Virus record (IMG/VR): IMGVR_UViG_3300032291_000700
Location: 1 to 37,122 of that record
Reading direction: 5' to 3' (one strand)
DNA: 37,122 nt
DNA from: a virus
The notes below the pieces were generated by a model. The model searched no databases and was not told where the DNA came from. It worked only from the letters and a program-made list of their open reading frames with translations. Below, piece after piece: positions 1 through 37,122 of the stretch. A program made the translations under genes and the position numbers. How positions within the stretch are numbered: the stretch's first letter is position 1; every line of letters begins with the position of its first letter.

Positions 1-123
1 AAACTGTACTGGTGCAGCACACCAGGGAATCTTAGGATTCAAAAATGACTGAAGAAGTCCAAAACCTAGCGGAAGTTGACTCCGCGCCAGCTCCTGAAGT
101 GACGGCCACCACAGAGACTGTTG
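1..123. repeat. Left copy of 123-bp terminal redundancy
   Basis: These bases are identical to 37000-37122. They contain the short leader and the first codons of the scaffold gene, so the sequence runs without a break from the end of the window into its start. The simplest reading is an assembly overlap of a circular (or circularly permuted) genome of 36,999 bp, not a biological terminal repeat, because the boundary falls inside a gene. Bases 9-25 form a small hairpin (CTGGTG, loop CAGCA, CACCAG) upstream of the scaffold gene, with no T-tract. Confidence 0.95.
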
Positions 124-830
124 AAAATACGCCGGTAGTCGCTGATGAAAGCAACGAACAGCCAGTAGAGGAAAAAAAGTACTCGCAAGCTGAAATCGAC
201 GCAATGATCGGCAAACGCCTCGCAAGAGAGCAACGTAAGTGGGAACGTGAACAAGCGCAACGAGGTGCTGAAAAGCAAATCGTGCCAACCGACCTACCGT
301 CGCCAGACCAGTTCCAGTCGCCGACTGATTACGCGGATTTCATCCGTGCAGAAGCCGACAAGCTAGTCCAGCAACGTGAGGCCGCAAAGCAGCAGTCGCA
401 AGTTCTAGAAAGCTATCAAGAGCGTGAAGAGCAGGCTCGGGATAAATACGATGACTTTGAACAAGTCGCGTACAACCCCAACCTACCGATCACAAACGTG
501 ATGGCAGAGACGATCCAGCATTCAGAAATTGGTCCTGAGTTAGCTTACTACCTCGGCTCCAACCCCAAGGATGCAGAACGCATTTCTCGCTTGACGCCTT
601 TTATGCAGGCGAAAGAGATTGGAAAGATTGAGGCCAAATTGGCTGATAATCCTCCGGTCAAAAAGACAACATCTGCGCCTGCGCCGATTAGTCCAGTAAC
701 TGCACGCTCCACTGGAGCACCGTCTCATGACACTACGGACCCACGCTCTATCAAGAGCATGACGACCTCACAGTGGATTGAAGCCGAACGTGCACGACAG
801 ATTAAAAAGCATCAGGCACAAATCCGCTAA
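45..830 (+). CDS. Scaffolding-protein-like capsid assembly protein
   Basis: 261 residues, directly upstream of the coat gene, which is the usual place for a podovirus scaffold (P22 gp8 is somewhat longer). The N-terminus is acidic and low in complexity (residues 1-45). It is followed by a charged, probably helical segment (KYSQAEIDAMIGKRLAREQR, about 45-64) and a long Glu/Gln/Arg-rich region. The C-terminus is basic (ending RQIKKHQAQIR), as expected for the coat-binding helix-turn-helix end of scaffolds. AGGA lies 7 bases before the ATG. The role is assigned from position, charge pattern and length; no catalytic motif exists to confirm it. The first 79 bases recur at 37044-37122. Confidence 0.8.
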   Translation: MTEEVQNLAEVDSAPAPEVTATTETVENTPVVADESNEQPVEEKKYSQAEIDAMIGKRLAREQRKWEREQAQRGAEKQIVPTDLPSPDQFQSPTDYADFIRAEADKLVQQREAAKQQSQVLESYQEREEQARDKYDDFEQVAYNPNLPITNVMAETIQHSEIGPELAYYLGSNPKDAERISRLTPFMQAKEIGKIEAKLADNPPVKKTTSAPAPISPVTARSTGAPSHDTTDPRSIKSMTTSQWIEAERARQIKKHQAQIR

Positions 831-848
831 CTTTTCAAAGGACTTTAA

Positions 849-2057
849 ATGTCAAACAGCATCTTAACGATCGACATGATCACCCGCAAGGCGCTCGAAA
901 TTCTCGAGAACAACCTTGTTATCACCCGTAACGTCAACCGTCAGTACGACGACAGCTTCGCTGTTGAAGGTGCCAAGATCGGTTCTACTTTGCGTATCCG
1001 TTTGCCCGACCGCGCTCTGGTGACTGACGGCGCCGCCTTGCAAGTGCAAGACGACAACGAACAGTTCACCACCTTGACCGTGTCTAGCCAAAAGCACATC
1101 GGTATCAACTTCACATCTGCTGAATTGACCATGCAATTGGACGACTTCGCTGAGCGTGTGTTGAAGCCTCGTATTAGCCAATTGGCTTCTAGCGTGGACG
1201 CTGACGTGGCCAACTGCTACAAGAGCGTTGGTAACACTGTTGGTACACCTGGCACCACTCCCGCCACTTCTTTGGTTCTGTTGCAAGCCCAACAAAAACT
1301 GAACGAAAACGCAGCCGTGATGTCTCCACGTTACGCTACCGTCAACCCAGCTGCTAACGCAGGTTTGGTTGAAGGCATGAAAGGTTTGTTCAACCCTACC
1401 GACACTATCAGCAAGCAGTTCAAGAACGGCATGATGGGTACTGGCGTGTTGGGCTTTGACGAGATCAACATGTCTCAGTCTATCAAGCAGTTCACCACTG
1501 GTTCGCGTACAGCTACCGGCGGTACAACTTCTGCTGCTGTGACTGCTGAAGGCGCAACTTCTATCTCCATCACTGGAGCTGGTGCCAACACTACCGTCAA
1601 GATCGGCGACGTGTTCACTATCGCTGATTGCTATTCTGTGAACCCACAAACCCGTGAATCCACTGGTTCGTTGTTCCAGTTCGTGGCTACTGCTGACGTG
1701 ACTCTGAACGGCTCTGGCGCTGGCAGCATCACCGTGGCTCCTATCTACTCTGCAACTAACGCCTTGGCTACTGTTGATTCATTGCCTGCAACCAGCAAAG
1801 CTGTTGTGTTCGTGGGTGCTGCTTCTACTCAGTACGCTCAGAACTTGGTGTACCACAAAGATGCGATCTCGTTCGCTACCGCCGACTTGCTGTTGCCACA
1901 AGGCGTGGACATGGCTGCTCGCGCAGTGCACAACGGTATCAGCTTGCGTGTGGTTCGTCAGTACGACATCAACAACGACCGTATGCCTTGCCGTATCGAC
2001 GTGTTGTATGGCTTCAGCACAATCCGCCCACAAATGGCTTGCCGCCTCTGGGGCTAA
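849..2057 (+). CDS. Major capsid (coat) protein, P22 gp5-like
   Basis: 402 residues, close to P22 gp5 (430). The N-terminal stretch (DMITRKALEILENNLVITRN, residues 9-28) is typical of the P22 coat family, which builds the icosahedral head as an HK97-fold shell with an inserted domain. The middle (about 215-320) is rich in Thr/Ser/Gly/Ala, as expected for a beta-type insertion domain. AAAGGACTTTAA precedes the ATG. The gene sits between the scaffold and small beta-rich proteins. Codon choice looks strongly biased (many GCT, AAC, TTG, CGT), as in a highly expressed gene. A UUCG hairpin terminator follows. Confidence 0.88.
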   Translation: MSNSILTIDMITRKALEILENNLVITRNVNRQYDDSFAVEGAKIGSTLRIRLPDRALVTDGAALQVQDDNEQFTTLTVSSQKHIGINFTSAELTMQLDDFAERVLKPRISQLASSVDADVANCYKSVGNTVGTPGTTPATSLVLLQAQQKLNENAAVMSPRYATVNPAANAGLVEGMKGLFNPTDTISKQFKNGMMGTGVLGFDEINMSQSIKQFTTGSRTATGGTTSAAVTAEGATSISITGAGANTTVKIGDVFTIADCYSVNPQTRESTGSLFQFVATADVTLNGSGAGSITVAPIYSATNALATVDSLPATSKAVVFVGAASTQYAQNLVYHKDAISFATADLLLPQGVDMAARAVHNGISLRVVRQYDINNDRMPCRIDVLYGFSTIRPQMACRLWG

Positions 2058-2065
2058 TCTGAAAC

Positions 2066-2087
2066 GGGGCTTCGGCCCCTTTCTTTG
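2066..2087 (+). terminator. UUCG-tetraloop terminator after coat gene
   Basis: GGGGC (2066-2070), loop TTCG, GCCCC (2075-2079), then TTTCTTTG. The C(UUCG)G closure makes this short hairpin unusually stable. It may end part of the transcription or protect the coat mRNA 3' end before the next small structural gene. Confidence 0.75.
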
Positions 2088-2111
2088 TAACTTTTTTAAA
2101 GGACTTTTATC

Positions 2112-2519
2112 ATGGCATTACCTAACGGCGCAGGCGGTTACCAAGTTGGTGACGGCAACCTCTCTGAACTCATCATGGGTTACGCAGCGACTCCTCAAAC
2201 CGCTACATCTACAGCAACTTTGACAGCTGCTCAAGTGACTGGCGGTATCTTGGTCGCTAACCCCAGCACTTCTGCTGCTACTTACACTTTGCCCACTGCT
2301 GCATCTATCGATGCAATTGTGTCTAGCGCTAAAGTTGGTAGCACATTTGAGCTGATCGTTGTCAACACTGGCACCTCTTCTGGTACCGTGACTTTGGCAA
2401 CTGCAACTGGCATCAGCGATGGCGGCAACGCTTTTGTGGCTGTTGCTGTTACCTCTAGCGCCCAGTTTACATTCCGTAAAACTGGCGACGCTGCTTGGTC
2501 TGTCTACAAGACAGCCTAA
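2112..2519 (+). CDS. Small beta-rich structural protein, possible head decoration protein
   Basis: 135 residues, almost entirely Thr/Ser/Ala/Val/Gly with few charges, predicted to be beta-strand rich. It lies directly after the coat gene and is boxed between two UUCG terminators, and its codon bias resembles that of the coat gene. Position and composition suggest an abundant capsid surface (decoration) protein, but I see no motif that proves it. AAAGGACTTTTATC precedes the ATG, a spacer very like that of the coat gene. Confidence 0.6.
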   Translation: MALPNGAGGYQVGDGNLSELIMGYAATPQTATSTATLTAAQVTGGILVANPSTSAATYTLPTAASIDAIVSSAKVGSTFELIVVNTGTSSGTVTLATATGISDGGNAFVAVAVTSSAQFTFRKTGDAAWSVYKTA

Positions 2520-2526
2520 ACCTAAG

Positions 2527-2549
2527 TGGGCCCTTCGGGGCCCATTTTT
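2527..2549 (+). terminator. UUCG-tetraloop intrinsic terminator
   Basis: TGGGCCC (2527-2533), loop TTCG, GGGCCCA (2538-2544), followed immediately by TTTTT (2545-2549). This is the most canonical of the three UUCG hairpins that separate the coat and small structural genes. Confidence 0.85.
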
Positions 2550-2561
2550 AAAGGAAACATC

Positions 2562-2972
2562 ATGCCATCAAATACCAAACCAACAGGTGTTGCGTATCTG
2601 GACCCTGAATTCAGCACATGCTACGCAACTGAAGAATTGGGCTACGCTCCCGCGGCACAAGGCACAGTGACACAGGCAACTAGCAAGTCTACTGCCGTTA
2701 CTTTGAACAAGTCTGCTGGCCGTATCACAATGAACAACGCGTCTTTGGCTACCGCTACTAACGCTACGTTCACTTTGAACAACAGCCTGATCAGCGCAAA
2801 CGACACCGTGATTTTGACAATCTCTGGTGGCCAAGCTACTCCAGGCTCTTACAACGTGTTTGCTAACGCCCTTGATACAGGCACCGTCAGCATCACTTTG
2901 CGAAACATTTCAGGCGGCTCGCTGTCTGAAGCTGTGGTTATTAACTTCGCTGTTCTCCACTGCGCGGTTTAA
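2562..2972 (+). CDS. Second small structural protein after coat, function unknown
   Basis: 136 residues. The start at 2562 is chosen because AAAGGAAACATC precedes it; an in-frame upstream codon at 2526 lies inside the terminator hairpin. Residues 1-35 include YLDPEF and CYATEELGY. The rest is a Thr/Ser/Asn-rich beta-type domain (about 45-136) with hydrophobic alternation. The composition is like that of the preceding protein, so both may sit on the capsid surface or at a vertex. I recognise no named family. Confidence 0.6.
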   Translation: MPSNTKPTGVAYLDPEFSTCYATEELGYAPAAQGTVTQATSKSTAVTLNKSAGRITMNNASLATATNATFTLNNSLISANDTVILTISGGQATPGSYNVFANALDTGTVSITLRNISGGSLSEAVVINFAVLHCAV

Positions 2973-2974
2973 TT

Positions 2975-2994
2975 GATGGGGCTTCGGCCCCGTC
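2975..2994 (+). terminator. UUCG-tetraloop hairpin
   Basis: GGGGC (2978-2982), loop TTCG, GCCCC (2987-2991), extended by GA/TC pairs at 2975-2976 and 2993-2994 around a G-T pair. Only a weak T-tract follows (GTCTTC), so it is probably leaky or acts as an mRNA 3'-end stabiliser. Confidence 0.6.
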
Positions 2995-3007
2995 TTCAAG
3001 GAAATAA

Positions 3008-3190
3008 ATGCCAATCATCTACATGAAACATGATGTTCATGGCGCCAAGGTGGCGAACATGGAAGCTGAAGCAGTTGCAGATGAAGCAAACGGCTGGGTG
3101 CGCTATACTCTAGACACGCCTGTTGAGGTGGTTCCTGTAAACGTGCTGGAAGTCAAACGCCGTAGAAAAGTAGATACAGAAGAGGCTTAA
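3008..3190 (+). CDS. Small conserved-looking phage protein, unknown
   Basis: 60 residues: a compact N-terminal half (MPIIYMKHDVHGAKVANMEA) and a basic/acidic tail (EVKRRRKVDTEEA). AAGGAAATAA precedes the ATG. Short proteins with a similar opening are common between coat and gp4-like genes in podoviruses, but their role is unknown. It ends 2 bases before the next gene. Confidence 0.6.
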   Translation: MPIIYMKHDVHGAKVANMEAEAVADEANGWVRYTLDTPVEVVPVNVLEVKRRRKVDTEEA

Positions 3191-3192
3191 AT

Positions 3193-3906
3193 ATGGCCAC
3201 ATACACAGCTGGCGATCAGATCAATCGAGCCCTGCGTCTGCTGGGTGTTCTCGCCGAAGGTGAAACGCCTTCCGCCGCCATGTCTCAAGATGCTTTGACC
3301 GCGTTCGACCAAATGGTCGACAGCTGGAACACAGAGCGTCTGTCTGTCTTTTCCACCCAAGATCAAATCTTTACGTGGCCGGCCAGCACTATTAACCGCA
3401 CGCTGGGCCCATCGGGTGACTTTGTCGGCCTGCGCCCCGTTTTGCTTGATGATGCTACGTACTTCAAAGCGCCCAACGGCGTGTCGTACGGCATTAAAAT
3501 GATCAACCAGCAGCAGTACAACGGTATTGCTGTTAAGAATGTGACGTCCACCTACCCGCAAGTTATGTGGGTCAACATGACGTTTCCTGACATTGAGATA
3601 TATCTCTACCCTAAGCCTACGCAAGAGTTAGAGTTTCACTTTGTGTCGGTGGAAAAGCTAAGCCAGCCAGCCACATTGGTGACCGAGCTGCACTTTCCGC
3701 CAGGCTACATGCGCGCGTTTACGTACAACTTGGCCATGGAAATTGCGCCTGAGTACGGCATCGAGCCCAGTCCCCAAGTCCAACGCATTGCGATGACTTC
3801 CAAGCGCAACCTGAAGCGCATCAACAACCCAGATGACGTGATGGCAGTGCCGTACGCTTTGGTGGCCAACCGTCAACGATTCAACATCTACGCGGGTAAC
3901 TACTGA
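3193..3906 (+). CDS. Tail accessory factor, P22 gp4-like
   Basis: 237 residues. In P22, gp4 closes the portal after DNA packaging and forms the first ring of the tail machine. The N-terminus (AGDQINRALRLLGVLAEGET, residues 6-25) and the following QDALTAFDQMVDSWN segment are characteristic of the gp4-like packaged-DNA stabilisation family, which is mostly helical. It is longer than P22 gp4 (166). The order portal, scaffold, coat, gp4, gp10 is conserved here, which supports the call. It overlaps the next gene by one base (TGATGG). Confidence 0.8.
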   Translation: MATYTAGDQINRALRLLGVLAEGETPSAAMSQDALTAFDQMVDSWNTERLSVFSTQDQIFTWPASTINRTLGPSGDFVGLRPVLLDDATYFKAPNGVSYGIKMINQQQYNGIAVKNVTSTYPQVMWVNMTFPDIEIYLYPKPTQELEFHFVSVEKLSQPATLVTELHFPPGYMRAFTYNLAMEIAPEYGIEPSPQVQRIAMTSKRNLKRINNPDDVMAVPYALVANRQRFNIYAGNY

Positions 3907-5348
3907 TGGATTCCCCGATCCTTGGTTCTTCCTATGTGGCCCGCAGCGTCAACGCCGCGGACAACCGCATGGTCAACTTGTTTCCAGAGATCGTGCCAGA
4001 AGCTGGCAAAGAGCCAGCGTTTCTGTCGCGCTGCCCTGGGTTAAAGCGCAAGTCAGCCATTGGCAGCGGCCCCATCCGCGGGCTGTGGAAAGTCAACGAC
4101 ATCATGTACGCCGTGTCGGGCGATACGTTTTACAAGGTTGAGACATATGGCCGCACCCGCCTGAAGGGCACAGCTATTGGCACGGTGACCGGCACAGGCC
4201 CCGTGTCTATGTCTGACAACGGTACGCAAATTTTTATTGCGTGCAACCCTGACGGCTTTATCTACAACACAAGCACTGAGGTGTTTGCTGAAATTACCGA
4301 CCCCGACTTTGCGGGCGCGGTGACGGTTGGCTACATTGACGGCTATTTTGTGTTCAACGAGCCCAACAGCTCGCGTTTCTGGGTCACTGAACTACTTGAC
4401 GGTACGTCGGTAGAGCCGCTGGCTTTTGCAAGCGCTGAAGGCGATCCTGACAACTTGGTGTCGTTAGTTGTAGACCACCGAGAAGTCTGGCTGTTTGGCA
4501 CCAACTCGGTTGAGGTCTGGTACGACGCCGGCACCGCCAACTTCCCTCTCCAGCGCATCCAAGGCGCGTTTAACGAACTGGGCTGCATTGCGCCCTACTC
4601 TGTTGCCAAGATGGACAACAGCGTGTTCTGGCTAGGCGCGGATGCCCGTGGCCGCGGTATTGTTTATCGCACCAACGGCTACAAAGGCCAGCGCATATCT
4701 ACGCACGCCGTCGAGTGGCAAATCCAGCAGTACACGGACATTTCCGACGCGCTGGCGTATACCTACCAGCAAGACGGCCATACGTTTTACGTGCTGATCT
4801 TCCCTACGGCCAACACCACTTGGGTGTATGACGCGGCCACGCAGGCGTGGCATGAGCGCGCGGGCTGGGACAACGGCGAGTTCACTCGCCATCGCTCCAA
4901 CTGCCAAGTGGTCTACAACAATGAAATCATTGTGGGCGACTACGAGAACGGCAATCTGTACGCGTTTGACCTGACTGATTATTCAGACAACGGCGACATT
5001 CAAAAGTGGTTGCGCACATGGCGCGCGCTGCCCACGGGCACCAACAACCTCAAGCGCACATCGCAGCACACATTGCAGATTGATTGCGAGGCGGGCGTAG
5101 GTATTAACGATGGCCAAGGCAGCAACCCACAGATGATGTTGCGCTGGTCAGATGACGGCGGCCACACATGGTCCAACGAACATTGGATGTCGATGGGCAA
5201 GATTGGTGAGTATTACAACCGAGCGTTTGCCCGTCGCATGGGCATGACGCTGAAGCTGCGCGACCGCGTGTATGAGCTGTCAGGCACAGACCCCGTGAAG
5301 ATTGCAATCATGGGCGCGCAACTCAACGTGACGCCTACCAATGCTTGA
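3906..5348 (+). CDS. Tail accessory factor / packaged DNA stabilisation protein, P22 gp10-like
   Basis: 480 residues, nearly the length of P22 gp10 (472), which forms a ring below gp4 and plugs the tail. The N-terminus (DSPILGSSYVARSVNAADNR) followed by MVNLFPEIVPE and FLSRCPGLK is a typical gp10-family opening. The body carries repeated blade-like beta segments with Trp/Gly (for example REVWLFGTNSVEVWY, about 193-207, and TTWVYDAATQAWHE, about 304-317), as in a beta-propeller. ATG overlaps the gp4 stop and the gene end overlaps the next start by 8 bases. Confidence 0.85.
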   Translation: MDSPILGSSYVARSVNAADNRMVNLFPEIVPEAGKEPAFLSRCPGLKRKSAIGSGPIRGLWKVNDIMYAVSGDTFYKVETYGRTRLKGTAIGTVTGTGPVSMSDNGTQIFIACNPDGFIYNTSTEVFAEITDPDFAGAVTVGYIDGYFVFNEPNSSRFWVTELLDGTSVEPLAFASAEGDPDNLVSLVVDHREVWLFGTNSVEVWYDAGTANFPLQRIQGAFNELGCIAPYSVAKMDNSVFWLGADARGRGIVYRTNGYKGQRISTHAVEWQIQQYTDISDALAYTYQQDGHTFYVLIFPTANTTWVYDAATQAWHERAGWDNGEFTRHRSNCQVVYNNEIIVGDYENGNLYAFDLTDYSDNGDIQKWLRTWRALPTGTNNLKRTSQHTLQIDCEAGVGINDGQGSNPQMMLRWSDDGGHTWSNEHWMSMGKIGEYYNRAFARRMGMTLKLRDRVYELSGTDPVKIAIMGAQLNVTPTNA

Positions 5349-5925
5349 CGCGGCCAGCACACGCATACCATCCTCGCGGGTGCCCGTGGTGGATTCGCTT
5401 GGCCAGCTCATGGAGCGGTCGTGGTACAGGTTTTTTACAAACCTGTACAACTATTTTTTGACGCTGCCGTACGGGACTTTTTCAGATACCACAAACCAGA
5501 CCGCCGCGGCCAACACGCCCACGGCAATTACGTTTAACACAACTGGCGTGGCCCGCAACACCGCGGTGGGTACGCCCACGTCGCGGATTGTGTTTAACGC
5601 CGGCGGGCTGACCACGGTGACGTTTAGCGTGCAGTTTACAAACGCTTCGGCAACTGAAGACGCCGTGTATGTCTGGCTGCGCAAGAACGGCGTCGATACT
5701 GCCGCCACGGCCAGCACGGTGACTGTTCCAAAAAAGGTTGGTGCTGTTGACGGCGCGGCCCTTCTGACGGTTAATTTCTATGAAGAATATGAGGCGGGCG
5801 ATTATTTGCAGTTGTACTGGCTGACTGTAGGCGGCTCGGCTCAGATCACGACAATCGCTGCTACCACGTCGCCAGCTAAGCCAGCCTCGCCTGGCGTAAT
5901 GCTAACTGTGAGCCAGATCATATGA
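5341..5925 (+). CDS. Putative tail needle-like protein (gp26 slot) with jelly-roll-like C-terminus
   Basis: 194 residues in the place where P22 encodes the tail needle gp26. Residues 1-45 include a short helical segment (LMERSWYRFFTNLYNYFLTL). The remainder (about 50-194) is a beta-rich domain with Thr/Ala/Val alternation and segments such as VYVWLRKNGVDT and YEAGDYLQLYW, a pattern like TNF/C1q jelly rolls. The needle of phage Sf6 ends in a TNF-like knob, so a short needle with a knob fits. No long coiled coil is visible, so this rests on synteny and fold impression only. Confidence 0.5.
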   Translation: MLDAASTRIPSSRVPVVDSLGQLMERSWYRFFTNLYNYFLTLPYGTFSDTTNQTAAANTPTAITFNTTGVARNTAVGTPTSRIVFNAGGLTTVTFSVQFTNASATEDAVYVWLRKNGVDTAATASTVTVPKKVGAVDGAALLTVNFYEEYEAGDYLQLYWLTVGGSAQITTIAATTSPAKPASPGVMLTVSQII

Positions 5926-6284
5926 GCTTTATTGACCCTAAAATCGTCCATCATTTTGGCGGCGGCGTGTATGCCAAAGAGACGTTTATCCCCGCGGGCA
6001 AGTGGTTGGTGCAACACACGCACAAGTTTGACCATCTGTCAGTGCTGGCCCAAGGCTCGATTGAGCTGGTTGTTGACGGGCAAACGTCTGTTATTCATGC
6101 GCCAGCATGCCTTACTATTGCCGCAGGCAAGCATCACGGCGTAAAATCGCTCACAGATGTAGTTTGGTATTGCATCCATGCTACGGAATGCACGGATGAA
6201 GATGAAGTTGATGATGTAATCATTGCGCCCGTTGACCATCAACAGGTGCATAAAATTGCTCAATGTTTGAGCCAAGGAGTTTAA
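5922..6284 (+). CDS. Cupin-like protein in tail module
   Basis: 120 residues, starting in an ATGA overlap with the preceding gene. Residues 27-46 hold a cupin-type metal motif with H32, H34 and H38 (HTHKFDH) followed by a G-x-I/V strand. A second part contains GKHHGVKS (69-76) with H71/H72. The canonical Glu of cupin motif 1 is not evident. It may be a small metal-binding virion or modifying enzyme. In P22 the equivalent slot holds gp14, to which I see no similarity. Confidence 0.6.
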   Translation: MSFIDPKIVHHFGGGVYAKETFIPAGKWLVQHTHKFDHLSVLAQGSIELVVDGQTSVIHAPACLTIAAGKHHGVKSLTDVVWYCIHATECTDEDEVDDVIIAPVDHQQVHKIAQCLSQGV

Positions 6285-6285
6285 T

Positions 6286-6984
6286 ATGGCATGGATGTTA
6301 CCCGCCGCAATTGCAGCGTCAGGATTTTTAGGCTCTAGCGCTGCAAGCGACGCAGCATCTCAACAAGCAGGCGCTGCGCGAGAGGCTTCCGCGCTTTCTG
6401 ATGCGCAATTTCAGCAAACGCGCCAAGACCAATTGCCGTTTTTGCAGGCTGGTGTTCGCGCGTTAGGAAAACTTGAAAGCGCTGCCGACTACACGCCTTT
6501 TGGTATGGATCAGTTTACCGCTGACCCAGGCTACGCATTCCGGTTGAAAGAAGGTCAAAAAGCACTTGACGCCCAAGCAGCTGCCCGTGGCGGTCTGATT
6601 TCTGGCAACGCATTGCGTGCTGCTGTTGGGTACGGGCAAGAAATGGGTTCGCAAGAATACATGAATGCTTTTAACCGTTATCAACAAGAACGTGCCGCAA
6701 GATTGCAACCTTTGCAATCATTGGCTGGCGTTGGTCAAACTACATCAGCTAACCTTGGGGCTGCTGGTGCGGCTAATGCCAACACAATGGGCAACTATTT
6801 GACTGGCGGCGCAGCTGCCGGCGCGGCAGGAAGAGTTGGTGCGGCAAACGCAATTACAAGCGGCGTGGGCACGTATTTAAACTACAACCAAGGCAATAAT
6901 TTGGTGGCTGCTTTAAGCAGAAACCGCCCTGCCGCAACAGGACAATTTGAAGCCGACATCAACACATACGGCTTTGACCGCTAA
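6286..6984 (+). CDS. Ejection / DNA transfer protein, P22 gp7-like
   Basis: 232 residues, matching P22 gp7 (229). The N-terminus is hydrophobic (MLPAAIAASGFLGSSAASDA), followed by a Gln/Ala-rich helix (FQQTRQDQLPFLQAGVRALG) and PGYAFRLKEGQKALDAQAAA. The C-terminal part is Ala/Gly/Asn rich with TGGAAAGAAGRVGAAN. Such proteins are packaged inside the head and pass into the cell envelope to form the DNA conduit. It is the first of three consecutive ejection-protein-like genes. GCCAAGGAGTTTAAT precedes the ATG. Confidence 0.75.
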   Translation: MAWMLPAAIAASGFLGSSAASDAASQQAGAAREASALSDAQFQQTRQDQLPFLQAGVRALGKLESAADYTPFGMDQFTADPGYAFRLKEGQKALDAQAAARGGLISGNALRAAVGYGQEMGSQEYMNAFNRYQQERAARLQPLQSLAGVGQTTSANLGAAGAANANTMGNYLTGGAAAGAAGRVGAANAITSGVGTYLNYNQGNNLVAALSRNRPAATGQFEADINTYGFDR

Positions 6985-6993
6985 GGAATAAAC

Positions 6994-8262
6994 ATGGCTC
7001 TCGATCCATCAATTGCACTTGGCGTTAAGCCACTTGAAGTGGCTAACCCTGTGAATCAGTTTGCGCAAATGACGCAGCTTCAAGGTTTGCAGCAGGCAAA
7101 TCAGCTTAACGAATTGAAAATGCAAGAGGCGCAAGCGGCAAGCGAAGAGCGCAACGCTTTGCGCCAGCTTAACCCTGCAAACGCAGATTACGAAAACCAG
7201 TTGTTTAAGGTAAACCCACAGCTGGGTATTCAATACCGCAAAGAACGCACAGCCGCAGAAGCGCAAGCTGCTACAGCGGCAAACCAAAAAGTGACGGCTG
7301 CTGCGGAAAAGCAAAAAATGCTTGGCCAAGCATGGCGGGATATCAGCGGTCGCCCATCAGACGCCAACATCATCGCGCATCTAGAAGACATTCAATCGTC
7401 GCCTTTGTTTAGTGAGCAAGAAAAAGCATCTACTGAAAAACGCACTCAAGCGCTTTTAGCAATGCCTGTTGCTGAACGTAAAGAATTCCTAGAACGAATG
7501 GGCGCGTCTGGCAGTGATTACACATCTCGCGCAACTAACGCAGCTACTGTTGCCGCGACAATTCGCGGTCAAGATATGCTTGACACACGCGACAAACAAC
7601 GCATTGCGTTGGAACGCGAGCGCGTTGGCTTAGAAAAAGAACGTGTTCAGTTAACTAAAGATGAAGCTGAACGCAAACGGTTGGAAAAAGACGTAAAACC
7701 TTTGACAGAATCGCAAGCTATTAAGTTGCGTGAGAACGTATCTAAGGATTACAAGTCAGCTACCACTACGCTGTCTCAAATGGATGATTTACTTGACTCT
7801 ATTGACGCGGTTAAAACAGCGCCAGGTTTGTCAGCAGCTACAGGCTACACCGGAAAATATGTCCCTTCATTCTCGGAAGGTAAAGCTGCTCAAGCTGAAA
7901 CACGTCTTGCTAATTTGCGCGGTAAAGTGACCGCGCTAGGTAAATCAACCGCGGCTATGTCGGGGGCAATTGGTTCAATTGCTAACCAAGAATGGAAAAT
8001 TCTTGCGGATCAAATTGCTGTGTTGGACGAAGTTAAAGGTAAAGGCCCGTTGCTTGAGCAGATTGCATTGGTTGAGCAACAAGCAATAGGTGCAAGGGAT
8101 CGAATCCGCGACGCGTACGAAAAAACAAGGTCTGAAGATTTTGAGCGATTCCCGCAGTTCCGCGATCTGCCCGCTAACCGAGAGCGCAAAAAGCCAGCAA
8201 CGCCTGGCGCTGCACCCGCCACCGCGCCTAACATTGACGCTTTACTTGATAAGTACAAATAA
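6994..8262 (+). CDS. Ejection protein, P22 gp20-like (by position), helical
   Basis: 422 residues (P22 gp20 is 471). The protein is mostly alpha-helical and charged. There is a Gln/Ala/Glu-rich region at about 20-110, a long heptad-like stretch (RIALERERVGLEKERVQLTK, about 203-222), and a second helical region to about 380. The C-terminus is Pro/Ala rich and ends IDALLDKYK. Placement between the gp7-like and gp16-like genes gives the assignment. It ends 2 bases before the next gene. Confidence 0.65.
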   Translation: MALDPSIALGVKPLEVANPVNQFAQMTQLQGLQQANQLNELKMQEAQAASEERNALRQLNPANADYENQLFKVNPQLGIQYRKERTAAEAQAATAANQKVTAAAEKQKMLGQAWRDISGRPSDANIIAHLEDIQSSPLFSEQEKASTEKRTQALLAMPVAERKEFLERMGASGSDYTSRATNAATVAATIRGQDMLDTRDKQRIALERERVGLEKERVQLTKDEAERKRLEKDVKPLTESQAIKLRENVSKDYKSATTTLSQMDDLLDSIDAVKTAPGLSAATGYTGKYVPSFSEGKAAQAETRLANLRGKVTALGKSTAAMSGAIGSIANQEWKILADQIAVLDEVKGKGPLLEQIALVEQQAIGARDRIRDAYEKTRSEDFERFPQFRDLPANRERKKPATPGAAPATAPNIDALLDKYK

Positions 8263-8264
8263 AT

Positions 8265-10961
8265 ATGGCAACACTTGAACAACTTAGCGCAGCGTTGGTC
8301 AAGGCGGACGCCGCCGGCAATGCCGCGGATGCCAAAGCACTTGCTGACGCTATTCGTCAAATGAAAGCCGCGCCTGTTGCAGGGCCAGCAACCGAACGAA
8401 AATTTGGTTTGGGCGACATTTTGTCTGCGCCGTTTGAGATGGGCGCTAATCTGGCGCAAAAGCCACGCGCTGAACAGGCGGCTTTTATTGCACCTACTGT
8501 TGAAGCGCTGGGTGCTGCTGGTGGCGGCGCAGTAGGATCAGTGGGCGGCCCGTTAGGTATGGTTGCGGGCGCAGGTACAGGTTACGCAGCCGCAAAAGAA
8601 TTAATGCGCTACGTATCTGGCGAAGCTAAACCTGAAACTTTACAGCAAGCTGCTGTCCGTCAGACTCAAAACGCGCTTGAAGGCTCGACAATGGAAGCGG
8701 GGGGCCGTGTTGTTGCAAATGCGCTTGGCGGCGCCATTAAATACGCAGGACCAAAAATTAGCAAAGCTGTAAGCGGTGTAGCCGATGTGCTCATGCCTTC
8801 TAGACTTAAAGTTACAAGTATTGCTAACGCGCTGGAAAACGATCCCGCACTGATGGCGCAAGTTAAAACTTTGCTTGAGCAGGGTAAGACCGTTGATGAA
8901 GCGGCAGCCATAACAGGCAGCACTGGCCTTGCTGCGTACGCGCAAAAAGTAAAAGGCGCGTCTAACACCACGCAACGCATGTACAACGAAATTGATGCTG
9001 CGCTAAAAGAAAGTCAGGCTAATAAACTTGCAACTGCCAGCCAAAACTTAAATGCTCTCAGTCAAAAAAATCTTCCTGTTGCTACTGCGTCGCCTACCGC
9101 ACCTCGCCGTGCAGTTAAGCAATCCCTCGCCGCTGAAGCTGCTGCGTTGAAAGGCAAGCAGTCTGCAATGACTAGCCAATTGACTGCTGAACAGCAGGCA
9201 GCCGAAGCCGCGCTTGCGGCGGAACGTCAAGCAATTGAAGGCAACATTTCAAACGTCAGTCAGCTAGAAACAGGCCGCGCGTTGGCTTTAGCCAATGAAG
9301 AAATTTTGAAGAATACGCAGAAAACCGTTACCGGCCCTGCATATCAGAAAGCGTTTGATGCCGCGCCTGACGCAACAATTGACTTGACCAATTTAGCCGG
9401 CGTCGCCAAAGAACAACGCGGGGAGTTACTTACTCAGCTTAAAGGTCTTGCACCTAATTCAGCAGCGTTGTTAGAACGCTACGGCCCTCGCGAGGTGGAG
9501 TCGATAGTTCAAGGTGTGCCGGTCAAGCAGACGGTCATGCCTGCACCCATTACGCTTGCAGAAGCTCACGCAATCAGACAGGCGATCAACATTGACCGCG
9601 CCGCACTTAAAGGGTCAAACGAAGCTGGCGCAAACATTACCCGCAGCCGTTTAAATGATTTGTATAAGTCAGTCAATGAAGCAATTGAGCGCGATGTTCC
9701 GCAAGAAGCGCAAGAGTTGTTTAAGAACGCTAACGATCTGTTTAAAGAACGCATTGTTGGCGTCTTCCGCACAGGTCAACCGTCTAATTTAACGCGCATT
9801 AGCACGCTAAACGAACCTATGCTCAAGCCTGGCGACATTGTGTCCAAAGCAATGGCCGACGAGGGCAGCACACTGCAGTTTCTTAAAGTGTTTAAGCAAG
9901 ACGCTGCGGCAACGCAAAACTTAAAAACTGGCGTTGAAGACTTGTATCGTCAACAAGTAATGGCCGGCGGCAAAGCAGCCACGCCAGAGGCGCACTCTAA
10001 GTTTGTGTTTGACAATGCCAAACAACTTGCTGCGCTAGATTCAGCTGGCTTGAACATGAGCAGCCGTTTAGATGAGATTGGCTCCCAAATCAAAGGCGTT
10101 ACTGAAGCCGAAAAAGCAGCTGCTGTTCAAGCTAAAGAAATTCCAACCAAAGTGGCGGCAGCGTTTAAGGCTGAAGATGAAGCGCTGAATCTGGCGTCAA
10201 GCACTTTGGGCTTTAAGCAAACCGACAAGCTGCGCAGCGCTGTCGTTAAAGACGCGGAAGTGGCTGGCCAAGCGTTGGCGCGAATGGACGCGCCCGCTAA
10301 GTCGTCATTGGCGCGCGGCGTTATGCAAGATGCAGGAAAAACCAGCGACCCATTGAAACACCTTGTTGACAACGAGCAAGGCATCATGCGAGTGCTTAAG
10401 GCAAATGACCCCAAAACTGCCAAAGCCACGTTTGAGGAAGCAAAAAATATTGCAGAGCTGACAAAAATTGTTGAAGAGACTGGCAACAAATTAGGCGTCA
10501 AAGCGCCTGTCAACGCTATGGTAACGCAGCAAAACATCAACAAACTGACGCAAGGCTTACCTGAAGTGCGCGCTGCCGTTGAGGAAGTGCAAACTCAAAT
10601 ACAAAATGCTGAAACTTTTAAGCGGTTGGCGGGGCAAGGCGAGGATAAAGTTTTGAAGCTGTTTAGTGCGGAAACAAAGCCTCACATGTTCCCCCTCAAC
10701 AAAGTCTGGGCTATTGCAAACATGGTCCTTACCAAACTTGAAGGTAAGATCGACAAGAAACTGGCTGTTGAGATTGCCAACGAATTGGCTAACTCAGCTA
10801 CCACTGCAGCTACGATTGGAAAAGCGCAGGCTAAGCAAGCAAGCGCAGGCACAACAAGTAAGGCGCTGGCTGAAGGCATTAAAAAAACGCCTCCTTTTGT
10901 GGCTGGCCAGCCTGTCAACGCATTGCGATTAGAATTAACCGGCATGGCCAACGAGGACTAA
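8265..10961 (+). CDS. Large ejection / internal virion protein (gp16 slot)
   Basis: 898 residues, clearly longer than P22 gp16 (609). After a charged N-terminus there is a Gly/Ala-rich hydrophobic hairpin (about 80-113, including GAAGGGAVGSVGGPLGMVAG) that could insert into membranes. The rest is a very long helical region rich in Ala/Glu/Lys/Gln, with coiled-coil-like parts at 285-325 and 610-760. No lytic transglycosylase or peptidase motif was seen. The third gene of the ejection set is expected to extend the DNA channel across the inner membrane; the extra length may mean a fused or enlarged channel domain. Confidence 0.65.
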   Translation: MATLEQLSAALVKADAAGNAADAKALADAIRQMKAAPVAGPATERKFGLGDILSAPFEMGANLAQKPRAEQAAFIAPTVEALGAAGGGAVGSVGGPLGMVAGAGTGYAAAKELMRYVSGEAKPETLQQAAVRQTQNALEGSTMEAGGRVVANALGGAIKYAGPKISKAVSGVADVLMPSRLKVTSIANALENDPALMAQVKTLLEQGKTVDEAAAITGSTGLAAYAQKVKGASNTTQRMYNEIDAALKESQANKLATASQNLNALSQKNLPVATASPTAPRRAVKQSLAAEAAALKGKQSAMTSQLTAEQQAAEAALAAERQAIEGNISNVSQLETGRALALANEEILKNTQKTVTGPAYQKAFDAAPDATIDLTNLAGVAKEQRGELLTQLKGLAPNSAALLERYGPREVESIVQGVPVKQTVMPAPITLAEAHAIRQAINIDRAALKGSNEAGANITRSRLNDLYKSVNEAIERDVPQEAQELFKNANDLFKERIVGVFRTGQPSNLTRISTLNEPMLKPGDIVSKAMADEGSTLQFLKVFKQDAAATQNLKTGVEDLYRQQVMAGGKAATPEAHSKFVFDNAKQLAALDSAGLNMSSRLDEIGSQIKGVTEAEKAAAVQAKEIPTKVAAAFKAEDEALNLASSTLGFKQTDKLRSAVVKDAEVAGQALARMDAPAKSSLARGVMQDAGKTSDPLKHLVDNEQGIMRVLKANDPKTAKATFEEAKNIAELTKIVEETGNKLGVKAPVNAMVTQQNINKLTQGLPEVRAAVEEVQTQIQNAETFKRLAGQGEDKVLKLFSAETKPHMFPLNKVWAIANMVLTKLEGKIDKKLAVEIANELANSATTAATIGKAQAKQASAGTTSKALAEGIKKTPPFVAGQPVNALRLELTGMANED

Positions 10962-10964
10962 AAC

Positions 10965-12527
10965 ATGGCATCACTATCACCCCCACCAAAGCTACAGTTC
11001 TTCGGCACTGACGGGCTGCCGCTCGTCGGCGGTAAGCTGTACACGTACTCCGCGGGTACTACAACGCCTTTGGCCACGTACGTGGACAACACCGGCACGA
11101 CCACCAACACCAACCCTGTCATCTTGGATTCCAATGGACAGGCAAACGTGTGGTTGCTTAACAGCGAAAACTACAAATTCATTCTTAAAACGCCAGCAGA
11201 CGTTACGTTGTACACGGTTGATTACATCTCCGTACCGCTGACATCTGAGTCGTTTGCGTCTCCACCTCCAATTGGAAGCGGTACGCCAAACGCAGGAACC
11301 TTTACGACCTTGAACGTTACTGGTAATGCGATTTTTGAAAGCACCGCAGACTTTACAGAGCCTGTCACTTTTGAGTCTGATGTCACAATTGACGGCGCAG
11401 TTAATGCTGTATTGACAAACGCTACAGGGCTTCCTTTAACCACAGGCGTTACAGGAATACTGCCAGAAGCTAACGGCGGGACAGGAACGACCACAGGCTA
11501 TTACGGCTTCAAGAACCGCATCATCAATGGTGCGATGGTGATTGACCAGCGTAATGCGGGGGCTAGTGTTACCGCAAACGGCTACAACTTGGTTGATAGG
11601 TGGGCATATGCGGCAAGTCAAAGTTCTAAATTCAGCGCACAACAATCAACAACAGCGCCTTCAGGTTTTATCAATTCACTGATTATGACTACAGCTTCTG
11701 CTGTAACGATTGGCGCTGGCGATATTTTTAATATAAATCAGCCTATTGAAGGTTTAAACATTTCAGATTTAGGGTGGGGTACTGCAAGCGCGCAAACAAT
11801 AACATTGTCTTTTTGGGTCCGCTCTAGTCTTACTGGGACATTTGGCGGCTCTTTATCAAACAGCGCTGTTAATCGCTCTTATCCTTTTACATATACCGTT
11901 TCTTCAGCAAATACATTCGAATACAAAACAATTACTATTACAGGCGATACTTCTGGTACTTGGCTAACTACAAATGGTGTAGGAATTCGATTGTTTTTTA
12001 GTTTGGGGACAGGTTCAACCTATAGTGGCACAGCAGGTGCTTGGGCAGGTGCCGATTATCGTTCTGCCACGGGTGCAACATCTGTTGTCGGCACAAACGG
12101 AGCCACTTTCTACATCACAGGCGTTCAACTAGAAAAAGGCTCAACAGCAACGAGCTTTGACTACCTCCCGTATGGTACTGAGTTGGCTTTGTGTCAGCGG
12201 TATTTTGAGAAATCGTACAACATGAGCGTTGCTCCTGGTGCGGGAAGTGGTGGAAGCGGCTCAATGTCTATTGTTTGTTGTGGTAATACAAACAGAGCGT
12301 TTGGAAACGCTGTATTTAAAACATCAAAAAGAGCAGACCCAACGGTTACTTTCTATTCAACCGATGGAACTTCTGGAAATTTCAGAAACACCTCTGCTGG
12401 AACAAATATTCCAGTTTCTGTTGCGTCTACGGGCGGTGAAAACCAAGCCTCTATCATTTGCTCATCGGGTATCGTGTCTATTACTGACACAATGCTTGGG
12501 TTTTTTACAGCGGCATCGGAGCTATAA
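10965..12527 (+). CDS. Tail fibre / receptor-binding protein
   Basis: 520 residues. The N-terminal domain (PPPKLQFFGTDGLPLVGGKL, residues 6-25, then YTYSAGTTTPLATYVD) is a widespread virion-attachment module of phage fibres. A short Thr/Val beta-repeat region follows (about 95-175). The C-terminal part starts YYGFKNRIINGAMVIDQRNA (about 179-198) and contains FYITGVQLEKGSTATSFDYL (about 386-405), a common phage receptor-binding module with a carbohydrate-binding-like fold. It is the last gene of the tail block. The C-terminal half is more AT-rich than its neighbours, as often seen with exchanged host-range domains. Confidence 0.85.
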   Translation: MASLSPPPKLQFFGTDGLPLVGGKLYTYSAGTTTPLATYVDNTGTTTNTNPVILDSNGQANVWLLNSENYKFILKTPADVTLYTVDYISVPLTSESFASPPPIGSGTPNAGTFTTLNVTGNAIFESTADFTEPVTFESDVTIDGAVNAVLTNATGLPLTTGVTGILPEANGGTGTTTGYYGFKNRIINGAMVIDQRNAGASVTANGYNLVDRWAYAASQSSKFSAQQSTTAPSGFINSLIMTTASAVTIGAGDIFNINQPIEGLNISDLGWGTASAQTITLSFWVRSSLTGTFGGSLSNSAVNRSYPFTYTVSSANTFEYKTITITGDTSGTWLTTNGVGIRLFFSLGTGSTYSGTAGAWAGADYRSATGATSVVGTNGATFYITGVQLEKGSTATSFDYLPYGTELALCQRYFEKSYNMSVAPGAGSGGSGSMSIVCCGNTNRAFGNAVFKTSKRADPTVTFYSTDGTSGNFRNTSAGTNIPVSVASTGGENQASIICSSGIVSITDTMLGFFTAASEL

Positions 12528-12686
12528 ATGTACAAACAAGTCAACCACCCAGACGGTTATGCGCTTGATTACGTGAAACGCATTGCAGACAACGCCTTCA
12601 TCCCATTCGATTCCGCCAACTCAGACTACCAAGCCTATTTGAAATGGCTGGAAGAAGGCAACACGCCTGAGCCTGCTGATGAGTGA
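12528..12686 (+). CDS. Small protein after tail fibre, possible fibre accessory
   Basis: 52 residues, starting just downstream of the fibre stop (TAAATG). The C-terminal part [20 protein letters not shown] (about 25-44) followed by NTPEP is a recurrent motif in small phage proteins encoded next to tail fibres, and in the ends of fibre-assembly proteins. A chaperone or accessory role for the fibre is an inference from this motif and position. Confidence 0.65.
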
Positions 12687-12876
12687 TTCAGTGGAAACAA
12701 AGTTGGCGGTGCATGAAGCCATCTGTGCCGAGCGTTACAGCCGCATAGATGGTCAGCTTACGTCTGGCGAAAAGCGCATGACCAAGATTGAATATCTGCT
12801 GTATGTGGTGATCTTGGCGGTGCTACTTGGCCCAGGCGTGGCGGCTGAGTTCATCAAGAAGTTGTTAGGCATCTAA
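12679..12876 (+). CDS. Small membrane protein, lysis region
   Basis: 65 residues, overlapping the preceding gene by 8 bases. A charged N-terminal region (about 1-38) precedes one membrane segment ([20 protein letters not shown], about 37-56) and a short basic tail. One TM with a soluble N-terminus, beside a holin and endolysin, suggests a lysis helper (holin or antiholin-like), but the family is not recognised. Confidence 0.55.
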
Positions 12877-12878
12877 AT

Positions 12879-13589
12879 GTGGACCCCATCAGCCTCCTCC
12901 TTATGGCACAAAGTGCGGTCGGGGCTATCAGGGCTGGTTGTGAGATGCTTGCAGAAGGCAAGGCTTTCATCGACGACGCTAAGTCTGAAGTTGAAGGCAT
13001 TGTGGGCCAAGTCAAAGACACGTATGACACCGTCGCAGGACTCTGGGACTGGGTCAAAGGTTTACTGGGCGCGCCTAAGCAATCTTCTGGAAGCGTTGTC
13101 ACCAAGCCCGCCGTCAAACCCACCGTCAAGTCAGCCAGAAAAGAACTCAGCTACGAAGAGTTCCAAGCCCGCGCAGTTCACGACATCTGCGAAAACCTCA
13201 AGGTCTACTTCGAAGCCATCAGGCACCTCAAAATCCACTGCCAAGAACTAGACGAGCTGGCGTTGACAACAGAAAAGGTGGCTGACAGTGCAATTGACCG
13301 TATTGAAATGCAGTGGCAAATGAAACAACTAAACGCCCAACTCAAGCAGTCAATGATCTACGGCACGCCAGAGTCGTTGGGGCTTGGTGCCATGTACCAA
13401 GAGTTTTTGCTAAAGTACGACGAGATTTTGGAAGAGCAAGAAGTGGCTCGTGAATTGAAGCGCAAACGAGAGCGAGACACGGCATGGCAACACGAACACC
13501 GCGAACAAATACTGCTGGCCAAGCTGGGGTACGTGATCGTGCTGACAGTGGCAGGTCTGTGGATGACGGCGTTGTATTCCGCTCTATGA
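12879..13589 (+). CDS. Tail-anchored protein of unknown function
   Basis: 236 residues. The N-terminal part resembles an amphipathic/hydrophobic helix (SLLLMAQSAVGAIRAGCEML). The middle is charged and helical (about 80-205). A C-terminal membrane anchor (GYVIVLTVAGLWMTALYSAL, about 217-236) ends the protein. It lies 2 bases after the previous gene and overlaps the next by ATGA. The topology would fit a membrane-anchored lysis or superinfection-exclusion factor, but no known family is evident. Confidence 0.55.
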   Translation: MDPISLLLMAQSAVGAIRAGCEMLAEGKAFIDDAKSEVEGIVGQVKDTYDTVAGLWDWVKGLLGAPKQSSGSVVTKPAVKPTVKSARKELSYEEFQARAVHDICENLKVYFEAIRHLKIHCQELDELALTTEKVADSAIDRIEMQWQMKQLNAQLKQSMIYGTPESLGLGAMYQEFLLKYDEILEEQEVARELKRKRERDTAWQHEHREQILLAKLGYVIVLTVAGLWMTALYSAL

Positions 13590-13744
13590 AGGAGTTTTGG
13601 TTTTGGATATTGATCGTGACGTGTCTTATCGCGCTGCTAGGGTTTTCCATAGCGTTAGCGCTGTACGCCGACAAGACGGTGCGCAAGGCGGAGATAATTC
13701 TGCAGCGCGCCGAACAGCTTAAAAAGGAGAAAGACAGTGAATGA
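13586..13744 (+). CDS. Small single-TM protein, possible spanin or holin component
   Basis: 52 residues. The start at 13586 is in an ATGA overlap with the previous stop; a longer reading from 13484 would overlap that gene by 100 bases and is not needed. It has an N-terminal membrane segment (FWFWILIVTCLIALLGFSIA, about 4-23) and a basic helical tail (residues 28-52, with KLKK-like charges). The layout resembles a miniature inner-membrane spanin, but it is much shorter than known i-spanins. Confidence 0.55.
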   Translation: MKEFWFWILIVTCLIALLGFSIALALYADKTVRKAEIILQRAEQLKKEKDSE

Positions 13745-14180
13745 CCTACTCAATTTACTTAAGGGCGTCGCCCCGACACTGGCGACGGCGGTTGCCGGCC
13801 CGTTGGGTGGCGCTGCCGTTAGCGCTTTGGCTGCTAAGTTTGGTGTGTCTGATAGCGTTGATGCCGTGGCAAAAGCTATTGCTGGCGATCCAGCGGCTGC
13901 GGCTAAGCTCCAAGAGATGGAGCTGGAGTTCTACAAAGCAGAACAAAACAACCTGACGGACCGCCACAAGGCTGACATGACCAGCGACTCTTGGCTGTCC
14001 AAGAACATCCGTCCAGCTACGCTGATATTCCTTTTGTTGGCCTACAGCGGCTTTGCTGTTGCGTCGATCTTTGGTTTTGAAACCAGGGGCGCGTACGTAG
14101 AACTGCTTGGCCAGTGGGGAATGCTTGTGATGTCCTTTTATTTCGGTGGCCGAACCTTAGAGAAAGTGATGAAAAAATGA
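13737..14180 (+). CDS. Holin of the three-TM GTA-type family
   Basis: 147 residues. There is an Ala/Gly-rich N-terminal segment (about 8-34), a polar helix ending in a DRHKADMTSDSWLSKNIRP block (about 74-92), then two membrane helices (ATLIFLLLAYSGFAVASIFG, about 93-112, and LLGQWGMLVMSFYFGG, about 122-137). The central block plus FGGRTLEKV matches the holin-of-3TMs family first noted in gene transfer agents. Holins permeabilise the inner membrane at a timed moment so that endolysin reaches peptidoglycan, consistent with the endolysin two genes downstream. AAAAAGGAGAAAGACAGTG lies before the start. Confidence 0.8.
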   Translation: MNDLLNLLKGVAPTLATAVAGPLGGAAVSALAAKFGVSDSVDAVAKAIAGDPAAAAKLQEMELEFYKAEQNNLTDRHKADMTSDSWLSKNIRPATLIFLLLAYSGFAVASIFGFETRGAYVELLGQWGMLVMSFYFGGRTLEKVMKK

Positions 14181-14422
14181 CCGACTTCCAAAAAGAAATC
14201 CTGCACCTCGCCACGGTGATCACGTACACGCTGGCTTTTATTCTGTTGACAATGACGATCACCTTGCTGGGTGGCTTGTTCATGCCCAACGCCATGATCG
14301 ACAACAAAGACATCTTCCCGATCATCGCGCCAGCGTACTCGACCGTCATCGGCGGCTTCATCGGCTGGCTGGCAGCAATTAAGATCAACAACGTCATGGA
14401 GAAGAACGATGAACCTCAGTGA
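14177..14422 (+). CDS. Small two-TM protein, lysis cassette
   Basis: 81 residues, starting in the ATGA overlap with the holin stop. Two hydrophobic segments are visible: about 13-34 (including TYTLAFILLTMTITLLGGLF) and about 48-66 (PIIAPAYSTVIGGFIGWLAA). It overlaps the endolysin start by 14 bases. The position between holin and endolysin suggests a second holin or an antiholin; this is inference. A longer reading from 14114 runs deep into the holin gene and was rejected. Confidence 0.6.
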   Translation: MTDFQKEILHLATVITYTLAFILLTMTITLLGGLFMPNAMIDNKDIFPIIAPAYSTVIGGFIGWLAAIKINNVMEKNDEPQ

Positions 14423-14861
14423 GCACTTCACACTTGAAGAGGCGACTTACAGCGAGACAGCTGTGCGCATGGGCATCAACAACCAGCCCAGCACGGTGCA
14501 GTTGGAGAACATGAAGCACGCCGCGGCCTGTCTGGAGCCGCTGCGCGCTGTCACCGGACCGCTGCGCATCAACTCATGGTTGCGCTTGCCTGATGTGAAC
14601 GTGGCCGTTGGGGGCAGCAAGGTCAGCTCGCACATGGACGGCTTTGCTATTGATATCTCAAGCACAACCTTGACGCCCATTCAGCTATGCCACAAGGTCG
14701 AAGAGCTTGGCATCAAGTTTGACCAAATGATCCACGAATACGGGCGCTGGATGCACTTGTCGTTCGCGCCAGAGATGCGCCAGCAAAAGCTGACGATCTT
14801 CCGGCCCGAGAACAAATACAAGCCTGGCATCCTTACTGAGGCTGACTACCACGCCGCATAA
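14409..14861 (+). CDS. Endolysin, M15-family D,D-peptidase
   Basis: 150 residues. It cleaves peptide cross-links of peptidoglycan. The zinc-site motifs of the M15 (D-Ala-D-Ala carboxypeptidase/L-Ala-D-Glu type) fold are present: SSHMDGFAID (73-82, giving H75 and D82) and WMHLSF (114-119, giving H116). RINSWLR (53-59) supplies the conserved Arg/Ser strand. There is no signal peptide or cell-wall-binding domain, so release depends on the holin. The 3' end overlaps the end of the opposing leftward gene by 29 bases. Confidence 0.88.
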   Translation: MNLSEHFTLEEATYSETAVRMGINNQPSTVQLENMKHAAACLEPLRAVTGPLRINSWLRLPDVNVAVGGSKVSSHMDGFAIDISSTTLTPIQLCHKVEELGIKFDQMIHEYGRWMHLSFAPEMRQQKLTIFRPENKYKPGILTEADYHAA

Positions 14862-15000
14862 GCACGCGGTACGCCTCAATGGCGTCTTTGAGGTCACACT
14901 GAAGCTGCTGAATCAGGTCTTCCTGTTCCAGCAGCTTTAGGTATGCGTCGATCGCAAACTTGTCCAAGTTGTCGCGGTCCCATGACTTAAATTCGGGCAT
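14833..15000 (-). CDS. Small helical protein, last gene of leftward operon I
   Basis: 55 residues. The start at 15000 is chosen because GGAGAAAAAGC stands directly upstream; an in-frame upstream codon at 15018 lacks this. The protein is charged and helical (LKLLEQEDLIQQLQCDLKDA, about 21-40). It overlaps the upstream gene by 14 bases and is convergent with, and overlaps, the endolysin end. Function unknown. Confidence 0.6.
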   Translation of the reverse strand: MPEFKSWDRDNLDKFAIDAYLKLLEQEDLIQQLQCDLKDAIEAYRVLMRRGSQPQ

Positions 15001-15226
15001 GCTTTTTCTCCAGTTCAATTAAAAGATCAATGTAATGTTTGGCCTTCTCAAGGTCAGCGACGCCGCCCTTCTTGCGCCAGCGGCTGACGTACTTGACGAC
15101 GTTGCCCTCGAAGTACCCCAACGCGTTGGCGTGGATGTACTCGGCGGGCTGGATGGGCAGGTCCTTGTAATGCGTGCCGGCCACCTGTTTGTCGATGGCG
15201 CGCTCAACAGTTTGGCAGTCGATCAT
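14987..15226 (-). CDS. DUF3310 protein
   Basis: 79 residues. The core QVAGTHYKDLPIQPAEYIHA (14-33), then GNVVKYVSRWRKKGG and DLEKAKHYIDLLIEL, is the signature of DUF3310, a small phage family often annotated as nucleotide-kinase-like but of unproven function. It commonly sits among phage DNA metabolism genes, as here. It starts in an ATGA overlap with the upstream gene. Confidence 0.88.
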   Translation of the reverse strand: MIDCQTVERAIDKQVAGTHYKDLPIQPAEYIHANALGYFEGNVVKYVSRWRKKGGVADLEKAKHYIDLLIELEKKHARI

Positions 15227-15420
15227 TTGGCTTTCCTCATCTCCAACGGTATTTTGGTGACGCCGTGCACATAGCCGTAGGTTGGGTCAAGCTTGCGCTT
15301 CTTGGCCACATGCTTGGCCAGCGTCTCGGCTGCCTTGCGGTTGGCTTCAACTGTGCGAAAGTCTTTCATGAAGTTGGGCTCATGCGTCTTCATGTAGTCG
15401 GGATGGAACGCGTTAATCAA
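15223..15420 (-). CDS. Small basic protein, TTG start
   Basis: 65 residues from a TTG start at 15420, preceded by GGAGGACAACC, a strong ribosome binding site located inside the upstream gene. The next in-frame ATG (residue 10) has no such site. The protein is basic (KHVAKKRKLDPTYGYVHGVT). Overlaps of 8 bases upstream and ATGA downstream bind it to the operon. Function unknown. Confidence 0.55.
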   Translation of the reverse strand: MINAFHPDYMKTHEPNFMKDFRTVEANRKAAETLAKHVAKKRKLDPTYGYVHGVTKIPLEMRKAK

Positions 15421-15541
15421 GGTTGTCCTCCATGATGGCTAGTGCAGCCAAGTAGCCGAACAACAGGGCTGCTGTGACAATAACGCCCAGTCCCATCAAC
15501 GCGCATATCACCGCAATGTTTGCAACGTCTTCAAACACCAT
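15413..15541 (-). CDS. 42-residue membrane microprotein
   Basis: The ATG at 15541 is preceded by GGAGAAGAGCA. A single hydrophobic segment (VICALMGLGVIVTAALLFGY, about 10-29) is followed by a short acidic end (MEDNLD). It overlaps the upstream gene by 11 bases and the downstream TTG start by 8. Coding is supported by the ribosome binding site and its exact fit in the overlapping chain. Function unknown. Confidence 0.5.
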   Translation of the reverse strand: MVFEDVANIAVICALMGLGVIVTAALLFGYLAALAIMEDNLD

Positions 15542-15710
15542 TGCTCTTCTCCACATAGGCCGTCAGGCGTTTGACGCGGTCTTGGTGGTACTCCACCATA
15601 CGCTTGGTGTAGTCGAGCGCTGACTGGCTGCGCAACAACTCGCGCTTGGCTTCTTCCAGCTCACGGGCAGCCATGATGTCGGCGGTGGGTAAGACAAAAT
15701 ATTTGATCAT
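15531..15710 (-). CDS. Small charged helical protein
   Basis: 59 residues, starting in an ATGA overlap with the upstream gene. After IKYFVLPTADIMAARE the remainder is a heptad-like, strongly charged helix (about 15-55) and probably forms a coiled coil. Function unknown; one of a run of small helical proteins in leftward operon I. Confidence 0.5.
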   Translation of the reverse strand: MIKYFVLPTADIMAARELEEAKRELLRSQSALDYTKRMVEYHQDRVKRLTAYVEKSNGV

Positions 15711-15892
15711 TTGATTGCTTCCTTCATAAGTTCGATGCGCTCGCGGGCGGCGCGTAGGGTGGTGTAGCGCTGGTGCAGGCGCTCAAGGATGGTGATGCGC
15801 TTTGCGCCGTTGCGTTCAGCATCTAGCATCTCAAGCACTTCGGCTTCAGTCTTGCTGCTGAGGGTGTGGTTAATGCTTCGCCAAGTGCTCAA
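15707..15892 (-). CDS. Small helical protein, probable TTG start
   Basis: 61 residues from the TTG at 15892, which has GGAGCAAAAAA upstream; the frame stays open to a TTG at 15910 without a better site. It contains an acidic then basic helix (EAEVLEMLDAERNGAKRITI and ERLHQRYTTLRAARERIELM). It overlaps the upstream gene by 23 bases and the next by ATGA. Function unknown; the start is uncertain. Confidence 0.45.
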   Translation of the reverse strand: MSTWRSINHTLSSKTEAEVLEMLDAERNGAKRITILERLHQRYTTLRAARERIELMKEAIK

Positions 15893-16028
15893 TTTTTTGC
15901 TCCAGATCAAAAATGGTTCTAACTACGTTGCGAAAGTGACGCGCTGCTGCGTTGTACTGACGCTTGCGCATCGGTAGCTCAGCCTTCGCGGCTTTGAGTT
16001 TTTGTTTGTATAGATCAATTCGTTTCAC
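15870..16028 (-). CDS. Small basic helical protein, GTG start
   Basis: 52 residues from a GTG at 16028 preceded by AAGGAAAAAAC. A longer reading to 16100 would lie mostly over the upstream gene. The protein is rich in Lys/Arg (KQKLKAAKAELPMRKRQYNA) and ends with an acidic/amphipathic helix. Nucleic acid binding is possible from charge but unproven. Confidence 0.45.
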   Translation of the reverse strand: MKRIDLYKQKLKAAKAELPMRKRQYNAAARHFRNVVRTIFDLEQKIEHLAKH

Positions 16029-16197
16029 GTTTTTTCCTTCTTGCTGCACCTGTGTCAATGTCACGCATGGCCTGCTCCATGGTGTACTCTGCGTGCACAC
16101 GCATTGGGCCCCGCGGCCCTTTTACGTATTGCTTGCGTACCTTCTTAGGCTCTGGCGGTGTGATCCAGCTTTGCACTTTGGCCCATACTGTTTTCAT
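16015..16197 (-). CDS. Small basic protein, unknown
   Basis: 60 residues, starting in an ATGA overlap with the upstream gene. It is Lys/Arg/Pro rich (PEPKKVRKQYVKGPRGPMRV, about 15-34) and ends ARRKKRETN. Its coding strand overlies a GC hairpin with a T-run oriented for rightward transcripts (16106-16123). Function unknown. Confidence 0.5.
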   Translation of the reverse strand: MKTVWAKVQSWITPPEPKKVRKQYVKGPRGPMRVHAEYTMEQAMRDIDTGAARRKKRETN

Positions 16198-16607
16198 TTC
16201 TTACCCTCCAGCTTGGCTTCGTAATCATGCAGCAAACCTTCAGCCGCTTTTTGCGCCCAATCTTCTGCAAAAAAATTACCGATTAGCTCTTGCTTTTGCT
16301 CATCCGTCAGCCCAACCCATGTGCGTTGTTGTGAAGTTGTCAAGGATTCCTTGTCAACTGAATTTTTATGCTTAAAACGAAAATCTGCGCTATAACATTT
16401 TTTGCAAGTCAAATCTTCGCACCAAAATCCATCACGATGAGATTGAATTAAAAACACAGGCTCATCCTGCTCTTGCTTGGCTAGTGCTTCTTCTAAGGCT
16501 TTGATGGCTTTGTCTACATCGGACGAATCTCCATTGTTTGAGTGGTTTTGCATTTGGCTTATGTCTTGTAGCGCCTCAAGCGCCAGCTTCATTGCTTCTT
16601 TACTCAT
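16194..16607 (-). CDS. Unknown phage protein with EALxKALEAL-type helices and a Cys cluster
   Basis: 137 residues. The N-terminus (MSKEAMKLALEALQDISQMQ and KAIKALEEALAKQEQ) is a modular helical opening widely seen in unrelated phage hypothetical proteins. The middle has WCEDLTCKKCY (about 61-71), a possible small metal site. The C-terminal third (TWVGLTDEQKQELIGNFFAE) resembles another recurring small-phage-protein tail. ATGA overlaps join it to both neighbours. No function is established. Confidence 0.6.
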   Translation of the reverse strand: MSKEAMKLALEALQDISQMQNHSNNGDSSDVDKAIKALEEALAKQEQDEPVFLIQSHRDGFWCEDLTCKKCYSADFRFKHKNSVDKESLTTSQQRTWVGLTDEQKQELIGNFFAEDWAQKAAEGLLHDYEAKLEGKK

Positions 16608-17917
16608 TTCAACTCCTCCATTGCAATTTCAGATATGGCGCGCTTGTCGTGCAACGCCGCCCAGATTTTTTCATCTACCGACTTCTCGGTCATCAAAACG
16701 TAGACCCACACGTCATGCCGCTGGCCGCTACGATGCAGGCGCCCGACTGTCTGTTCAAACAATTCGAGCGACCAGGGCAGGGACACGAACACGATGCGAC
16801 ATCCGCCGTGCTGGAGGTTGAGCCCGTGGCCCGCGGACTTTGGATGGACCAAGAGAAGCTCGACTTGGCCGGCGTTCCAGCGCTCGATGGCGCGGTCGTC
16901 GTCGAGGGTGACCGCGTGCTTGTAACGCCGCTTGAGTTCAGCCAGCTCTTCTTTGTAGTTGTAAGCAATGATCGTATTGGCATGTTGGTTCTCCTCCAGA
17001 AGGTCGTTAAGTAAGTCAAACTTGTGGTCGCTGAACCAGATCGGCGTCTGGGTCGTGTCAAACTTGCCGTACTCCGCGCTGGCGGTCACCTGCGTGTCGT
17101 ACACGAAGCCGCTGGCCATCTGTTGCAGTTTGCCCGTCACGACGGCAGCGTTGAGGGCGGTCACGCCCAACGCCACAAAGTCCGACTTCATCTTTTCGTA
17201 GGGCTCGCGGTCGCTGAACTTGCAGCGCATCTCGACATGGTGGCACGGCGGCAGCTTGTCGGCGTATTCGCCAGCGTCCAACACAAACGTCGCGGGCTTG
17301 ATGCGGTCCATGATCAGCGGCAGCGACGAGGCGCGCGGTGCCCACTCGCCGAAATCTTTGTTGACCAGCACAAAGTACTGCTGCATGAACGCACCCTTGC
17401 TGCGGCCCAACAACGACTCATCAACGATCTTGCACTGGCCAAAGACATCCTCGAGGCCGTTGCTGGTGAACGAACCAGTCAGGCCCCAGCGCACGGGTGC
17501 TTTCAAAATTTTGGCCAGCGCCTTGAAGCGCGCGCCTGATGGGTTCTTTAATTTGGTCAGCTCGTCAAACACCACGCCGTCAAAGTCGCACTCTGGCATG
17601 CGCTGCAGGTTGTCGTAGTTCATCACCACAATTTGCGCGTCTGAGTCAAAAGCCGCTTGGCGTTGCTTGGGTATCCCAACGGCGACAGCCAAGCTCACGC
17701 CATGAGCCCACTTGGGCGCCTCGACTGGCCACACGTCGGTGCAGACGCGCTTGGGTGCGAGGACTAGAAAGCGCTTCACAACGCCGTCCTTCAACGCATC
17801 CTTCATCGCTGTCAGCGTGATGGCTGTCTTGCCAGCACCGACTGGCGCCAAGATCATGGCGCGGTCGTGCTCGTACAAAAAGTCAGCGGCTGTCTCTTGA
17901 TAGGGTCGGAGTTTCAT
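16604..17917 (-). CDS. SNF2-type superfamily 2 helicase
   Basis: 437 residues. A Q-motif-like start (LRPYQETAADFL, 3-14), Walker A PVGAGKT (25-31), motif II FDELTKLKN (117-125, DELT in place of DEAH), motif III LTGSFTSN (about 145-152) and motif VI QTVGRLHRSGQ (389-399) define a complete two-lobe SNF2-like ATPase without accessory domains. Phage SNF2 proteins are often found next to VRR-NUC nucleases, as here one gene away, suggesting joint DNA processing in replication or recombination. It is joined to both neighbours by ATGA overlaps. Confidence 0.88.
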   Translation of the reverse strand: MKLRPYQETAADFLYEHDRAMILAPVGAGKTAITLTAMKDALKDGVVKRFLVLAPKRVCTDVWPVEAPKWAHGVSLAVAVGIPKQRQAAFDSDAQIVVMNYDNLQRMPECDFDGVVFDELTKLKNPSGARFKALAKILKAPVRWGLTGSFTSNGLEDVFGQCKIVDESLLGRSKGAFMQQYFVLVNKDFGEWAPRASSLPLIMDRIKPATFVLDAGEYADKLPPCHHVEMRCKFSDREPYEKMKSDFVALGVTALNAAVVTGKLQQMASGFVYDTQVTASAEYGKFDTTQTPIWFSDHKFDLLNDLLEENQHANTIIAYNYKEELAELKRRYKHAVTLDDDRAIERWNAGQVELLLVHPKSAGHGLNLQHGGCRIVFVSLPWSLELFEQTVGRLHRSGQRHDVWVYVLMTEKSVDEKIWAALHDKRAISEIAMEELK

Positions 17918-18159
17918 TCAAGTTCGCGAATTGTTTGCGCGGCCAAAGAAGGCGTAAAGCCACAAATTAAACAACCGCGCCTGTCGTTTTTGCAAAAGTC
18001 AACCAATGGTGGCGCGTCTTCAATCATTAGCGCTATACGCTCACGCTCTTTAGCTGCTACCAGTTTGGCAAAGGCCCACAATGGTTCAAAGCCACTATCT
18101 CCATGTGCGTATTGCCAGCCAGCCTGTCTAGCCAATTCAATCATTTCATCTTGTGTCAT
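17914..18159 (-). CDS. Small protein with MTQDEMIELARQAG opening, unknown
   Basis: 81 residues between the VRR-NUC and SNF2 genes, with ATGA overlaps on both sides. The N-terminus (TQDEMIELARQAGWQYAHGD) and the segment FAKLVAAKERERIALMIEDA occur together in many hypothetical proteins of phages of Gram-negative bacteria. Two cysteines near CLICG (about 60-64) could bind metal. No biochemical role is known to me. Confidence 0.55.
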   Translation of the reverse strand: MTQDEMIELARQAGWQYAHGDSGFEPLWAFAKLVAAKERERIALMIEDAPPLVDFCKNDRRGCLICGFTPSLAAQTIRELE

Positions 18160-18452
18160 GTGTCAATCCCCAGTCCGTAGTTGCGTTCTCTTGACCATTC
18201 ATCTACTTGCTCCTTAGTCCATAAACATGCATACCGTTGGCTCATCAACGCCATCTCTGACATAAACATTTTCTGCAACGGCGACAGCCTGCCGCCCTTT
18301 GTCTTCAGCTCCACAAACCACGTCGTGCCGTCGGGCATACACGCGATTCGGTCAGCGACGCCTTTGCGCCCAGGGCTGGTGAATTTGTACGCCTTGCCTC
18401 CAGCGCGCTCGACAGCCCAGCAGAAGTGTCTTTCAATTTCAGATTCTCTCAT
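18156..18452 (-). CDS. VRR-NUC nuclease
   Basis: 98 residues, a minimal stand-alone VRR-NUC domain of the PD-(D/E)XK superfamily. Catalytic residues are visible: E4, D34 (GVADR), E48 and K50 (VELKTKGG), and Q60 (SPLQKMF). These enzymes cut branched DNA and are typical of phage replication/recombination modules with SNF2 helicases. It is the first gene of leftward operon I. The ATG lies 6 bases beyond the promoter -10 box and has no ribosome binding site, so its mRNA may be leaderless. Confidence 0.88.
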   Translation of the reverse strand: MRESEIERHFCWAVERAGGKAYKFTSPGRKGVADRIACMPDGTTWFVELKTKGGRLSPLQKMFMSEMALMSQRYACLWTKEQVDEWSRERNYGLGIDT

Positions 18453-18458
18453 GCCAGA

Positions 18459-18486
18459 ATAATATCATGAAAAAAGTTCTTGACAA
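18459..18486 (-). promoter_or_regulatory. Leftward promoter of operon I
   Basis: Read leftward: -35 TTGTCA (18486-18481), 16-base spacer, -10 TATTAT (18464-18459). Transcription would start near 18452, at or next to the ATG of the VRR-NUC gene. Its -35 occupies the same bases as that of the rightward promoter. Confidence 0.65.
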
Positions 18487-18506
18487 CATTTATTTTGGTG
18501 TACACT
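18480..18506 (+). promoter_or_regulatory. Rightward promoter of replication operon
   Basis: -35 TTGACA (18480-18485, perfect consensus), then -10-like TACACT (18501-18506) after a short 15-base spacer. AAGGAG follows, before the ATG at 18529. The shared TTGACAA core makes this a back-to-back divergent promoter pair. Confidence 0.6.
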
Positions 18507-18528
18507 ACAGCTTCAAAAGGAGAAAAGT

Positions 18529-19620
18529 ATGCTTCACTCAAATATCGTCGGCGGCTCAACCGCCAAACGCGTCATCAACTGCCCAGGCTCTGTGGCTCTA
18601 GTGCAAAAGATGCCACCCAAGCCATCAAGCGAACACGCTGACCGCGGCACATTGCTGCACAACGTCATCGCTGAGCACCTTGAAGGTAAACCGATCACAC
18701 TCGGTGTCAAGTACAACGATCAAGTTCTCACACAGGAGTTAGTAGATGAAAAGCTCACGCCAGCACTTAAGGCTTTGGATGAGGTGGACCCTACGCAGAA
18801 CATGGTGTACGAAGTCGAAACCCGCGTGGGCTTTGGTGACTTGTTGCCTGGCGTGTTTGGCTCCACAGACCTTATTGGTCGGGTTGGAAATCGTGCCGTC
18901 GTTCTGGATTGGAAATTCGGCGATGGCGTTGTGGTGGACGCCGTAGAGAACCCACAGCTGATGTTCTACGCAGCTGCGGCCATGCGCACTGAAGAAGCCA
19001 AGTGGGCGTTTGATGGTGCCGACGAGATTGAATGCATCATCGTGCAGCCGCCCATGATCAAACGCTGGGTGACGACCAAGGAACGCATCGCTGCGTTTGA
19101 GCTCGAGTTGGTGTCAGCAGTAAAGCAAGCTCAGATGCCTAACGCCAAGCTGTCGTCAGGTGATCACTGCCGCTGGTGCAACGCCAAGTCGATCTGCCCC
19201 GTGATGAACGGCGCTGTTGACCGCGCGCTGAAAACAACGCTAGACAACATAGACACCGTCACCATGAGCCAGATGCTGCAAAGCGCTGACTTGCTCGAGC
19301 AGTGGTTGAAAGATATTCGTGGCCTTGCGCATCAAGTGCTTGAAAAAGGTGGTAAAGTGCCAGGCTACAAGTTGGTCGCTAAGCGCTCAACACGTCAGTG
19401 GGCCGACGAGAAGGCCGCTGTTGAATACCTTGGTGACAAGGCGTTCAAACAAGAAATGATCTCCCCTGCGCAGGCTGAGAAGCTGCTCAAGGAAAAATTA
19501 CCCAAGGAGCTGGTTGTTTCCATCTCTTCGGGCAATACGATGGCAAGTGAGGATGATCCTCGTCCTGCCGTCGTTCTCATCGGGCAGCAACTCCAAGCCG
19601 CCCTCTCTAAACTGCAATAA
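18529..19620 (+). CDS. DUF2800 protein, Cas4/AddB-like PD-(D/E)XK nuclease
   Basis: 363 residues. The nuclease core is visible: H44 (GTLLHNV), D114 (GSTDLIG), D127 and K129 (VLDWKFGDG), Q143 and Y147 (PQLMFYA). Cys18 together with C214, C217 and C223 (DHCRWCNAKSICP) gives the N- and C-terminal cysteine arrangement of Fe-S-cluster nucleases such as Cas4 and AddB. It likely resects or processes DNA ends in phage recombination. First gene of the replication operon, ahead of an unknown protein and the polymerase. AAAGGAGAAAAGT precedes the start. Confidence 0.85.
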   Translation: MLHSNIVGGSTAKRVINCPGSVALVQKMPPKPSSEHADRGTLLHNVIAEHLEGKPITLGVKYNDQVLTQELVDEKLTPALKALDEVDPTQNMVYEVETRVGFGDLLPGVFGSTDLIGRVGNRAVVLDWKFGDGVVVDAVENPQLMFYAAAAMRTEEAKWAFDGADEIECIIVQPPMIKRWVTTKERIAAFELELVSAVKQAQMPNAKLSSGDHCRWCNAKSICPVMNGAVDRALKTTLDNIDTVTMSQMLQSADLLEQWLKDIRGLAHQVLEKGGKVPGYKLVAKRSTRQWADEKAAVEYLGDKAFKQEMISPAQAEKLLKEKLPKELVVSISSGNTMASEDDPRPAVVLIGQQLQAALSKLQ

Positions 19621-19633
19621 AGGAAAATAGACT

Positions 19634-20254
19634 ATGTCTTTCGCACTCGCAAACCTCCCTCCCGTTACCAGCCTCTCTACTGCTCTGCGCGCTCTCGAAG
19701 CCGAAGCAGGCCCTGCTGGCGTCGTGATTCTGAAGATGGACAAAACCGGCCACTGGGTGTTCGGCGCTGACCAGACTGAAGCTGAAGCTGACGCCACTTG
19801 GGCAGTCAACCCTTTCTCTTTCATCCACGGCTTCATCGCTTGGGGTGATGGTGAAGTGTTGGGTGAGAAGATGGTATCGGTGTCACAACCCTTGCCAGAA
19901 ATGGACGCAGCGCCTGCTGGCGCCAAGCGTGGTTGGGAAACCCAAGTTGGTATGTCTCTCAAGTGTTTGTCTGGTGAAGACAAGGACATGGAAGCACGCT
20001 TCTCGTCTACTTCGGTAGGCGGCAAACGCGCGGTCCAGACCTTGGCTGTGGCCATTGCAAACCAAGTCGAGGCAGACCAGTCCAAGCCCGTGCCTGTCGT
20101 GCGTCTTAAGAAGGACCACTACGCGCACAAGTCCTACGGCAAAATCTACACGCCAGTGTTTGAGATTGTCGAGTGGGTTGGCATGGATGGTGACTCCGCG
20201 CCCGAAGTTGAAGAAGCTCCCGCAGCTGGCCGACGTCGTCGCGTCGCTGCTTAA
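19634..20254 (+). CDS. Unknown replication-operon protein, ssDNA-binding-like by position
   Basis: 206 residues. The N-terminal half contains a compact alpha/beta region (VVILKMDKTGHWVFGADQTE, about 35-54, and NPFSFIHGFIAWGDGE). The middle has WETQVGMSLKCLSGEDKDME. The C-terminal tail (about 183-206) is acidic then basic (EVEEAPAAGRRRRVAA). Proteins of this type often stand between DUF2800 and polymerase A genes in phages and may bind single-stranded DNA, but I see no OB-fold signature that proves it. AAAGGAAAATAGACT precedes the start. Confidence 0.6.
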   Translation: MSFALANLPPVTSLSTALRALEAEAGPAGVVILKMDKTGHWVFGADQTEAEADATWAVNPFSFIHGFIAWGDGEVLGEKMVSVSQPLPEMDAAPAGAKRGWETQVGMSLKCLSGEDKDMEARFSSTSVGGKRAVQTLAVAIANQVEADQSKPVPVVRLKKDHYAHKSYGKIYTPVFEIVEWVGMDGDSAPEVEEAPAAGRRRRVAA

Positions 20255-20270
20255 GTAGCTTTTTTCTGAT

Positions 20271-20294
20271 GCCCTCTGGTCCGGCCCAGAGGGC
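20271..20294. other. Intergenic hairpin before DNA polymerase gene
   Basis: GCCCTCTGG (20271-20279), loop TCCGGC, CCAGAGGGC (20286-20294): a perfect 9-bp stem. Neither strand has a T-tract downstream (a T-run stands before it on the + strand), so it is not a standard terminator. It may protect the upstream mRNA end or act on polymerase translation, whose ribosome binding site begins a few bases later. Confidence 0.6.
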
Positions 20295-20311
20295 ATTGGA
20301 AAGGAGCCCCT

Positions 20312-22231
20312 ATGCTATGGATTGATTTTGAGACGCGCAGCGAATGCGATCTCCCCAAACACGGCGTTTACAACTACGCCATGGACGCCAGCACCGACGT
20401 GTTGTGCATGTCCTACGCGTTTGACGACGATGAAGTCACGACGTGGACGCCCGATATGCCATTTCCCACTGAAGTCAAAGAATACAAAGGCCCCATCTAC
20501 GCCCACAACGCTGCGTTTGAGCGCCTGATCTTTTGGTACGTGCTGCACATCAACTTCGACCTTGAGCAGTTCATCTGCACCGCAGCCCAAGCCCGCGCCA
20601 ACTGCGCGCCTGGTTCGCTTGAGGACGTCGGTCGCTTCTCAGGTTCGTCTATGCGCAAAGACCACCGCGGTGCCCAGCTCATCCGTCTGTTGTGCGTGCC
20701 CCCTTTCCGCAACGACCCCGAGCTGATGCAAGAGATGATCGAGTACTGCGAGCAGGACGTGCGCGCCATGCGCGCCATCAGCAAGGCCATGCGCCCGCTC
20801 TCCGCCGACGAGCTGGCGGACTACCACGTCAATGAGCGCATCAACGACCGCGGCGTGCTGGTCGACGTGCCTCTGTGCCGCGCGGCCATCCAATATGCGT
20901 CAGATGAGGTGGTGGAGATTCAACAGATCGTCACCGAGGTCACCGACGGCGCCATTACATCAGTCCGATCACCAAAGATGCGTGAGTGGGTGCTGGACCG
21001 CGTGGGGCCGCAGGCCAAAGAGCTCATGGTCGTCTACAAAGACGGCGAGAAGAAGTATTCGATTGACAAGGCCGTACGCGCTAACCTTTTACTGATGGAG
21101 AACCCAGATGAGATACCGCCCGCTGTTGCCGAGGTTATTCAATGTGCCGATGACCTCTGGGCGTCGTCGGTTGCGAAGTTCAGCCGCCTTGCTGACCTCG
21201 CAGACGTCGAGGACCAACGAGTTAGAGGAGCGTTTGTATTCGCAGGGGGCTCTGCAACTGGTCGAGCAAGCTCTTACGGGGCCCAAGTCCACAACTTCAC
21301 CCGCAAGTGCGCTGATGAGCCCGACGCAGTCCGTACAGCAATGGTCCGCGGGCACTCAATCGTTCCCAAGTATGGCAAGCGCGTCACAGATGTCCTCAAG
21401 GGGATGCTCCGACCGGCTCTCATTCCAAGGGCAGGCAAGCACCTTGTGGTCGCAGACTGGGCCGCGATTGAGGCAAGAGCAAATCCTTGGCTCTCCGGCG
21501 TGGGAGATGCAAAACTCGATCTCTTCCGCACCGGCGCAGACGTCTACAAAGTCAACGCCGCTGCCACCTTTGGGGTTTCAGTCGATGGAGTCACCAAGGA
21601 CCAGCGACAGATCGGAAAAGTACAAGAGCTGGCTTGTGGCTTTGCCGGCGGTGTGGGGGCTTTCGCTGCTATGGGCCGCGCTTACGGCGTTCTCTTACCC
21701 GAGTCCGATGCCCGACGCATGGTGGATGGCTGGCGGCGCGCTAACCCTTGGGCTCCTACTTACTGGCAATCGCTTGAGTCGGCATATCTTCGGGCCATGC
21801 GAAACAAAAACCGCGAGTTCAAAGCCGGACGCGTGACGTACCTGTACGACGGCGTGCACCTATGGTATTCCCTACCATCGGGCCGCGTGCTGTGCTACCC
21901 GTTCGCCAAGTTCGACGCCGAGGGCAATGTCACCTACGCTAAGGCTGCGTGGAAACCCGCGGCTGATGCAAAAGAGTGGCCCCGCGCACGTCTGTGGAAG
22001 GGTCTGGCATGCGAAAATATCACCCAAGCCGCCGCCAATGATCTGCTCCGCCACTCCCTTAGAAACCTCGACGACGTCGTGCTGCATGTGCACGATGAGA
22101 TCGTCATCGAGACTGCGCGCCCCGAGGAAGTTATGTCAGAGATGAAGCGCATAATGTGCACCCCACCAGCATGGGCCGAGGGCCTGCCGTTGGACGTCGA
22201 GGTGCAGATCATGACAAGGTACGGCAAATAA
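20312..22231 (+). CDS. Family A DNA polymerase with 3'-5' exonuclease
   Basis: 639 residues. The N-terminal DEDD exonuclease shows Exo I IDFETRS (D5, E7), Exo II AHNAAFERL (64-72) and Exo III YCEQD (145-149). The polymerase domain shows TGRASSYGAQVHNF (316-329), motif A DWAAIEAR (382-389, catalytic D382), motif B QRQIGKVQELACGFAGG (431-447, K436) and motif C HDE (594-596, D595). It lacks a 5' nuclease domain, like other phage replicative PolA enzymes. AAAGGAGCCCCT precedes the ATG. It replicates the genome with the downstream primase-helicase. Confidence 0.93.
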   Translation: MLWIDFETRSECDLPKHGVYNYAMDASTDVLCMSYAFDDDEVTTWTPDMPFPTEVKEYKGPIYAHNAAFERLIFWYVLHINFDLEQFICTAAQARANCAPGSLEDVGRFSGSSMRKDHRGAQLIRLLCVPPFRNDPELMQEMIEYCEQDVRAMRAISKAMRPLSADELADYHVNERINDRGVLVDVPLCRAAIQYASDEVVEIQQIVTEVTDGAITSVRSPKMREWVLDRVGPQAKELMVVYKDGEKKYSIDKAVRANLLLMENPDEIPPAVAEVIQCADDLWASSVAKFSRLADLADVEDQRVRGAFVFAGGSATGRASSYGAQVHNFTRKCADEPDAVRTAMVRGHSIVPKYGKRVTDVLKGMLRPALIPRAGKHLVVADWAAIEARANPWLSGVGDAKLDLFRTGADVYKVNAAATFGVSVDGVTKDQRQIGKVQELACGFAGGVGAFAAMGRAYGVLLPESDARRMVDGWRRANPWAPTYWQSLESAYLRAMRNKNREFKAGRVTYLYDGVHLWYSLPSGRVLCYPFAKFDAEGNVTYAKAAWKPAADAKEWPRARLWKGLACENITQAAANDLLRHSLRNLDDVVLHVHDEIVIETARPEEVMSEMKRIMCTPPAWAEGLPLDVEVQIMTRYGK

Positions 22232-22261
22232 AAAGAGGGCCCCGTGGTTTAGACGGGGCCC
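22227..22261 (-). terminator. Terminator-like hairpin facing leftward transcription
   Basis: GGGCCCCGT (22237-22245), loop GGTTTAG, ACGGGGCCC (22253-22261). Read leftward, the stem is followed by TCTTTTTATTT, a canonical intrinsic terminator. Read rightward there is no T-tract. It would stop antisense transcription before the polymerase gene while leaving the operon readable. Confidence 0.6.
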
Positions 22262-22291
22262 AAGTTGGCAACCACACAATAAGGAGATACT

Positions 22292-24577
22292 GTGGAGTTC
22301 TTAGAGTTTATCGCAAAATTGGCCCCCGAGGGCGAGACGCCGTTGATCGTGCGTCAAAAACCCAAATTAAAAGATGGCCAGTATGACTACCATGCCGACG
22401 GGGCCCTCAAGTGCACATGGCCCGCCATGCTGCCCACCGCGCGCATCAAAGACGACTGGGCCATCTATGGCAACACCGCGTCGTTCATTATCGATCGCTT
22501 TGTGGACGGCCACCCGTCGGCCAGCGCGGCCAACTGCGAGTATGTGCTGGTGATGGTGCTGGACGACGTGGGCACCGACAAGGCGCCTAACATTCCTGAC
22601 CTCAAGCCCACATGGGTGATGGAGACGTCCGAAGGGTCGTTCCAGTGGGGCTACGCCTTCAGCGAGCAGCCAACTAAAAAAGATTTCACCGCGGCCATCA
22701 AAGCCATTGCTGACGCTGGCTACACCGACCCTGGCGCGATCAACGCCGTGCGCAACTTCCGCATCCCTGGCTCGGTCAACTTAAAGCCTGGCCGTGATCT
22801 ATTTAGGTCGCGCCTGACTGAGTTCCACCCCGAGCGCGATTACACGCTAGATGAAATCTGCGACGCCTTGGGTGTCGTGCCCGCTGAATCGCACGAAGAG
22901 CTAAAGCCCATCCGCCTGTCTGACGACGGCGCTGACGACGTGCTGGCGTGGCTATCCGACCAAGGCATGGTGCTCACCCGCCCCAACCCGCAGGGCTGGG
23001 CAGGCATCATCTGCCCCAACAACGCCCAGCACAGCGACGGCAACCCCGAGGGCCGTTACATGGCCGCCAACCGCGCGTTTTGCTGCTTGCACGGCCATTG
23101 CGTCGACTTCGACAGCGCGACGTTCCTCGACTGGGTGGCCGAAAATGGCGGCCCCAAGCACGCGCCAGGGCTGCGCGAAGAGCTGCTCGCCGTGGCCATG
23201 GAGTCCGCGCTCAGTAAGCTCGCCCCGACGCCTGAATACCCCGACGTGGCCGCTCAGGTGATCGCCGAGGTGGAGCGCAAGGAACTAGGCCGCATCGAAC
23301 GCGACGGCTGGTATGAGCGTTTCGCATACCTGCAAGACGACGAAGCCTTTTTCGATTTGGCCGACCGCCGCGAGATTTCCCGATCGACTTTCAACGCCCT
23401 GTTCCGCCACATTAAATGCGTGTCGGTGCATAGCAGCAGCAAGACACCGCGCCGCATCGAGGCGTCGATTTGCTTTGATGAAAACCGCCAAGCCAAGGGC
23501 GCCAAGTCGCTGGTTGGCGTCACCTACGCTGCGGGCTCGGACGTGCTGGTGGCCCGTGACGGGCTGGTGTACGGCAACCGATGGAAGGACTCTCGCCCTG
23601 CGCCTGTGGCCGGCGATGTGGACATGTGGCTCAAGCACCTGCACCGCATGGTGCCCATTGAGTACGAGCGCGAGCACCTGCTCAACGTGATGGCCCATAA
23701 GGTCCAATTTCCCGCCCATAAGATCAACCACGCCGTGCTCATCGGTGGCCACCCAGGCTCGGGCAAAGACACCCTCATGGCGCCATTTTTTTGGGCCATC
23801 GGTGGCGACGCTAAGGCCAACTGTTCGCTAGTGCGTAACGAGGAACTGACCCAGCAGTGGGGCTATGCCCTTGAATGCGAGGTCATGGAGATCGCCGAGT
23901 TGCGCCAGTCCGACGCTAAAGATAGGAGGGCGCTTGAAAACACCCTCAAGCCCATCATCGCCGCCCCGCCTGAGCTGCTCACAGTCCAGCGTAAGGGCCT
24001 GCACCCCTACATGGCCCTGAACCGCGTGTTGGTGGTGGCGTTCTCAAACGAGCGCGCCGCGATTTCGATTCCGTCGGACGATCGCCGCTGGTTCTGCCTG
24101 TGGGCCGAGGCCGCCCGCATGCCCGAGGCCGACGCCGTGGCCCTGTGGAACTGGTACCAGCACCGCGGTGGCTTTGCTGCCGTGGCCGCGTACCTGTATG
24201 CCCGCGACGTTTCGGCGTTTAACCCAGGCGCCGCGCCGCCTATGACCGAAGCCAAAATGATCATGGTTGAGCAGGGCCGCAGCATGGGCGAGTCGTATTT
24301 GGTCGACCTGATCACGCGCCGTTTAGGTGATTTCAGCGAGGGCGTGGTGGCCGCGCCGTTCTACCAATTGTGCGACCGCCTGCAGGGCCAAGCAGCCCCA
24401 GGCGTAAAGCTGGTGCCTGCTGCGCTCATGCACGCGCTCAAAGAGGCCGGTTGGTTGGACTGTGGCCGTCTGGCGTCGCGCGAATATGGCACGAAAAAGC
24501 ACATATTTTGCGCGCCTGAGATGGCCGGCCTGAGTAAGTCTGAGCTGCGGCGCTTGGGGGAAAAAGTAAGCGCGTAA
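22292..24577 (+). CDS. RepB-like primase / SF3-like helicase fusion
   Basis: 761 residues from a GTG at 22292 with AAGGAGATACT upstream. The N-terminal part (about 45-190, with VLVMVLDDVGTD and AVRNFRIPGSVNLKPGRDLF) looks like a RepB-type archaeo-eukaryotic primase domain. A Cys/His region follows (ICPNNAQH and FCCLHGHCVDF, about 235-275). The C-terminal half has Walker A GGHPGSGKDT (about 484-493), an EVMEIAEL Walker-B-like strand (about 530) and the sensor region NRVLVVAFSNERAAI, as in phage/plasmid SF3-like helicases of the DUF5906 type. It probably primes and unwinds at the phage origin. Confidence 0.82.
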   Translation: MEFLEFIAKLAPEGETPLIVRQKPKLKDGQYDYHADGALKCTWPAMLPTARIKDDWAIYGNTASFIIDRFVDGHPSASAANCEYVLVMVLDDVGTDKAPNIPDLKPTWVMETSEGSFQWGYAFSEQPTKKDFTAAIKAIADAGYTDPGAINAVRNFRIPGSVNLKPGRDLFRSRLTEFHPERDYTLDEICDALGVVPAESHEELKPIRLSDDGADDVLAWLSDQGMVLTRPNPQGWAGIICPNNAQHSDGNPEGRYMAANRAFCCLHGHCVDFDSATFLDWVAENGGPKHAPGLREELLAVAMESALSKLAPTPEYPDVAAQVIAEVERKELGRIERDGWYERFAYLQDDEAFFDLADRREISRSTFNALFRHIKCVSVHSSSKTPRRIEASICFDENRQAKGAKSLVGVTYAAGSDVLVARDGLVYGNRWKDSRPAPVAGDVDMWLKHLHRMVPIEYEREHLLNVMAHKVQFPAHKINHAVLIGGHPGSGKDTLMAPFFWAIGGDAKANCSLVRNEELTQQWGYALECEVMEIAELRQSDAKDRRALENTLKPIIAAPPELLTVQRKGLHPYMALNRVLVVAFSNERAAISIPSDDRRWFCLWAEAARMPEADAVALWNWYQHRGGFAAVAAYLYARDVSAFNPGAAPPMTEAKMIMVEQGRSMGESYLVDLITRRLGDFSEGVVAAPFYQLCDRLQGQAAPGVKLVPAALMHALKEAGWLDCGRLASREYGTKKHIFCAPEMAGLSKSELRRLGEKVSA

Positions 24578-24596
24578 AAAACCCCCTTGCGGGGGT
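24576..24596 (-). terminator. Intrinsic terminator of leftward operon II
   Basis: Read leftward: ACCCCC, GNRA-type loop GCAA, GGGGGT, then TTTTT. It ends the accessory operon immediately before the primase-helicase gene end. On the + strand no T-tract follows the stem. Confidence 0.8.
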
Positions 24597-24600
24597 GTGG

Positions 24601-24687
24601 TTACATCGGCGCGTCGTCGTAGTTGTCAGGGTTAAACGGCGGCGGCCGGTGGTCGTAGGGTATGGGTTGCGCGGGAAATGGCCACAT
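24601..24687 (-). CDS. 28-residue proline-rich microprotein
   Basis: Last reading frame of operon II, one base after the stop of the 17-residue frame. The sequence begins MWPFPAQPIPYDHRPPPFNP, with an acidic Asn/Asp/Tyr tail; it is strikingly Pro rich. Its stop is only a few bases before the terminator. The upstream GGGG is a poor ribosome site, so translation probably depends on coupling. Function unknown. Confidence 0.35.
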   Translation of the reverse strand: MWPFPAQPIPYDHRPPPFNPDNYDDAPM

Positions 24688-24688
24688 G

Positions 24689-24742
24689 TCAAAGCCCCAG
24701 CAAGACGGCCAACAAGGCCGCGATTATGACGGCGATGATCAT
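24689..24742 (-). CDS. 17-residue hydrophobic microprotein
   Basis: MIIAVIIAALLAVLLGL, essentially one membrane helix with no charged residue. It starts in an ATGA overlap with the upstream gene, the same junction used throughout this operon, and a GAGGT-like site lies upstream. Coding is an inference from position and the fully hydrophobic content. Confidence 0.4.
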   Translation of the reverse strand: MIIAVIIAALLAVLLGL

Positions 24743-25062
24743 GCGAGCACCTCGCGAATGAATTGCCGGACGTGCGCAGGCACTTCGGCTTCAACGGCCA
24801 TTAACGCGCTGCGGAGCTTTTTATACTCTTCGTGCCATTGGTCGGCTTCGCGATTAGCTTCATGGTATGACACCCGCGCGGCTTCTAGTTCGTCGCGTAG
24901 GCCGTTGATTATGTCGTTTGCGTCATCTAGTTGCGCTTGCATGGCCACCTCATCGCCTAGCGCGTGATGCGCGTCATCTAAGCGCGCCAGCACGGCCGCG
25001 GTTTCGGTGTAGCCTTCGGCGTATGCTAGGCGCTCTTGTTCGGATGTGGTCAGATAGTGCAT
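24739..25062 (-). CDS. Coiled-coil protein, unknown
   Basis: 107 residues. The ATG at 25062 has GGAGGCTAAACC upstream, inside the previous gene. Nearly all of it is an acidic helix with heptad character (LDDANDIINGLRDELEAARV and HEEYKKLRSALMAVEAEVPA). It could be a dimeric scaffold or an inhibitor; no family is recognised. Confidence 0.6.
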   Translation of the reverse strand: MHYLTTSEQERLAYAEGYTETAAVLARLDDAHHALGDEVAMQAQLDDANDIINGLRDELEAARVSYHEANREADQWHEEYKKLRSALMAVEAEVPAHVRQFIREVLA

Positions 25063-25292
25063 GGTTTAGCCTCCATTAGGTAAAGTTCGCGGGTTTCGGG
25101 GTCTTGGGCAAATATTTCGGCAAATCGCCGGTTTATCTCGGCCACCACCCGCTCGGGTAACGTGACCAGATGCATGCTGCCCTCGCGGAATATCTCCGGC
25201 GGCGTGTTCGGCCCCATGTAGACGGCCTCGTATTTGTGCGGGCCGTCCGTGATGCGCTGCAGGCCCGCGATGCGTGAAAATTCGATTCTCAT
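25050..25292 (-). CDS. Small protein of accessory operon, unknown
   Basis: 80 residues from the ATG at 25292, which forms an ATGA overlap with the methyltransferase-like stop; a start 12 bases upstream at 25304 is possible. It has a mixed alpha/beta pattern (MRIEFSRIAGLQRITDGPHK, MHLVTLPERVVAEINRRFAE, about 40-60). Function unknown. Confidence 0.55.
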   Translation of the reverse strand: MRIEFSRIAGLQRITDGPHKYEAVYMGPNTPPEIFREGSMHLVTLPERVVAEINRRFAEIFAQDPETRELYLMEAKPCTI

Positions 25293-25885
25293 AAATTCCC
25301 CCATTGTGCGGCCATCGCGTCCGCGATGCCCTGATACGTTTCGCTTCTAATCTTCCAACGGTCCGCGCTCGGCGGTAGCCGATTTTGTCCACTATCGGTT
25401 TGGTTTGCCCATCGCTTGCGGCCGTCCACCATGCGCGGCGCGATCGTTTGCGTGGGTGTGAGTGGTGCCAGGTTTTTAAGCCACAGGCACGTCGCTTTGC
25501 TCGCATCGTGGCCAAATTGCCACGGCTGGATCGTTTGCGTGGGTTTGCGCACCTGTGTGCTAATGCACCCGATCGGATTCTCCAACGCGATCCGCTCAAT
25601 AGGCGCGGCCAACAGCATGCGCACAAAATCGAGCGCCTCGGCCGTTTGCTGCGCGCGCTCGGGCCGCCGTTTATTCCAATGTAGGCCGCTTGAACATAGA
25701 TAAGTGCACGGCGGATGTGCCACCATAAGGTCCCATCCGTCGCCGATCACGTCGCGGACGTCGCCCTGATAGTGTGGACCGGCCACCTCCGTGGCCAATA
25801 GGTCGCACGACATGGCGTCGTGGCCCGCTCGAATGAATGCATCGCGGACCGCGCCGGAATATTCGCATGCGATTAGTACTCTCAT
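25289..25885 (-). CDS. Short cytosine-DNA-methyltransferase-like protein
   Basis: 198 residues. The N-terminus ACEYSGAVRDAF (6-17) followed by SCDLLATE (26-33) resembles the SAM-binding motif I/II strands of C5 methyltransferases (E8, D28). HPPCTYL (57-63) corresponds to the catalytic PC loop (C60), and ENPIG (102-106) to the motif VI ENV. No sizeable target-recognition domain is present, and ENP replaces ENV. The family is common in phages as a putative DNA methyltransferase; activity and target are unproven. ATGA overlaps on both sides tie it to the accessory operon. Confidence 0.7.
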   Translation of the reverse strand: MRVLIACEYSGAVRDAFIRAGHDAMSCDLLATEVAGPHYQGDVRDVIGDGWDLMVAHPPCTYLCSSGLHWNKRRPERAQQTAEALDFVRMLLAAPIERIALENPIGCISTQVRKPTQTIQPWQFGHDASKATCLWLKNLAPLTPTQTIAPRMVDGRKRWANQTDSGQNRLPPSADRWKIRSETYQGIADAMAAQWGNL

Positions 25886-26037
25886 AGGTTCCCCATGTGT
25901 TCAAAATCGTCATCAAATACGGCCACATAAAAGCCACCGCGCGACGCGTGGACATGGTAGGTCCACCCGTGGTCATCCTCATAATTGAGCCGGTCCGCGA
26001 GCGCTTGGGCCTTGTCTTTTGTTTTAAAGTAGGTCAT
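25882..26037 (-). CDS. 51-residue protein, unknown
   Basis: It starts in an ATGA overlap with the upstream stop and ends in one with the methyltransferase-like start. The sequence opens MTYFKTKDKAQALADRLNYE and contains HGWTYHVHASRGGFYVAVFD, an alpha-beta-beta pattern with several aromatic residues and histidines. This resembles small single-domain phage proteins of unknown role. Confidence 0.55.
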   Translation of the reverse strand: MTYFKTKDKAQALADRLNYEDDHGWTYHVHASRGGFYVAVFDDDFEHMGNL

Positions 26038-26225
26038 CCGGTGGCCCTCGCGTGCACGGCCTGAGCGGCCGCGTGGTGCCCTAACATCTCGCGGATGATC
26101 GCGTGGCGCGCGGCCCTGTGGGCATGCGCGCGGGCGTCAGGCCGCATGCGGCCGTATGTGGCGCGGATCACGTCGCGCGCGCTTGCCCAAACGGGTTGTT
26201 TGAGTCTTAAATAAGTGCTAAACAT
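26034..26225 (-). CDS. Small Ala/Arg/His-rich protein, unknown
   Basis: 63 residues from the ATG at 26225 with GGAGGGAAA upstream; a TTG 18 bases earlier is less well placed. It is rich in Ala, Arg and His (DARAHAHRAARHAIIREMLG). It overlaps the upstream gene by 8 bases and the next by ATGA. Function unknown; nucleic acid binding is possible from the basic helix. Confidence 0.5.
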   Translation of the reverse strand: MFSTYLRLKQPVWASARDVIRATYGRMRPDARAHAHRAARHAIIREMLGHHAAAQAVHARATG

Positions 26226-26388
26226 TTTCCCTCCATTGTGCAAAAGTTATCGATTCAACCCACACGCGGGCGATCGCGCTATTTGTGGCCATGGATCGCA
26301 TGTCGCGGTATTCGATTGCATCCGCTAGGCTGAAAAAATCAAAAAATGTAGGGTTTCCGTTTTTCATTAGTACATGTAAACGTGTCAT
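26218..26388 (-). CDS. 56-residue protein, unknown
   Basis: It begins in an ATGA overlap with the upstream gene. The sequence opens MTRLHVLMKNGNPTFFDFFS and contains EYRDMRSMATNSAIARVWVE; a small alpha/beta fold is likely. No family is recognised. Coding is supported by overlap spacing on both sides. Confidence 0.5.
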   Translation of the reverse strand: MTRLHVLMKNGNPTFFDFFSLADAIEYRDMRSMATNSAIARVWVESITFAQWRENV

Positions 26389-26591
26389 TTAATCCGCTCC
26401 CCGTCGCGATACGCGACGCATGTGTCTAAATATTGGGTTTGAATGTCCGCGCGGTCATACCATGCGGGCGCGAGCCCATATTGGACCGCGTGGGCCGCGA
26501 GCCCGCGGTTTAACGCGTTGACCGCGTGGGCCACTGTGGAACCGTACGCCTCAAACGTGAAATTTTTAGTGCCTAGCGTGGCCTTGATCAT
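26385..26591 (-). CDS. 68-residue protein, unknown
   Basis: ATGA overlaps on both ends. The sequence opens MIKATLGTKNFTFEAYGSTV, followed by a helix (AHAVNALNRGLAAHAVQYGL, about 21-40) and ADIQTQYLDTCVAYRDGERI. A strand-strand-helix-strand pattern is possible, similar to small phage proteins that resemble ubiquitin-size domains. Function unknown. Confidence 0.55.
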   Translation of the reverse strand: MIKATLGTKNFTFEAYGSTVAHAVNALNRGLAAHAVQYGLAPAWYDRADIQTQYLDTCVAYRDGERIK

Positions 26592-26770
26592 TGGTTAACC
26601 TCCGCGCGGATGTAGTCAAAAAGAATAGTAGTTAAATCATTCCAGATGTCATTTTGCGAAAAGTATAGGCCGGCAAAATCGCCGGTTTTAACGCCTAATT
26701 CTTTCTGGATTTGGGCGATCGCCCTATTGGCCACAATTTGGGCCAAATCGGCCATTTGTTCATCAGTCAT
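26588..26770 (-). CDS. 60-residue acidic helical protein, unknown
   Basis: The sequence opens MTDEQMADLAQIVANRAIAQ, then IQKELGVKTGDFAGLYFSQN and an aromatic/acidic C-terminus. It is helical and acidic, 12 bases downstream of the GP88-like gene and overlapping the next start by ATGA. It could be a small regulator or a counter-defence mimic; this is speculation from size and charge only. Confidence 0.5.
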   Translation of the reverse strand: MTDEQMADLAQIVANRAIAQIQKELGVKTGDFAGLYFSQNDIWNDLTTILFDYIRAEVNQ

Positions 26771-26782
26771 TTTGAGCCCCTG

Positions 26783-27433
26783 TTAGTGCAATTCGTACGA
26801 TATGACCGCGTCAGTCCAACATGCGCGACATGTGCCACACGCGCCGGATTGATCGGGCGCGACGCATCGTTGGCCGATCGGCGTGGACGTGTGGACGTTG
26901 GACGCCGTGACGTTGGCCACGTTTTGGAGTGATGCCGGAATTTTGACCGGTTGATCGGGGTACATCGCGGACAATCGCACGATCAAGTTTTCAGGCAACG
27001 CGCCATGCTTTGCAATGTATTGTTTGACGATCGAATACTCGCGCGTCGGTAGCCAATGCATCGTGGCGGGCGTTAATTGTGCGACGCGGGCGATTTTCTC
27101 CAAATGTTGGAGGCTTTGCAAATCGCCTGAGTCGTGCCAACGGAAATATTCGTCGGTCCCGATTAGCGTGACCATGCCGTCAACCCAATGCGGGCCGTCT
27201 ATTGAATCGAGCCGCGCAAACTGAGCGGGTTTGATCGTGTTCGCGTAGGCGCGATAAAAACCGGCATCCGCGTAGCATTTTGAGCAAATCGAGCCCTTAA
27301 TTTGGGCCATTTTGTAGCCGGTTTGGCATGCCTCAGTCGGTAGGCTGTAGGATTTGCACGGCATCTTGCTGGTTTGCGTGAGAGTGCCACATGTGGCCAC
27401 GGCGTCGGATTTGCGCATCATGATCACTCTCAT
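26783..27433 (-). CDS. Cysteine-rich GP88-like phage protein
   Basis: 216 residues. Nine cysteines fall in two clusters: C15, C26, C36, C50, C53 (SICSKCYA) and C190, C199, C202, C205 (GACGTCRAC). Conserved-looking blocks are YANTIKPAQFARL, FRWHDSGDLQS (97-107) and MHWLPTREYS (125-134). This pattern matches the phage gene-product-88 family, whose cysteines suggest Fe-S or zinc binding. A radical-SAM-like role is sometimes inferred for related phage proteins but is unproven. The start at 27433 lies in an ATGA overlap with the upstream microprotein; an ATG 12 bases later is possible. Confidence 0.7.
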   Translation of the reverse strand: MRVIMMRKSDAVATCGTLTQTSKMPCKSYSLPTEACQTGYKMAQIKGSICSKCYADAGFYRAYANTIKPAQFARLDSIDGPHWVDGMVTLIGTDEYFRWHDSGDLQSLQHLEKIARVAQLTPATMHWLPTREYSIVKQYIAKHGALPENLIVRLSAMYPDQPVKIPASLQNVANVTASNVHTSTPIGQRCVAPDQSGACGTCRACWTDAVISYELH

Positions 27434-27537
27434 GATTGCACCAGCACGTCAAAATATGCCAGCATGCACGCGACGAAAACCGCGGCCACAGTTACCGCGG
27501 CGATAACGCGCGCGGCGAGAATTGCAAAATTGATCAT
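27430..27537 (-). CDS. 35-residue membrane microprotein
   Basis: It opens MINFAILAARVIAAVTVAAV and continues FVACMLAYF, so the whole frame is one long membrane helix with a short polar end. It sits directly ahead of, and overlaps by ATGA, the GP88-like gene. The upstream ribosome site is weak (GGTGTTTT). Function unknown. Confidence 0.45.
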   Translation of the reverse strand: MINFAILAARVIAAVTVAAVFVACMLAYFDVLVQS

Positions 27538-27574
27538 AAAACACCCTATTAATGAAACCGGCAAATTCCGGCCC

Positions 27575-27594
27575 AAAACCCCGCTCGCGAGGTT
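27575..27594 (-). terminator. Leaky intrinsic terminator inside operon II
   Basis: Read leftward: AACCTCG, loop CGAG, CGGGGTT with one G-T pair, then TT. It lies just after the first gene of the operon and before the rest, so it could make the first gene more abundant than those downstream. Confidence 0.55.
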
Positions 27595-27609
27595 TCAGGC
27601 TGAAATCTG

Positions 27610-27783
27610 TCAGTAATTCCACGCGATAAGGTTTAACGACTTAGCGAAGCGCTTAGCGTCCGTTTTGGAGTTGAAATAGTGCTGAGCCTGAACCGACTCG
27701 CCGGAAATGCTAGGCTGAGCGTGCACGACTAGTTCGAATTTAAAACCGGTGGTTTTGCGAGCGTTGAAAATTGAAGCGTACAT
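27610..27783 (-). CDS. Small first-gene protein of operon II, possible regulator
   Basis: 57 residues from the ATG at 27783 with GAAAGGCCAATA upstream. The frame is open to an ATG at 27882, which would give 90 residues and a nearly leaderless mRNA; the inner start is preferred because it has a ribosome site. It opens MYASIFNARKTTGFKFELVV, followed by SVQAQHYFNSKTDAKRFAKS and an aromatic end; an alpha/beta fold. Being alone before a terminator, it is probably the most expressed product of the operon. Function unknown. Confidence 0.55.
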   Translation of the reverse strand: MYASIFNARKTTGFKFELVVHAQPSISGESVQAQHYFNSKTDAKRFAKSLNLIAWNY

Positions 27784-27891
27784 TATTGGCCTTTCAGTTG
27801 ATTTGAGAATATTGTAAATGATTTCCTTGCACAAATAAGCGCATGCTGCAAATATTTGTAAGAGAATTTTTGACCCTCTCATATATATAGC

Positions 27892-27919
27892 ATAATAGAA
27901 TCGTGCCAGGCCCCTGTAA
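27892..27919 (-). promoter_or_regulatory. Leftward promoter of accessory operon II
   Basis: Read leftward: -35 TTACAG (27919-27914), 16-base spacer, -10 TATTAT (27897-27892), followed by a run of TA dinucleotides. It has the same -10 sequence and spacer as the leftward promoter of operon I. Confidence 0.55.
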
Positions 27920-28110
27920 GTTATTGATTTACAACGGATGCGGGAAACCCTATGTAAAACAATTCATTACAATATTGTGGGTGATGTTGGCGCGATGTTG
28001 GCTGTGGACGTGGGTGCAAAGTGCCTACGCTGCAAACCGCATGAAATATAAATAAATGCCTATTTGTTGGCTATGTTGGCTATTGATTTGTAATGTGTTT
28101 AGACTTTACT

Positions 28111-28136
28111 GTGAAACAATATATGTATTGTTCCAC
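28111..28136. promoter_or_regulatory. 26-bp imperfect palindrome, operator-like
   Basis: Outer arms GTG (28111-28113) and CAC (28134-28136) flank inner arms AACAATA (28115-28121) and TATTGTT (28126-28132) around TATG. Ten of the first eleven pairs match. AT-rich two-fold symmetry of this size is typical of binding sites for dimeric repressors or initiators. No repressor gene is recognised in the window. Confidence 0.55.
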
Positions 28137-28171
28137 GGTAGGGCCCCAGCGATTTAAAACGGGTGCCAAAA

Positions 28172-28268
28172 TAGCCAACATTGCCAACAAATGGCACCGA
28201 CGCAAAAAAGCCCGCGCGTGGTGTTGGCAATGTTGGCTACCAAAAACAAATAGCCAACATTGCCAACA
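28172..28268. repeat. Three-arm repeat allowing alternative 18-bp hairpins
   Basis: Arm A 28172-28189 and arm C 28251-28268 are identical (within a 23-bp direct repeat 28169-28191 / 28248-28270). Arm B 28222-28239, TGTTGGCAATGTTGGCTA, is their exact reverse complement. B can pair with A (loop 32) or C (loop 11), but not both. A 17/18 copy of arm B also lies at 28065-28082. Confidence 0.85.
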
Positions 28269-28477
28269 AACCAAGACCGCGCGGCCACCGACTAAAAACG
28301 CATGGCCAACATTGCCAACATTGCCAACATGCCGGACCGGCCGCTCGCATGCGACGATCGCGTGGCCATGGCCGACCGGCTACCAGGCGCCAAGCAAGCA
28401 AGATGCGTGCCATTTTGCAATCGACGGGGTGGGTAGGGCCGACGGCAAGGGTCCACAGCTACGGAGCGTTAGCAAAC

Positions 28478-28510
28478 AATTTTTATTTTTTAAATTTTTT
28501 GTATATACTT
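28478..28510 (+). promoter_or_regulatory. AT-rich tract with -10-like box before terminase genes
   Basis: Almost pure A/T from 28478 to 28507, with TATACT (28504-28509) placed as a -10 box for the rightward virion operon. No good -35 is seen at the right distance, so the promoter may need an activator. The tract could instead be the DNA-unwinding element of an origin next to the repeat array. Confidence 0.45.
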
Positions 28511-28540
28511 CCCGCCACATGCCTACGGCACGGAGAACAC

Positions 28541-28987
28541 ATGTTCCAGTCACTTCCACTTGCAATCCGCGAAGTCAAAGCCACCGAGGCGCGACTCAAC
28601 GCGATCTACGACGCAGCCAAGCTCGGGCTCAAGGGCGACTCACTCGCGCTGGCCGCCGGCATGCTCCCCACCGAATACCGCCAGTTGTGCGTCCTTGACC
28701 CTGTCGCCGAGATGGCTGAACAGAAAGGTCGTGCGGATGGCGAACTAGCTTTGTCACACGTACTCCACAAGGCAGCGCTGGAGGGCGACGCCAAAGCAGC
28801 GCTAGAAATCCTGAAGCACCAACACGGCTGGGTGGCCAAGCAAGCCATCTCCGTCGAGGTTGACCAGCGCATCAGCATCACCTCCGCCCTCGCCGCCGCC
28901 AACGAGCGCGCGCTAGAGTTCATCGAAGCCGAAACACTACCAGCGCGTCCAGCGCCACAGCATGCAAACAACAATCTACTCGGCTGA
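28541..28987 (+). CDS. Terminase small subunit
   Basis: 148 residues from the ATG at 28541, preceded by CGGAGAACAC. The frame is open further upstream to 28181, but that part only translates the repeat array. The N-terminus has a helical DNA-binding-like region (LNAIYDAAKLGLKGDSLALA, about 20-39, then AGMLPTEYRQLC, a helix-turn-helix pattern), then LSHVLHKAALEGDAKAALEI, seen in many phage small terminases. The size is close to P22 gp3 (162). It recognises the packaging site. It overlaps the large subunit by 26 bases. Confidence 0.75.
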   Translation: MFQSLPLAIREVKATEARLNAIYDAAKLGLKGDSLALAAGMLPTEYRQLCVLDPVAEMAEQKGRADGELALSHVLHKAALEGDAKAALEILKHQHGWVAKQAISVEVDQRISITSALAAANERALEFIEAETLPARPAPQHANNNLLG

Positions 28988-30485
28988 AGACGAACAGGAG
29001 CTGATGTCGCGCTTATGGGCGCCGGCGATCAAGGACAACCCGCTGGCGTTCGTCATGTACACATTCCCGTGGGGGCAGCCAGGCACGCCGCTGGAACATT
29101 TCCAAGGCCCGCGCAAATGGCAGCGCGAGGTGCTGACAGACATCGCCGAGCACATCAAAGCTAACAAGGGCAAGATTGACTTCAACACTTTGCGCGAGTC
29201 AGTCAGTTCTGGTCGTGGTATTGGTAAATCGGCCTTGGTGAGCTGGCTCACGATCTGGATGCTGTCCACGCGGATTGGTTCGACGACCATTATTTCAGCC
29301 AACTCGGAAGCGCAGCTGCGCTCAGTCACATGGGCGGAGATTACTAAGTGGCTGGCGATGTCACTTAACAGCCATTGGTTTGAAGTCTCCGCCACCAGAC
29401 TCATGCCGGCCAAGTGGATCACGGAGTTGGTCGAGCGGGACTTGAAGAAGGGCACCAGATACTGGGGCGTTGAGGGCCGGCTGTGGTCGGAAGAGAACCC
29501 CGACGCCTACGCGGGTGTGCACAACTTTGACGGTGTGATGGTGATCTTTGACGAAGCGTCAGGTATCGCCGACGGCATCTGGGCGGTGACCAGTGGATTC
29601 TTTACGGAGAACACACCCAACCGCTTCTGGTTTGCGTTTTCTAACCCGCGTCGCAACACAGGGTATTTTTATGAGACACATCACTCCAAACGGGAGTTCT
29701 GGACGACCAAAGTGGTCGATGCGCGCACGGTCGAAGGGACCGACAAAGCTGTCTACCAACAGATCATTGACGAATATGGTCCTGACTCATCTCAAGCACA
29801 CGTCGAAGTCTACGGCGAGTTTCCCAACGCAGGCGATGATCAGTTCATCTCATCCGGCGTGGTGGACGATGCAATGAATCGGCCCAAATATCAGGACTTG
29901 ACAGCGCCGATCATTATCGGCGTGGACCCTGCGCGCTTCGGCGCGGACGCAACGGTGATCGCTATCAGGCAGGGACGTGATATTGTGCGCATCGACCGGC
30001 ACCGCGGAGACGACACCATGACCGTGGTGGGGCACATCATCGAGGCAATCGAGGAATTTAAGCCCGCGCTGGTGGTGATCGACGAGGGCGGACTGGGCGC
30101 GGGCATCGTAGACCGCTTGAAAGAGCAGCGCTACAAGATTAAAGGCGTGAATTTCGGCAATAAGTCGGCCCAACCCATCATGTACGGCAACAAACGGGCT
30201 GAAATGTGGGGGAAAATGAAGGAATGGCTTAAGTCTGCCAGTATTCCGAAGGATCGGTTCTTGAAAACCGACCTGATTTCACCTATGATGAAGCCTGATT
30301 CACGTGGAACAATCTTCTTGGAATCTAAAAAAGACATGAAAGCACGCGGACTTGCTTCGCCCGACGCGGCAGACGCTATTTGCGTGACTTTTGCGTTTCC
30401 TGTGGCTCACAGGGAGTATACTGAACCCAAACGCCGCGTCATAAGTGACCGCGGCATGGTTGCAACTGGTTGGATGGGGGCATAA
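28962..30485 (+). CDS. Terminase large subunit
   Basis: 507 residues (P22 gp2 is 499). The ATPase has Walker A SGRGIGKS (83-90), Walker B VMVIFDE (192-198) and a coupling-type FSNPRRNTG (226-234). The RNase H-like nuclease has D322 (GVDPARFG), D374 (VVIDEGG) and D471 in SPDAADAI (466-473). It powers DNA packaging and cuts concatemers with the small subunit, docking on the portal encoded downstream. Confidence 0.93.
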   Translation: MQTTIYSAEDEQELMSRLWAPAIKDNPLAFVMYTFPWGQPGTPLEHFQGPRKWQREVLTDIAEHIKANKGKIDFNTLRESVSSGRGIGKSALVSWLTIWMLSTRIGSTTIISANSEAQLRSVTWAEITKWLAMSLNSHWFEVSATRLMPAKWITELVERDLKKGTRYWGVEGRLWSEENPDAYAGVHNFDGVMVIFDEASGIADGIWAVTSGFFTENTPNRFWFAFSNPRRNTGYFYETHHSKREFWTTKVVDARTVEGTDKAVYQQIIDEYGPDSSQAHVEVYGEFPNAGDDQFISSGVVDDAMNRPKYQDLTAPIIIGVDPARFGADATVIAIRQGRDIVRIDRHRGDDTMTVVGHIIEAIEEFKPALVVIDEGGLGAGIVDRLKEQRYKIKGVNFGNKSAQPIMYGNKRAEMWGKMKEWLKSASIPKDRFLKTDLISPMMKPDSRGTIFLESKKDMKARGLASPDAADAICVTFAFPVAHREYTEPKRRVISDRGMVATGWMGA

Positions 30486-30743
30486 ATGGCTAAAAAAAGC
30501 GTGTCGTTATCTGTTGGCCGAGGCGAGAAGCTGCCGGTATCTAAAGGTGCTGGCTTGACTGCCAAAGGGCGCGAAAAATACAACGCCGCCACTGGCTCAA
30601 ACCTCAAGGCGCCAGCACCCAACCCTAAAACCAAAGCAGACCAAGGCCGCAAGGATTCATTTTGTGCAAGGATGGGCGCAGTAGCGGCTAACGCCAAGAA
30701 CGGCGAACGCGCAAAAGCAGCTCTTAAACGATGGAAGTGCTAA
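30486..30743 (+). CDS. Small basic protein (DUF6321-like), unknown
   Basis: 85 residues, starting directly after the terminase stop. The core GAGLTAKGREKYNAATGSNL (about 21-40), then KDSFCARMGAV and AKAALKRWKC, is a very common phage set usually labelled DUF6321. It is strongly basic and often encoded beside terminase or portal genes; it may be packaged or bind DNA, but no function is established. Confidence 0.75.
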   Translation: MAKKSVSLSVGRGEKLPVSKGAGLTAKGREKYNAATGSNLKAPAPNPKTKADQGRKDSFCARMGAVAANAKNGERAKAALKRWKC

Positions 30744-30744
30744 C

Positions 30745-30894
30745 ATGAAAAAGCCTGGACTCTACGCAAACATTCACGCCAAACAAGAGCGCATCAAAGC
30801 AGGCTCTGGCGAAAAGATGAACAAAGTCGGCTCTAAGGCAGCGCCTACAGCTAAAGACTTTAAAGACTCAGCCAAAACTGCAAAGAAGAAATAG
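30745..30894 (+). CDS. 49-residue lysine-rich protein, unknown
   Basis: It opens MKKPGLYANIHAKQERIKAG and continues SGEKMNKVGSKAAPTAKDFK to a Lys-rich end. Proteins with this opening are widespread in podovirus and siphovirus packaging regions, next to the preceding and following small basic proteins. It starts 1 base after the preceding stop. Unknown function; a head-associated basic peptide is possible. Confidence 0.7.
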   Translation: MKKPGLYANIHAKQERIKAGSGEKMNKVGSKAAPTAKDFKDSAKTAKKK

Positions 30895-30895
30895 T

Positions 30896-31021
30896 ATGCC
30901 GTTGAAAAAATCTCCAAGCAAAGAGGCGTTTAAGCAAAACGTCAAAGCAGAAGTCAAAGCAGGCAAGCCAGTCAAGCAAGCTGTAGCCATTGCGTACGCG
31001 GTTAAGAAAAAAGCAAAATGA
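30896..31021 (+). CDS. 41-residue lysine-rich protein (DUF6496-like), unknown
   Basis: It opens MPLKKSPSKEAFKQNVKAEV and continues KAGKPVKQAVAIAYAVKKKA, the typical form of the small DUF6496-like phage family. It starts 1 base after the preceding stop and overlaps the next gene by ATGA. Third of three consecutive small, highly basic proteins between terminase and portal. Confidence 0.7.
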   Translation: MPLKKSPSKEAFKQNVKAEVKAGKPVKQAVAIAYAVKKKAK

Positions 31022-31254
31022 GAGCACTAAAAGACTGCGTCATTATTGAGCGCGACGTCGAGGAACATGCCTTCTTCGTGTTACCGCCAGGCGATCCTAT
31101 GGAGACAGGCAAAGCCATCGCTGTGGGCCCTGACTGCAAAGAAATTAAAGTCGGCGATTGTCTATATTTTGGCGTTGGCCAAGAGTTTACGTATGAGAAA
31201 AAGAATTACGTTGTCATGCGTGAGCCACACATAACTGGAGTCTTCTATGGCTGA
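31018..31254 (+). CDS. GroES-like co-chaperonin protein
   Basis: 78 residues (bacterial GroES is about 97). The order of strands matches the Cpn10 fold: MRALKDCVIIERDVEEHAFF, then GKAIAVGPDCKEIKVGDCLY (about 31-50), then FGVGQEFTYEKKNYVVMREP. The mobile loop region (about 17-28) is short and lacks an obvious IVL tripeptide, so binding to host GroEL is uncertain. Set between small basic proteins and portal, it may assist folding of coat or portal, like other phage GroES analogues. Confidence 0.65.
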   Translation: MRALKDCVIIERDVEEHAFFVLPPGDPMETGKAIAVGPDCKEIKVGDCLYFGVGQEFTYEKKNYVVMREPHITGVFYG

Positions 31255-33388
31255 TCCAACCGGCATGGTCGCCGCGGCTAACGTAGCTGCTGGTGGAAAA
31301 ACTGGCAATTCCGATATTCTGTCCGTTGCGCGCTCACGGCTGGACATGGCCGTGGCCTCGCTGGCTGAGAGCCGCGAAGATGAGATGGACGACTTGCGTT
31401 TTTACGCTGGCTCGCCTGACAACCACTGGCAGTGGCCAGCGGACGTCTTGGCCACCCGCGGCGCGGTGCAGGGCCAGACCATCAACGCTCGACCCACGCT
31501 GACCATCAACAAACTGCCGCAGCACGTTCGTCAAGTGACAAACGACATGCGCCAGAACCGCCCAGGCGCCAAGGTCATCCCCGTGGATGACAACGCCGAC
31601 GTGCAAGTGGCTGAGGTGTTCAACGGCATGATCAGGCACATCGAGTACATCTCGGATGCCGACGTGGCGTACGACACAGCGTGTGAAAACCAAGTTGCCT
31701 ACGGCGAAGGTTACATCCGCATTCTGACTGAGTACTGCGACCCCAACACATTCGATCAAGACATCAAGATTGGCCGTGTGCGCAACTCGTTCTCGGTCTA
31801 CATGGACCCGCTGATTCAAGACCCGACTGGCGCAGATGCCAAGTGGTGTTTTATCACTGAGGACGTGACCAAAGCCGAGTACGAGCGCATGTATCCCAAC
31901 GCTGCGCCCATCTCGACGCTGCAATCGTTAGGCGTGGGCGACCAGTCCATCAGCAACTGGCTGAACGAAGACACGGTCCGCATTGCTGACTACTACTACA
32001 TCGAGTATGAGAAAGCTACGCTGAACCTGTACCCAGGCAACATCACGGCTTTTGAAGGCACGATCGAAGACAAGCAGCTCAAAGCTATCTACGGCAAGCC
32101 TAAAAACAAACGCATTGTCGATAACCCCAAGGTCAAGTACTGCAAGATCAACGGCTACGAAATCCTTGAAGAAGCCGAGTGGGCTGGCAAATGGATTCCA
32201 GTGATCCGCATCGTGGGCAATGAATTTGAGGTGGACGGCAGGCTATACGTCTCTGGTCTTGTGCGCAACGCCAAAGATGCCCAGCGCATGTACAACTACT
32301 GGGTCAGCCAAGAGGCAGAGATGCTCGCACTGGCGCCCAAGGCACCGTTCATTGGCTATGGCGGCCAGTTTGAGGGCTACGAAGACAAGTGGAAGACAGC
32401 CAACACCAACAACTGGCCGTATCTAGAGGTAAACCCTGATGTGACCGACGGCCAAGGCAACATGTTGCCACTGCCACAGCGCGCGCAGCCACCAATGGCG
32501 TCGAGCGGCTTGTTGCAGGCTAAATCTGGCGCGTCGGAGGACATCAAGTCCACGACCGGCCAGTACAACGCCTCTCTGGGCATGGGTTCGAACGAACGCT
32601 CGGGCAAAGCCATTTTGGCGCGCCAAAAAGAGGGCGACGTTGGTACTTACCACTACGGCGACAACTTGGCTCGCGGCGTGCGTCACATCGCCCGTCAGCT
32701 GGTCGATCTGATCCCCAAAATCTACGACACACAGCGCATCGCGCGTGTGATCGGCGAGGATGGCGAGACTAAGATGGCCAAAATTAACCCCGAGCAACAA
32801 GAGCCCGTGAAGGAAATTGTTGACGAGCAAGGCATTGTGATCGAGAAGATTTACAACCCAAGCGTTGGCAAGTACGACGTGGTGGCTACCACAGGCCCAG
32901 GCTACGCAACCAAGCGCCAAGAGGCGCTGGAGGCCATGGCTCAGCTGTTGCAGGGTAATCCCCAGCTGTGGACTGTGGCTGGCGACTTGTTTGTCAAGAA
33001 CATGGATTGGCCAGGCGCGCAGGAGATGTCTAAGCGCTTCCGCAAAACCATCGACCCAAGCATCTTGGCTGACGACGACAAGTCACCAGAATTGCAGGCT
33101 GCTGAACAACAAATCCAAGCCATGGGTGCGGAGATGGAAAACATGCACCAGATGATTCAAAACGTCAGCAAGTCAATTGAAGTGCAAGAGCAGCGCCGCA
33201 AGGACTACGAAGCTGAGATCAAGGCTTACCAAGCTGAAACACAGCGAATCACAGCTACGCAAGCAGGCATGAACGAGCAGCAGATTCAAGACATCGCTAT
33301 GGGTGTGGTGGCCGCGGCCATGGAGTCTAATAGCCAGATTGGTGGCATTCCAGAAATGCCTATGCAAGATATGGGGATGCCACAATGA
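31247..33388 (+). CDS. Portal protein, P22 gp1-like
   Basis: 713 residues, close to the P22 portal (725). It forms the dodecameric DNA channel at one capsid vertex. Typical portal segments include TINARPTLTINKLPQHVRQV (about 82-101) and RQNRPGAKVIPVDDNADVQV (about 106-125), a central region QYNASLGMGSNERSGKAILA (about 441-460) and a long helical C-terminal barrel-like part (about 620-690, Gln/Glu/Met rich). It overlaps the GroES-like gene by 8 bases and the following gene by ATGA. Confidence 0.88.
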   Translation: MADPTGMVAAANVAAGGKTGNSDILSVARSRLDMAVASLAESREDEMDDLRFYAGSPDNHWQWPADVLATRGAVQGQTINARPTLTINKLPQHVRQVTNDMRQNRPGAKVIPVDDNADVQVAEVFNGMIRHIEYISDADVAYDTACENQVAYGEGYIRILTEYCDPNTFDQDIKIGRVRNSFSVYMDPLIQDPTGADAKWCFITEDVTKAEYERMYPNAAPISTLQSLGVGDQSISNWLNEDTVRIADYYYIEYEKATLNLYPGNITAFEGTIEDKQLKAIYGKPKNKRIVDNPKVKYCKINGYEILEEAEWAGKWIPVIRIVGNEFEVDGRLYVSGLVRNAKDAQRMYNYWVSQEAEMLALAPKAPFIGYGGQFEGYEDKWKTANTNNWPYLEVNPDVTDGQGNMLPLPQRAQPPMASSGLLQAKSGASEDIKSTTGQYNASLGMGSNERSGKAILARQKEGDVGTYHYGDNLARGVRHIARQLVDLIPKIYDTQRIARVIGEDGETKMAKINPEQQEPVKEIVDEQGIVIEKIYNPSVGKYDVVATTGPGYATKRQEALEAMAQLLQGNPQLWTVAGDLFVKNMDWPGAQEMSKRFRKTIDPSILADDDKSPELQAAEQQIQAMGAEMENMHQMIQNVSKSIEVQEQRRKDYEAEIKAYQAETQRITATQAGMNEQQIQDIAMGVVAAAMESNSQIGGIPEMPMQDMGMPQ

Positions 33389-33747
33389 ACGCCGCACAAT
33401 TGATGGGTTTGCTGTTCTTGGGCCGTAATGTGGCCCACTCAGTGCACTTAAACACCCGCAGCTACTCTAAGCATGTGGCCCTGAATACGTTCTATGACTC
33501 GGTTATTGACCACGCGGACGCGTTTGCTGAAGCCTACCAAGGCCGTCATGGTTTAATTGGGCCCATTGCCATTCCAGCGGCCAAGAAGACGACCAACATC
33601 ATTGAGTTCTTGCAAGACCAGCTTGCTGAGATCGAGAAGGGCCGCTACGATGTGTGCGACAAGGACGATTCATCGTTGCAACAGTTGATTGACAACATTG
33701 TTGAACTCTACCTCACCACACTGTACAAACTTCGCTTCTTGGCGTAA
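33385..33747 (+). CDS. Helical protein (DUF5856-like)
   Basis: 120 residues, starting in an ATGA overlap with the portal stop. The central sequence HLNTRSYSKHVALNTFYDSV and DAFAEAYQGRHGLIGPI, plus a helical C-terminal half, resembles the small all-helical DUF5856 family seen in phage structural regions, possibly four-helix-bundle in type. H and E residues in the first two helices could bind metal as in ferritin-like proteins, but this is not verified. Role unknown. Confidence 0.6.
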   Translation: MNAAQLMGLLFLGRNVAHSVHLNTRSYSKHVALNTFYDSVIDHADAFAEAYQGRHGLIGPIAIPAAKKTTNIIEFLQDQLAEIEKGRYDVCDKDDSSLQQLIDNIVELYLTTLYKLRFLA

Positions 33748-33755
33748 GGATTATC

Positions 33756-34154
33756 ATGGCAACCTATAACAAATTTCAGCCTGCAATTGAGAGCTTATTT
33801 GAAGGCATAAATTCAGGCTCAGATTCATGGGTGATCAAGTTAGCCACAGCGGTAAACCAAGCCGCAGGCACGATCACAGAAGTTGCAAACGGTAACGGCT
33901 ACACCACTGGCGGTAACGCTGCCAGCACAACAAGCGCATCCCAAACTGGCGGTACGTTTAAGTTGGTGTTGGCAAGCCCTACTGCATGGACAGCTTCTGG
34001 CGCTGGTTTTACGTTTCAGTACGCAATTTTGACCGACTCAACGACTAGCACAAACGTGGCTTATTGGGATTACGGCTCAAGCCAAGCTGTAGCGGCAGGC
34101 GAAACAGTTACTGTAACTTTAGATGGCACTAACGGTGTCTTCCAAGCAACATGA
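33756..34154 (+). CDS. Probable small structural protein, beta-rich
   Basis: 132 residues. The opening MATYNKFQPAIESLFEGINS followed by WVIKLATAVNQAAG and NGNGYTTGGN is a common start in phage virion proteins of unknown place. The rest is Thr/Ala/Ser-rich beta structure (about 55-132). Its neighbours are portal-side structural genes. Function is inferred only as virion associated. TAAGGATTATC precedes the ATG. Confidence 0.65.
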   Translation: MATYNKFQPAIESLFEGINSGSDSWVIKLATAVNQAAGTITEVANGNGYTTGGNAASTTSASQTGGTFKLVLASPTAWTASGAGFTFQYAILTDSTTSTNVAYWDYGSSQAVAAGETVTVTLDGTNGVFQAT

Positions 34155-34318
34155 AGATTGATTTCTCTTTTGATACACAGTACGGCAAGTTTGCTGATGC
34201 CTTGCATTTGCCTGATGACCACACACTCACAGACGCTGAGATTGAAGCTATGAAGCAACAGCGTCTAGACAACTGGATTGCTGTAGTTACTGCTCCTCCA
34301 TCTGACGAGGAAGTCTAA
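34151..34318 (+). CDS. 55-residue acidic protein, unknown
   Basis: It starts in an ATGA overlap with the preceding gene and ends in TAATG with the next. The sequence opens MKIDFSFDTQYGKFADALHL and contains DAEIEAMKQQRLDNWIAVVT, a helix typical of small proteins beside fibre or spike genes. It might be an assembly helper for the following beta-repeat protein; this is inference from position. Confidence 0.6.
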   Translation: MKIDFSFDTQYGKFADALHLPDDHTLTDAEIEAMKQQRLDNWIAVVTAPPSDEEV

Positions 34319-36189
34319 TGGCTGATCGTTACTGGGTAGGGGGAACTGGCTCTTGGAGTTCAACAAACACCGCCAACTGGTCTGACACCTCTGGAGGGTC
34401 GGGAGGCTTTTCCGTTCCTACTGCCGCAGATAACGTATTCTTTGACGCCAATTCAAACGTAGGCACAGGTGCATTTACAGTCACTATGGCAAATACGCCA
34501 AGGGTCTGTAATGACTTCACAGCGTCAGGCCTTGATGGCACAATGACCCTTGCTGGAACAAGTGTTGGTTTGACAGTTTCAGGCAGTCTTACATTCCAAG
34601 CTACTAACTTTACCCGTACTTACACAGGCACAACTACATTTAATGCGACTACTACAGGCAAAACTGTAACAACTAATGGCGTTGCTTTTGGTGCGGCTGT
34701 TACTTTTAATGGTGTTGGTGGTGAGTGGATTTTAGGAAGTGCTTTAACAGTTCCAACAGGAAACACAACCACACTAACCAACGGCACATTAAACCTTCAA
34801 TCGTACACATTAAGCACAGGTTTATTTAACTCTAACAACTCAAACATTAGAGCTATTGCTTTTGGTACTGGTAACATTACTTGTACGGGAACAGGAACTG
34901 TCTACAACAATAACTCTCCGACAAATTTTTCAACATCTGGGACCCAAGTAATTAACGTAACAAGCACAGGCTCTACTGCTATTACTGTTAATAGTGGAGC
35001 GTATTCAGAAGCAGACTCAATTAGTTTTAACTTTACTGGCGGTACTTATGCCTTGACGTTTTTACAATCCGTTGGACAAGTTGCTCGAAATGTTGATTTT
35101 ACTGGTTACGCAGGAACTTGGAATGCCACAAGTACAGTAACTGTTTTTGGAAGTCTAAAACTTTCCACGGGTATGACGCTTACTGCTTCTACAAGCATTA
35201 TGAGTTTTAGAGGAACTAGCGGTACTCAACAGATCACCACAAATGGTAAGACGTTAGACTTTCCTTTGACGTTTAACGGTGTTGGTGGAACATTCCGACT
35301 TGAAGATGCTTTGACAATGGGTTCTACAAGAACTGCTACGTTAACTAACGGCACTTTGGACTTAAACGGAAAAACAATGACCGTTGGCACTCGCTTCTCA
35401 ACGTCCTCAGGAACAAAAAACCTAACCTTTAACGGCGGCACTTTAGTTTGTCCTGACCCAAACACAACGTCATTTAACAACGTTTTTCCTACAGGTTTCA
35501 CAACTACAGCAGGAACTGGCACAGGCACGATCTCAATGACTGCCGCTACTGCCAAGACCTTTGTAGGTGGTGGTTCTACATATAACTGCACGTTAAACCA
35601 AGGCGGTATGGGTACGTTAACTGTTTCAGGTAACAACACCTTTAGCAACTTAACCAACACTGTAAACCTTACAACTGTATTGTTCACAGGCGGTACGACC
35701 AACATTTTTACCAGCTTTAACTTAACAGGCGTTTTACTTAACCTTGTTACGTTAGGGTCAACCAACACCACCCAAGCAACCTTACAAAAAGGCTCTACTT
35801 GGTTCATGGGCGCTAACTCAACCAACGGTGGTAACAACACAGGATTGACGTTTACCGCTGGTGGTGGCATTGACTATTTGAACGTCAGCTACATCAACGG
35901 CACTGTGGTTGGTACGGGCTACACAATCTCGGCAGACAACGGAACCTATGCTGTAACAGGCCAATCTGCTACACTTTTACGAAGCAAGGTTTTGTCTGGA
36001 GACTACGGGCTGTATACTTTGGCGGGTCAGGATGCGTCAATTAGACGAACTAGACTTTTTGAGGCCAATACAGGACAATACGCCTTAACTGGACAAGATG
36101 CAATCATCACTTTAGGCGGTTCGCCCATTGTTGTTGACGAACAATTGTTGATCAAACTTCGGTCATTTACCGAAAGAAGGAGATTTTAA
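34318..36189 (+). CDS. Large beta-repeat virion protein, possible fibre or spike
   Basis: 623 residues, almost entirely Thr/Asn/Gly/Ser/Val with short repeats, as in beta-solenoids. The N-terminus DRYWVGGTGSWSSTNTANWS (3-22) is a known phage/bacterial surface-protein opening. Two related modules share FNGVGG, an ALT strand and TLTNGTLxL (about nt 34672-34900 and 35233-35460). The C-terminus has three TYAVTGQSA/YTLAGQDA/YALTGQDA repeats (about nt 35938-36118). It is clearly AT-richer than its neighbours. It is encoded between portal and scaffold, an unusual place for a fibre. No enzymatic motif seen. Confidence 0.65.
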   Translation: MADRYWVGGTGSWSSTNTANWSDTSGGSGGFSVPTAADNVFFDANSNVGTGAFTVTMANTPRVCNDFTASGLDGTMTLAGTSVGLTVSGSLTFQATNFTRTYTGTTTFNATTTGKTVTTNGVAFGAAVTFNGVGGEWILGSALTVPTGNTTTLTNGTLNLQSYTLSTGLFNSNNSNIRAIAFGTGNITCTGTGTVYNNNSPTNFSTSGTQVINVTSTGSTAITVNSGAYSEADSISFNFTGGTYALTFLQSVGQVARNVDFTGYAGTWNATSTVTVFGSLKLSTGMTLTASTSIMSFRGTSGTQQITTNGKTLDFPLTFNGVGGTFRLEDALTMGSTRTATLTNGTLDLNGKTMTVGTRFSTSSGTKNLTFNGGTLVCPDPNTTSFNNVFPTGFTTTAGTGTGTISMTAATAKTFVGGGSTYNCTLNQGGMGTLTVSGNNTFSNLTNTVNLTTVLFTGGTTNIFTSFNLTGVLLNLVTLGSTNTTQATLQKGSTWFMGANSTNGGNNTGLTFTAGGGIDYLNVSYINGTVVGTGYTISADNGTYAVTGQSATLLRSKVLSGDYGLYTLAGQDASIRRTRLFEANTGQYALTGQDAIITLGGSPIVVDEQLLIKLRSFTERRRF

Positions 36190-36494
36190 TGGCTATCAAC
36201 CTAAAAGCAATTACCTCTACGATGGGGTATCAGCAGATCACCAGTTTGAGTTCTTCAACTGCGTTGACTGTCCCACAAAAAGATTTGGGTGGCCTGGCTG
36301 GCACTCCCCGTATTGCGATCATTACCCCCGAAGCACAAGCTGTGCGTTGGCGTGATGATGGTGTAGCGCCTACCGCAACCGTTGGTATGCCATTGGCTGC
36401 TGGTGTCACTTTGCAGTATGACGGTGACTTGTCGCAAATTCGCTTTATTGAGCAAACAGCAGGTGCAAAGCTCAACATCACTTACTACTCATAA
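36189..36494 (+). CDS. Small structural protein, unknown
   Basis: 101 residues, overlapping the preceding stop by one base with GGAGATTTTA before the ATG. It opens MAINLKAITSTMGYQQITSL and contains RIAIITPEAQAVRWRDDGVA (about 41-60), an opening shared by many short phage proteins with a beta-sandwich-like pattern and RWRDDG motif. A head- or tail-associated role is likely from position; exact function unknown. Confidence 0.65.
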   Translation: MAINLKAITSTMGYQQITSLSSSTALTVPQKDLGGLAGTPRIAIITPEAQAVRWRDDGVAPTATVGMPLAAGVTLQYDGDLSQIRFIEQTAGAKLNITYYS

Positions 36495-36503
36495 GAGGCC
36501 AAC

Positions 36504-36992
36504 ATGAACATCTCTAACGACACGCCAGCATTGAACTACGTCGAGTATTTCACCAAGCAGCTCCCCGTTGACTTAGCCAATATGGCGGCTTTGCGTGATG
36601 AGTTGGCCGTGCGCCAAGGCGCGCTGTCCGCTGCCCAAAATGCTTTGGCTGACCGCGACGCGGCTGCCGCTGAACTCAAGGCAGCCCGCGACGAAGCCGC
36701 TGCTATCTTGGCAGACGCCAAGGCCGAGAACGACGCGTCTAAAGTCAAAGCCGCGGAACTTAAAGCCCGTGAAAAAGCCTTGGACGAACAGACCAAAGCA
36801 TTCGGTGCTTCTAGTGCTGAGCGCGAAGCCAGTTTGGCCAGCCGCGAAAAAGCCGCTGACGCGCGCGACGCGGTGCTAGAACAAACCCAAGCTAACTTGA
36901 CTGCCTTGGCGGCTAAGTTAACAGAAGACCAATCTGCGCTTGATGCGCGCGTTAAAACTTTCCAAGACAAAGTCGCCGCATTGAGTGCATAA
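36504..36992 (+). CDS. Coiled-coil protein before scaffold
   Basis: 162 residues. A short N-terminal head (residues 1-35) is followed by a long Ala/Glu/Lys/Asp heptad region (about 36-162), almost a continuous helix with segments such as AAAELKAARDEAAAILADAK. It sits between the beta proteins and the scaffold gene (52 bases away across the circle junction). It could be a scaffold partner, minor capsid protein or trimeric stalk. GAGGCCAAC precedes the ATG. Function unknown. Confidence 0.6.
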   Translation: MNISNDTPALNYVEYFTKQLPVDLANMAALRDELAVRQGALSAAQNALADRDAAAAELKAARDEAAAILADAKAENDASKVKAAELKAREKALDEQTKAFGASSAEREASLASREKAADARDAVLEQTQANLTALAAKLTEDQSALDARVKTFQDKVAALSA

Positions 36993-36999
36993 TGCACAA

Positions 37000-37122
37000 A
37001 AACTGTACTGGTGCAGCACACCAGGGAATCTTAGGATTCAAAAATGACTGAAGAAGTCCAAAACCTAGCGGAAGTTGACTCCGCGCCAGCTCCTGAAGTG
37101 ACGGCCACCACAGAGACTGTTG
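37000..37122. repeat. Right copy of 123-bp terminal redundancy
   Basis: Identical to bases 1-123. It includes a second copy of the scaffold leader and start. Confidence 0.95.
37044..37122 (+). CDS. Partial duplicate of scaffold gene start (contig overlap)
   Basis: The first 26 codons of the scaffold gene appear again here and are cut by the window end. They are the same gene as at 45-830, seen twice because of the circular overlap, not a second gene. Confidence 0.9.
   Translation, partial: MTEEVQNLAEVDSAPAPEVTATTETV

Follow-up and report, generated by a model that had tools for sequence, protein, structure and literature searches.

In PICI origins, two iteron sets flank an AT-rich region (PMC6092414), and SaPI Rep recognises its iterons by the C-terminal domain (PMC7581432). 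The origin repeats of P4 are bound by a winged helix of the alpha protein (PMC4234260). In the RepA_N system of PLE, the DNA-binding domain and the origin iterons covary and modules are swapped, with only cognate pairs replicating (PMC8263062), and the iterons of geminivirus Rep are conserved in position and pattern, while their sequences differ between close relatives (PMC12548392).

The locus presented here belongs to an uncultured podophage-like virus, of which the whole IMG/VR virus record (37,122 nucleotides, hereafter the window) was analysed; the record encodes a P22-type portal, a terminase, PolA and a primase-helicase. Comparison with related sequences suggests that an iteron array of this record is very probably the phage replication origin, bound by the primase-helicase via a C-terminal winged helix. 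To our knowledge, it is rare for the origin of a phage to be recognised by its sequence alone.

An iteron array between the leftward operon and terS

Thirteen exact copies of GCCAACA/TGTTGGC are located within 345 bp (27985-28329), where ~0.09 are expected. TGTTGGC starts at 27985, 27996, 28065, 28074, 28222 and 28231 and GCCAACA at 28174, 28183, 28253, 28262, 28305, 28314 and 28323, giving the block order and spacing (- -) 69 (- -) 100 (+ +) 39 (- -) 22 (+ +) 43 (+ + +) (Table 1). No 345-bp window held more than three copies in 300 dinucleotide shuffles, and the best of all 7-mers reached at most 9 per window in 60 shuffles. The exact matches and the shuffles thus bear out the array noticed in a sequence-only reading of this DNA, including the exact 9-bp period in five of the six blocks, the first block having 11 bp. 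Elsewhere, that reading had noticed isolated copies only; the whole record has 26 copies versus 9.6 expected, the 13 outside the array being close to background, and no second comparable array was found elsewhere in the record. The orientation, described as alternating, is not simply so; the order given above recurs in relatives. Cumulative GC skew, for which an extreme at 28 kb had been considered, showed no clear signal there and was uninformative. Nor is the array region clearly the only large non-coding region of the window; positions 15275-16193, between convergent genes, are also without a long ORF.

The core between the inner blocks measures ~95-105 bp in the window and in relatives, contains a near-palindrome (28107-28140) and CAGCGATTTAAAA (28147-28159), and has, in the window, inverted arms of 23 nt at its ends; CAGCGATTT within it is common to close relatives. 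Among 127 relatives, the segment between the last minus and the first plus block has a mean AT content of 65%, compared with 50% for the region. An AT-rich unwinding tract had been proposed at 28478-28510, which is not the sole candidate; with its AT content and inverted arms, the core is the better one. The tract at 28478-28510 lies in an element (GGGTAGGGCCGA ... ACGGAG ... AACAATTTTTTT) that recurs before terS in many clades with differing words and could be a second unwinding element, the terS promoter or pac.

On its other side, the array is adjoined by a highly variable leftward operon (24739-27882, minus strand) of small genes, including one for a GP88-family protein (26783-27433). The content of this operon differs even among near-identical phages.

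Table 1 Features of the primase-helicase gene and the array region (positions in the window)
Feature	Position	Strand	Remark
Primase-helicase gene, 761 aa, proposed origin-binding initiator	22292..24577	+	PHROG primase 7.6e-20
Predicted C-terminal winged-helix domain, aa 665-761	24284..24574	+	AF2 topology H-E-H-H-E-E-H
Specificity patch 1 (putative), wing hairpin, aa 724-738, CGRLASREYGTKKHI	24461..24505	+	tracks the iteron word
Specificity patch 2 (putative), loop and start of last helix, aa 743-751	24518..24544	+	mean r 0.437
Iteron block 1, TGTTGGC x2	27985..28002	-	11-bp step; place conserved in relatives
Iteron block 2, TGTTGGC x2	28065..28080	-	9-bp step
AT-rich core, candidate unwinding element	28081..28173		between inverted inner blocks, 63% AT
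Iteron block 3, GCCAACA x2	28174..28189	+	exact matches
Iteron block 4, TGTTGGC x2	28222..28237	-	exact matches
Iteron block 5, GCCAACA x2	28253..28268	+	exact matches
Iteron block 6, GCCAACA x3	28305..28329	+	exact matches
Word-independent element, GGGTAGGGCCGA ... AACAATTTTTATTTTTTAAATTTTTT	28426..28510		adjoins array; before TerS in many relatives
TerS gene, 148 aa	28541..28987	+	neighbour downstream of array

The array and its word in related phages

The loci of relatives were retrieved by the primase-helicase and TerL, by the array, and then by the primases of two relatives, and their arrays were found as exact 7-mers with 9-bp steps, a 9-mer motif finder being too noisy. In about 100 related IMG/VR contigs an array likewise precedes the gene of the small terminase, a position that the sequence-only reading had suggested examining; the block layout is similar, and the orientation pattern and block distances recur. 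What differs is the word; among those observed are GCCAACA, GTCCACA, GACCCAA, GACTACA, GACCACA, GACCCAC, GACTCAC, GCCCACA, GCCTACA and GGCACAC, words being called from a list of ten so that rare ones are missed. Conserved neighbours with no array, named in the sequence-only reading as a refuting case, at first seemed to be present in two relatives, L006 and L008, yet both have it in another word, which in L006 (TerS 94.6% and primase 90% identical) is GTCCACA.

Two pairs of phages differ in their words. Between L120 and L121, identity is 100% for both TerS and TerL and 97.6% for the primases, with GCCAACA versus GTCCACA, and L065 and L079 have 100% identical TerS and TerL and 93% identical primases, with TGACCCA versus GTCCACA. 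When the arrays of both pairs are aligned, different words occupy homologous places, the right flank and part of the spacer sequence are identical, and the flanks of the switched words are clade-typical. Because the word varies among phages whose TerS and TerL are 100% identical, TerS is excluded as the word reader, and we rejected it as a candidate; no TerS column tracks the word either (see below). A pac site recognised by TerS would suit the position of the array just upstream of terS and the P22-like portal and terminase genes in the window, and packaging had been regarded as an equally possible role, but in view of these pairs we consider it extremely improbable for the array itself. The word-independent element at 28426-28510 could still be pac.

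Further repeats were observed in other loci. MW202483.1 (L229) has eleven GTTTACA copies at the equivalent place (10227-10577), and its primase is 51% identical, with a different wing (MCFAPELSTKRHI). In DSL-LC05 (OR003940.1, L230), TGACCCA/CCCACTGGG-like repeats precede TerS (3500-4300), and the primase has an apparently different C-terminus with a KKK motif in a strand-like stretch. Neither GenBank record has an origin annotated at the array, nor does the paper on DSL-LC05 speak of iterons or repeats. L138, L152, L167, L228 and others possess, beside the iterons, a second, clade-specific array upstream of TerS made up of CACTAAC/GTTAGTG units that alternate in orientation and follow each other at steps of 9-15 bp. 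A 25-bp triple pattern matched many 9-bp-period arrays in viral contigs, with no shown link to the lineage and some possibly representing coding repeats; these matches were left out of the evidence. Primase-helicase relatives among the genome_contigs (L374, L376, L377) fall into bins of Rhodoferax and of a beta proteobacterium MAG, a weak hint of Burkholderiales as hosts.

Residues of the primase-helicase that track the word

The primase-helicase matches Pfam DUF5906 above and RepB_primase below the cut-off. Its full-length AF2 model has the C-terminal region of NrS-1 PrimPol (6k9c) as best match (E 3e-10) and also matches AEP folds (the S-2L PrimPol AEP domain and RSF1010 RepB') and, weakly, SaPI5 Rep (7ola, E 2e-3). 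Sequence searches of the PDB, using a profile of the C-terminus as well as the whole protein, returned nothing meaningful. For aa 601-761, AF2 predicts H665-675, E685-687, H690-698, H709-718, E722-727, E736-740 and H749-760, the order of elements of a winged helix, with pLDDT mostly 83-94 in the winged-helix model. The structural matches of this C-terminal domain are nearly all winged helices, albeit moderate ones (best Z 5.9); the P4 origin-binding domain was not among the matches listed, which excludes nothing.

We searched for protein columns in which close relatives differ when their words differ and agree when they have the same word, judging significance by permutation of the word labels inside clades. 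The signal of the primase-helicase was confined to aa 724-751, where 12 of the 22 variable columns lay above the 99% permutation maximum, compared with one of 697 before residue 724. The mean r was 0.055 for residues 701-723, 0.364 for 724-738, 0.012 for 739-742, 0.437 for 743-751 and 0.081 for 752-761, and the top residues of patch 1 were A728 (r 0.71), G733 (0.62) and L727 (0.58). In the AF2 model, the word-linked residues map to the E-E hairpin (the wing) and to the beginning of the last helix. No word-linked columns were found in TerS, TerL, PolA, the nucleotidyltransferase-like protein or the commoner families of the interval and operon. As far as the compared sequences tell, no gene other than that of the primase-helicase was found to have residues that follow the iteron word, and the word reader would be localised to about two dozen residues.

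These results bear on two further explanations. An operator cluster for the divergent operons, as the sequence-only reading had also envisaged, with the repressor or activator encoded in the leftward operon, would agree with the position of the array between divergent transcription units and with a weak promoter-like match that overlaps iteron block 2. Yet the operon is strongly variable, no family in it is universal and none of those tested is word-linked, and no other gene of the interval was found to be both common and word-linked, the word-linked columns occurring in the primase patch instead. We consequently rejected an operon-encoded repressor as the reader and regard separate operators as highly unlikely. 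The second explanation is linkage only, in which the 3′ end of the primase gene, the operon and the array would be exchanged as one block and the patch would have no contact with the word. Divergence of the primase gene in L120/L121 and L065/L079 is indeed higher towards its 3′ end than in its 5′ part, as after block exchange. Linkage would, however, spread the signal to residues 640-723 and 752-761, whereas it sets in at 724, is interrupted by a drop at 739-742, reappears at 743-751 and declines at 752-761. These sharp edges argue against linkage alone, as does the same pairing of wing and word in separate clades and at new loci, leaving it a very small probability.

Wing rule and word switching

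The residues at aa 726-728 of the wing correspond to the word in a simple manner: RLA is found with GCCAACA, RLT with GACTACA, and LVH or LIH with GGCACAC, while RLK together with D733 (RLK..D) is found with GTCCACA, and RVA together with S, G or A at position 730 with GACCCAA. In 82 new loci, which are de-duplicated yet phylogenetically dependent, RLK..D was accompanied by GTCCACA in 47/47 cases, RLA by GCCAACA in 5/5 and RVA[GA] by GACCCAA in 25/25. The nearest neighbour predicted the word in 77 of these loci when chosen by the tail and in 72 when chosen by the protein body; the two disagreed in 12 loci, the tail being right in 8 and the body in 3. Identical wing-word pairs occur in separate clades (RLA-GCCAACA in six, RLK-GTCCACA in five), and all 37 sister pairs with the same word share the wing key, compared with a differing key in six of the eight pairs with different words (Fisher 3e-6). 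Exceptions to the wing rule are L051 and L060, with an RLA wing and arrays of GACCCACA/GCCTACA, and L132, with an RLA wing and GCCTACA; the RIK..D wing was found with three words. Some of the exceptions may be due to patch 2.

On the tree of aa 1-690, the word requires at least ~34 changes. In L255 (5553-6112), a GACCCAA array runs directly into half of a GTCCACA array, the right one (++ -- ++ +++), and the wing is of the GACCCAA type. This double array is probably a snapshot of a switch, with what looks like the relic of an earlier specificity beside the current one. Since the switched pairs show this higher divergence at the 3′ end of the primase gene, the exchange of larger blocks is a likely switching route, and words probably switch when related phages swap alleles of the array and the wing.

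Discussion

Among the three readings offered from the sequence alone, the covariation strongly supports that of an iteron origin to which the primase-helicase binds; packaging through TerS finds no support, and operators for a separate repressor are disfavoured. Because the layout matches the origin plan of PICIs, the C-terminal reading by Rep and P4 alpha, we propose a course of docking, loading, melting and priming, in which physical binding, melting, priming and the role of the recognition helix are what we infer. The primase-helicase would bind each 7-bp iteron by its C-terminal winged-helix domain, in which the variable letters would be read by the wing (724-738) together with the beginning of the last helix (743-751), the conserved putative recognition helix (709-718) probably reading the common part (TGT...). 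Iteron blocks on either side of the AT-rich core would assemble helicase rings, the core would melt, the fused primase would start synthesis and the phage PolA would take over.

Several observations speak against the origin reading: the exceptions to the wing rule; the GC skew, which shows nothing at 28 kb; the distance of ~3.4 kb between origin and gene, past an opposing operon and unlike PICI and SaPI; the array of DSL-LC05, which occurs with an apparently different primase C-terminus; and the moderate structural match to winged helices (Z < 6). It is also conceivable that the primase-helicase binds the array mainly to regulate the flanking operons, the true origin lying elsewhere, as the array spans the divergent promoter region. 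We consider this quite improbable, given that an AT-rich core between inverted iteron sets matches known origins and that the record has no comparable array elsewhere.

As an iteron origin paired with an initiator, the proposed origin is of an ordinary kind; what is unusual is the degree, with many concerted switches in one phage lineage. It provides a natural lock-and-key series for starting DNA copying, in which the word and a small patch of the enzyme have repeatedly changed in concert. Covariation lets the protein and the DNA point to each other as partners here, with about ten natural specificities and the residues that change with them, so that a recognition code for the wing of winged helices becomes directly testable, for example with duplexes containing GCCAACATTGCCAACA versus GTCCACATTGTCCACA. 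Also testable is how a multi-site origin changes all its sites and its reader without dying midway. Somewhat speculatively, wings and iteron words might constitute replication-compatibility types that switch repeatedly under selection, e.g., by origin-reading parasites, satellites or defence proteins, much as PLE origins switch when attacked by Odn, a possibility that we would rate below even chances. If true, the lineage would hold a readable natural code for winged-helix wings, and half-replaced arrays such as that of L255 would be captured steps.

Several described systems share traits with this one. The NrS-1 primase-polymerase is the best full-length structural match, limited to the C-terminal helicase region. 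Geminiviruses likewise keep the iteron layout with differing letters, but their Rep is unrelated and belongs to circular ssDNA plant viruses. The PLE of V. cholerae has the covariation of initiator and iterons in common with our lineage; its RepA_N initiator, however, is unrelated, two groups are found there versus about ten words here, and the PLE origin is attacked by the phage nuclease Odn, whereas no such enemy is known for the present lineage. Satellite phage P4 alpha resembles the protein presented here as a fused primase-helicase with a C-terminal winged helix (here predicted by AF2), but the P4 primase is of the TOPRIM type, and the N-terminal fold here matches AEP (S-2L PrimPol, RepB'). 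The SaPI/PICI origins (SaPIbov1, SaPI5, E. coli PICIs) are similar in that blocks 1-2 and 3-6 flank the AT-rich core at 28081-28173 and in that an initiator helicase would read the iterons by its C-terminal domain, which in our case is deduced from covariation alone (aa 724-751). They differ in having the origin directly 3′ of rep, whereas here the gene ends at 24577 and the array starts at 27985, with opposing ORFs between. Moreover, they are satellites without virion genes of their own, compared with a tailed phage with portal and terminase large subunit, in which many words occur within one lineage. The PICI-like origin layout would thereby be extended to a widespread freshwater (lake) phage lineage.
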